Positions 1 through 64,000 of a stretch of DNA of 64,000 nucleotides are shown here, in pieces. Position numbers and translations under genes: made by a program. The notes beneath the pieces are model-generated. The model was not told where the DNA came from and made no database searches. It was given only the letters and a program-made list of their open reading frames with translations. Numbering within the stretch: position 1 is the first letter of the stretch; each line of letters begins with the position of its first letter. This DNA comes from Klebsiella sp. RHBSTW-00484 (GTDB lineage: Bacteria; Pseudomonadota; Gammaproteobacteria; Enterobacterales; Enterobacteriaceae): NCBI RefSeq assembly GCF_013705725.1, contig NZ_CP055481.1, positions 496,001-560,000 on the forward strand. Direction: 5' to 3'.

Positions 1-606
1 GCCGACATCCTGCTGTATCAGACCAATCAGGTTCCGGTCGGTGAAGACCAGAAACAGCATCTGGAGCTGAGCCGCGATATTGCCCAGCGCTTCAACGCTA
101 TTTATGGCGATGTGTTTAAAGTCCCTGAGCCGTTTATTCCGAAATCTGGCGCTCGCGTGATGTCGCTGCTGGAGCCGACCAAAAAGATGTCCAAGTCAGA
201 CGATAACCGTAACAACGTGATCGGCCTGCTGGAAGACCCGAAATCGGTAGTGAAAAAGATCAAACGTGCGGTGACTGATTCCGATGAGCCACCCGTTGTG
301 CGCTACGACATCCAGGACAAAGCGGGTGTTTCCAACCTGTTGGATATCCTCTCTGGCGTAACGGGTCAGAGCATCCCTGAGCTGGAGCAGCACTTTGAAG
401 GCAAAATGTACGGCCACCTGAAAGGCGAAGTCGCCGATGCGGTATCCGGCATGCTAACCGAACTGCAGGAGCGCTATAACCGTTTCCGCGACGATGAAGC
501 TTTCCTGAATCAGGTGATGAAAGAGGGCGCGGAGAAAGCCAGCGCTCGCGCTTCTGTTACGTTGAAGGCGGTCTACGAAGCGATTGGTTTCGTCGCTAAG
601 CCTTAA
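1..606 (+). CDS. trpS: Tryptophan--tRNA ligase, C-terminal part (5' end outside the window)
   Basis: Class I aminoacyl-tRNA synthetase that charges tRNA-Trp with tryptophan in the cytoplasm. The frame is open from base 1, so the gene starts upstream; 201 residues are present of about 334 expected, and roughly the first 133 are missing with the HIGH-type ATP motif. The second class I signature KMSKS is intact at 184-198. The helical C-terminal region follows and the protein ends in AKP, as in E. coli TrpS. In E. coli it is the last gene of the dam-rpe-gph-trpS cluster, next to yhfZ, as here. A strong terminator follows directly. Identity is secure; only the truncation is a limit. Confidence 0.97.
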
Positions 607-632
607 TCTATCTGATGGTTGCCGTCATATCC

Positions 633-662
633 AAAGCCGGGTGCAATGCATCCGGCTTTTTA
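633..662 (+). terminator. Rho-independent terminator after trpS
   Basis: A stem starting AAAGCCGG and closing with CCGGCTTT, about 12 bp including one G-U pair, has a 3-base loop and is followed by a short T run. It separates trpS from the yhf operon. Confidence 0.85.
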
Positions 663-707
663 ATTTGTGATAGCTGTCGTGATTTGATTATTTGCTCCTT
701 GTTAATT

Positions 708-751
708 ATCTTCAGTTTAGTGAAGATATAAATATTCAATTTAGTGAAGAT
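708..751 (+). promoter_or_regulatory. Tandem inverted-repeat operators upstream of yhfZ
   Basis: Two 20 bp dyads lie at 708-727 (ATCTTCA-N6-TGAAGAT, perfect 7 bp arms) and 732-751 (ATATTCA-N6-TGAAGAT, one arm mismatch). Their starts are 24 bp apart, about two helical turns on the same DNA face. The second ends 5 bp before the yhfZ start codon. A third palindrome with the same TTCA-N6-TGAA core lies before yhfX. The inference is autoregulation by YhfZ; binding has not been shown here. Confidence 0.6.
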
Positions 752-756
752 TATAG

Positions 757-1662
757 ATGCGTCGGACATTCATTAAAAAAGAGGGCATGGCACTAACGAC
801 CCTGGCTCGTTATTTGCTGGGCGAGCAGTGCGGTAATCGCCTGAAAACGATTGATGAGTTAGCGGGGGAGTGCGGCTCTTCCGTTGGGCTGACTCAGGCG
901 GCGTTAAAAACGCTGGAGTCTTCCGGGGCCATTCGAATCGAACGCCGCGGGCGCAACGGCAGTTACCTGGTTGAGATGGATAACAAGGCCCTATTGGCGC
1001 ATATCGATATCACCAACGTCGTTTGCGCAATGCCTCTGCCCTATACGCGATTGTATGAGGGGCTGGCGAGCGGGCTGAAAGCGCAGTTTGAAGGTATACC
1101 TTTTTACTATGCGCATATGCGCGGCGCGGACATTCGCGTGGAGTGCTTACTTAACGGTGTTTACGACATGGCGGTGGTTTCGCGCCTGGCGGCAGAAAGT
1201 TATTTAGCTCAGAGCGGGCTGCGGATGGTAATGGCCCTTGGGCCGCACAGCTATGTTGGTGAGCACCAGCTGATTTGCCGGAAAGGCGCAATCGATTCGG
1301 TGCGGCGAGTGGGGCTTGATAACCGCTCGGCGGACCAGAAAATTATGACCGAAATTTATTTTGCCAATAGCGACGTAGAGCGCGTCGACCTCTCTTATCA
1401 CGAGAGTCTAAGTCGCATCGTCAAAGGCGAAATTGACGCTGTTATCTGGAACGTCACCGCTGGCGCGGAGCTGGCCATGTTAGGGCTGGAAGCCCTGCCG
1501 TTAAGTGATGACCCGCGTTTTTTGCAGGCGACTGAGGCGGTAGTGTTGGCCAGGGCAGATGATTACCCGATTCAACATTTGCTACGTGCAGTCGTTGATA
1601 AACAGGCGCTATTAGCTCATCAACAACGGGTGGTGAGCGGAGAGCAAGAGCCAAGCTATTAA
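757..1662 (+). CDS. yhfZ: YhfZ, DNA-binding regulator of the yhf operon (inferred)
   Basis: 301 residues, the same length as E. coli YhfZ. Residues about 15-75 form a winged helix-turn-helix of GntR-like look (TIDELAGECGSS..., then LESSGAIRIERRGRNGSYL, with a basic wing). The remainder resembles a periplasmic-binding-protein-like effector domain, so it is probably a ligand-responsive transcription factor. No strong ribosome-binding site precedes the ATG at 757, and the second upstream palindrome overlaps the place where one would be, which would suit autorepression. An in-frame ATG at 787 has an AAGAGG only 2 bases away, too close. It is the first gene of a co-directional operon. The ligand and physiological role are unknown. 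Confidence 0.85.
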   Translation: MRRTFIKKEGMALTTLARYLLGEQCGNRLKTIDELAGECGSSVGLTQAALKTLESSGAIRIERRGRNGSYLVEMDNKALLAHIDITNVVCAMPLPYTRLYEGLASGLKAQFEGIPFYYAHMRGADIRVECLLNGVYDMAVVSRLAAESYLAQSGLRMVMALGPHSYVGEHQLICRKGAIDSVRRVGLDNRSADQKIMTEIYFANSDVERVDLSYHESLSRIVKGEIDAVIWNVTAGAELAMLGLEALPLSDDPRFLQATEAVVLARADDYPIQHLLRAVVDKQALLAHQQRVVSGEQEPSY

Positions 1663-1678
1663 CATTAAGGCAGTGACT

Positions 1679-2041
1679 ATGGAAAACAGGCTCAACTTGC
1701 TGTGTGAGGCAGGGATTATCGACCAGGATATTTGTCGCGGAATGATGCAGGTCGTCCGCCAGCTGGACGAGCAGTGGCATCTTCCCGTCTTTAGCGAGCA
1801 GGGAGAAATCGCGATAACTCATATGGCAAATGCGCTGATGCGCAGCCGCCGCGGTGAGGTTATTGAGCCGCTGGATGAGGAGTTCATGGCAGAGATAACC
1901 AGTTCGGCTTATTGGGATGAGATTCATCAATTGCATCAGGTGATGATGCAGGAATTTGACGTCACTCTACATGCTAATGAAAAAGGTTATTTGCTGGCTA
2001 ACTGGTATGGGTTGTGGGGAGCGGCGCAGCAGGCCGTGTGA
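1679..2041 (+). CDS. yhfY: YhfY, stand-alone PRD-domain protein
   Basis: A 120-residue protein consisting of one PTS regulation domain (PRD). The signature histidine is His48 in AITHMANALMRSRRG, and the typical C-terminal helix motif GYLLANWYG is present. PRDs are normally phosphorylated by HPr or EIIB proteins and sit inside antiterminators or activators; here there is no DNA- or RNA-binding domain and no PTS gene nearby. ATG at 1679 is chosen over an in-frame GTG at 1673 because AAGG at 1667-1670 is properly spaced only for the ATG, and this matches the E. coli length. It may modulate YhfZ or an operon enzyme by protein contact, which is speculation. Confidence 0.85.
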   Translation: MENRLNLLCEAGIIDQDICRGMMQVVRQLDEQWHLPVFSEQGEIAITHMANALMRSRRGEVIEPLDEEFMAEITSSAYWDEIHQLHQVMMQEFDVTLHANEKGYLLANWYGLWGAAQQAV

Positions 2042-2070
2042 AGAATATTGGGAATTGGCGCTATGCGACT

Positions 2071-2096
2071 TAAATATTCAAAAAAATGAATATTTA
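2071..2096 (+). promoter_or_regulatory. Perfect palindrome between yhfY and yhfX, candidate YhfZ operator
   Basis: Two perfect 10 bp arms, TAAATATTCA and TGAATATTTA, flank six A residues. The TTCA-N6-TGAA core and spacer length match the two palindromes before yhfZ. It lies 28 bp upstream of the yhfX start in an 83 bp gap, the largest inside the operon. It could be an internal operator/promoter region or an mRNA hairpin; no T run follows, so a terminator is less likely. Confidence 0.55.
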
Positions 2097-2124
2097 AAAA
2101 AGGAATAAAAGCAGAGGCAAGTAA

Positions 2125-3288
2125 ATGTTTATTAAAGCATTACAACGGCAGAACCCGGCGCTGATTGCGACGGCGCTCCGCTTCTGGCAGCAAGGGCTTA
2201 TCGCCCCGGATAGCTGGGTTATTGATGTCGATCAGGTGCTGGAAAATGGCAAGCTGCTGCTGAAGACCGCGCAGCAATATGGAATCAGCCTGTACTTGAT
2301 GACCAAGCAGATTGGTCGAAATCCGTGGCTGGCAGAAAAGCTGTTGGCGCTGGGGTATCAGGGCATTGTTGTTGTGGATTACAAAGAGAGTCGGGTGATG
2401 CGCCGGGCCGGCTTGCCCGTTTCCCATCAGGGCCATCTGGTGCAAATCCCTTCCGCGCAGGTAGCGGGTGCGGTAGAGCAGGGTACCGAAGTTATTACCC
2501 TGTTCTCTCTGGAGAAAGCTCGGCAAGTTTCTGCGGCGGCGGTAGCAAGCGGTCGGACGCAGGCGGTCATGCTTAAGGTCTATGGCGAGAGCGATTTCCT
2601 CTATCCGGGACAGGAGAGCGGATTCGCGTTGGCTGAGCTGGACAACGTGGTGGCTCATCTTCGCAGCCTGCCAGGTATTGAACTGACCGGGCTCACCCAC
2701 TTCCCTTGCCTGCTGTGGAATGACGAACAGGAAAAAATTCTGCCAACGCCGAATTTCCGCTCTTTGCTCGCCGCCAGAGACAAGCTCGAAAGTCTCGGCG
2801 TGACGGTTCAGCAACTGAATGCGCCTTCGGCAACCAGCTGCAGCTCTCTGCCGCTACTGGCGGAGTTTGGCGTCACCCACGCTGAGCCGGGGCATGCGCT
2901 GACCGGTACCATCCCCGCCAACCAGCAGGGAGATCAACCGGAGCGTGTTGCCATGCTGTGGCTGAGTGAAATTTCCCACCATTTTGCCGGGCAAAGCTAT
3001 TGCTACGGCGGCGGCTATTATCGGCGTGGTCATGCTAAGCATGCGCTGGTATTCGCTCCGGCCAGCCAAAACGCCCAACTGGCGCAGCTTAACGCGGTAG
3101 ATGACAGCAGCATTGATTACTACCTGCCGCTGGAAGGTGAGTTCCCGATCGGCAGCGCGGCAATCTTCTGTTTCCGCACGCAGATTTTCGTTACCCGTAG
3201 CGACGTGGTGCTGGTTGCGGGTATTCAAAGCGGTAACCCTGAAATCGTTGCCCGCTACGACAGCCTTGGCAACGTACTGGAGGACTAA
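2125..3288 (+). CDS. yhfX: YhfX, PLP-dependent alanine racemase-like protein
   Basis: 387 residues, full length compared with E. coli YhfX. The N-terminal barrel has the look of fold type III PLP enzymes (alanine racemase/D-threonine aldolase-like), with Lys61 in [11 protein letters not shown] as the likely Schiff-base lysine. HFPCLLWN and [10 protein letters not shown], the latter resembling the phosphate-binding and C-terminal loops of that fold, follow. The [14 protein letters not shown] and [11 protein letters not shown] stretches are conserved in the YhfX family. The stop codon overlaps the yhfW start (TAATG), so the two are probably translationally coupled. The substrate is unknown; an amino-acid racemase or aldolase is the family-level expectation. 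Confidence 0.85.
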
Positions 3289-4511
3289 TGGCGCGATTTG
3301 TGGTGTTGGTGATAGATAGCTTTGGCGTCGGCGCGATGGCCGATGTTCCCGAAGTGAGGCCGCAGGATATCGGTGCGAATACCTGTGGACATATCTTGCA
3401 GCGTTTTCCCGCGCTGCGTCTGCCGACGCTAGAAAAACTGGGCCTGATAAACGCCCTCGGTTTTGCTCCTGGTGTGATGCAGCCTTCTGAAGATGCCGTA
3501 TGGGGAACCGCAGAACTTGAGCATGAGGGTGGCGATACCTTTATGGGACATCAGGAGATTTTAGGGACTAAACCCCGGACTCCTCTGCGGATGCCGTTTA
3601 ATGATGTCATCGATAAAGTTGAAGCCGCGCTGCTTGCCGCCGGACATCAAACAGAGCGCCACGGCAAAGGTCCATTTTGGCTATTGGTGGACGGTGCGGT
3701 GGCGGTTGGCGATAACCTCGAAGCCGATCTGGGGCAGGTTTACAACATAACCGGCAATCTGAGTGAAAAAAGCTTTGCTGAGGTGAAGGCCATCGGCCGG
3801 ACGGTACGTGAACAGGCCTCAGTGGGACGCGTTATCGCCTTTGGCGGTCAGCTCACCAGTACGCAGAACATCTTTGATGCTGTGGAAGAAAAAGAGGGCG
3901 GCTATATCGGCATCAACGCGCCGCGCTCGGGAGCCTATAAGCAGGGATTTCAGGTTGTGCATATGGGCTACGGCGTTAACGAGCAGGTGCAGGTTCCTGC
4001 CCAGTTGTTTGCGGTTGACGTACCGACGGTACTCGTTGGCAAGGTCGCTGATATCGTTAGTAATCCCCATGGCATCAGTTGGGAAAATCTGGTCGATAGC
4101 CAGCAGATTATGGAGATCACCCGGGCGGAGTTTAACCGCCGGGAGACGGCATTTATCTGCACCAATATTCAGGAAACCGATCTGGCGGGTCATGCTGAAG
4201 ATGTTGAGCGCTATGTCGACAGACTGAAGCTGGTAGATGAACAACTGGCCCTGCTGATGGCGGATATGCGCCCGGATGATTGTCTGGTGGTGATGGCTGA
4301 CCACGGTAACGATCCGACGATAGGCCATAGCAAACATACGCGTGAGAAGGTGCCTTTGCTGGTGTGGTCACCAGGACAATCCTCTGCGCAGCTCGGGACT
4401 CGGCGCACCTTGTCGGATGTCGGGGCCACCGTTTGCGACTTTTTCGGCGCTCGCGCTCCGGAAAATGGGCGTTCTTTCCTTTCGCTTTTACTGCCCGCAA
4501 GGAATACATAA
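3288..4511 (+). CDS. yhfW: YhfW, phosphopentomutase-like metalloenzyme
   Basis: 407 residues, a member of the alkaline phosphatase superfamily closest to phosphopentomutase (DeoB). The N-terminal metal site is seen in [12 protein letters not shown] (Asp10). Thr84 in [10 protein letters not shown] is in the position of the phosphorylated nucleophile of DeoB. The C-terminal metal-binding run is [21 protein letters not shown]. All key residues of the fold appear present, so it should be active as a phosphomutase or phosphohydrolase. The substrate is unknown. The start overlaps the yhfX stop and the stop overlaps the php start. Confidence 0.87.
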
Positions 4512-5389
4512 TGATGATTGATAGCTCCGGTTATACCTATGCACATGAGCATTTGCACATTGATTTGTCCGGCTTTAAAGGCAACATCGATTGTCGCCTG
4601 GATCAATACGAACTGATTCGTAACGAGATGCGCGATTTAATGCACCTCGGCGTGCGCAATATTGTTGAGATGACCAACCGCTACATGGGGCGCAACCCGT
4701 CCTTTATGTTGGATCTGATGCGCGACACCGGTATCAACGTGATTGCCTGCACCGGTTACTATCAGCACGCTTTCTTTCCTGAGCACGTTGCTACCCGTTC
4801 TGCGCAGGAACTGGCGCAGGAGATGATCGATGAGATCGAAATCGGTATTGATGGTACGCCGCTCAAAGCCGGAATTATCGCGGAAATCGGCTCCAGTGAA
4901 GGGGTGATTACCGATCTGGAAGCCAAAGTGTTTAGCGCCGCAGCGCTGGCCCATAACGCGACCGGACGGCCTATCTCAACGCACACCTCGTTCAGCACCA
5001 TGGGGCTGGAACAGCTCGCACTGCTGAAACAGCACGGCGTCGATCTCTCCCGCGTAGTCATCGGCCATTGCGACCTGAAGGATAACCTCGACGATATTTT
5101 GCGCATGATCGATCTTGGCGCTTACGTTCAGTTCGACACAATTGGCAAAAACAATTATTACCCGGACGCAAAACGCATCGCTATGCTGCTCGCCCTGCGT
5201 GAAAGGGGGCGACTGGACCACGTCATGCTGTCGATGGATATCACCCGCCGTTCTCACTTAAAGGCCAATGGTGGTAACGGTTACGACTACCTGTTGACCA
5301 CCTTTGTCCCTCAGCTTTACCAGGCTGGTTTCAGCCAGGCCGATGTGGATCTGATGTTACGTACTAACCCTACTCAATTTTTCCTGTAA
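4511..5389 (+). CDS. php: Php (YhfV), phosphotriesterase homology protein
   Basis: 292 residues of amidohydrolase/phosphotriesterase fold. The binuclear metal ligands are visible at the positions known for E. coli Php: His12 and His14 (AHEHLH), Glu125 (GIIAEIG, in place of the carboxylated Lys of true phosphotriesterases), His158 (STHTSF), His186 (IGHCDLKD) and Asp243 (LSMDITRR). An intact hydrolase is expected. Real phosphotriesterase activity is not expected from the family; lactones or phosphoesters are possible substrates. ATG at 4511 is used because it overlaps the yhfW stop and is 7 bases after AAGGA; ATG at 4514 is the alternative. A longer upstream reading frame runs inside yhfW and is not credible. 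Confidence 0.88.
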   Translation: MMIDSSGYTYAHEHLHIDLSGFKGNIDCRLDQYELIRNEMRDLMHLGVRNIVEMTNRYMGRNPSFMLDLMRDTGINVIACTGYYQHAFFPEHVATRSAQELAQEMIDEIEIGIDGTPLKAGIIAEIGSSEGVITDLEAKVFSAAALAHNATGRPISTHTSFSTMGLEQLALLKQHGVDLSRVVIGHCDLKDNLDDILRMIDLGAYVQFDTIGKNNYYPDAKRIAMLLALRERGRLDHVMLSMDITRRSHLKANGGNGYDYLLTTFVPQLYQAGFSQADVDLMLRTNPTQFFL

Positions 5390-5399
5390 GGACATAGAG

Positions 5400-5753
5400 A
5401 TGAAAAAGATTGGTGTTGCTGGATTACAGCGCGAGCTGATTAAAAAAACGATTGAAAATACGGCACCGGGTTGTTTCGAGGTGTTCATCTACAACGACAT
5501 GGAAGCGGCCATGAAGGTGAAAAACGGCCAGCTGGATTACTACATTGGCGCGTGCAACACCGGTGCTGGCGCGGCGCTTTCCATTGCGATAGCCATTATC
5601 GGGTTCAACAAAAGCTGCACCATTGCTAAGCCGGGCATTAAGGCGAAAGAGGATCAGATTGCAAAAATGGTGGCGGAAGGAAGAGTCGCGTTTGGCCTTT
5701 CTGTTGAACATATTGAGCGTGCGATCCCATTATTGATCAACCATTTAAAATAA
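5400..5753 (+). CDS. yhfU: YhfU, small glycine-rich DUF2620 protein
   Basis: 117 residues, cytoplasmic by composition. A Rossmann-like start (KKIGVAGLQ) is followed by a glycine/alanine-rich stretch around residues 47-68 (YYIGACNTGAGAALSIAIAI) typical of this family. It lies 10 bp after php and 12 bp before the membrane protein YhfT. The constant pairing of a small glycine-rich protein with a polytopic membrane protein suggests a two-part transporter or a cytoplasmic component of one; this is inference. No enzymatic motif was recognised. Confidence 0.83.
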   Translation: MKKIGVAGLQRELIKKTIENTAPGCFEVFIYNDMEAAMKVKNGQLDYYIGACNTGAGAALSIAIAIIGFNKSCTIAKPGIKAKEDQIAKMVAEGRVAFGLSVEHIERAIPLLINHLK

Positions 5754-5765
5754 AAAGGCACTGTT

Positions 5766-7070
5766 ATGGCGCTTTATATTCAACTCATTGTGGTGGCTTG
5801 TCTGACGGGGATGACGTCGTTACTGGCGCACCGGTCAGCCGCGGTTTTTCATGATGGTATTCGCCCGATCCTCCCGCAGCTGATTGAAGGCAATATGCAT
5901 CGTCGGGAAGCGGGCAGTATCGCATTTGGTTTAAGTATTGGCTTTGTTGCTTCAGTCGGGATTTCGTTTACGTTAAAAACCGGGCTGCTGAACGCCTGGC
6001 TGCTGTTTCTGCCTACCGATATCCTCGGCGTACTGGCAGCGAACAGTATTCTGGCTTTCGGTCTGGGCGCGGTTTGGGGCGTTCTGATTCTTACCTGTCT
6101 GCTGCCGGTTAACCATCTGCTGACGGCGCTACCGGTCGATGTATTGGGATCGTTGGGCGAATTGAGTTCACCGGTGGTATCCGCTTTTGCACTGTTCCCG
6201 TTGGTGGCCATTTTCTACCAGTTCGGCTGGAAAAGCAGTCTGCTGGCGGCGGTTGTTGTACTGATTACGCGCGTACTGGTCGTCCGCTACTTCCCGCATC
6301 TCAACCCTGAGTCGATTGAGATTTTCGTTGGCATGGTGATGCTGTTGGCGATCGCGATTACCCAAGACCTGCGCAATCGCGGTAGCGAGGATCACGACGC
6401 CAGCGGGATGTCGGTATTTGAAGAGCGCACGTCGCGGATAATCAAAAACCTGCCGTATATCGCGATTGTTGGCGCGCTGATTGCGGCGGTAGCCAGCATG
6501 AAGATTTTTGCCGGTAGCGAGGTGTCCATCTTTACTCTCGAAAAAGCGTATTCGGCAGGCGTGACGCCGGAGCAGTCGCAAACGCTGATTAACCAGGCGG
6601 CGCTGGCAGAGTTTATGCGTGGTCTGGGCTTCGTGCCGATGATCGCCACTACCGCGCTGGCTACTGGGGTTTATGCGGTTGCTGGTTTCACCTTCGTCTA
6701 CGCGGTGGGTTACCTGGCACCGAATCCATGGATTGCCGCACTGCTGGGCGCTCTGGTGATTTCGGCGGAAGTGCTGTTGCTGCGTTCAATTGGTAAGTGG
6801 CTGGGACGCTATCCATCAGTGCGCAATGCGTCAGATAACATTCGTAATGCGATGAATATGCTGATGGAAATGGCGCTGCTGGTTGGCTCTATTTTTGCCT
6901 CCATCAAAATGGCTGGCTATACCGGTTTCTCGATTACCGCTGCGATTTACTTCCTCAATGAGTCGTTGGGGCGTCCGGTGCAAAAAATGGCCGCGCCGGT
7001 TGTGGCAGTCATGATTACCGGTATCGTGCTGAATATTCTGTTCTGGCTCGGATTATTTATTCCGGCATAA
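5766..7070 (+). CDS. yhfT: YhfT, polytopic inner-membrane protein, probable transporter
   Basis: 434 residues, very hydrophobic, with about 10-12 predicted membrane segments (for example the stretches near residues 85-120, 130-165, 235-250, 290-330 and 410-432). A conserved HRREAGSIAFG loop lies between the early segments. No known transporter signature was recognised. Position directly after yhfU and before the PLP enzyme yhfS suggests it imports the compound that the operon's enzymes process. E. coli YhfT has the same length and neighbours. Function is inferred from topology and context only. Confidence 0.82.
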   Translation: MALYIQLIVVACLTGMTSLLAHRSAAVFHDGIRPILPQLIEGNMHRREAGSIAFGLSIGFVASVGISFTLKTGLLNAWLLFLPTDILGVLAANSILAFGLGAVWGVLILTCLLPVNHLLTALPVDVLGSLGELSSPVVSAFALFPLVAIFYQFGWKSSLLAAVVVLITRVLVVRYFPHLNPESIEIFVGMVMLLAIAITQDLRNRGSEDHDASGMSVFEERTSRIIKNLPYIAIVGALIAAVASMKIFAGSEVSIFTLEKAYSAGVTPEQSQTLINQAALAEFMRGLGFVPMIATTALATGVYAVAGFTFVYAVGYLAPNPWIAALLGALVISAEVLLLRSIGKWLGRYPSVRNASDNIRNAMNMLMEMALLVGSIFASIKMAGYTGFSITAAIYFLNESLGRPVQKMAAPVVAVMITGIVLNILFWLGLFIPA

Positions 7071-7085
7071 CAAGGAGCGTGGGTC

Positions 7086-8174
7086 ATGAGAACCTTTCCG
7101 CTGGAAAGTCTGTCGCTGGTTGAAGCCCAACATAAGCAGTTCGCGTTGGTGGATGCTATCTGTCGTCATTTTCCTGGGGCAGATTTCCTGCGCGGCGGTG
7201 ACTTTGGCCTGGCGTCGGGGCTGAATCAGCCCCGCGTCACACAGCGCGTCGAAGCGGTGCTGGCCGATGCATTTCATGCTGAGGCCGCCGTGTTGGTGCA
7301 GGGGGCCGGGACCGGGGCGATTCGTGCGGCGATAGCGGCATTAGTGAAGCCCGGCGGTACGCTATTAATCCACGATGCGCCGGTCTATCCGACGACCGCG
7401 GTGATTATTGAGCAGATGGGGCTAAAGCCAATCCGCGTGGACTTTAACGATCTGGCGGCGCTCTCGGTGACGGTGGCTCAGCATCGACCCGATGCGGCGC
7501 TGGTGCAGCATACGCGCCAGCGTCCTGAAGACAGCTACCATTTGGCAGAGGTGCTCTCTGTGCTTAATGAGCTGCACGTTCCGACGCTGACCGACGATAA
7601 CTACGCGGTGATGAAGGTGGCGAATATCGGCTGCGAATGCGGTGCGACGCTGGCGACCTTTTCCTGCTTTAAGCTGTTTGGCCCGGAAGGCGTTGGTGCG
7701 GTAGTGGGTCGTGCCGACGCTGTTGCCCGCATCCGCGCCAGCATGTATTCCGGCGGTAGCCAGATTCAGGGGGCACAGGCGTTGGAAGTGCTGCGTGGAC
7801 TGGTGTTCGCTCCGGTGATGCACGCGGTGCAGGCGGGGGTAACGGAGCGTTTGCTGTTGCAACTGAATCACGGTGTGGTGCCGCAGGTTAAACAGGCGAT
7901 TATCGCCAATGCACAATCTCGGGTCCTGCTGGTGGAGTTTCATCAGCCGATTGCTGAGCAGGTGCTGGCTAACGCGCAGCAGCTTGGGGCGTTGCCGTAT
8001 CCGGTTGGCGCGGAGTCAAAATATGAAATCCCGCCGTTGTTCTATCGCTTATCCGGAACCTTCCGTGAGGCAAACCCGGGTATTGAACGCTATGCGATTC
8101 GTATTAACCCTAATCGTAGCGGTGAGGAAACAGTGTTGAGAATATTGCAGCAAAGCTGTGAGGACGTGCAGTAA
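7086..8174 (+). CDS. yhfS: YhfS, fold type I PLP-dependent enzyme (aminotransferase-like)
   Basis: 362 residues. The PLP-binding features are visible: Gly-rich phosphate loop VQGAGTGAIRAAI (71-83), Asp170-Asp171-Asn172 for the pyridine nitrogen, and Lys196 in FSCFKLFGPEGVG as the Schiff-base lysine. The fold resembles cysteine-desulfurase/allinase-like and selenocysteine-synthase-like aminotransferases. It is the last gene of the operon, 15 bp after yhfT. With YhfX it gives the operon two separate PLP enzymes, which suggests an amino compound as substrate. The exact reaction is unknown. Confidence 0.86.
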   Translation: MRTFPLESLSLVEAQHKQFALVDAICRHFPGADFLRGGDFGLASGLNQPRVTQRVEAVLADAFHAEAAVLVQGAGTGAIRAAIAALVKPGGTLLIHDAPVYPTTAVIIEQMGLKPIRVDFNDLAALSVTVAQHRPDAALVQHTRQRPEDSYHLAEVLSVLNELHVPTLTDDNYAVMKVANIGCECGATLATFSCFKLFGPEGVGAVVGRADAVARIRASMYSGGSQIQGAQALEVLRGLVFAPVMHAVQAGVTERLLLQLNHGVVPQVKQAIIANAQSRVLLVEFHQPIAEQVLANAQQLGALPYPVGAESKYEIPPLFYRLSGTFREANPGIERYAIRINPNRSGEETVLRILQQSCEDVQ

Positions 8175-8183
8175 TGCAATTTG

Positions 8184-8209
8184 TAGCCCGGCGGTTATGC
8201 GCCGGGCTA
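8184..8209. terminator. Hairpin between the convergent yhfS and cysG genes
   Basis: A perfect 10 bp stem (TAGCCCGGCG with CGCCGGGCTA) and a 6-base loop lie in the 43 bp gap between the two stops. There is no T run on either strand, so it may be a REP-like palindromic unit protecting both 3' ends rather than a classical terminator. Confidence 0.55.
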
Positions 8210-8217
8210 TAGCGTCA

Positions 8218-9591
8218 TTAGTGATTTGAGAACCAGTTAAGCTTATCGCGCAGACCAACCACGCGACCCACAATAATCAGTGCCGGGCTGGCCATCTGCT
8301 GAGCCAGCAAATCCAACTGCTCTAACGTGCCGGTAACGACCTTCTGGGTTACCGCCGTGCCGTTCTCAACGATAGCCGCAGGCATATCCGCCGCCATGCC
8401 GTGAGCAATCAGTTTTTCCCTGATCGCCGGTGCCTGATTCAGGCCCATATAGAACACCAGGGTTTGCTTTTCTACCGCCAGATTTTCCCAGTCCAGTTCG
8501 CCGCCGGTCTTAAGGTGGCCGGTGACCAGACGCACGCCCTGGGCAAAATCGCGATGGGTCAGGGGGATACCAGAATAGGCGGAACAGCCGGAGGCTGCGG
8601 TGATACCCGGGACGACTGAGAAAGGAATGCCGGCGCTGCACAAAGTTTCCAGTTCTTCACCGCCGCGACCAAAGATAAACGGGTCGCCGCCTTTCAGGCG
8701 CACGACGCGTTTTCCGCCCTGGGCTTCGCGCAATAGAATCTGGTTAATCTCTTCCTGCGGCACGCAATGGTAGCCTGAGCGTTTGCCGACGAAGACCCGA
8801 TCGGCATCGCGGCGCACCAGGTTCATAATATCGTCGGAAACCAGACGATCATAAACCACCACATCGGCCTGCTGGATTTGCTGCAACCCTTTGAGGGTTA
8901 GCAGCCCCGCATCGCCAGGGCCCGCGCCAACCAGCACCACTTCACCGCGATGATCCAGCGGCTCGGTCAGTAGCTGTTCCGTGGTATCTGCAACCGCCTG
9001 ACGATCTTCATTCGCCAGAGATTGTGCAAGCCTGTCGCTAACAAACAGCTTCTCCCAGAAACGGCGACGCTCGCTCACGGTCGCAAACTGTTTCTTCACA
9101 CGTGAACGCAATTGCCCGGCGTACTGAGCCAACTGGCCTAAATGGAGCGGCAGAACTGACTCCAGCTTTTCACGCAGCAGGCGCGCCAACACCGGTGAGG
9201 TGCCGCCTGAAGAGACGGCAACCATCAATGGTGAGCGGTCGATAATCGACGGCATGATAAAGCTGGCCTGCTGAGGTGCGTCGACCACGTTGCAAAATAT
9301 TCGCCTTGCTTCTGATGACTCACTGACCTGCTGATTCACCTTTTCGTTGTCGGTAGCAGCAATCGCCAGCCAACAGTTATCCAGCAGAGCAGGGTTAAAC
9401 TCGCCTTTTACCAGGGTGAGCATGTTCGAATCGGCCCACACCTGGAACTGAGGCACAAAATCCAGCGCGTTGACCGTTAATCTGGCTCCCGCGTCGAGTA
9501 ACAGGCGAGCTTTACGTTCGGCAACATCGCCGCCGCCGACTAACAAACAGTCGCGATCGCGTAATTGGCAAAATATAGGCAAATGGTCCAC
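8218..9591 (-). CDS. cysG: Siroheme synthase CysG (trifunctional)
   Basis: 457 residues, as in E. coli. The N-terminal part (about 1-215) is precorrin-2 dehydrogenase/sirohydrochlorin ferrochelatase, with NAD-binding [19 protein letters not shown] and the [19 protein letters not shown] region carrying the regulatory Ser128. The C-terminal part (about 216-457) is uroporphyrinogen-III C-methyltransferase, with [17 protein letters not shown] and [17 protein letters not shown]. It makes siroheme for NirB and for sulfite reductase. It is normally the last gene of nirBDC-cysG; here it is cut off from nirBD by an insertion, though E. coli cysG also has its own weak promoters, so basal supply may persist. 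Confidence 0.97.
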
Positions 9592-9653
9592 GACATTACC
9601 TCTTAATTATTGGCAGCAGCCTTAGAATCTGGCTATTAGGCTATCTTATTTGT

Positions 9654-9735
9654 CAGGTTGAACCTGGGCAGTGCTCACAATCCTCACGTACTACGTGTAC
9701 GTTCCGGTTGTTCCGCGCCGTCCGTGTTCAACCTG
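9654..9735. repeat. Large interrupted inverted repeat between nirC and cysG
   Basis: CAGGTTGAAC at 9654-9663 is matched exactly by GTTCAACCTG at 9726-9735, with about 60 bp between them that itself contains short dyads (CACGTACTACGTG). The whole could fold as one long hairpin in the nirC-cysG mRNA. It resembles the dispersed GC-rich intergenic repeats of enterobacteria (Box C-like), but the family is not certain. Confidence 0.45.
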
Positions 9736-9751
9736 TCTGCACCGATTACGC

Positions 9752-10558
9752 CTACTGAGCCAGACTCTCAGTCTCGTTAGTTTTTTCCGGAGCTGGGCGC
9801 TCCGATTTCGGCGTAGCATACCAATAACCCAATCCCATAAATACGACACCGGACAAAGTATTGCCGAGTGTTACCCATAACAGATTGTGACCAATTCCCG
9901 CAAGGGTGTAGGCATCGCTGTGATGACCGAACCAGGAGAGGGCAAACAGCGTCATGTTGGCAACGGAGTGCTCATAGCCGGAAGCGATAAACGCCAGCAG
10001 GCACCACCAGATAGCGATAAATTTTGCTGAGCCTTCAGTACGGATCGCCATCCAGATTGCCAGACATACCAGCCAGTTACACAGCGCGCCTTTGAAAAAC
10101 AGCGCCATCGCAGATTGGCTGGTTTTAGCCAGCGCGACGGTGTGAACGAGGCTGGTATCGACCGGCAGCAGACTGCCGCTACCCCAGCTATACAGCAGCG
10201 CCACGAAAATAGAACCGAGCAGGTTGCCCATCCAGGTTTGCGGCAAAATGGCCCACATCTGCCCCTGGCTGATGGTGCCCGCTTTCACGCCCAGAGTCAG
10301 GAACATGGTGTGGCCGGTAAACAATTCAGAACCGGCGATAATCACCAGGGTTAAGGCGATACCAAAAGTGGCGCCCATCACCAGAGGACGAACAGATGGG
10401 TCGAGCAGATTGCCGAGGGTGAAAATAAGGATGATGCCGAGGCCGACATAAGCGCCTGCCATCATCGAGCTGACCCAGAAACTGAATGGATTATTGGCCG
10501 AGAGGCGTGCAATGCGCGCAGCGTTAGCCGCGCACTTGTTTATAGTGTCCGTAAACAT
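9752..10558 (-). CDS. nirC: Nitrite channel NirC
   Basis: 268 residues, a member of the formate/nitrite transporter family of pentameric inner-membrane channels. Six membrane segments are apparent, beginning near residue 27 (FSFWVSSMMAGAYVGLGIIL) and ending near residue 245, with a charged C-terminal tail. FNT family loops are present (AGSELFTGHTM, around residues 75-85, and the ANMTLFAL region). It moves nitrite across the membrane to the cytoplasmic NirBD reductase. The reading frame is intact, but a mobile element sits 31 bp upstream of its start, between it and nirD, so its native co-transcription with nirBD is interrupted. Confidence 0.95.
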   Translation of the reverse strand: MFTDTINKCAANAARIARLSANNPFSFWVSSMMAGAYVGLGIILIFTLGNLLDPSVRPLVMGATFGIALTLVIIAGSELFTGHTMFLTLGVKAGTISQGQMWAILPQTWMGNLLGSIFVALLYSWGSGSLLPVDTSLVHTVALAKTSQSAMALFFKGALCNWLVCLAIWMAIRTEGSAKFIAIWWCLLAFIASGYEHSVANMTLFALSWFGHHSDAYTLAGIGHNLLWVTLGNTLSGVVFMGLGYWYATPKSERPAPEKTNETESLAQ

Positions 10559-10581
10559 ATGATTGATTACCCTTGAGATAT

Positions 10582-10589
10582 AAAAATAA
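10582..10589. repeat. Left copy of the 8 bp target-site duplication
   Basis: AAAAATAA directly abuts the left end of the ISL3-family element and is repeated exactly at its right end (13962-13969). Eight bp is the usual duplication for the ISL3 family. Confidence 0.93.
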
Positions 10590-10613
10590 GGGTAAGCGGA
10601 TTAAATGGTTGAT
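10590..10613 (+). repeat. Left terminal inverted repeat of the ISL3 element
   Basis: 24 bp starting GGGTAAGCGG and ending AATGGTTGAT. It differs from the right end at positions 6, 7 and 14 only. Confidence 0.92.
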
Positions 10614-10676
10614 CTTACCTTTGCATGAGAGTGAGACAGACCGGCATCTCATCGGATTATCTGGTTGATGCTTCAC

Positions 10677-11084
10677 CTACTGCTGGTGCATGTTTCCTTC
10701 GCTAATTCCAGCAAGAACCCCACACGCCTCAACTTCCCGGTCATCGTTGCAACTCGCTCTCAGTGAAACGAGTTGTTTCTCAAGCGCTTGCAGAGCGGTT
10801 ATCTGCGACCGCACATGAGAGATGTGATCATCGAGCAAGGCGTTGACGGCGGTACAAGGCTGATGAGGGTCGTCCTGATAGCTCTGTAGTTCGTGAATCT
10901 CAGCCAGTGACAGGCCCAGGATTCTGCAGCGACGGATGAAGGCCAGCCCCTCACCATGCTTCTCGGTATAGACACGGTAACCGTTGTCCTGCCGATCAGG
11001 CGGCGGCAACAAGCCCTGCTGTTCATAGAAGCGGATCGTCTGTGTTTCGACCCCTACCAACTGCGCCAACTGACCAATGCGCAT
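10677..11084 (-). CDS. cadR: Cd(II)/Pb(II)-responsive MerR-family regulator (CadR/PbrR type)
   Basis: 135 residues. The N-terminal MerR winged helix (MRIGQLAQLVGVETQTIRFYEQQGLL) is followed by a dimerisation coiled coil and a short metal-binding tail. Cys77, Cys112 and Cys121 fit the cysteine set of CadR/PbrR sensors; ZntR in this same window has a different pattern with a CC pair. The ATG at 11084 follows a GGAGG. A TTG 15 bases further upstream would place that Shine-Dalgarno inside the gene and is rejected. It is divergent from the efflux gene it should control. Its transcript runs toward nirC, and no terminator is visible before the element's left end. Confidence 0.88.
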   Translation of the reverse strand: MRIGQLAQLVGVETQTIRFYEQQGLLPPPDRQDNGYRVYTEKHGEGLAFIRRCRILGLSLAEIHELQSYQDDPHQPCTAVNALLDDHISHVRSQITALQALEKQLVSLRASCNDDREVEACGVLAGISEGNMHQQ

Positions 11085-11115
11085 CAGCCTCCTCCCCAAC
11101 GGATTCTTTACTCTA

Positions 11116-11146
11116 TTGACCTTATAGTAGCTTTATAGTTTAAAAT
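11116..11146 (+). promoter_or_regulatory. MerR-type promoter/operator for the efflux gene
   Basis: -35 TTGACC (11116-11121) and -10 TAAAAT (11141-11146) are separated by 19 bp, the over-long spacer typical of promoters that MerR-family activators untwist. An imperfect dyad (TTATAG...TTTATAG) fills the spacer. The regulator gene is divergent and its start lies 32 bp to the left. Confidence 0.75.
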
Positions 11147-11179
11147 GGTACCACAACATTGTTCAAGTGGAGTCGTATC

Positions 11180-12076
11180 ATGAGCAAATCCTGTGGTGGC
11201 GCCTGTGGCGGTGATGCAACGTCCGCAGCGGATACCGATATACAGGCCTCCTCCGAGGCGCCAGGGAGATGGGTCAGTGTTTATGCCGTGCCGAAGATGG
11301 ACTGTCCATCAGAAGAACGAATGATTCGCCTAGCCCTGAACGGCTTTGAGGAGATTCGGGCGCTGTCCTTCGACTTGTCGAACCGCCGGCTGAAGGTCGT
11401 GCATGACGGCGAGGTCGAGCCCGTCACCTCGAAACTGAAGACCTTGGGGCTAGGCGCCTCGCTTCAGGAAACCGTCGCTGCAAATCCGGAGACCATCAAG
11501 GCCGCCGAGTTTTCGGCAGCTTCTGCTAAGCAAGAATCCGGGACCCTGCGCTGGTTGCTCGGCATCAATGCACTTCTGTTCGTGGTGGAAATGACTGCCG
11601 GTCTGATCGCCCGGTCCACCGGCCTGATTGGAGAATCCCTGGACAATTTTGCCGATGCGGCGGTGTACGGGCTTGCCCTTTATGCGGTTGGACATAGCGT
11701 GAAAATGCAGGTACGTGCCGCGCATCTTGCTGGTGTACTGCAACTGATCTTGGCTGTGGGCGTGCTCGTAGAGGTGGTGAGACGCTTTGTATTCGGTAGT
11801 GAGCCTGAATCGCTGGTGATGATGGCTATCGCATTCGTCGCATTGATTGCCAATACCAGTTGTCTGCTGCTCATATCCAAACATCGGGAAGGCGGGGCGC
11901 ACATGAAGGCAAGCTGGATATTCTCGGCCAACGACGTGGTGATCAACCTGGGGGTCATCACCGCCGGCGCCCTGGTCGCGTGGACCGGTTCCAATTATCC
12001 GGATCTGATTATCGGCACCATCGCGGGGGGCATTGTACTTAACGGTGCCAGACGCATTTTGGCGTTGAAGGGTTAA
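11180..12076 (+). CDS. CDF-family heavy-metal efflux transporter with Cys-rich N-terminus
   Basis: 298 residues. The N-terminus is Cys/Gly-rich (SCGGACGG, residues 4-11), followed by a heavy-metal-associated-like domain to about residue 95 (VPKMDCPSEERMIRLALNGF). About six membrane segments follow from residue 115, with the acidic metal-site motifs SLDNFADAAVYG in the second and SANDVVINLG in the fifth, as in cation diffusion facilitators. It should export Cd, Zn, Pb or Co across the inner membrane by proton exchange. ATG at 11180 has GTGGAG 7 bases upstream; a TTG at 11159 does not. It is the second cargo gene of the ISPpu12-type element, often called czcD-like. Confidence 0.85.
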   Translation: MSKSCGGACGGDATSAADTDIQASSEAPGRWVSVYAVPKMDCPSEERMIRLALNGFEEIRALSFDLSNRRLKVVHDGEVEPVTSKLKTLGLGASLQETVAANPETIKAAEFSAASAKQESGTLRWLLGINALLFVVEMTAGLIARSTGLIGESLDNFADAAVYGLALYAVGHSVKMQVRAAHLAGVLQLILAVGVLVEVVRRFVFGSEPESLVMMAIAFVALIANTSCLLLISKHREGGAHMKASWIFSANDVVINLGVITAGALVAWTGSNYPDLIIGTIAGGIVLNGARRILALKG

Positions 12077-12079
12077 ATA

Positions 12080-12592
12080 ATGCTCATTATTGGCAAAAAG
12101 CTCTCGCCGTATGCCCTATTGTCCATATCGGGCCTGCTGGCAGCGTCTGATCAGGCTGTAAAGTGGCTGGTGCAGCAATCAATGGCCTATGGCGAGTATG
12201 TTTCGGTGACCCCGTTCTTTAACTGGGTGCACCTATGGAACACCGGTGCCGCATTCAGTCTTTTTGCGAATGGTGGAGGCTGGCAGCGCTACTTTTTTAT
12301 CGGAATCGCGGTAGTGGTCTCGATTTTTCTGATCAAGCTGATCCTTGAAAATCGTCATAAAGGAGAAGCCATCGCTTACAGTCTTATCCTCGGTGGCGCC
12401 ATGGGCAACCTGATTGACCGGGTCTTTCGCGGCTATGTTGTGGATTCCTTTGATTTCTATTGGCGAGACTGGCATTGGCCGGCCTTCAACCTGGCTGATA
12501 TTGCAATTGTCCTCGGTGCCTTACTTTTCGTTTCCAGCAGCTTGTTGGGTAAAAAAGCAAACACCAATGCCGAGTCGGATGGATCTGACTGA
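12080..12592 (+). CDS. lspA: Lipoprotein signal peptidase II paralogue carried on the element
   Basis: 170 residues, the normal LspA size. Four membrane segments are apparent, together with the family motifs LWNTGAAFS, GGAMGNLIDRV and FNLADIAI. These hold the conserved Asn/Asp residues, including the two catalytic aspartates in NLIDR and NLADI. It removes signal peptides from diacylglyceryl-prolipoproteins and is the globomycin target. It starts 3 bp after the efflux gene, so they are co-transcribed. The host's own lspA should lie elsewhere (ileS-lspA), making this an accessory copy. Why metal-resistance elements carry lspA is not established. Confidence 0.9.
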   Translation: MLIIGKKLSPYALLSISGLLAASDQAVKWLVQQSMAYGEYVSVTPFFNWVHLWNTGAAFSLFANGGGWQRYFFIGIAVVVSIFLIKLILENRHKGEAIAYSLILGGAMGNLIDRVFRGYVVDSFDFYWRDWHWPAFNLADIAIVLGALLFVSSSLLGKKANTNAESDGSD

Positions 12593-12613
12593 CACCTACG
12601 CCTATACAACACC

Positions 12614-13903
12614 ATGACCGAACTTCCCGACAACATCCTTCACCTGCCGCAATACCAAGTACTGGGCTGCAAATCAACCGACGACGAAATGCACTTCCAG
12701 GTGGACGTGCCCGATCCCATCGCCTGCGAGGAATGCGGCGTGCAGGGTGAGTTCGTACGGTTCGGCAAGCGTGACGTTCCCTATCGTGATCTGCCCATCC
12801 ACGGCAAGCGGGTCACTCTCTGGGTGGTCCGCCGCCGATACACCTGCCGGGCCTGCAAGACAACATTCAGGCCCCAGCTACCGGAGATGGTGGACGGATT
12901 CCGTATGACACTGCGGCTGCATGAGTACGTGGAGAAGGAATCCTTCAACCACCCCTACACCTTTGTGGCGGCACAGACCGGCCTGGACGAGAAGACGGTG
13001 CGCGACATCTTCAACGCCCGCGCCGAGTTCCTGGGGCGCTGGCACCGCTTCGAGACGCCCCGCATCCTGGGCATTGACGAGCTATACCTGAACAAGCGCT
13101 ACCGCTGCATTCTGACCAACATTGAGGAGCGAACCCTGCTCGACCTGCTGGCCACCCGCCGCCAGGACGTGGTGACCAACTACCTGATGAAGCTGAAAGA
13201 CCGGCAGAAGGTCGAGATCGTCAGCATGGACATGTGGAACCCCTACCGGGCAGCGGTCAAGGCTGTGCTGCCCCAGGCCCGTATCGTGGTCGATAAGTTC
13301 CATGTGGTGCGCATGGCCAACGATGCCCTAGAGAGAGTGCGCAAGGGCCTCAGAAAGGAGCTGAAACCGTCCCAGAGCCGGACTCTCAAGGGAGACCGGA
13401 AAATCCTGCTGAAACGCGCTCACGAAGTCTCAGACCGGGAGCGCCTCATCATGGAGACCTGGACAGGCGCGTTCCCGCAACTGCTGGCCGCCTACGAGCA
13501 CAAGGAGCGCTTCTACGGCATCTGGGACGCCACCACACGGCTCCAGGCAGAAGCCGCCCTGGACGAGTGGATAGCCACCATCCCGAAGGGCCAAAAGGAA
13601 GTCTGGAGCGATCTGGTCAGGGCAGTGGGAAACTGGCGCGAAGAGACCATGACCTACTTCGAGACGGACATGCCCGTCACCAACGCTTACACGGAGTCCA
13701 TCAACCGACTGGCCAAGGACAAGAACCGTGAAGGGCGCGGTTACTCCTTCGAGGTGATGCGGGCACGAATGCTCTACACCACGAAGCACAAGAAGAAGGC
13801 ACCGACTGCGAAGGTCTCTCCTTTCTACAAGAAAACCATCGGTTACGGACTGCCGGACTTCGCAGAGGAACTCAACTACGGAGTCGATCTATCAACCATC
13901 TGA
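12614..13903 (+). CDS. tnpA: ISL3-family transposase
   Basis: 429 residues. The N-terminal zinc-ribbon-like domain has CEECG and CRACK pairs (residues about 36-80). A helix-turn-helix region follows (around 105-130). The DDE catalytic domain shows Asp in GIDELYLNKRYRC, Asp in IVVDKFHVVRMAND and Glu in TNAYTESINRLAKDKNREG, the last being the strongest ISL3 signature. Frame and catalytic residues are intact. The start is 22 bp after lspA, so the transposase may be transcribed with the metal-inducible cargo genes. The final codons lie about 60 bp from the right end of the element. Confidence 0.95.
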   Translation: MTELPDNILHLPQYQVLGCKSTDDEMHFQVDVPDPIACEECGVQGEFVRFGKRDVPYRDLPIHGKRVTLWVVRRRYTCRACKTTFRPQLPEMVDGFRMTLRLHEYVEKESFNHPYTFVAAQTGLDEKTVRDIFNARAEFLGRWHRFETPRILGIDELYLNKRYRCILTNIEERTLLDLLATRRQDVVTNYLMKLKDRQKVEIVSMDMWNPYRAAVKAVLPQARIVVDKFHVVRMANDALERVRKGLRKELKPSQSRTLKGDRKILLKRAHEVSDRERLIMETWTGAFPQLLAAYEHKERFYGIWDATTRLQAEAALDEWIATIPKGQKEVWSDLVRAVGNWREETMTYFETDMPVTNAYTESINRLAKDKNREGRGYSFEVMRARMLYTTKHKKKAPTAKVSPFYKKTIGYGLPDFAEELNYGVDLSTI

Positions 13904-13916
13904 GGGTGGTATCAGA

Positions 13917-13942
13917 TTGATGGGGTGAAGGTGCCCCATCAA
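13917..13942 (+). terminator. Hairpin after tnpA at the right end of the element
   Basis: TTGATGGGG and CCCCATCAA form a perfect 9 bp stem with an 8-base loop, 14 bp after the transposase stop. It overlaps the inner 5 bases of the right inverted repeat. No clear T run follows, so it may protect the mRNA or block transcription entering from outside rather than terminate strongly. Confidence 0.45.
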
Positions 13943-13961
13943 CCATTAAATCCGTATACCC
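13938..13961 (-). repeat. Right terminal inverted repeat of the ISL3 element
   Basis: 24 bp; read on the minus strand it starts GGGTATACGG and ends AATGGTTGAT. It matches the left end at 21 of 24 positions. Confidence 0.92.
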
Positions 13962-13969
13962 AAAAATAA
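13962..13969. repeat. Right copy of the 8 bp target-site duplication
   Basis: AAAAATAA, identical to 10582-10589. Confidence 0.93.
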
Positions 13970-13980
13970 AAAAGAAATTC

Positions 13981-14006
13981 AAAAAAAGGGAGGCGTTGCG
14001 CCTCCC
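13981..14006 (-). terminator. Terminator or attenuator after nirD
   Basis: On the minus strand a perfect 8 bp stem (GGGAGGCG with CGCCTCCC), 3-base loop and seven T residues follow 9 bp after the nirD stop. It lies between nirD and the insertion point. In the undisturbed operon it would reduce transcription into nirC-cysG. Confidence 0.8.
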
Positions 14007-14015
14007 GTTAATCTA

Positions 14016-14342
14016 TTAACCGCGTAGCTGCACGACGCCGTCTTTCACTCGGGCTTCATAGTGCGCCACCGAATGGCTTTCATCTTCCAGACACAGGCCA
14101 TCGCGCAGGCGGAAACGCTGCTTTTTCAGCGGGCTGGCAACCCACAGCTCGCCCTGATGCTCGGCAATCAGGCCGCGGGACAGGACGCTGGACTCAAAGA
14201 ACGGGTCGATGTTGCTGATCGCAAAAATCTGGTCGCCGTGATAAGGGCGGAAAATTGCCACTTGTTTATCACCTAACAGCGCGCAGACGCCGGTTTCCGG
14301 CACGATGTCATCGAGTTTGCAGATATTTTTCCACTGGCTCAT
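14016..14342 (-). CDS. nirD: Nitrite reductase (NADH) small subunit NirD
   Basis: 108 residues, the same size as E. coli NirD. It has the Rieske-like beta fold (VCALLGDKQVAIFRPYHGDQIFAISNIDPFFESSVLSRGLIAEHQGELWVASP when read in parts) but lacks the CxH...CxxH cluster ligands, as is usual for enterobacterial NirD. It associates with NirB in the cytoplasm. The start overlaps the nirB stop by 4 bp (ATGA), so the subunits are translationally coupled. Confidence 0.96.
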   Translation of the reverse strand: MSQWKNICKLDDIVPETGVCALLGDKQVAIFRPYHGDQIFAISNIDPFFESSVLSRGLIAEHQGELWVASPLKKQRFRLRDGLCLEDESHSVAHYEARVKDGVVQLRG

Positions 14343-16882
14343 GCGTTTTCCTCCACCAGAGTTACCGGGATGCGTTCGTACGGCGTAGCCGGGCGATGCT
14401 GTTCGCGTTCAGGAACCACCTGGACGTTCGGATCGCGCTTGTCGCTGTTGATGAAGTGCTTGAAGCGAACCTGGGCGGCTGGTGTGTTGACGGTTTCCGT
14501 CCACTCGCATATCACCGCTTCGCGCAGGCGGGCCATCTCTTCTTCCAGATGCTCGTTCAGACCCAGCTTGTCGTCGATGATGACCGATTTCAGGTATTCA
14601 ATGCCGCCTTCCATGTTATCTAACCACGGCGCGGTACGGGTCAGTTTATCGGCCGTACGGATGTAGAACATCATGAAGCGGTCGAGGTATTTCATCAGCG
14701 TTTCACGGTCCAGATCCGCTGCCAGCAGATCTGCATGGCGCGGTTTCATCCCGCCATTACCGCAGACGTACAGGTTCCAGCCTTTTTCTGTCGCGATGAT
14801 GCCGACGTCTTTACCCTGGGCTTCCGCACATTCACGGGTACATCCGGAAACGCCAAACTTCATTTTGTGCGGGGTGCGGATGCCTTTATAGAGGTTTTCC
14901 AGCTCGACGCCGAAGCCGACGCTATCGCCCACGCCGTAGCGGCACCAGGTGCTGCCTACGCAGGTTTTCGCCATACGCAGCGCTTTGGCATACGCGTGAC
15001 CCGTTTCGAAGCCTGCGTCGATCAGCTGACGCCAGATTTCCGGTAGATCGTCTTTTTGCGCACCGAACAGGCCAATACGTTGAGAACCGGTGATCTTGGT
15101 GTACAGATTAAATTCACGGGCGATACGGCCGACGGCCACCAGGCCTTCTGGCGTGATTTCGCCACCGGCAGAGCGAGGGATAACAGAGTAGGTACCGTCT
15201 TTCTGGATGTTCGCCAGGAAGTTGTCGTTGGTATCCTGCAGCGGGGTATGCTGCGGTTTGAGAATATATTCGTTCCAGCAGGAGGCCAGCAGGGAGCCAA
15301 CGGTTGGCTTACACACTTCGCAGCCGTAGCCTTTGCCGTGTTTCGCCAACAGCTCTTCAAAGGTTTTGATGCCTTCCACGCGGATGAGGTGGAACAGTTC
15401 CTGGCGAGAGTACGCGAAGTGCTCACACAGGTTGTTGTTCACTTCGATGCCTTGTTTCGCCAGCTCGGCGTTGAGCACCTGGGTTACCAGCGGAATACAG
15501 CCGCCGCAGCCGGTACCGGCTTTGGTTTCCGCTTTCAGCGCCGCCACGGTGTGGCAGCCTTTATTGATGGCGGCGACCAGCATGCCTTTAGTGACGTCGA
15601 AGCAGGAGCAGATCTGCGCGCTGTCCGGCAGTTTATCCACGCCGATGGACGGCTTACCGCTGCCCGCGTGGGCTGGCAGGATCAGTGAGTCCGGGTTTTC
15701 CGGCAGTTCAATCGCGTTGAGAACCAACTGCAGCAGGTTGCCGTAATCGCTGGTGTCGCCCACCAGTACCGCACCGAGCAGCGTTTTGTTATCCGGGCTG
15801 ACGATCAGACGTTTGTAGACTTCTTTGCTTTCATCAAGATAAACGTAGCTACGTGCGCCCGGCGTACGACCATGGGCATCGCCGATACCGCCAACGTCAA
15901 CGCCCAGCAGCTTCAGCTTGGCGCTCAGATCCGCACCTTCAAAGGCGTTTTCCGTTTCGAGGATATGATCAGCGGTCACCTGTGCCATTTTATAGCCCGG
16001 AGCAACCAGGCCATAAACGCGATTGTTCCAGCTGGCACATTCGCCGATGGCGTAGATATCCGGATCGGATGTCTGGCAACGGTCGTTAATTACGATACCG
16101 CCGCGTTGGGCGACTTCCAGACCGCATTGGGTGGCTAGCTTGTCGCGCGGGCGAATACCGGTTGAGAAAACGATAAAATCGACTTCCAGTTCGCTACCGT
16201 CAGCAAAACGCATGGTTTTACGCGCTTCGGTGCCTTCCTGGACGATCTCTTTGGTGTTTTTGCTGGTGTGCACGCGCACGCCCATGCTTTCAATTTTGCG
16301 ACGTAACTGCTCGCCGCCCATCTGATCGAGCTGTTCAGCCATCAGCATAGGAGCAAATTCAATCACGTGGGTTTCAACGCCAAGGTTTTTCAGCGCGCCC
16401 GCAGCTTCCAGACCTAACAGGCCGCCGCCGACTACCGCGCCGCGTTTGCTGCGACGGGCACAGGACTCAATGGCGTTGAGATCTTCAATAGTGCGATAGA
16501 CAAAACAGTCCTGGGTTTCGGAACCTTTAATCGGTGGGATCCACGGATAGGAGCCGGTCGCCATGATCAGCTTGTCATAAAATACGGTACGACCCGCGCT
16601 GGAGTGAATGACCTTTTCCTGACGATTGATGGTGATAGCGCGTTCGCCAATCAGCACCTTAACGCCGTGCTTTTCGTAAAAACCTTCTCGTACCAAAGAG
16701 AGCTCTTCAGCGGTATGGTGAGAGAAGTAGGAGGAGAGGTGTACGCGGTCGTAGGCGATACGGGGTTCTTCACAGAAGACGGTAATATCAAAATTGGCAG
16801 CGTCGGATTTATCAAGAAGATCCTCAATAAAGCGATGGCCGACCATACCATTACCAATAATAGCGAGTCTGACTTTGCTCAT
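14339..16882 (-). CDS. nirB: Nitrite reductase (NADH) large subunit NirB
   Basis: 847 residues. Domains in order: FAD/NADH-binding pyridine-nucleotide-disulfide oxidoreductase (LAIIGNGMVGHRFIEDLL at the N-terminus, NAD site near GAVVGGGLLGLEAAGALK), a BFD-like [2Fe-2S] domain (CSCFDVTKGMLVAAI and TGCGGCIP), and the C-terminal sulfite/nitrite reductase module. The module holds the siroheme/[4Fe-4S] cysteines in TCVGSTWCRYG and GVSGCTRECAEAQGKD. It reduces nitrite to ammonium with NADH in the cytoplasm under anaerobiosis. The gene is intact and follows a conserved FNR/NarL-type promoter. It needs siroheme from CysG, encoded beyond the insertion. Confidence 0.97.
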   Translation of the reverse strand: MSKVRLAIIGNGMVGHRFIEDLLDKSDAANFDITVFCEEPRIAYDRVHLSSYFSHHTAEELSLVREGFYEKHGVKVLIGERAITINRQEKVIHSSAGRTVFYDKLIMATGSYPWIPPIKGSETQDCFVYRTIEDLNAIESCARRSKRGAVVGGGLLGLEAAGALKNLGVETHVIEFAPMLMAEQLDQMGGEQLRRKIESMGVRVHTSKNTKEIVQEGTEARKTMRFADGSELEVDFIVFSTGIRPRDKLATQCGLEVAQRGGIVINDRCQTSDPDIYAIGECASWNNRVYGLVAPGYKMAQVTADHILETENAFEGADLSAKLKLLGVDVGGIGDAHGRTPGARSYVYLDESKEVYKRLIVSPDNKTLLGAVLVGDTSDYGNLLQLVLNAIELPENPDSLILPAHAGSGKPSIGVDKLPDSAQICSCFDVTKGMLVAAINKGCHTVAALKAETKAGTGCGGCIPLVTQVLNAELAKQGIEVNNNLCEHFAYSRQELFHLIRVEGIKTFEELLAKHGKGYGCEVCKPTVGSLLASCWNEYILKPQHTPLQDTNDNFLANIQKDGTYSVIPRSAGGEITPEGLVAVGRIAREFNLYTKITGSQRIGLFGAQKDDLPEIWRQLIDAGFETGHAYAKALRMAKTCVGSTWCRYGVGDSVGFGVELENLYKGIRTPHKMKFGVSGCTRECAEAQGKDVGIIATEKGWNLYVCGNGGMKPRHADLLAADLDRETLMKYLDRFMMFYIRTADKLTRTAPWLDNMEGGIEYLKSVIIDDKLGLNEHLEEEMARLREAVICEWTETVNTPAAQVRFKHFINSDKRDPNVQVVPEREQHRPATPYERIPVTLVEENA

Positions 16883-16940
16883 ATTTGCCTCGATTTCTTT
16901 TATATTACCGCCTACCTTAACGATTCAGCCAAGATACTTA

Positions 16941-16983
16941 TTGATGCAAATCAATTACACCTTTACCTACTACTTAAGTGGTA
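16941..16983 (-). promoter_or_regulatory. nirB promoter: FNR site and upstream NarL/NarP 7-2-7 site
   Basis: TTGATGCAAATCAA at 16941-16954 is a near-perfect FNR box (TTGAT-N4-ATCAA). TACTACT-TA-AGTGGTA at 16968-16983 is a 7-2-7 inverted heptamer pair of the NarL/NarP kind. The centres are 28 bp apart, the same as the -41.5 and -69.5 arrangement of E. coli nirB. Anaerobic induction by FNR with nitrate/nitrite enhancement is therefore expected. Confidence 0.85.
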
Positions 16984-17123
16984 TATTTTTGATTTGTCAG
17001 CATTTTTATAAGTCTTGGAAAACGCTGGCTTTTCCTTTTTGCTTTTTTTGTGTACAAAATCAGCAGAAGAAACCGGCACAAGGCTGAGTGAATTTTTAGC
17101 CGTATTTAACGGGGGTCATCGAT

Positions 17124-18446
17124 ATGACAGCAGCGCCGCTTTGGTTGATTGAGAACGTTCGCCTGCCCGATCGCGAAGGTCTTTGGCAGATAGCGATAGA
17201 CAAGGGGCGCTTCGGGGATATAACCCCTATGGGCGAGGCGCGCAATGAGAGTTATGAGGTGCTGAACGCGCGCGGCGGATTGGCTATTCCCCCTTTTATT
17301 GAACCGCATATCCACCTTGATACCACCCAAACCGCCGGAGAGCCTAACTGGAATCAGTCCGGGACTCTGTTTGAAGGTATTGAGCGCTGGGCAGAGCGTA
17401 AGGCTTTACTGAGCCATGAAGATGTTAAAGCTCGCGCATGGAAGACGCTGAAATGGCAAATTGCTAACGGCATCCAGTTTGTGCGTACCCACGTCGACGT
17501 TTCCGACCCTACGCTCACCGCACTCAAAGCGATGCTGGAGGTGAAAAAGGAGGTTGCGCCGTGGATTGAGCTGCAAATAGTCGCCTTTCCTCAGGAGGGG
17601 ATTTTATCCTACCCCAACGGTGAAGCTCTGTTGGAGGAGGCACTGCGTCTGGGGGCTGACGTGGTCGGTGCGATCCCGCATTTTGAGTTCACCCGCGAGT
17701 ACGGCGTGGAATCTCTACATATCGCATTTCGCCTGGCGAAGCAGTATCAGCGGCCTCTGGATATCCATTGTGATGAAATCGATGATGAGCAGTCACGATT
17801 TATTGAAACCGTGGCTGCTCTGGCGCTGAAAGAGGGAATTGGGCCACGCGTCACCGCCAGCCATACCACCGCCATGCACTCCTATAATGGCGCTTACACC
17901 TCGCGACTCTTTCGCTTGTTGAAACTCTCCGGCATTAACTTCGTGGCTAATCCGCTGGTTAATATCCACCTCCAGGGGCGTTTCGATGATTATCCGAAGC
18001 GCCGTGGTATTACGCGCGTTAAGGAACTGATGGCGGCGGGGATTAACGTCTGCTTTGGTCATGATGATGTCTTTGATCCGTGGTATCCGCTGGGTACCGG
18101 CAACATGTTGCAGGTGCTGCATATGGGGCTGCACGTTTGCCAGATGATGGGATATCAGCAAATTAACGATGGGCTGAAGCTGGTGACGGAAAACAGCGCA
18201 CGGACGTTTGGCCTGAGCGATTACGGCATTGTGCCCGGAAATCCGGCGAATCTGGTGATTCTGCCTGCGGAGAATGGTTTTGAAGCAGTGCGCTGCCAGG
18301 TGCCAGTACGTTGGTCAATTCGTCAGGGGAGAGTCATCGCCACGACGCAATTAGCGCAGACCTGGGTGCAGACGGACAAGGGAGGGGAAGAGCTATTCTT
18401 TACCAAAAGCAGCCCCTTTGCCGGAACAAAGGGGTCTGAGGCTTAG
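17124..18446 (+). CDS. codA: Cytosine deaminase CodA
   Basis: 440 residues, close to E. coli CodA throughout. Amidohydrolase metal ligands and catalytic residues are visible in [35 protein letters not shown] and [13 protein letters not shown]. It deaminates cytosine (and isoguanine) to uracil and ammonia, feeding pyrimidine salvage and nitrogen supply. The usual partner, cytosine permease codB, is not next to it: nirB diverges on the left and tsgA converges on the right with a 5 bp gap. Isoguanine deaminase is a possible alternative main activity. Confidence 0.92.
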
Positions 18447-18451
18447 TGAGG

Positions 18452-19627
18452 TTACGCCGCTGCGTTGTTCTGGCGGTGGCGGGAAACAAAGCCGAGGATC
18501 ACGCACATCACAAATACCACGGCATAGAGACCGTTAGCGGTATGCAGCGCTGCCAGCGGACCGCTGGCGGCGACGATTGGGCCGGTAACCACAAAGGTCA
18601 ACATGGTGCCGACGGTACCGCAGGTGAGAATGAAGTTCACCAGCTTCGGCGACGACACTTTGGTCTGCTGCGAGCCCAGCGTAATAATAGAGGTGTAGAT
18701 TGCGCTTGAGAAGAAGCCGAGGGTCAGGATAAACCACGGCATATGCTCCGGCGAACCGTTAATAAACAGATACATCAGAACCGTAGCCGCGCCTGCCAGC
18801 ACGGTCAGAATACGTTGCAGGTCAAAGAAGCGCAGGATAAAGCTGAATGACCACATGCCAATCATGTACGACATCCAGAAATCACTCACCAGTTTACCCC
18901 CATCACCCAAGCTCATGCCCAGACTTTTGGCGTATTCCGGCACCCAGGAGATAAAGCCCAACTGGCCGAGGATGTAACAGAGTGCGGCAATGGAGAGAAA
19001 CAGCACGCCGATACCCCATTTCTCTTTTACTACCGGCTGGCTGTCCAGCGGCGCTTTTTTACCTAATACCGGGAATTCACAGCCGAAAGTCAGTACGAAA
19101 ATAGCCACATAAACCAGACCGATGCAGGCATAAACCCAGTACCACTCGATGCTTCGTGCCAGCAGGTATGCGGCAAGCATCGGGAAAATCATTCCCGCCA
19201 TGCTGAAGAAGGAGTCGGTGAACAGCAGGCGCGCGCCGCGCTGACGACCTTCATACATATGGGTGATCAGGAAGGTACCAATCGACATGGTGATCCCGCT
19301 GACCAGCCCAAGTACGAACATTGAGGCAGAGAACAGCGCCAGGCTATGACTAAACATCAAACCTGCGACGGCGAGTACCATCAAGATAAAGCCAAAGCGC
19401 AGTTGGGTTTTCAGCGGAACGATTTCCATCAGCCAGGCATTCAGGAAGATAGAAATCAGGATACCGGCGTTGAGGAAGGTAAAGGTGTTGCTCATACTGG
19501 AAACGGGCAGATGGAAATAATCTGCGATGTTTCCCATCACCATCCCGGTGACGATCACCAACGCGCCGGTCAGGGCGTAGGAGAAGAAGCTGATCCATGT
19601 GAGCTTGATACGGTTGCTGTTAGTCAT
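18452..19627 (-). CDS. tsgA: TsgA, MFS-type membrane transporter
   Basis: 391 residues with about 12 membrane segments, a major facilitator superfamily protein. [25 protein letters not shown] forms segment 1 when read in parts, and the GxLxD-like loop between segments 2 and 3 is degenerate. It matches TsgA (YhfC) of E. coli and Salmonella, where a link to tellurite/selenite-responsive or hypersalinity expression was described; the substrate is unknown. It shares a 277 bp divergent regulatory region with ppiA, which contains an ideal CRP site. No terminator separates its end from codA. Confidence 0.92.
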
Positions 19628-19745
19628 GACTGGCCTGTGAATAGAAATGTATAGCGCGTTGACTCTGCGCCGGGCGGACAGATTTTATTCGTTTGCGTGA
19701 TGTAATTAAATGTTTATTCTGAAATGTAGATCTTTTTGCACGAAT

Positions 19746-19767
19746 AAATGTGATTGAAATCACATTT
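19746..19767. promoter_or_regulatory. Consensus CRP site in the tsgA-ppiA divergent region
   Basis: The core is TGTGA-TTGAAA-TCACA, a perfect TGTGA-N6-TCACA, extended symmetrically to AAATGTGA...TCACATTT over 22 bp. It lies 119 bp before tsgA and 138 bp before ppiA. E. coli ppiA is known to be controlled by cAMP-CRP, and crp itself lies 5 kb away. Confidence 0.88.
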
Positions 19768-19904
19768 AATTATTTGATGGATTAATGATTGCGTCGTAAC
19801 AAGTGTTTCAGCTAAGTAAAATTAGGTAAAAGGCTGGCCCAGGATGCAAAGGCTCTTTAGAATCAAGGCACTCGCTTTTTATTCTGCTCCGTTAAGGAAT
19901 TTCC

Positions 19905-20474
19905 ATGCTCAAATCAACTCTCGTGGCGGTGGCTGCCGTTTTCGCCTTTTCAGCATTTTCCCCGGCCATGGCGGCGAAGGGCGACCCTCATGTGTTGCTA
20001 ACCACCTCTGCGGGCAATATTGAGCTTGAGCTGAATAGTCAGAAGGCACCCATTTCGGTGGATAACTTCCTGAAGTATGTCAACAGTGGTTTCTATAACA
20101 ACACCACCTTTCACCGCGTGATCCCGGGCTTTATGGTGCAGGGCGGCGGTTTCAACGAGCAGATGCAGCAAAAACAGCCTAACCCGCCGATTAAAAACGA
20201 AGCGGACAATGGCCTGCGTAATACACGTGGGACCATCGCTATGGCGCGTACAGCCGATCAGGACAGCGCGACCAGCCAGTTCTTTATCAACATTGCAGAT
20301 AACGCCTTCCTCGATCACGGCCAGCGTGATTTTGGCTATGCAGTCTTCGGCAAGGTCGTGAAAGGAATGGACGTTGCGGATAAGATTTCTCAGGTACAGA
20401 CCCATAACGTTGGGCCTTATCAAAATGTTCCGTCTAAACCGATTGTTATTCTGTCGGCGAAAGTACTGCCGTAA
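19905..20474 (+). CDS. ppiA: Periplasmic peptidyl-prolyl cis-trans isomerase A (cyclophilin)
   Basis: 189 residues. A Sec signal peptide (residues 1 to about 23, cut after SPAMA) precedes the cyclophilin domain. Active-site motifs include [13 protein letters not shown], with the catalytic Arg, and [13 protein letters not shown]. It speeds proline isomerisation in periplasmic proteins. It is transcribed from the region shared with tsgA. In E. coli yhfG and fic follow it; here pabA comes next after 115 bp. Confidence 0.97.
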
Positions 20475-20487
20475 AATATGTTTCCCG

Positions 20488-20508
20488 CGCGGGCACCTAG
20501 CCCGCGCT
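20488..20508 (+). terminator. Possible terminator after ppiA
   Basis: GCGCGGGC and GCCCGCGC form a perfect 8 bp GC stem with a 5-base loop, 13 bp after the stop. Only TGCTTTCT follows, so the T run is weak. Confidence 0.5.
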
Positions 20509-20589
20509 GCTTTCTCCCGCCAGATAAAGTGATAAGCGAAACCCGAGAATCTGCGTAGAATACCCCGGTTTGTAACTTCCGGAGCCGCC

Positions 20590-21153
20590 ATGATCCTGCT
20601 TATCGACAACTATGATTCTTTCACCTGGAATTTGTATCAGTACTTCTGCGAGCTGGGAGCCGAAGTCCTTGTCAGGCGTAATGATGAGTTGACGTTGGAG
20701 GAGATTATCGCGCTGGCGCCGGAGAAAATCGTTATTTCGCCGGGCCCCTGTACCCCTGATGAATCGGGGATTTCGCTGGCGGTGATTCGCTACTTTTCCG
20801 GCAAGACTCCGCTCCTGGGCGTCTGCCTTGGTCATCAGGCTATCGCGCAGGTTTTCGGTGCGACCATCGTGCGGGCTGCCAAAGTAATGCATGGTAAAAC
20901 GTCTCCCGTCATTCACAATGGGCAAGGGGTGTTTGCTGGGTTGAATAATCCACTCATCGTTACTCGCTACCACTCCTTATTGATCGATCCCCCAACGCTA
21001 GGGGAATGCTTTGAGATTACCGCCCGCAGCGAAGAGGGCGAGATCATGGGGATTCGCCATCGCGAGTTTGATCTCGAAGGCGTGCAGTTTCACCCGGAGA
21101 GCATTCTTAGCGAGCAGGGGCATCAACTGCTGGCAAACTTCCTCAATCGTTGA
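20590..21153 (+). CDS. pabA: Aminodeoxychorismate synthase, glutamine amidotransferase subunit
   Basis: 187 residues, a class I glutamine amidotransferase. The triad is visible: Cys79 ([10 protein letters not shown]), His168 and Glu170 (FHPES). It releases ammonia from glutamine for PabB, which makes 4-amino-4-deoxychorismate for p-aminobenzoate and folate. The N-terminal [13 protein letters not shown] is typical and separates it from TrpD only by sequence closeness and context (next to argD). ATG at 20590 follows TTCCGGAG. Confidence 0.96.
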
Positions 21154-21195
21154 TTTGTAGTTGCCATTGATTGATTTTTTATGCATATTTTGTGA

Positions 21196-24532
<3,337 letters not shown>

Positions 24533-24544
24533 GAGGGGGAAACA

Positions 24545-24577
24545 AAAACGGCGTATTGCCAGGCAACACGCCGTTTT
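24545..24577 (-). terminator. crp terminator
   Basis: On the minus strand a 10 bp stem (AAAACGGCGT with ACGCCGTTTT) ends in a run of five T residues. It begins 7 bp after the crp stop. Confidence 0.85.
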
Positions 24578-24583
24578 ACCGAC

Positions 24584-25216
24584 TTAACGGGTACCGTAGA
24601 CGACGATAGTTTTACCGTGCGCGGAGATCAGGTTTTGATCTTCCAGCATTTTCAGTATGCGGCCAACTGTTTCGCGGGAGCATCCAACGATCTGACCGAT
24701 TTCCTGACGGGTAATTTTAATTTGCATACCGTCCGGGTGGGTCATCGCATCAGGCTGTTTTGCCAGGTTCAGCAGCGTCTGGGCGATACGACCCGTCACG
24801 TCGAGGAAGGCGAGGTTACCGACTTTCTCTGACGTAACCTGCAGGCGACGTGCCATTTGCGAAGAGAGACGCATCAGGATGTCCGGGTTAACCTGGATCA
24901 ACTGACGGAATTTTTTGTAGGAGATTTCGGCCACTTCACATGCGGTTTTCGCACGTACCCATGCACTACGTTCCTGACCTTCTTCAAACAGGCCTAATTC
25001 ACCGATGAAATCGCCCTGGTTGAGGTAAGAGAGGATCATCTCTTTACCTTCTTCATCCTTGATGAGTACAGCCACGGAGCCTTTAACGATGTAGTACAAC
25101 GTTTCTGCTTTCTCACCCTGGTGGATCAGCGTGCTCTTTGAGGGGTACTTATGAATGTGGCAATGAGACAAGAACCATTCAAGGGTAGGGTCTGTTTGCG
25201 GTTTGCCAAGCACCAT
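24584..25216 (-). CDS. crp: cAMP receptor protein (CRP)
   Basis: 210 residues, apparently almost identical to E. coli CRP. The N-terminal cyclic-nucleotide-binding beta-roll holds the cAMP contacts ([19 protein letters not shown] with the Glu and Arg-Ser pair). A long dimerisation helix and the C-terminal helix-turn-helix [20 protein letters not shown] carry the DNA-reading Arg, Glu and Arg. It is the global activator for carbon-source genes; the site between tsgA and ppiA in this window matches its consensus. It is divergent from yhfA across a 304 bp regulatory gap. Confidence 0.98.
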
Positions 25217-25520
25217 GCGCGGTTATCCTCTGTTATAAGCTATCTCCAGATGCCGACACTACACGGCATCCGGGCATGCAATCGTATTAAATCCCTATAC
25301 CTGGGAATCTGGCTGAAAATTTCCTGCAGCCTGTAATGTGAACTCCTCAGCATACATGCAGTGCATCAATGTATTACTGTAGCATCCCGATTGTTTTAGC
25401 ATAGCTTTCGCCGCGTGTCTCCTGGTGTCTCGCTTCAGCATGACCTAGGTCGCCTTCCGTTGCGAGAATTGTTATGTGCGCGTAATCTGTCAGGAAAATT
25501 ACAGCCCTGGAGTTAAATTT
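25217..25520. promoter_or_regulatory. crp-yhfA divergent regulatory region and crp leader
   Basis: 304 bp without a gene. It holds the long crp 5' leader, with a hairpin GATGCCG...CGGCATC at 25249-25270, and a CRP half-site TGTGA at 25337-25341 within AATGTGAACTCCTCAGCATACA. The half-site corresponds to the autoregulatory/divergent-RNA region of E. coli crp. No credible open reading frame is present. Promoter hexamers were not assigned. Confidence 0.55.
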
Positions 25521-25925
25521 ATGCAAGCGCGAGTGAAATGGGTTGAAGGGTTAACCTTCATTGGTGAGTCGGCTTCTGGTCACCAGATTCTGATGGACGG
25601 TAATTCCGGGGATAAAGCGCCCAGCCCGATGGAAATGGTGTTGATGGCGGCGGGCGGATGTAGCGCAATTGATGTGGTTTCTATCCTGCAGAAGGGACGC
25701 CATAACGTCACTAACTGCGAAGTTAAGCTGACTTCTGAGCGTCGCGAGGAAGCACCGCGTCTGTTTACCCATATCAATCTGCATTTTATCGTGACCGGTA
25801 AAGAGCTGAAAGATGCTGCCGTTTCTCGCGCAGTTGATCTCTCGGCGGAAAAATATTGCTCGGTGGCGCTGATGCTGGAGAAAGCAGTAAACATCACTCA
25901 CTCTTATGAAGTGATCGAGGGATAA
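25521..25925 (+). CDS. yhfA: YhfA, OsmC-family protein
   Basis: 134 residues. It has the OsmC/Ohr fold with the two family cysteines, in MAAGGCSAIDVV and EKYCSVALML. Members with both cysteines reduce organic hydroperoxides; the E. coli YhfA substrate is unknown. ATG at 25521 (MQARVKWVEG) matches the E. coli start; an upstream in-frame start at 25476 would add 15 residues that are not conserved. It is divergent from crp and ends in a strong terminator. Confidence 0.93.
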   Translation: MQARVKWVEGLTFIGESASGHQILMDGNSGDKAPSPMEMVLMAAGGCSAIDVVSILQKGRHNVTNCEVKLTSERREEAPRLFTHINLHFIVTGKELKDAAVSRAVDLSAEKYCSVALMLEKAVNITHSYEVIEG

Positions 25926-25947
25926 GCCGAACTGCGCGAACTCGTCG

Positions 25948-25979
25948 CCCCGGCATGCGCTGCGCTACCGGGGTTTTTT
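25948..25979 (+). terminator. Terminator after yhfA
   Basis: A CCCCGG/CCGGGG stem with a partly paired loop is followed by six T residues, between the convergent yhfA and prkB. Confidence 0.85.
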
Positions 25980-25980
25980 G

Positions 25981-26850
25981 TTAGTTGATTTTCCTGCCTT
26001 CCATTAGCCGCTCGACCAGCGGCGCCATGATAAGCTCCATGGCCAGCCCCATTTTCCCTCCCGGTACCACTAGCGTGTTCATATGCGAGATAAACGAGCC
26101 CTGAAGCATCGCCAGTAGCCAGGGGAAATCGATATTCTGTAAGTTGCGGAAATGGATAACGACAAAGCTTTCATCCAGCGATGGGATTGCTTTGGCTGCA
26201 AATGGGTTGGACGTATCCACCGTAGGTACGCGTTGGAAGTTGAGATGAGTGCGTGAAAACTGCGGGGTAATGAAGTTGATGTAATCTTCCATCGAGCGAA
26301 CGACGGAATCCATCACCGCTTCACGAGAGTGGCCGCGTTCGCTGGTATCGCGGATAAGCTTCTGGATCCACTCCAGGTTAACGATCGGCACAACCCCGAC
26401 CAGCAGGTCAACATGGTCAGCGACGTTGTGCTGGGGCGTGACAACTCCGCCGTGCAGGCCTTCATAAAACAGCACGTCAGTGGGTTCAGGTAGCGACTGC
26501 CAGGGAGTGAAGGTGCCAGGAACCTGATTCCACGGCACGGCTTCATCATAGGTGTGTAAATACTTGCGTGACTGACCTGTACCGTTCAGCCCGTATTCTC
26601 TGAAAGTCTGTTCCAGCAGGCCGAAATCGTTAGCCTCGGGACCGAAGTAGCTGATGTGTTTGCCCTGATCTCGCGCTTTGCGGATCGCCATGTCCATTTC
26701 CGGGCGGGTGTAGCGGTGAAAGCTATCGCCTTCCACTTCGGCGGCGTGGAGATTGAGCTGGGCGAAGATTTTGCGAAAGGCGAGGCTGGTGGTCGTGGTT
26801 CCCGCGCCGCTAGAGCCCGTGACGGCAATCACCGGATGTTTGGCAGACAT
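25981..26850 (-). CDS. prkB: PrkB, phosphoribulokinase-like P-loop kinase
   Basis: 289 residues. The P-loop is GSSGAGTTT (residues 12-20), with GDSFHRYTRPEMD and LFYEGLHGGVV resembling the substrate and Walker B regions of class I phosphoribulokinase. The organism has no Calvin cycle context here, so ribulose-5-phosphate is not assured as substrate; the enterobacterial protein is uncharacterised. It follows yheT-yheU in the same direction, with 36 bp between yheU and prkB, so the three form an operon. Confidence 0.92.
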   Translation of the reverse strand: MSAKHPVIAVTGSSGAGTTTTSLAFRKIFAQLNLHAAEVEGDSFHRYTRPEMDMAIRKARDQGKHISYFGPEANDFGLLEQTFREYGLNGTGQSRKYLHTYDEAVPWNQVPGTFTPWQSLPEPTDVLFYEGLHGGVVTPQHNVADHVDLLVGVVPIVNLEWIQKLIRDTSERGHSREAVMDSVVRSMEDYINFITPQFSRTHLNFQRVPTVDTSNPFAAKAIPSLDESFVVIHFRNLQNIDFPWLLAMLQGSFISHMNTLVVPGGKMGLAMELIMAPLVERLMEGRKIN

Positions 26851-26886
26851 AACAACTCCCAGGGTAAACGATAGTGTGATGCCGCC

Positions 26887-27105
26887 TTAGCCGTGAAACT
26901 GCTTGCGGGGCATAATATTGACCGTCTCGTGCAGCTCTGACCACACCAGCGCGGCTTCTCCGCTTTTCAGCTGTTGTTTGACATCGGCGACTTTATCCGC
27001 CAGCGAACGTTCATGCTCACCATAATCGGTGCCTTCGCGTAATACAAAACTTTCAATCAGGTTATCCAGCGTTTCGGGATCGAGATCCTGCCAGGGAATA
27101 ATCAT
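26887..27105 (-). CDS. yheU: YheU, conserved small protein (UPF0270)
   Basis: 72 residues. [20 protein letters not shown] at the N-terminus identifies the YheU/UPF0270 family; the rest is acidic and helical ([20 protein letters not shown]). ATG at 27105 overlaps the yheT stop by 4 bp and gives the E. coli length, so a start 54 bases further upstream inside yheT is rejected. Function is unknown. Confidence 0.92.
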
Positions 27106-28124
27106 ATTTGCCTTTCTAACCAGCGAGTTAGCCAATCCGGAATTCGCTGTTCTAACCACATTTCCGGCTTGCGCAGCGTACCACCGACAAAACCAACATG
27201 GCCGCCATGCTCTGTAAGTTGATACTCGACATTTGCTGGTAGCTGTTCTTGCGGCGGGATGGAGTGGTGATCCATAAAAGGATCGTCCTTCGCATGAATA
27301 ATCAGCGTTGGTTTAGTGATGTCGCTTAAGCGCGGCATCGCACTACACTGGCGATAGTAGTCTAGCGCATCGGCAAAACCGTGGATCCTGGCGGTGATGC
27401 TATCGTCAAATTCGCGGATGCGGCGCATGCCTTTTAGCTGGCGTAAATCAACCGGCAAAGAGCCCGGGTAAGCTTTCAGCTTACGCGCGGCATTCGCCTT
27501 CAGCAGATTGAGCAGATAACGCTGATAAACGCGGGAAAACCCCTTATCCATATGAGAACTGCAGGCTTCCAGCATAAACGGCGCTGAGACGATAACGGCA
27601 GCATCGACAGGAATATCGTCACCTTCTTTCGCCAACAGGCAGCCCAGCATATTGCCCCCGAGCGAGTAACCCACCGCTGCAGTTGGCACGTCGCCGTATT
27701 CGCGCTGAAGCCAACGTAAAAACCAGGAGCCGTCTTCCGTTTCGCCTGAATGGTAGATACGGTTATTTCGGTTGGGTTCGCCGCTACAGCCGCGAAAATG
27801 CATCACCACGCCCAGCCAGCCGCGCTGCATGGCCGCGTGGACGAGTCCGTGAGCATAAGGGCTGTGCAGGCTGCCCTCAAGACCATGAAATACCACCAGT
27901 CGCGGTTTATGACGAGCCTGAGATGGTTCTTCGCTCCACGCCAGATCGACAAAGTCGCCATCCGGTAATTCAAGACGCTGCCAGTGTGGAGTGAAACGTA
28001 GCTTGCGACGGATTAGCCGCGGCAACATGGTTTGCAAATGACGATTGCCAACGCCGCGCATCGGGTGAAACTGCTGCGAGTCGTCTTCGGGGGGCGTCAT
28101 TTCTGTGGGAGTGATATCAACCAT
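27102..28124 (-). CDS. yheT: YheT, alpha/beta hydrolase
   Basis: 340 residues, as in E. coli. The nucleophile is Ser154 in [10 protein letters not shown]. The oxyanion region is [18 protein letters not shown], and the charge relay appears to be completed by Asp in HAKDDPFMD and His in [11 protein letters not shown]. An esterase or lipase-like activity is expected; the substrate is unknown. ATG at 28124 is chosen by homology over an in-frame start 45 bases upstream. It is translationally coupled to yheU. Confidence 0.92.
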
Positions 28125-28204
28125 AGCACCAGAGCAATTAATAATCTTTATACATACTATACCGCGCATGAAGTGCGCAGGTTAGCCAATATGTGGTCTT
28201 GTGG

Positions 28205-28924
28205 CTAATCGGTAAGCAGATTGCGTGAGAAAAGATGAATATCCACTCCAGGCTTACGCCGCCACAGGCGGGCCTTTCTTGTGCCTGTCGCCATGCTTTC
28301 ACCTGTCTCTTCAAACATCCCTGACGCTTCAAAACGGCGAATCAGGCTTTTACGCTGTATGGACTGACCGAGGATTACCTCCGTCGCTTCCTGTAGCTGG
28401 CCATGGGTGAAGGTCTCCGGCAAGCAGTAAACGGGCAGTAAAGAATACATGGTCTTTTGCCTTAAGCGATGCAGGGCGGCGGTGATGATTTTCTGGTGAT
28501 CAAACGCCAGGGAATAGTCGGCAAGCTTGGCAATTGGCACCCAACGGGCATCGCTGACGCTGGCGATATGCGGTTCGCAGTCCGCCCAGGCAATCAGTGC
28601 AAACCAGGTGACAGTCAGGCTCCAGCCGCGCGGGTCGCGATCGGGCCCGGAAAAAGTGTCCAGCTGTTCCAACCATGAAGGGAAAACCCCGGTTTTCTCA
28701 GTGAGCTTACGCATCGCGGTGGCGCGGGTGGAGTCATCGCACGCCATATCAATAAAGCCGCCGGGCAATCCCCAATACCCTTTCTGCGGGTGGTTTGCCC
28801 GCTCTACCAGCAGGACGCACAGCGCTTGTTGATGGAGCGTGAATAACACGCTATCCACCGTCACCAGAGGGGAGGGAAAGCGGCTGGCATCATATTGATT
28901 CAGATAGTCGGCTTCGGTGTTCAT
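28205..28924 (-). CDS. nrtR: NrtR-type NAD-metabolism repressor (Nudix plus winged helix)
   Basis: 239 residues. Residues about 18-150 are a Nudix domain with GYWGLPGGFIDM, but the catalytic box is degenerate: REUXEE reads RKLTEK, so hydrolase activity is probably lost. Residues about 155-239 form a winged helix (YCLPETFTHGQLQEATEVIL, then SLIRRFEASGMFEE). This layout is that of NrtR, which senses ADP-ribose or related NAD metabolites and represses NAD salvage genes. It is divergent from prs-nadV, the expected target, with two operator-like boxes between. Confidence 0.9.
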   Translation of the reverse strand: MNTEADYLNQYDASRFPSPLVTVDSVLFTLHQQALCVLLVERANHPQKGYWGLPGGFIDMACDDSTRATAMRKLTEKTGVFPSWLEQLDTFSGPDRDPRGWSLTVTWFALIAWADCEPHIASVSDARWVPIAKLADYSLAFDHQKIITAALHRLRQKTMYSLLPVYCLPETFTHGQLQEATEVILGQSIQRKSLIRRFEASGMFEETGESMATGTRKARLWRRKPGVDIHLFSRNLLTD

Positions 28925-29060
28925 AGGCTACTCGCGATGATTTGGAACGCCCATCAGTGTACCAGCCCGACACTGAGCAGCAAGACTGCGTTTTTTATTA
29001 TTATTTATCAGTAAATTACCTTTTTAGAGAAATAATGCATTTTTATGCTTGCTTAATATG

Positions 29061-29096
29061 TGTCTTAAGGACATTATTAATTGTGTCGAAGGGACA
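29061..29096 (+). promoter_or_regulatory. Two NrtR-like operator boxes before prs-nadV
   Basis: TGTC-TTAAG-GACA (29061-29073) and TGTC-GAAGG-GACA (29084-29096) are inverted repeats with identical half-sites. Their starts are 23 bp apart, on about the same DNA face. They end 19 bp before the prs-like start, where a repressor would block initiation. Confidence 0.7.
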
Positions 29097-29115
29097 TAAT
29101 TGAGAGGGAAGAGTG

Positions 29116-29976
29116 ATGAGTATGAAATTGACGTTAACCCTGGATAACCAGACTTACACTATCGACAACGGTGTTTTTCCTGATGGTGCCGTCTGGCTGA
29201 AGGTGACCGACCCGTTGCCATCCTCTGCCCGCCTGATGTGCGTTCGCGCTGCTGCGATGCAGGATATGAACGACTTTATGTTGCTTGCGCAACTGGTGGA
29301 CGCGGTCCGTCACCAGACCGATGTGCTGGTCAGCCACCTCGAACTACCCTGGCTACCGTGGGCGCGTCAGGACCGACATATGGTTGCTGGTGACAGTTTT
29401 GCGCTGAGAGTCTTTGCTACTCAACTCAACACGCTGAAGTTCGATAAGGTGAAAGTGCTTGATCCGCACAGCGACGCTGCGGCGGCGGCAATAGATAACT
29501 TTGTGGCGATTCCACAGGAGAGGTGCCTGTTGCAGAGTTCGACTCTATGCCATCGGTTTCAGCAAAAGACGCTAATGCTGGTGGCGCCAGATGCGGGGGC
29601 GTTGAAAAAAATTGATGCTGTCGCCAGAGCAACAGGTGTCTCGGAGTACGCCATTCTGAGCAAAAAGCGTGATGTAGCAAGCGGCAACCTGACAGGCTTT
29701 GCACTGGTTGCGGGTGATGTCAGGGGCAGGGATCTGCTGATTGTCGACGATTTATGCGACGCCGGCGGCACCTTTATCGGTTCGGCGCAGGTGCTGCGCG
29801 ATGCTGGTGCCCACAGCGTCAGCTTGTATGTGACGCACGGCATTTTTTCAAAAGGCGTTGAACATCTGCTGAGCAACGGCGTTGATGCCATCTATACCAC
29901 CACTTCTTTGGCTGCTCCGACGCTGGCACATCCGCAGCTCGAACTTATCGACATTGCCGCGATCTACCGCGCTTAA
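29116..29976 (+). CDS. prs: Ribose-phosphate pyrophosphokinase paralogue
   Basis: 286 residues, shorter than the about 315 of housekeeping Prs. It has the PRPP synthetase layout: HLELPWLPWARQDRHMVAGDSF resembles the ATP/regulatory loop when read in parts, and DLLIVDDLCDAGGTF is the PRPP-binding motif. It makes PRPP, the co-substrate of the next gene's enzyme. ATG at 29116 has AGGG 8 bases upstream. It lies 13 bp before nadV, so the pair is one operon, and a housekeeping prs should exist elsewhere. Confidence 0.88.
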   Translation: MSMKLTLTLDNQTYTIDNGVFPDGAVWLKVTDPLPSSARLMCVRAAAMQDMNDFMLLAQLVDAVRHQTDVLVSHLELPWLPWARQDRHMVAGDSFALRVFATQLNTLKFDKVKVLDPHSDAAAAAIDNFVAIPQERCLLQSSTLCHRFQQKTLMLVAPDAGALKKIDAVARATGVSEYAILSKKRDVASGNLTGFALVAGDVRGRDLLIVDDLCDAGGTFIGSAQVLRDAGAHSVSLYVTHGIFSKGVEHLLSNGVDAIYTTTSLAAPTLAHPQLELIDIAAIYRA

Positions 29977-29989
29977 GGGAGAAATCATC

Positions 29990-31480
29990 ATGAAAATTAA
30001 CCCTATTCTGGCTATTGATGGCTACAAAGTTTCTCACCGCGCGCAATATCCCCAGGGTACGACGCGGGTCTATTCTAACTTCACTCCGCGCAGCGATCGT
30101 TTTTTCCAGTCGCCGTTGGCAGATGGCAAGCTAGTGTTTTTCGGTCTGCAGGGCTTTTTGCAGTGGTTCCTTGTCGATCAGTTCAACGAGGCATTTTTTG
30201 CTCGTCCGGAAGATGAAGTGGTGCACGAATATAAGCAGGTCATGGATGGTTATCTTGGTCGCGATGCGGTCCCGGTGGATCATATTCGCGACCTACATCG
30301 TCTGGGCTATCTGCCGCTGCACATTAAATCGCTGGATGAAGGCACAAAAGTGCCGATGAAGGTGCCGGTATTGACCATCATTAATACGAAAGAAGAATTT
30401 TTCTGGCTGGTGAATTACCTGGAAACGGTGCTTTCGGCAGAGCTTTGGAAGGCATCCACCAATGCCACTATTGCCCATCACTATCGCAAAATCTGCGAAC
30501 GCTGGGCGGAAAAGACCTGTAGCGATCTGACCCATCTCGATTTTCAGTGTCACGATTTTTCGTTTCGCGGTATGGCCGGATTGCAGGATGCCGCCCAAGC
30601 GGGGTGTGGGCATTTGTTAAGCTTTAAGGGGACAGATAGCATTCCAGCACTGCTCTATGCCCGCGATTACTATACCGAAAGTGAAGACTATTTTATCGGC
30701 GCCAGCATTCCGGCGACTGAGCATAGTGTGATGTGTATGGGGGAGCGTGAGCATGAGATAGAAACCTTCCGTCGTCTGATTGCCGATATTTATCCGCAGG
30801 GATTTGTTTCTATCGTCTCCGATACCTGGGACTACTGGCGTGTATTGAGTGAATTTACCCGCGAACTGAAAGGGATCATCATGCAGCGTCAGGGGCGGGT
30901 TGTTTTCCGCCCGGACAGTGGTGATCCGGTTGAGATTCTGTGCGGTACTGCTGCTACCGATGATGTACGTACTGAACGAAGTGTAGAAGAGAAAGGCTCT
31001 GTCGAGGTGCTGTGGGAGATTTTTGGCGGCACGATAAATGATAAAGGCTACAAGGTATTGGATCCCCATGTGGGCCTGATTTACGGTGATTCCATTACTC
31101 TCGCCAGAGCCGATGAGATCATGCGTCGTCTGGAAGCGAAGGGTTTCGCCAGTTCTAATGTGGTGTTTGGAGTGGGCTCCTTTACCTACCAGTACAATAC
31201 GCGCGATACCTTTGGTTTTGCGATGAAAGCAACCTGGGGGGAAGTCAGTGGTGAAGGGCGAATGATTTTCAAAGAGCCAAAAACGGACAATGGCCTGAAA
31301 CGTTCGGCACGCGGTCTTTTACGAGTTGAGCGCAATGCTCTGGGAGAGCTGCAACTGCATGATGAACAAACCCTGGAGCAGGAGCTACAGGGAGAGCTAA
31401 AAACCCGCTTCCTTGATGGCAAATTGTTCCGCTGTGAACATCTTGAGCAAATACGCGCCCGGTTGGCGGCGCAGCGTTAA
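29990..31480 (+). CDS. nadV: Nicotinamide phosphoribosyltransferase NadV
   Basis: 496 residues, about the size of human NAMPT. The family motifs are IDGYKVSHRAQYP at the N-terminus, DFSFRGMAGLQDAAQAG, FKGTDSIPALL, the catalytic EHSVMCMG region, FRPDSGDP and the GVGSFTYQYNTRDTFGFAMKAT C-terminal block, read in parts. It converts nicotinamide and PRPP to NMN, bypassing nicotinamidase. The ATG at 29990 has AAGGGAGAAATC upstream; a longer frame overlapping prs is rejected. Together with prs and nrtR it forms a self-contained, regulated salvage cassette. Confidence 0.93.
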   Translation: MKINPILAIDGYKVSHRAQYPQGTTRVYSNFTPRSDRFFQSPLADGKLVFFGLQGFLQWFLVDQFNEAFFARPEDEVVHEYKQVMDGYLGRDAVPVDHIRDLHRLGYLPLHIKSLDEGTKVPMKVPVLTIINTKEEFFWLVNYLETVLSAELWKASTNATIAHHYRKICERWAEKTCSDLTHLDFQCHDFSFRGMAGLQDAAQAGCGHLLSFKGTDSIPALLYARDYYTESEDYFIGASIPATEHSVMCMGEREHEIETFRRLIADIYPQGFVSIVSDTWDYWRVLSEFTRELKGIIMQRQGRVVFRPDSGDPVEILCGTAATDDVRTERSVEEKGSVEVLWEIFGGTINDKGYKVLDPHVGLIYGDSITLARADEIMRRLEAKGFASSNVVFGVGSFTYQYNTRDTFGFAMKATWGEVSGEGRMIFKEPKTDNGLKRSARGLLRVERNALGELQLHDEQTLEQELQGELKTRFLDGKLFRCEHLEQIRARLAAQR

Positions 31481-31498
31481 GCCTCGGTGAGAGGTATT

Positions 31499-31523
31499 AA
31501 AAAGGCGGGTTATCCCGCCTTTT
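31499..31523. terminator. Bidirectional terminator between nadV and yheS
   Basis: AAAGGCGGG and CCCGCCTTT form a perfect 9 bp stem with a 4-base loop, flanked by A and T runs. It serves both convergent genes. Confidence 0.88.
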
Positions 31524-31543
31524 GTGCCGTTAGCTATCAGACA

Positions 31544-33448
31544 TTAGCCTTCCTGCAGCATCTGTTCCAGCTGTTCTTGTGCGTCCAGCCAGGCCATTTC
31601 ACACTCTTCAAGCCCGGACTTTGCATTGGCTTGTTGCTGTAAACATTCGGTAAGCTCTGCTTTGCGGCTTTGGTCGTATAAGCCGCTGTCGCCCAGCTTC
31701 TCTTCCGCCTGCGTTAGCCTGGCGTTCAGTTTCTCCATCTCTTTTTCCAGGCGAGCAATCTCTTTACGCAGCGGTTGGGTTTGCGTGCGCAGCTCGGCTT
31801 CCCGGCGTTTTTGATCTTTACGCGCTTGAGCGCTGTTGGCGCTCTCTTTTGATTCTTCTGACGCCTGGCTTTCCTGCTTTTGTGAGTCGCTTAGCCATTG
31901 CTGGTAATCTTCCAGATCGCCGTCAAAAGGTTCGACTTTACTGTCGTGCACCAGATAGAGGTCATCAGTGGTGGAGCGAATCAGATGGCGGTCGTGCGAG
32001 ACCACCACCAGTGCTCCTTCAAAATCAATCAGCGCTTCGGTTAAGGCCTGGCGCATATCGAGATCGAGGTGGTTAGTCGGTTCATCAAGCAGCAGCAGGT
32101 TTGGCCGCTGCCAGACGATTAACGCCAGCACCAGGCGCGCCTTTTCACCGCCGGAGAAGCGCTGTGTCTCTTCATTGACCTTGTCGCTTTGAAAACCAAA
32201 GCCGCCGAGATAGTCGCGCAGCTTCTGCTCCAGCACCTGCGGAGCCAGACGGGCCAGATGCTGCAGCGGGGATTCGTCAGCGCGCAGGAACTCAAGCTGA
32301 TGTTGAGCGAAGTAGCCAAGTTTGATTCCCTTCGCCAGGCCAATCTCACCGCGTAGCGGCTGTAACTCACCGGCCAGCAGTTTTATCAGCGTCGATTTAC
32401 CGGCACCGTTGCGCCCCAGCAGACCGATGCGTGAACCCGGAACCAGGTTCAGCTTGATCGAGTCGAGAATCACTCGCTCGCCATAACCGGCACTGACCTT
32501 TTCCATCTTCAGTAGCGGGTTCGGCAGGCTTTCCGGTGCGCGGAAGCTAAAATGGAACGGGTTATCGACGTGGGCCGGTGCAATAAGCTCCATGCGTTCA
32601 AGCATCTTGATACGACTCTGCGCCTGCTTAGCTTTGGTAGCCTGCGCACGGAAGCGATCGATATAACTTTGTAAATGAGCGACGCGCAATTGCTGGCTTT
32701 CGTATGTTGCCTGTTGCTGTGACAAGCGGGTGGCGCGCTGTATCTCAAATGAGCTGTAGTTGCCCGTATACTCGAACATTGACTGCTGCTCGATATGAAT
32801 AATTTTGTCGATGATGGGGTCAAGGAAATCGCGATCGTGAGAGATCAAAATCAGGGTGCCGGCATAGCCTTTGAGCCACTTTTCCAGCCAGATGACCGCA
32901 TCGAGGTCAAGGTGGTTGGTCGGTTCATCAAGTAGCAGCAGGTCAGAGCGACAAATTAGCGCCTGTGCCAGATTAAGGCGCATACGCCAGCCGCCGGAAA
33001 AGTCGCTTACCGGCTGCTCCAGCTGTTCATTACTGAAACCCAGGCCATGCAACAGACTGGCCGCGCGCGAACGTATGGTCCAGGCGTCGACAGCGTCGAG
33101 TTTACCGTGCACCGTCGCGATGGCGTGACCGTCATTGCGTTCATTGGCCTGGTTTAAGTCAGCCTCGAGCTGGCGAAATTCGCGATCGCCATCAATAACA
33201 TAGTCAATGGCTGGTTGTGGTAACGCCGGGGTTTCCTGGTTAACCCACGCTAGCTGCCAGTTGCCTGGAAAAGTCATAGTGCCACCATCGGCGCTAATCT
33301 CGTTTTTCAAAAGCGAAAGCAGGGTGGATTTACCGCAGCCGTTTTTGCCCACCAGACCGACTTTTTGCCCAGGGTTGATGGTGGCGGTTGCGTTATCCAG
33401 CAGGACGCGTACGCCGCGACGAATTTGTAACGAGGAGAAAACAATCAT
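31544..33448 (-). CDS. yheS: YheS, ABC-F ATPase
   Basis: 634 residues without membrane segments. There are two ABC cassettes: Walker A GLVGKNGCGKSTLL with signature SGGWRMRLNLAQ, and Walker A GLLGRNGAGKSTLI with signature SGGEKARLVLA. Each is followed by LLLLDEPTNHLDLD. An interdomain linker and a Lys/Glu-rich C-terminal coiled coil (residues about 530-634) complete the ABC-F form. ABC-F proteins act on the ribosome; E. coli YheS is one of its four ABC-F factors and has been linked to relief of stalling. It is convergent with nadV and divergent from kefG. Confidence 0.94.
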   Translation of the reverse strand: MIVFSSLQIRRGVRVLLDNATATINPGQKVGLVGKNGCGKSTLLSLLKNEISADGGTMTFPGNWQLAWVNQETPALPQPAIDYVIDGDREFRQLEADLNQANERNDGHAIATVHGKLDAVDAWTIRSRAASLLHGLGFSNEQLEQPVSDFSGGWRMRLNLAQALICRSDLLLLDEPTNHLDLDAVIWLEKWLKGYAGTLILISHDRDFLDPIIDKIIHIEQQSMFEYTGNYSSFEIQRATRLSQQQATYESQQLRVAHLQSYIDRFRAQATKAKQAQSRIKMLERMELIAPAHVDNPFHFSFRAPESLPNPLLKMEKVSAGYGERVILDSIKLNLVPGSRIGLLGRNGAGKSTLIKLLAGELQPLRGEIGLAKGIKLGYFAQHQLEFLRADESPLQHLARLAPQVLEQKLRDYLGGFGFQSDKVNEETQRFSGGEKARLVLALIVWQRPNLLLLDEPTNHLDLDMRQALTEALIDFEGALVVVSHDRHLIRSTTDDLYLVHDSKVEPFDGDLEDYQQWLSDSQKQESQASEESKESANSAQARKDQKRREAELRTQTQPLRKEIARLEKEMEKLNARLTQAEEKLGDSGLYDQSRKAELTECLQQQANAKSGLEECEMAWLDAQEQLEQMLQEG

Positions 33449-33623
33449 AAGGCGCCGTATGTTCTGATTATGTTAATTTGTCATTATGATAATGTAGTGT
33501 GGAGCGAATCGCTCAACCGGGCCGCAATGGTAGCCCAAAATGAAGACGATACACAAAGTCATTCTGGTTGCGTCGGGACGCAGCCGCTGCACAGGCCGCC
33601 AGAAGACGTTCGGGAGGGGAAAG

Positions 33624-34184
33624 ATGTCTCAGACAGCGAAGGTTTTGCTGCTGTATGCCCACCCAGAATCTCAGGATTCCGTGGCCAACCGGGTTTTGCT
33701 TGAACCGGCCTTACAGTTGTCGAATGTCACCGTGCACGATCTCTACGCGCACTATCCAGATTTTTTTATCGATATTGCCTGGGAGCAGGAGTTACTGCGT
33801 CAGCATGAGGTGATCGTTTTCCAGCATCCGCTATATACCTGGAGTTGCCCGGCATTGCTGAAAGAGTGGCTGGACAGGGTATTAAGCCGCGGCTTTGCCA
33901 GCGGAGCCGGGGGAAACCAACTGGCGGGAAAGTACTGGCGGAGTGTGATTACTACTGGTGAACCGGAGAGCGCCTATCGGCGGGATGCCCATCGCTATCC
34001 GATGAACGACATCCTGCGTCCTTTTGAACTAACCGCTGGTATGTGCAGAATGCACTGGATGAGCCCTATTATCGTCTACTGGGCGCGGCGGCAATCCCCC
34101 AACGACTTGAAAAGCCACGCGCGCGCCTATCGTGACTGGTTGGCTAACCCTATAGCGGCAGGAGGTTCAAATGGCGGGAGCTGA
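33624..34184 (+). CDS. kefG: KefG, ancillary quinone oxidoreductase-like subunit of KefB
   Basis: 186 residues, flavodoxin-like fold of the NQO1/KefF family. [20 protein letters not shown] carries the FMN-binding start, followed by [21 protein letters not shown] and [10 protein letters not shown]. It is required for full activity of the glutathione-gated K+ efflux system KefB. ATG at 33624 follows GGGAGGGGAAAG; earlier in-frame starts lack a ribosome-binding site and conservation. Its end overlaps kefB by 14 bp, so the two are coupled. Confidence 0.95.
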
Positions 34185-35976
34185 TCTGCTGCTGGCGGGG
34201 GTGTTGTTTCTGTTTGCCGCCGTGGTTGCGGTACCGTTGGCGGCGAGGCTGGGGATTGGTGCCGTGCTGGGGTATCTGCTGGCCGGTATTGCCATTGGCC
34301 CGTGGGGATTGGGTTTCATTAGCGATGTCGATGAAATTCTTCATTTCTCAGAGTTAGGCGTTGTTTTCCTGATGTTTATCATCGGGCTGGAGTTGAATCC
34401 GGCCAAGCTCTGGCGGTTAAGAAGCTCAATTTTCGGCGTAGGCGCCGCGCAGGTCGCCCTGAGTGCGCTCATTCTTGGCGGTTTGCTCATGCTTAGCGAC
34501 TTCTCATGGCAGGCCGCAGTAGTTGGCGGAATTGGGTTGGCAATGTCTTCAACCGCCATGGCGCTACAGCTCATGCGTGAGAAAGGGATGAGCCGCAGCG
34601 AATCCGGACAGTTAGGTTTCTCCGTATTGTTGTTCCAGGATCTGGCAGTTATCCCTGCCCTTGCGCTGGTTCCTCTACTTGCTGGCTCGGGCGATGACCA
34701 CTTTGATTGGGCCACTGTGGGGATAAAAGTCCTGGCCTTTGGTGGGATGCTGGTCGGTGGGCGCTACCTGTTGCGACCGGTTTTCCGTTTTATCGCTGGT
34801 TCCGGTGTGCGAGAGGTTTTTACCGCTGCGACCCTGCTGTTGGTACTCGGATCGGCGCTATTTATGGATGCGCTCGGCTTATCGATGGCTCTGGGGACGT
34901 TTATAGCGGGCGTACTGCTGGCAGAGAGCGAGTACCGTCATGAACTGGAGATCGCCATTGAGCCGTTTAAAGGGCTGCTGCTCGGATTGTTCTTTATTTC
35001 CGTTGGTATGGCGCTGAATCTCGGGGTGCTGTACACCCATCTGCTATGGGTTGTCGCCAGCGTCGCAATACTGGTCGCAGTGAAAGGAGGAGTCCTGTAT
35101 CTGCTGGCGCGAGTTTACGGCTTACGTAGCTCGGAGCGCATGCAGTTTGCAGGCGTTCTAAGCCAAGGGGGAGAGTTCGCCTTTGTGTTGTTTTCGATGC
35201 CCGCTTCGCTTCGTCTGTTTCAAAACGATCAGATGGCGCTGCTGTTGGTCACGGTGACATTGTCGATGATGACCACGCCGCTGCTTATGACGCTAATCGA
35301 TAAAGTGCTTTCGCGGCGGTTTAATCAGCCTGAAGAAGAGGATGAGGCTCCGTGGGTTGAGGATGATAAACCACAGGTCATTATCGTCGGCTTTGGGCGT
35401 TTCGGGCAGGTGATTGGCCGCCTGCTGATGGCGAATAAAATGCGCATTACGGTGCTGGAGCGCGATATCAGTGCGGTAAACCTGATGCGTAAATACGGCT
35501 ATAAAGTCTACTTTGGCGACGCGACGCAACTCGAACTGCTGCGTGCAGCGGGGGCTGAGGACGCACAATCGATAGTGATCACCTGTAATGAGCCAGAGGA
35601 TACGATGAGGCTTGTGGAGATGTGCCAGCAGCATTTTCCGCATCTGAATATTCTGGCTCGAGCTCGGGGACGCGTTGAGGCGCATGAGCTTTTGCAGGCT
35701 GGAGTGGCGCAATTTTCGCGCGAGACGTTCTCCAGTGCGCTGGAGTTGGGACGTAAAGCGCTTATCTCTATAGGTATGCATCCACACCAGGCACAGCGTG
35801 CGCAACTGCACTTTCGTCGTCTCGATATGCGAATGCTGCGTGAGTTAATGCCGGTGCATACTGATACCCTGCAGATATCCCGCGTGCGTGAAGCCAGGCG
35901 CGAGCTGGAAGAGATCTTTCAGCGAGAGATGCAGAAAGAGAGCAGGCAGTTAGACGGCTGGGACGAGTTTGAATAA
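34171..35976 (+). CDS. kefB: Glutathione-regulated K+/H+ antiporter KefB
   Basis: 601 residues, as in E. coli. About 12 to 13 membrane segments of the CPA2 family occupy residues 1-380. A cytoplasmic RCK (KTN) domain follows from about 400, with the nucleotide-binding glycine-rich motif [17 protein letters not shown]. It is held shut by glutathione and opened by glutathione adducts, acidifying the cell as protection against electrophiles such as methylglyoxal. ATG at 34171 has GGAGG 5-6 bases upstream. Confidence 0.97.
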
Positions 35977-35988
35977 AAGGTAAATAAT

Positions 35989-36189
35989 ATGGCGGTGCGT
36001 AAACGTTTTATTGCCGGTGCGAAATGTCCGGCGTGCCAGGCTCTGGATTCGCTGGCAATGTGGCGTGAAAATAATGTCGATATTGTTGAATGTGTTAAGT
36101 GCGGCCACCAGATGCGTGAGGCTGATAAGGAAGTTCGCGATCATGTTCGCAAAGAGGAGCAAGTGATAGGCATTTTTCATCCGGACTAG
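35989..36189 (+). CDS. yheV: YheV, small zinc-ribbon-like protein
   Basis: 66 residues. Two CxxC pairs (CPACQALDS and CVKCGHQ) around residues 13-41 form a likely zinc ribbon, and a charged helical tail follows. It lies 12 bp after kefB and is the last gene of kefGB-yheV. Function is unknown. Confidence 0.92.
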   Translation: MAVRKRFIAGAKCPACQALDSLAMWRENNVDIVECVKCGHQMREADKEVRDHVRKEEQVIGIFHPD

Positions 36190-36283
36190 CGTTATCTATC
36201 GGCTTTTTTTAAGCTAGAGGGTACACGGCTGCAGAATTCCGCTACAATCTGCGCCACTATTCTTCCCTTGCTCAGGAGATATC

Positions 36284-36871
36284 ATGAAAGTAGCAAAAGA
36301 CCTGGTGGTCAGCCTGGCCTATCAGGTACGTACAGAAGACGGTGTGTTGGTTGATGAGTCTCCGGCAAGCGCGCCGCTGGACTACCTACATGGTCACGGC
36401 TCCCTGATTTCTGGCCTGGAAAATGCGCTGGATGGTCATGTAGTAGGCGACAAGTTTGATGTAGAAGTCGGCGCTAACGACGCGTACGGACAGTACGATG
36501 AAAACCTGGTTCAGCGCGTTCCTAAAGACGTTTTCATGGGTGTTGATGAACTGCAGGTAGGCATGCGCTTCCTGGCAGAAACCGACCAGGGCCCGGTACC
36601 GGTTGAAATCACTGAAGTGGGTGATGAACACGTTGTTGTTGACGGTAACCACATGTTGGCTGGCCAGAATCTGAAGTTCAATGTTGAAGTTATCGCGATT
36701 CGCGAAGCAACGGCTGAAGAGCTGGAGCACGGTCATGTCCACGGCGCGAATGGACACGATCATGACCATGACCACGATCATGACGGTTGCTGCGGTGGCC
36801 ACGGTCACGGCCATGACCACGAACATGGTAAAGGTGGTTGCGGCGGTAATGGCGGTTGCGGTTGCCACTAA
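36284..36871 (+). CDS. slyD: SlyD, FKBP-type peptidyl-prolyl isomerase and metallochaperone
   Basis: 195 residues. The FKBP domain with its insert-in-flap chaperone domain covers about 1-150 (VSLAYQVRTEDGVLVDESPA, YLHGHGSLISGLENALDG in parts). The C-terminal tail, about 45 residues, is very rich in His, Cys, Asp and Gly (HDHDHDHDHD, then CCGGHGHGHDHEHG and CGGNGGCGCH). It binds Ni and Zn; SlyD helps [NiFe]-hydrogenase maturation through HypB. It is monocistronic with its own strong terminator, convergent with slyX. Confidence 0.97.
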   Translation: MKVAKDLVVSLAYQVRTEDGVLVDESPASAPLDYLHGHGSLISGLENALDGHVVGDKFDVEVGANDAYGQYDENLVQRVPKDVFMGVDELQVGMRFLAETDQGPVPVEITEVGDEHVVVDGNHMLAGQNLKFNVEVIAIREATAEELEHGHVHGANGHDHDHDHDHDGCCGGHGHGHDHEHGKGGCGGNGGCGCH

Positions 36872-36896
36872 TTCCATCGCATTAGCGTTCTGGAAT

Positions 36897-36924
36897 AAAA
36901 AAAGCGGGGAAACCCGCTTTTTTT
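36897..36924. terminator. Bidirectional terminator between slyD and slyX
   Basis: AAAGCGGG and CCCGCTTT flank a GAAA tetraloop, extended by A and T runs on either side. It serves both convergent genes. Confidence 0.9.
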
Positions 36925-36930
36925 ACGCCA

Positions 36931-37149
36931 TTAGTAATGGGGCGGAGGCGTCTCTTCCGCCTGTGAGGCGATATGCGATGGTTGAGTTGCTTTTAGCTTT
37001 TCTACCATTAAGCGTAAATGTTCACGCATCCTGGCCATTTCGATCTCGTGAGCGGTGACGGTCTTGTTGAGGTCTTCAATAGTGATTTCCTGGAACGCTA
37101 ACCTGCTCTCCAGTTCCGCAAGGCGAGTCTCTAAAGTGCTATCGTGCAT
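36931..37149 (-). CDS. slyX: SlyX, small coiled-coil protein
   Basis: 72 residues. Heptad-like helical content ([20 protein letters not shown]) predicts a coiled coil, and it ends in the conserved [11 protein letters not shown] at 37149 gives the E. coli length; a longer frame with a start near 37245 runs through the fkpA upstream region and is rejected. Function is unknown; the name comes from its place next to slyD. Confidence 0.92.
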
Positions 37150-37227
37150 GAGTAACCTCTTCTGTCCTATTCTGCGGTCGGATTCTACTGAAGTTTCAGC
37201 ATCCGCGCAGCATCGTTGCGTGTGGCA

Positions 37228-37257
37228 GGAAACTAATTCATACAAAAATAGTCCTAA
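37228..37257 (+). promoter_or_regulatory. Candidate sigma-E promoter of fkpA
   Basis: GGAAACT (37228-37234) and TCCTAA (37252-37257) are 17 bp apart, resembling the sigma-E pattern GGAACTT-N16-17-TCnAA. E. coli fkpA is a known sigma-E gene. The fkpA start is 115 bp downstream. Confidence 0.55.
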
Positions 37258-37371
37258 ATGAAGCGATATTCAGGAACGTCTGTATGTAGATTTGTTCTAC
37301 AACGTTCTATAGTACGTTTTTTGCTTTTTACGATAACCCTGGGGTGAGATGCCCCGGCCCTGGAGAAATGG

Positions 37372-38190
37372 ATGAAATCACTGTTTAAAGTAACGCTGCT
37401 GGCGACCACAATGGCCGTCGCCCTGAATGCACCGCTGACCTTTGCTGCTGATACCGCAGCGAAAGCGGCACCTGCAACGGAAAGCAAATCGGCATTCAAA
37501 AATGACGATCAGAAATCTGCTTATGCGCTGGGTGCATCACTGGGACGTTACATGGAAAACTCCCTGAAAGAACAAGAAAAACTGGGTATCAAACTGGATA
37601 AAGACCAGCTGATTGCCGGCGTTCAGGACGCTTTTGCCAATAAGAGCAAACTGTCCGATCAGGAGATCGAACAGACACTGCAGACATTTGAAACTCGTGT
37701 AAAAACTGCGGCTCAGCAGAAAATGGAAAAAGATGCATCTGAAAACGATGCAAAAGGTAAAGCTTACCGCGACACCTTTGCTAAAGAGAAAGGTGTGAAA
37801 ACCTCTAAATCCGGCCTGCTGTATAAAGTTGAGAAAGCCGGTACTGGCGATGCGCCTAAAGATAGCGATACTGTCGTCGTAAACTACAAAGGTACGCTGA
37901 TCGATGGTAAAGAGTTTGATAACTCCTACACCCGTGGCGAGCCGCTATCCTTCCGCCTGGACGGCGTTATCCCTGGCTGGACAGAAGGTCTGAAAAATAT
38001 TAAGAAAGGCGGGAAAATTCAACTGGTTATCCCACCGGATCTGGCTTACGGAAAAACTGGCGTTCCGGGAATTCCTGCGAACTCCACGCTGGTCTTTGAT
38101 GTAGAGCTGCTGGATATCAAACCGGCACCAAAGGCTGATGCCAAGCCTGAAGCTGCCGCAGAAGCACCGGCCGCTGACGCCAAGAAGTAA
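37372..38190 (+). CDS. fkpA: FkpA, periplasmic FKBP-type isomerase and chaperone
   Basis: 272 residues. A signal peptide (residues 1-25, cut after LTFAA) is followed by the helical dimerisation domain (about 30-135) and the FKBP domain (about 140-252; VVNYKGTLIDGKEFDNSY and DGVIPGWTEGLKNIKKGGK in parts). A low-complexity Ala/Pro/Lys tail ends the protein. It folds outer-membrane and periplasmic proteins. A probable sigma-E promoter upstream fits its envelope-stress role. Confidence 0.97.
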   Translation: MKSLFKVTLLATTMAVALNAPLTFAADTAAKAAPATESKSAFKNDDQKSAYALGASLGRYMENSLKEQEKLGIKLDKDQLIAGVQDAFANKSKLSDQEIEQTLQTFETRVKTAAQQKMEKDASENDAKGKAYRDTFAKEKGVKTSKSGLLYKVEKAGTGDAPKDSDTVVVNYKGTLIDGKEFDNSYTRGEPLSFRLDGVIPGWTEGLKNIKKGGKIQLVIPPDLAYGKTGVPGIPANSTLVFDVELLDIKPAPKADAKPEAAAEAPAADAKK

Positions 38191-38199
38191 TCTGGTTTA

Positions 38200-38230
38200 A
38201 GCCGCCGCCTTTACAGGCGGCGGTTTTTTT
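38200..38230 (+). terminator. fkpA terminator
   Basis: A 9 bp GC-rich stem (CCGCCGCCT with AGGCGGCGG) with a TTAC loop is followed by seven T residues. Confidence 0.9.
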
Positions 38231-38356
38231 ATTGAGGGCAAATATAATTAAAACTGGCAAGAACCTCAGACGCTGTATTACTTTAGATAGATTAATAATG
38301 ATGATGAGCCTGCCCTGACAATAACGACAGGCTCCTGAAAAGGAGTGCTTTTTTTC

Positions 38357-39079
38357 ATGTCCAGGTCGCTTTTAACCAACGAGACCAGCGAGCTTGATTT
38401 GCTGGATCAACGTCCTTTTGACCAGACCGACTTTGATATCCTCAAATCCTATGAAGCGGTGGTGGACGGGTTAGCGATGCTCATCGGTTCCCACTGTGAA
38501 ATCGTACTGCATTCGTTGCAGGACTTAAAATGTTCCGCTATCCGTATCGCCAACGGTGAACATACTGGCCGTCAAATCGGCTCGCCAATCACTGACCTTG
38601 CGCTGCGTATGCTGCACGATATGACCGGGGCCGATAGCAGCGTTTCCAAATGCTATTTTACTCGCGCCAAAAGCGGCGTGCTGATGAAGTCGGTCACGAT
38701 TGCAATTCGCAACCGTGAACATAGGGTCATTGGCCTGCTGTGCATCAACATGAACCTTGATGTGCCGTTCTCGCAAATAATGAGCACCTTCATTCCGCCT
38801 GAAACGACGGAAGTGAACTCGCAGGTCAACTTTGCCTCATCGGTAGACGATCTGGTTGCGCAGACGCTTGAGTTCACCATCGAAGAGGTGAATGCCGATC
38901 GTAATGTTTCTAACAATGCCAAAAACCGCCAGATAGTCCTGAATCTTTATGAAAAAGGCATCTTTGACATTAAAGATGCCATCAATCAGGTTGCCGATAG
39001 GTTGAATATCTCTAAGCACACGGTGTATCTCTACATTCGTCAGTTTAAAAGCGGAGATTTCCAGGGGCTGGATAAGTAA
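38357..39079 (+). CDS. yheO: YheO, PAS-like/helix-turn-helix regulator
   Basis: 240 residues. The N-terminal YheO PAS-like domain (about 18-130, [19 protein letters not shown]) precedes a C-terminal helix-turn-helix (about 190-235, [20 protein letters not shown] then [16 protein letters not shown]). The ligand and targets are unknown in E. coli. ATG at 38357 is 11 bases after AGGAG; a GTG at 38345 overlaps that ribosome-binding site. The stop overlaps tusD (TAATG), suggesting coupling with the tus genes. Confidence 0.92.
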
Positions 39080-39465
39080 TGCGCTTTGCGATTACGGTGA
39101 CGGGGCCTGCTTACGGTACGCAGTTGGCCAGCAGCGCATTGCAGTTTGCCCATGCTGTTTTGCAGGAAGGCCATGAACTGGTCAGCATCTTTTTCTATCG
39201 CGAAGGTGTTTATAACGCAAACCAGCTATCAGCACCGGCTAGCGATGAGTTTGATCTGGTTCGTGCATGGCAATCGTTACATGACGATCACGCTGTTTCC
39301 TTGCATATATGCGTGGCCGCAGCTTTGCGTCGAGGAGTTGTGGATCAACAGGAAGCACAACAGCTGGGATTACCAGCCTGTAATTTACAGCCTGGATTTA
39401 CGCTGAGCGGATTAGGTGCGCTGGCGGAAGCCGCGTTAACCTGCGACCGGATGGTACAGTTCTGA
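39079..39465 (+). CDS. tusD: Sulfurtransferase TusD
   Basis: 128 residues of the DsrE/DsrF fold. Cys78 in [11 protein letters not shown] is the persulfide-carrying residue. It accepts sulfur from TusA and passes it on through TusE to MnmA for 2-thiolation of wobble uridine in tRNA. It acts as the TusBCD heterohexamer and is coupled to yheO and tusC by stop-start overlaps. Confidence 0.96.
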
Positions 39466-39824
39466 TGAAGCGCGTAGCTTTTGTATTTTCCTCTACTCCT
39501 CACGGCTCAGCATCCGGCAGAGAAGGGTTGGATGCACTGCTTGCAACATCCGCTCTGACGGAGGAAATCGGTGTATTCTTCATCGGAGATGGCGTGTTCC
39601 AGTTACTTCCGGGACAGCGGCCCGCAGCGGTGCTGGCACGCGACTATATCTCTACCTTCAAACTTTTATCGCTCTACGATATTGAGCAATGCTGGGTCTG
39701 TGCGGCTTCTGCACGTGAACGCGGCCTGAATTCTTCGACGCCATGGATCGTAGATGCCGAGTGGCTGGAGCCAGAGGCTTTACGAACCCAGCTTGACGAT
39801 TTTAACGTGATACTGCGTTTTTGA
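39465..39824 (+). CDS. tusC: TusC, subunit of the TusBCD sulfur-relay complex
   Basis: 119 residues, DsrF-like ([23 protein letters not shown]). It has no conserved active cysteine equivalent to TusD Cys78, consistent with a structural role. The start overlaps the tusD stop (TGATG). Confidence 0.95.
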
Positions 39825-39831
39825 GGTTCGC

Positions 39832-40119
39832 ATGCTCCACACATTAAGCACATCTCCCTGGCATGCTGATACTGCGACAATGCTTCGTTTGATAAAAGAA
39901 GGAGACGATCTCCTGCTGATGTCTGATGGCGTCGTCGCAGCAGTTGCCGGGAGTCGCTTCCTTGAAATTCTGCAATCTGCCCCCATAACCATTCACGTTC
40001 TGCAAGAAGATATCGAAGCCCGCGGGCTGGGTGGTCAAATTGCGGACAGTGTCGTCAGGCTTAGCTATACTGATTTCGTCAGACTTACAGTCAAACACCC
40101 TGGGCAATTAGCCTGGTAA
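39832..40119 (+). CDS. tusB: TusB, subunit of the TusBCD sulfur-relay complex
   Basis: 95 residues, DsrH-like ([20 protein letters not shown]). It completes the TusBCD complex. It begins 7 bp after tusC and ends 22 bp before the -35 box of the str operon promoter, with no terminator between, so read-through into rpsL is possible. Confidence 0.95.
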
Positions 40120-40141
40120 TGGCGGGATCGTTGTATATTTC

Positions 40142-40618
<477 letters not shown>

Positions 40619-40698
40619 TGGTTCTCCGTTAAGTAAGGCCAAACGTTTTATATTAATGTCAAACTAAACTCTTTGAGTTTTGGACAATCCTGAATTAA

Positions 40699-43395
<2,697 letters not shown>

Positions 43396-43408
43396 GCCGC
43401 AGGGTTAA

Positions 43409-44650
<1,242 letters not shown>

Positions 44651-44668
44651 TTATTAGTTCTGAATTAG

Positions 44669-44694
44669 AAAAGGGCGCTTAGGCGCCCTTTTTG
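44669..44694 (+). terminator. Terminator after tufA
   Basis: An AAGGGCGC/GCGCCCTT stem with a TTAG loop is followed by T residues. Confidence 0.9.
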
Positions 44695-44773
44695 CTGTCG
44701 ACTATTTGAGTTAATGAGGGAAATTGTTTACAGAAATTAGTGCAGGCGTATATTTAATAATACAGGCTATTGT

Positions 44774-44792
44774 AATCATAACTATTCTCATT
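44774..44792. promoter_or_regulatory. Fur box upstream of bfd
   Basis: A 19 bp site that matches an AATGATAAT-N-ATTATCATT-type Fur consensus at 16 of 19 positions when read on the minus strand (AATGAGAATAGTTATGATT). It lies 33 bp before bfd, whose E. coli orthologue is iron-repressed by Fur. Confidence 0.75.
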
Positions 44793-44825
44793 TACACTTT
44801 GCGTATAAGTTGAACGGGAGTCTGT

Positions 44826-45020
44826 ATGTACGTTTGTCTGTGTAATGGTGTAAACGATAAAAAAATTCGTCAGGCTGTGCGTCAATTCCACCCCCAGTCT
44901 TTTCAACAACTAAGAAAATTTATTCCCGTTGGAAATCAATGCGGTAAGTGCATTCGCGCAGCTCGAGAAATTATGGAAGATGAATTAACTCGCATGCCAG
45001 AATATCAAGAGATTGCCTGA
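44826..45020 (+). CDS. bfd: Bacterioferritin-associated ferredoxin
   Basis: 64 residues. The [2Fe-2S] cysteines are visible as CLCNG near the N-terminus and CGKCIRAA near residue 40. It donates electrons to release iron from bacterioferritin during iron starvation, which fits the Fur box upstream. It lies 73 bp before bfr in the same direction. Confidence 0.97.
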   Translation: MYVCLCNGVNDKKIRQAVRQFHPQSFQQLRKFIPVGNQCGKCIRAAREIMEDELTRMPEYQEIA

Positions 45021-45093
45021 AGCCCCCCTGCTTTTTTTGACATCTCTATAGGTCGAACTACGCTTCAATAAGTGGAAGCGGAGGGACTATATA

Positions 45094-45570
45094 ATGAAAG
45101 GTGATGTCAAAATCATAACTTATCTCAATAAATTATTGGGAAATGAGCTTGTCGCAATTAATCAATACTTTCTCCACGCGAGAATGTTTAAGAACTGGGG
45201 CCTGATGCGCCTCAACGATGTCGAATACCACGAATCCATTGATGAAATGAAACATGCCGATAAGTATATCGAGCGTATTTTGTTTCTCGAAGGAATCCCT
45301 AACCTGCAAGATCTTGGCAAACTGCGCATCGGCGAGGATGTCGAGGAGATGTTGCAATCTGATTTACGGTTGGAACTGGAAGGGGCTAAAGATTTGCGAG
45401 AAGCTATTGCCTATGCCGATAGTGTCTATGACTATGTCAGCCGCGATATGCTAATTGAGATCCTTACAGACGAAGAAAGCCACATTGATTGGTTGGAAAC
45501 TGAGCTCGACTTAATCGGTAAAATTGGCCTACAGAATTATCTCCAGTCACAAATTAAGGTGGCGGACTAA
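45094..45570 (+). CDS. bfr: Bacterioferritin
   Basis: 158 residues, a four-helix ferritin-like subunit of the 24-mer iron store. The ferroxidase ligands (Glu in [10 protein letters not shown], ExxH in [15 protein letters not shown] and [14 protein letters not shown]) and the haem-ligating Met of the family (near [11 protein letters not shown]) are present. The end overlaps the convergent prepilin peptidase gene by 17 bp. Confidence 0.97.
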
Positions 45571-46159
45571 TAAGCGTCTGCCATCCACACCAAAGACCCG
45601 CTGCTGCCAGAAAAGGGCCAAAAGGCAGCGGGTTGTATAATACCTGCCTTTTTCTTCCCGCTATGATCTTCATCCCAAGGGTGACACATGCGAGTATGGT
45701 TGCAATGAGCACTAGTTGAGGTAATACGCCCCATCCATGCCAGGCCCCAAGAGCGGCCAGAAATTTAACGTCACCGTAACCGATGCCTTCATATCCGCGC
45801 AGTCCTCTGTATAACCAGTAGATAGTAGCAAAGGACACATAGCCAGCGATCGCCCCCCATACCGCGCTTGAAAGAGTACTTTCTGATAAATATAGATGAT
45901 AAAGCAAACCAACCCAGAGTAGAGGACAGGTAAATCGATCTGGAAGCAGACCATTTCGGTAGTCGCACCAACAGAGGATGAGTGATAACCCACAGTATAA
46001 AATAATAAATATTGAGGAAGTGACGAACATGGATGGTTCCTGTGATATGGCTGTAGTAGTGAGAGTGCTGAGAAGTCGTTCATGTATCAAAGGCCAATAA
46101 TGTGCAATGGAAGTAGCTATCAGATGTATTTGCCTGCATTTCACAGCGTTGATGAACAT
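45554..46159 (-). CDS. Orphan prepilin peptidase (GspO/HofD-like, A24 family)
   Basis: 201 residues. About six membrane segments carry the two catalytic aspartates of type IV prepilin peptidases, in [20 protein letters not shown] and [14 protein letters not shown]. The N-terminal methyltransferase domain with its cysteine motif is absent, and the N-terminus is shorter than in E. coli GspO. ATG at 46159 follows CAGGGATCATC. In E. coli gspO sits beside bfr at the end of a full gsp type II secretion cluster; here no gsp gene accompanies it. It may be a remnant or may serve pseudopilins encoded elsewhere. Confidence 0.82.
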
Positions 46160-46205
46160 GATGATCCCTGCTCTCAGAAGCCAGTGATGAATTACTAGAC
46201 AATGC

Positions 46206-46233
46206 TTGCGTTGCGGCTGAATTTGCGTATAAT
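46206..46233 (+). promoter_or_regulatory. S10 operon promoter
   Basis: TTGCGT (46206-46211) and TATAAT (46228-46233), 16 bp apart, are followed by the GC-rich GCGCGGGCC discriminator typical of stringently controlled ribosomal-protein promoters. This corresponds to the E. coli S10 promoter. Confidence 0.85.
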
Positions 46234-46239
46234 GCGCGG

Positions 46240-46719
<480 letters not shown>

Positions 46720-46739
46720 TCAGGTCATCGAGCGATTGA

Positions 46740-49135
<2,396 letters not shown>

Positions 49136-49148
49136 TTTTAGAGGATAA

Positions 49149-49430
<282 letters not shown>

Positions 49431-49435
49431 GGTAG

Positions 49436-51361
<1,926 letters not shown>

Positions 51362-51382
51362 TACAGTACGCATTCTCAACGA

Positions 51383-51416
51383 ATAAACGGCTCAGCAATG
51401 AGCCGTTTATTTTTTC
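51383..51416 (+). terminator. S10 operon terminator
   Basis: ATAAACGGCTC and GAGCCGTTTAT form a perfect 11 bp stem with a 6-base loop, followed by six T residues. Confidence 0.92.
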
Positions 51417-51436
51417 TACCCATATTTGATTTGCGG

Positions 51437-51445
51437 TGTTATAAT
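51437..51445 (+). promoter_or_regulatory. spc operon promoter, extended -10
   Basis: TGTTATAAT is a perfect TATAAT (51440-51445) with a TGn extension, followed by the GC-rich GCCGCGCCC discriminator. No good -35 hexamer lies at 17 bp. It corresponds to the E. coli spc promoter, 78 bp before rplN. Confidence 0.8.
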
Positions 51446-51510
51446 GCCGCGCCCTCGATATGGGGCTTTTTAACGACCCTCTTTTGGGTCTCAGTAGTAG
51501 TTGACATTAG

Positions 51511-52773
<1,263 letters not shown>

Positions 52774-52778
52774 GGTAG

Positions 52779-53093
<315 letters not shown>

Positions 53094-53120
53094 TTGTCAC
53101 CAATTGAATCACGGGAGTAA

Positions 53121-54428
<1,308 letters not shown>

Positions 54429-54433
54429 GGTAG

Positions 54434-55567
<1,134 letters not shown>

Positions 55568-55574
55568 GTAGCAG

Positions 55575-57054
<1,480 letters not shown>

Positions 57055-57089
57055 TTTATTCGCATATTTTTCTTGCAAAGTTGGGTTGA

Positions 57090-57108
57090 GCTGGCTAGAT
57101 TAGCCAGC
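57090..57108 (+). terminator. Weak hairpin between the spc and alpha operons
   Basis: GCTGGCTA and TAGCCAGC form a perfect 8 bp stem with a GAT loop, followed by CAATCTTTTG. The T run is short, so partial termination at most is expected. Confidence 0.45.
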
Positions 57109-57114
57109 CAATCT

Positions 57115-57210
57115 TTTGTATGTCTGTACGTTTCCATTTGAGTATCCTGAAAACGGGCTTTTCAGCATGGTGCGTACATATTAAATAGTAGGAGTGCATA
57201 GTGGCCCGTA
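57115..57210 (+). promoter_or_regulatory. alpha operon leader, S4 pseudoknot
   Basis: TGTACG (57125-57130) pairs with CGTACA (57173-57178), and CTGAAAA (57147-57153) with TTTTCAG (57159-57165), in the layout of the nested E. coli pseudoknot that S4 binds to repress rpsM translation. It extends over the GTG start of rpsM. Confidence 0.78.
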
Positions 57211-57557
57211 TAGCAGGCATTAACATTCCTGATCACAAACATACCGTCATTGCATTAACTGCAATTTTCGGTATCGGCAAGACCCGCTCTAAAGCCATCT
57301 GTGCTGACACGGGTATCGCTGAAAATGTTAAGATCAGTGAGCTGTCTGAAGAACAAATTGAATCCCTGCGTGAAGCAGTAGGTAAATTTGTCGTTGAAGG
57401 TGATCTGCGCCGTGAAATCACCCTGAGCATCAAGCGTCTTATGGACCTTGGTTGCTATCGTGGTTTACGCCATCGTCGTGGTCTTCCGGTTCGCGGTCAG
57501 CGTACTAAGACCAACGCACGTACCCGCAAGGGTCCGCGTAAACCGATCAAGAAATAG
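57201..57557 (+). CDS. rpsM: 30S ribosomal protein S13
   Basis: 118 residues, GTG start at 57201 with TAGTAGGAGTGCATA upstream. It contacts the P-site tRNA and forms a bridge with L5. First gene of the alpha operon; its start lies inside the S4-binding pseudoknot. Confidence 0.99.
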
Positions 57558-57570
57558 TCGGGGTGATTGA

Positions 57571-57963
<393 letters not shown>

Positions 57964-57978
57964 CGCGTTCGTTTCTAG

Positions 57979-58617
<639 letters not shown>

Positions 58618-58642
58618 AGCTTAGTACCAAAGAGAGGACACA

Positions 58643-59632
58643 ATGCAGGGTTCTGTGACAGAGTTTCTAAAACCGCGCCTGGTCGATATCGAGCAAGTGA
58701 GTTCGACGCACGCCAAGGTGACCCTTGAGCCTTTAGAGCGTGGCTTTGGCCATACTCTGGGTAACGCACTGCGCCGTATTCTGCTCTCATCGATGCCGGG
58801 TTGCGCGGTGACCGAGGTTGAGATTGATGGTGTACTTCATGAGTACAGCACCAAAGAAGGCGTTCAGGAAGATATCCTTGAAATCCTGCTCAACCTGAAA
58901 GGGCTGGCGGTGAGAGTTCAGGGTAAAGATGAAGTTATTCTTACTCTGAATAAATCTGGCATTGGCCCTGTGACTGCAGCCGACATCACCCATGATGGTG
59001 ATGTTGAAATCGTCAAGCCGCAGCACGTGATCTGCCACCTGACCGATGAGAACGCAGCTATTAGCATGCGTATCAAAGTTCAGCGCGGTCGTGGTTATGT
59101 GCCGGCTTCTGCCCGAATTCATTCGGAAGAAGATGAGCGCCCAATCGGCCGTCTGCTGGTCGACGCATGTTATAGCCCTGTAGAGCGTATTGCCTACAAT
59201 GTTGAAGCAGCGCGTGTAGAACAGCGTACCGACCTGGACAAGCTGGTCATCGAAATGGAAACCAACGGCACAATCGATCCTGAAGAGGCGATTCGTCGTG
59301 CGGCAACCATCCTGGCAGAACAACTGGAAGCTTTCGTTGACTTACGCGATGTACGTCAGCCGGAAGTGAAAGAAGAGAAACCAGAATTCGATCCGATCCT
59401 GCTGCGCCCTGTTGACGATCTCGAATTGACTGTCCGCTCTGCTAACTGCCTCAAGGCAGAAGCTATCCACTATATCGGTGATCTGGTACAGCGTACCGAG
59501 GTTGAGTTGCTGAAAACGCCGAACCTGGGTAAAAAATCTCTTACCGAGATTAAAGACGTGCTGGCTTCACGTGGTCTGTCTCTGGGCATGCGCCTGGAAA
59601 ACTGGCCACCGGCAAGCATTGCTGACGAGTAA
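58643..59632 (+). CDS. rpoA: RNA polymerase alpha subunit
   Basis: 329 residues. The N-terminal domain (1 to about 235) dimerises and starts polymerase assembly. The C-terminal domain (about 250-329) has the DNA- and activator-contact determinants, including Arg265 in [17 protein letters not shown] and FNR, whose sites are seen elsewhere in this window, contact this domain. Confidence 0.99.
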
Positions 59633-59648
59633 CCGGATCACAGGTTAA

Positions 59649-60059
<411 letters not shown>

Positions 60060-60074
60060 TCTGTAGTAACGTAG

Positions 60075-60100
60075 AAAAACCCGCCTAGGCGGGTTTTTTT
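60075..60100 (+). terminator. alpha operon terminator
   Basis: An AAACCCGC/GCGGGTTT stem with a CTAG loop is followed by seven T residues. Confidence 0.92.
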
Positions 60101-60166
60101 ATATCCCCTATCATCCCGCTTCACTACAATATCTGTACTATTTTTGTTCATCCCCGGAGCCGTATC

Positions 60167-60538
60167 ATGTGGTTACTGGATCAGTGGGCAGAGCGCCATA
60201 TCCTCGATGCTCAAAACAAAGGTGAATTCGATAATCTTCCAGGCTGCGGAGAACCGCTTATGTTGGATGATGATTCACATGTTCCACCAGAGCTACGCGC
60301 CAGTTATCGGTTGCTTAAAAATGCAGGCTGTTTACCTCCCGAACTGGAACATCGGAAAGAAGCAATCGTGCTTGTAGACTTACTCAGGAACGTTCAGGAA
60401 AACGAACCGTGCTGCGTGGAGTGGAGTCGTCGTCTTGCCTTGGTTGAACTAAAGCTACGGCAAGCAGGTCTTAATACTGACTTTTTGCGTGGCGATTATG
60501 TAGATAAGTTACTGCATAAGATCAATGAGGAGCAATAA
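60167..60538 (+). CDS. yhdN: YhdN, DUF1992 protein
   Basis: 123 residues (MWLLDQWAERHILDAQNKGE start), helical, of the DnaJ-homologue DUF1992 family but without a J domain. Conserved GEFDNLPGCGEPL and PPELRASYRLLKNAG are visible. Its stop overlaps the zntR start by one base. Function is unknown. Confidence 0.94.
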   Translation: MWLLDQWAERHILDAQNKGEFDNLPGCGEPLMLDDDSHVPPELRASYRLLKNAGCLPPELEHRKEAIVLVDLLRNVQENEPCCVEWSRRLALVELKLRQAGLNTDFLRGDYVDKLLHKINEEQ

Positions 60539-60963
60539 TGTATCGCATCGGTGAACTGGCAAAATTGGCAGACGTTACTCCTGATACCATTCGCTATTAT
60601 GAAAAACAGAAGATGATGGAGCATAACGTACGTACTGAAGGAGGATTTCGTCTCTATTCAGACAACGATCTGCAGAGACTCCGTTTTATTCGTTACGGCA
60701 GGCAATTGGGTTTCACATTGGAATCGATTCGCGAACTTCTTTCGATCCGAATAGATCCGGAGCATCATACTTGTCAGGAGTCGAAAGGTATCGTTAAGGC
60801 TCGTTTAAGGGAAGTTGAATCTCGGATCAAAGAGCTACAAACTATGCGTCGGTCATTGCAGCGGCTTAATGACGCATGCTGTGGGACCGCACACAGTAGT
60901 ATTTATTGTTCGATCCTTGAGGCGCTTGAGCAAGGAGCCAGTAGCCAAAACGCAGAGCGTTGA
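60538..60963 (+). CDS. zntR: ZntR, Zn(II)-responsive MerR-family activator
   Basis: 141 residues. The MerR helix-turn-helix (MYRIGELAKLADVTPDTIRY) precedes a coiled coil and the metal loop. The zinc ligands Cys79, Cys114, Cys115, His119 and Cys124 are all present (NDACCGTAHSSIYC). It activates zntA, the Zn/Cd/Pb exporter, which is not in this window. A second, unrelated metal regulator of the same family sits on the inserted element. Confidence 0.97.
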   Translation: MYRIGELAKLADVTPDTIRYYEKQKMMEHNVRTEGGFRLYSDNDLQRLRFIRYGRQLGFTLESIRELLSIRIDPEHHTCQESKGIVKARLREVESRIKELQTMRRSLQRLNDACCGTAHSSIYCSILEALEQGASSQNAER

Positions 60964-61018
60964 TTTCTACATCGCGCAGATCTACACTTGCATCGATTTT
61001 TACTAATCAGGAGAGTTT

Positions 61019-61234
61019 ATGAGCCACTACCAACATACTAAAGGGAAAATAAAAGATAACGCCATTGAGGCACTACTTCATGACCCCTTGTTCAGGCAGC
61101 GAGTTGAGAAGAATAAGAAAGGAAAAGGAAGTTACCAGCGTAAAGATAAACATACGGGGCGTAATGAGCGGGAGGCCAGTGGCAAGAGAGTTAAGCACTT
61201 TTTTACCACTGGCCTTCTGCTTTTAATATTCTAA
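61019..61234 (+). CDS. arfA: ArfA, alternative ribosome-rescue factor
   Basis: 71 residues as an open frame ([20 protein letters not shown] start, [13 protein letters not shown] basic centre). It recruits RF2 to free ribosomes stalled on truncated mRNA when tmRNA is insufficient. The last third of the gene contains a strong hairpin, so in the known mechanism the mRNA is cut and the full-length hydrophobic-tailed product ([11 protein letters not shown]) is degraded; the active protein is the truncated form made when tmRNA fails. The stop directly abuts the mscL stop on the other strand. Confidence 0.95.
61173..61215 (+). promoter_or_regulatory. Intragenic hairpin in arfA (RNase III/transcription stop element)
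   Basis: AGGCCAGTGG (61173-61182) and CCACTGGCCT (61206-61215) form a perfect 10 bp stem inside the coding sequence. In E. coli the equivalent stem is cut by RNase III and generates stop-less arfA mRNA, which places ArfA under tmRNA control. Confidence 0.85.
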
Positions 61235-61648
61235 TTAAGAACGATTGTTTTGTTCTTTTAGCAAGTCGCGAATTTCACTGAGCAAGACTTCTTCTTTGCC
61301 TGGAGCCGGCGGCGCAGCTGGAGCTTCTTCTTTTTTGCGGTTTAGTCTATTTATCAGTTTAATTGCCATAAAAATGGCAAATGCAACGATGACAAAGTCA
61401 AAAACGTTTTGGATGAATACACCATAGTGCATGACGACTGCGGGGATATCCCCCTGCGCATCACGAAGCGTAACCGCAAACTGTTTAAAATCGATCCCGC
61501 CAATAAGCAAACCTAATGGCGGCATAATTATATCGGCGACTAGCGACGATACAATCTTACCGAATGCGGCACCAATGATGACACCGACAGCCAGGTCAAC
61601 AACATTCCCGCGCATCGCGAATTCGCGAAATTCTTTTAAAAAACTCAT
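61235..61648 (-). CDS. mscL: Large-conductance mechanosensitive channel MscL
   Basis: 137 residues. The N-terminal helix and first membrane segment ([20 protein letters not shown], then [20 protein letters not shown]) carry the pore constriction. A periplasmic loop, second membrane segment and charged C-terminal helix bundle follow. It opens on hypo-osmotic shock. ATG at 61648 follows AAGGAGAATAAA; the longer upstream frame is not conserved. Lies 139 bp downstream of trkA. Confidence 0.97.
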
Positions 61649-61787
61649 TTTATTCTCCTTGGGCCAGCTAACACTGATAAGTTTAACAAATGTATTCCTA
61701 TTTTCCATTGCCAGGGAATAATTGCATAGAAATATTATCCATTGATAAATAAGGGATAAAGGAAAGGCGCCAGCATGACGCCTGAAA

Positions 61788-63164
61788 CTACAGGAAGAAG
61801 GGGCTTGGTTGGAAGAGTCTCTCAACATCGGAGATAAATTTTTTGTCAGTCAGGAACATAATGACATGATCGCCTTGCTCAATACGCAGATTGTTATTAG
61901 CTATCATGACATCATTACCGCGTACAACGGCGCCAATGATGGTTCCTGGGGGAAGTTTAATCTCATCGATCGCTCGGCCGACTACCCGTGAAGTGCTTTC
62001 ATCACCATGAGCCACAGCCTCAATGGCTTCTGCAACTCCACGTCGTAGTGAAGAAACGCCGACAATATCCGCCTTACGAACGTGGCTAAGTAGTGCAGAT
62101 ATTGTTGCCTGCTGTGGTGAGATCGCAATGTCGATCACGCTACCCTGAACAAGATCAACATAGGCGCGACGTTGGATGAGTACCATGACTTTTTTGGCCC
62201 CCATACGTTTAGCTAACATCGCAGACATAATATTGGCTTCATCATCATTGGTGACTGCAATGAAGAGATCAACTTGATCAATATGCTCCTCAGCCAGTAA
62301 TTCCTGATCTGAGGCGTCTCCGTAAAAGACGATGGTATTTTGCAGTTTCTCTGCGAGTTCCGCTGCGCGCTGCTGGTTGCGCTCAATAAGTTTGACGCTG
62401 TAATCTTTCTCCAGCCGATGAGCAAGCCCAGCTCCGATGTTTCCTCCGCCGACCAGCATAATGCGCTTGTAAGGTTTCTCCAGGCGCTGAAGTTCGCTCA
62501 TTACTGCGCGGATATGCTGAGATGCGGCGATGAAAAACACTTCGTCACCAGCTTCAACGATTGTTGACCCTTGCGGCCTGATTGGTCGATCGTGGCGGAA
62601 AATAGCTGCTACGCGCGTATCAATATGTGGCATATGTTCGCGCATAGTTGAAAGTGCATTACCGACCAGAGGACCGCCATAATAGGCCTTAACCACAGCC
62701 AGGCTGACTTTCCCTTCAGCAAAATTAACAACCTGTAGGGCGCCAGGATACTCAATTAAGCGATATATATTATTAATTACCAGCTGTTCTGGTGCAATCA
62801 GGTGGTCAATAGGGACAGCTTCTGAGTGAAAGAGTTTATCAGCATCTCGTACATAATCCGGAGAACGGATACGGGCAATACGATTTGGAGTATTAAATAG
62901 CGAATAGGCGACCTGACAGGCTACCATGTTGGTTTCATCTGAGTTGGTGACTGCAACCAGCATGTCTGCATCGTCTGCACCAGCTTCACGTAGTACGCGT
63001 GGGTGCGAGCCATGCCCCTGCACTACACGCAGATCGAATTTATCCTGCAAGCTGCGAAGACGGTCGCCATTTGTATCAACTAGCGTAATATCGTTGTTCT
63101 CTCCAACTAGATTTTCCGCCAGAGTTCCGCCTACCTGTCCAGCGCCAAGAATAATAATCTTCAT
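61788..63164 (-). CDS. trkA: Trk potassium uptake regulatory subunit TrkA
   Basis: 458 residues, two tandem RCK units. Each has an NAD(H)-binding Rossmann domain ([17 protein letters not shown] at the N-terminus; [17 protein letters not shown] near residue 235) and a TrkA-C domain. It is a cytoplasmic protein that controls TrkH/TrkG K+ uptake. It starts 13 bp after the rsmB stop, so the two are co-transcribed as in E. coli. Confidence 0.97.
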
Positions 63165-63177
63165 CAGCAGTGACCTG

Positions 63178-64000
63178 TTATTTCCGGTTTTTAATCAGCT
63201 TAGCGTAAAAGAATCCATCACCTTCTTCTGTCCCAGGGAGATTTTGCAATCCTGGTTTCTCAAGAGTTCCTGTTGTGCTCAACTCTGCATCTGATGTGCG
63301 AGTAAGGAAAGCTGCAATTTGCTCACAGTTCTCTTCTGGTAAAATTGAGCAGGTGGCGTAAACCAGCGTTCCGCCGGGCTTTAGATGGGGCCAAATGGCA
63401 TCAAGAATTTTGGCCTGCAGCTGTGCCAACTCGGCAATGTCACTATCGCGCCGCAACCATTTGATATCCGGATGGCGACGAATAACCCCTGTTGCGGAGC
63501 AAGGTGCGTCAAGCAGGATACGATCGAATATTTCATCACCACACCATTGCTCTGGAGAGCATCCATCACCCTGTTTAACCTGCGCCTTGAGGCCAAGGCG
63601 TTTAAGATTGTCATAGACGCGGGAAAGTCGCTGTTCATCAATATCAACGGCCATTACGCTAGCCTGTGGTGCAACTTCCAGGATATGGGTTGTTTTGCCG
63701 CCAGGTGCCGCGCAGAGGTCGAGAATCCTTTCTCCGTTCTCGGGGGTCAAATAATGCATACAACCTTGCGCTGAAGCATCCTGGACTGTAACCCAACCTT
63801 CATCAAAACCCGGTAAGGAATGAACAGGGGCTGGAGATGCCAGACGAACAGCATCCGGGTAGCCTGAATGTGCAAAGCCTTGTAATCCTGCTTCTTTCAG
63901 TAACTCGAGCCATTCATCGCGAGAGTGATGGGCGCGGTTAACGCGTAACCACATTGGCGGGCGTTGATTATTGGCATCTGCAATCGCCTGCCACTGCCGC
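63178..64000 (-). CDS. rsmB: 16S rRNA m5C967 methyltransferase RsmB, C-terminal part
   Basis: The frame stays open to the right end of the window, so the 5' end lies outside; about 273 of about 429 residues are present. The SAM-binding motif [16 protein letters not shown], catalytic [15 protein letters not shown] and [11 protein letters not shown] identify a Fmu/RsmB RNA methyltransferase. The in-frame Met at 63954 is internal, since conserved residues ([15 protein letters not shown]) continue upstream of it. In E. coli the order def-fmt-rsmB-trkA-mscL applies. Confidence 0.96.

Follow-up and report, generated by a model that had tools for sequence, protein, structure and literature searches.

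The window, the whole stretch of 64,000 nucleotides of Klebsiella sp. RHBSTW-00484 chromosome that was analysed, carries a complete insertion element in the intergenic space between two minus-strand genes, with its outer ends flanked by the same 8 bp (features below in window coordinates).

9752..10558, minus strand: nirC (name presumed), downstream neighbour, an intact open reading frame
10582..10589, no strand: left copy of the target duplication, AAAAATAA, the same sequence as 13962-13969
10590..13961, plus strand: ISPpu12 / Tn6018, complete, 3,372 bp; 100% identical to plasmid copies annotated ISPpu12, 99.56% to the pWW0 copy
10590..10613, plus strand: left inverted repeat, 24 bp (repeat comparison)
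10677..11084, minus strand: cadR / tnpR, MerR-family regulator (TIGR02047 CadR-PbrR, 206 bits vs. a cut-off of 151)
11116..11146, plus strand: putative MerR-type promoter of transporter-lspA-tnpA, TTGACC-19 bp-TAAAAT, with base 11142 as the variant position
11180..12076, plus strand: cation transporter with a CDF membrane domain (PF01545, 7.6e-14) and a weak HMA domain (PF00403, 2.8e-4, under its cut-off)
12080..12592, plus strand: lspA, lipoprotein signal peptidase (NF011358, 378 bits; PF01252)
12614..13903, plus strand: tnpA, intact ISL3-family transposase (NF033550, 299 bits; PF01610 matched over 1-240 of 240)
13938..13961, minus strand: right inverted repeat, 24 bp (repeat comparison)
13962..13969, no strand: right copy of the target duplication, AAAAATAA
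13988..14006, minus strand: terminator-like hairpin after nirD, 8 pairs (7 G-C) then 7 T (scan; stem core kept in relatives)
14016..14342, minus strand: nirD (name presumed), upstream neighbour, an intact open reading frame

An earlier, sequence-only reading of this DNA had proposed an ISPpu12-type ISL3 element of 3,372 bp with 24 bp ends matching at 21 positions, an exact 8 bp duplication and an intact DDE transposase, and all of this was borne out to the base. The terminal repeats (10590-10613 and 13938-13961) agree at 88% of their 24 nt (21/24), AAAAATAA stands at both 10582-10589 and 13962-13969, and the element between them (10590-13961) is complete, with four open genes that each match their own family. 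TnpA is an ISL3 DDE transposase with a zinc ribbon and an HTH (PF01610, PF14690, PF13542; NF033550 above its cut-off), and it spans the catalytic-domain model PF01610 end to end. The element cannot be a chance arrangement, since the same ends occur in 69 full-length copies (50 with a perfect duplication) and the whole 3,372 bp is found mismatch-free on plasmids.

ISPpu12 of the TOL plasmid pWW0 was reportedly described by Williams et al. in 2002. The pWW0 copy (NC_003350) and the window copy have the same length of 3,372 bp, the same gene order (cadR-cation transporter-lspA-tnpA), the same 21/24 ends and identical TnpA, LspA and transporter proteins, and they differ at 15/3,372 bases (14 in cadR and one in the -10 box). 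Fourteen of these differences fall at element positions 294-370, a 77 bp patch of cadR affecting five residues, and one falls at position 553; the 14-difference patch is common to pWW0 and two P. putida loci (L022 and L055), as if copied from elsewhere. Excerpts of the literature also give the published ISPpu12 ends as matching at 21/24 (PMC3056050) and Tn6018 as the same element renamed (PMC5561048, PMC7760358); as described there, Tn6018 shares the 3,372 bp, the 24 bp repeats, the 8 bp target duplication and the cadR-transporter-lspA-tnpA order, and differs in host and site only. The mercury version, Tn6551, is related to Tn6018 and is likewise described with 24 bp repeats and an 8 bp duplication, but at 6,582 bp it carries mer genes (excerpt of PMC7760358), and ISPst9, also ISL3-like in the descriptions available, is said to transpose by way of a circular intermediate. 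We are all but certain that the element is ISPpu12 (= Tn6018), recently inserted.

The spacing of the genes (3 bp between transporter and lspA, 21 bp between lspA and tnpA) bears on how the transposase is made. Since lspA and tnpA follow so closely, tnpA probably lies at the end of a regulator-controlled transcript and is co-transcribed with the cargo, so that TnpA would be made from the regulator-controlled transporter-lspA-tnpA genes. Such control agrees with a title in the citing literature, which credits TnpR from an ISPpu12 isoform with regulating two ISL3-like elements once conjugative interaction has taken place, and with an excerpt of PMC4133298, in which the regulator gene of ISPpu12a is called tnpR. 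A metal-resistance label for the cargo is unsafe, because, according to the excerpt of PMC4447125, none of the strains tested gained Cd, Co or Zn resistance from the ISPpu12a module.

The element is widespread. At least 80% of it was found in 203/72,556 plasmid records, including full-length copies at 100% identity (among the 40 plasmid matches listed, all were at 100.0% and nearly all were annotated ISPpu12), and in 19/5,426 E. coli genomes. A search with TnpA found a relative encoded in at least 581 genome-contig stretches; the best 80 of these loci are 99-100% identical over the best segment and come from Pseudomonas, Halomonas-type bacteria, Paraburkholderia, Vibrio and others. Excerpts of PMC5034289, PMC9201451 and PMC8239412 already document ISPpu12 in enterobacteria. 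The metal-efflux cargo genes that the sequence-only reading had named are indeed present; its surprise at finding them in a core enterobacterial operon did not stand, as ISPpu12 is already common in enterobacteria, which makes the location unsurprising, and a break in the operon is not established. This is a known broad-host-range element in a new place, and the finding as such is ordinary and of low novelty.

The insertion had also been placed inside nirBDC-cysG. It does lie between the genes that we take to be nirD (14016..14342, named by position and sequence) and nirC (9752..10558), both on the minus strand, with nirD ending at 14016 and nirC starting at 10558; the broken operon did not hold up, since the element is intergenic and sits beyond a terminator-like hairpin. 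The hairpin (GGGAGGCGCAACGCCTCCC then seven T, 14006-13988) stands between nirD and the element, and its stem core is unchanged in 5/7 relatives and altered at a single position in each of the remaining pair. Note that the terminator scan returned 3 sites vs. 3.1 expected in shuffles, so the case for this hairpin, the strongest of the three, rests on its quality and conservation. We consider it probable from these features that the element landed beyond a nirD terminator. It could nevertheless be argued that the insertion silences nirC-cysG and thereby functionally inactivates part of the nitrite/siroheme operon, as nirC-cysG is now parted from nirBD by 3.4 kb. We judge this unlikely: the hairpin kept in relatives already stood between nirD and nirC, transcription of cadR runs towards nirC and could extend into nirC-cysG, and a second full-length cysG homologue is present on the chromosome (G000:C1:1375578-1376942; 50% identical over residues 1-455 of 457). 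Given the terminator-like hairpin and the second cysG homologue, the insertion would do the host little harm. Separately, an intergenic repeat of ~117 bp lies between nirC and cysG (window 9636-9752), with 37 whole or partial matches in the same genome.

The genome of this wastewater Klebsiella holds five full copies of the element, identical at every base, four on the chromosome (C1) and one on C3, an IncFIB/FII plasmid of 115,642 bp. Each chromosomal copy is bounded by a perfect 8 bp duplication (AAAAATAA, AAAAAAAA, TTATTTAG and GAAAAATC, in element orientation). One chromosomal copy breaks an mdtD-like transporter gene; by eye, another falls within a frame resembling that of a CadC-type regulator, and a third within or next to a small HTH frame. 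The plasmid copy has no target duplication at its ends, and therefore it has either been rearranged since arrival or arrived by another route; its flanks are the same in a Raoultella plasmid from Spain, which suggests that the plasmid copy predates the chromosomal ones.

The insertions are absent from the loci compared in other genomes of the genus. We searched 20 genus genomes with the nirC-side flank, of which 8 matched, the strain's own included, leaving the loci of seven relatives. The element was absent from 7/7 of these at the nirD-nirC site; three (L008, L009 and L012) aligned across the joined flanks, and the other four differ in intergenic sequence. At the mdtD-like site, 7/7 relatives' loci aligned through (the best 7 of the 19 relatives matching the flank), and at the CadC-like site 4/6 did. 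None of seven aligned through at the AAAAAAAA site (again the best 7 of 19 relatives matching the flank), as this region is not shared with the relatives. The element was in none of the relatives' loci fetched at the four sites. Only 1/19 other genus genomes gave a long match, namely G005, with the piece 1-3338 on its contig C2; the same piece is followed by an IS1 gene in the Klebsiella huaxiensis plasmid NZ_CP036176.1 (coordinates as in G005 C2). G005, the relative with the highest score, is without any of the insertions at the loci that matched. The earlier expectation of uninterrupted relatives thus proved right, the same insert at the same place was looked for in the seven relatives' loci and not found, and the recent event that had been suggested is supported by identical copies, perfect duplications and empty sites.

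With no insert in the seven relatives' loci, three of them aligning across the empty site, the insertion is recent and came probably from the plasmid. ISPpu12 would have moved by ISL3-type transposition into the gap between nirD and nirC, and likewise into three other places on the chromosome, and five identical copies would fit a conjugative arrival followed by several transpositions. The likely donor is the strain's own IncFIB/FII plasmid, with the direction, from plasmid to chromosome, read from the copies and their flanks. The chromosomal copies might instead have come independently from other donors, such as other plasmids or ICEs; identical copies do exist on many other enterobacterial plasmids, and the resident plasmid copy is without a target duplication. 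This we regard as improbable, as the five copies agree at every base, the rarer promoter allele included (see below), and as G005 is free of insertions at the matching loci and has only a truncated copy on another contig. That the insertion is an assembly artefact of a region made repetitive by five identical copies can be set aside almost entirely, given that every chromosomal copy stands between exactly duplicated 8-mers and that relatives have uninterrupted junctions at 3/4 sites.

The element shows a preference for AT-rich targets. We examined 69 full-length copies, the five of this genome included, and found a perfect 8 bp duplication in 50/69 (the window copy and 49 others); 19/69 were without one, including L036 with a 7 bp match. 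The duplications are 19.75% G+C vs. 53.7% in the flanks (n=50), and 36/50 have only A or T at the four middle positions vs. 3.0 expected. AAAAATAA fits this AT-rich profile, and TnpA would insert the element into AT-rich 8-mers, duplicating them. Targeting of terminators was considered and not adopted: 9/49 sites lie near a terminator-like hairpin vs. 3.25 expected when AT-matched and 1.56 at random (the fiftieth site had flanks too short to be used), a difference that is suggestive only, as the scanner is crude. Open stretches of at least 120 codons hold 36/49 sites vs. 42.1 expected, by a test too crude to rely on, which scores even this intergenic site as open.

The stretch TTGACC-19 bp-TAAAAT between cadR and the transporter gene we take to be a MerR-type promoter, from the layout usual in the MerR family. 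A sigma-70 scan restricted to 16-18 bp spacers found 0 promoter-like sites vs. 2.3 expected; 19 bp spacers fall outside its range. The window copy reads TAAAAT where the nearest of the other copies examined read TTAAAT, a change of the second base of the -10 box (element position 553, window 11142). Plasmid copies from Salmonella (L141) and E. coli (L142) and a chromosomal E. coli copy (L146) differ from the window copy at 1/3,372 bases, with TTAAAT, and L057, aligned over 1-3362, differs only at 553. With a 91-base query, the window form matched 27/243 matching plasmid records at ≥99% and the pWW0 form 202/243, and the window form reached ≥99% in 0/54 matching E. coli records. Over a 33-base stretch in the best 80 loci, the A form was exact in 5, the T form in 60 and neither in 15. 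At E ≤ 1e-100, 3/392 family genomes matched, of which this strain's carries the A allele and the others carry T; the search scored at most two candidates per genome and shows only 2/5 of the strain's copies, which makes its copy counts unusable. In one search of an open-access library, none of the titles and abstract openings listed (10 of 18 papers) dealt with the -10 variant.

A change from TTAAAT to TAAAAT moves the box towards the sigma-70 consensus. The variant could in principle raise expression of transposase and transporter and have helped the element to amplify in this strain, an idea that we hold to be doubtful. Many copies can be present with the T form as well, as in Pseudomonas bharatica CSV86 (T allele; 15 of the best 80 loci), which counts against it. 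The A allele is found on other backgrounds too (Pseudidiomarina, Vibrio, Marinomonas, Methylophaga and Pasteurella), a distribution compatible with a stronger promoter having been selected more than once. Recurrent mutation at this base was considered, as A and T each occur with both forms at 1024 and 1986, and was not retained: all four combinations are also seen at the 1024/1986 pair, so the pattern is equally well accounted for by recombination between copies. Among 64 full-length copies, 5/31 columns vary from -35 to -10 vs. 26/95 in the whole cadR-transporter gap, counts that say little about promoter conservation because the copies are too alike; their choice by TnpA also biases the set towards a conserved-looking tnpA.

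Our searches also brought up related and derived elements. One relative, ~2,985 bp long and bounded by an exactly duplicated 8-mer (L017 883-3867; L018 2256-5240; L048 9487-12471; L053), carries an ArsR-type regulator, an SO_0444-like permease and an ISL3 transposase, with tnpA again close behind the cargo; the last 1.24 kb of its transposase gene is 93-99% that of ISPpu12. L023 (2096-7348) is a version of ISPpu12 with a DsbD-like gene and one further gene between transporter and lspA, and has the exact duplication CCATTAAG. L028 and L070 carry mer genes between two lspA copies, resembling the published Tn6551 (family search on L028 only), L097 (797-7348), which has a candidate left end, shows the same tnpA preceded by a CopA-type ATPase gene and an EmrB-like one, and L096 carries genes that by eye resemble ars genes. 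An internally deleted copy of 1,954 bp (L147, NC_008739.1) is without most of lspA and tnpA and keeps both ends and the exact duplication TAAAGATT; a transposase acting in trans may have moved it, or the deletion may have arisen where the copy now sits. In L138 (NZ_CP119336.1), lnt, a second gene for lipoprotein processing, takes the place of tnpA behind the cadR-transporter-lspA cassette, and two Pasteurella multocida plasmids of 3.4 and 3.7 kb (L135 and L136) carry the promoter and transporter part with no annotated lspA or tnpA.

Taken at this strength, the strain offers a clean case of probable spread from plasmid to chromosome, with one plasmid copy, four exact insertions, empty relatives and an AT-rich profile drawn from 50 targets. 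Should the -10 variant turn out to affect expression, it would give a simple natural means of studying the control of a transposase by a regulator that responds to metal or conjugation.
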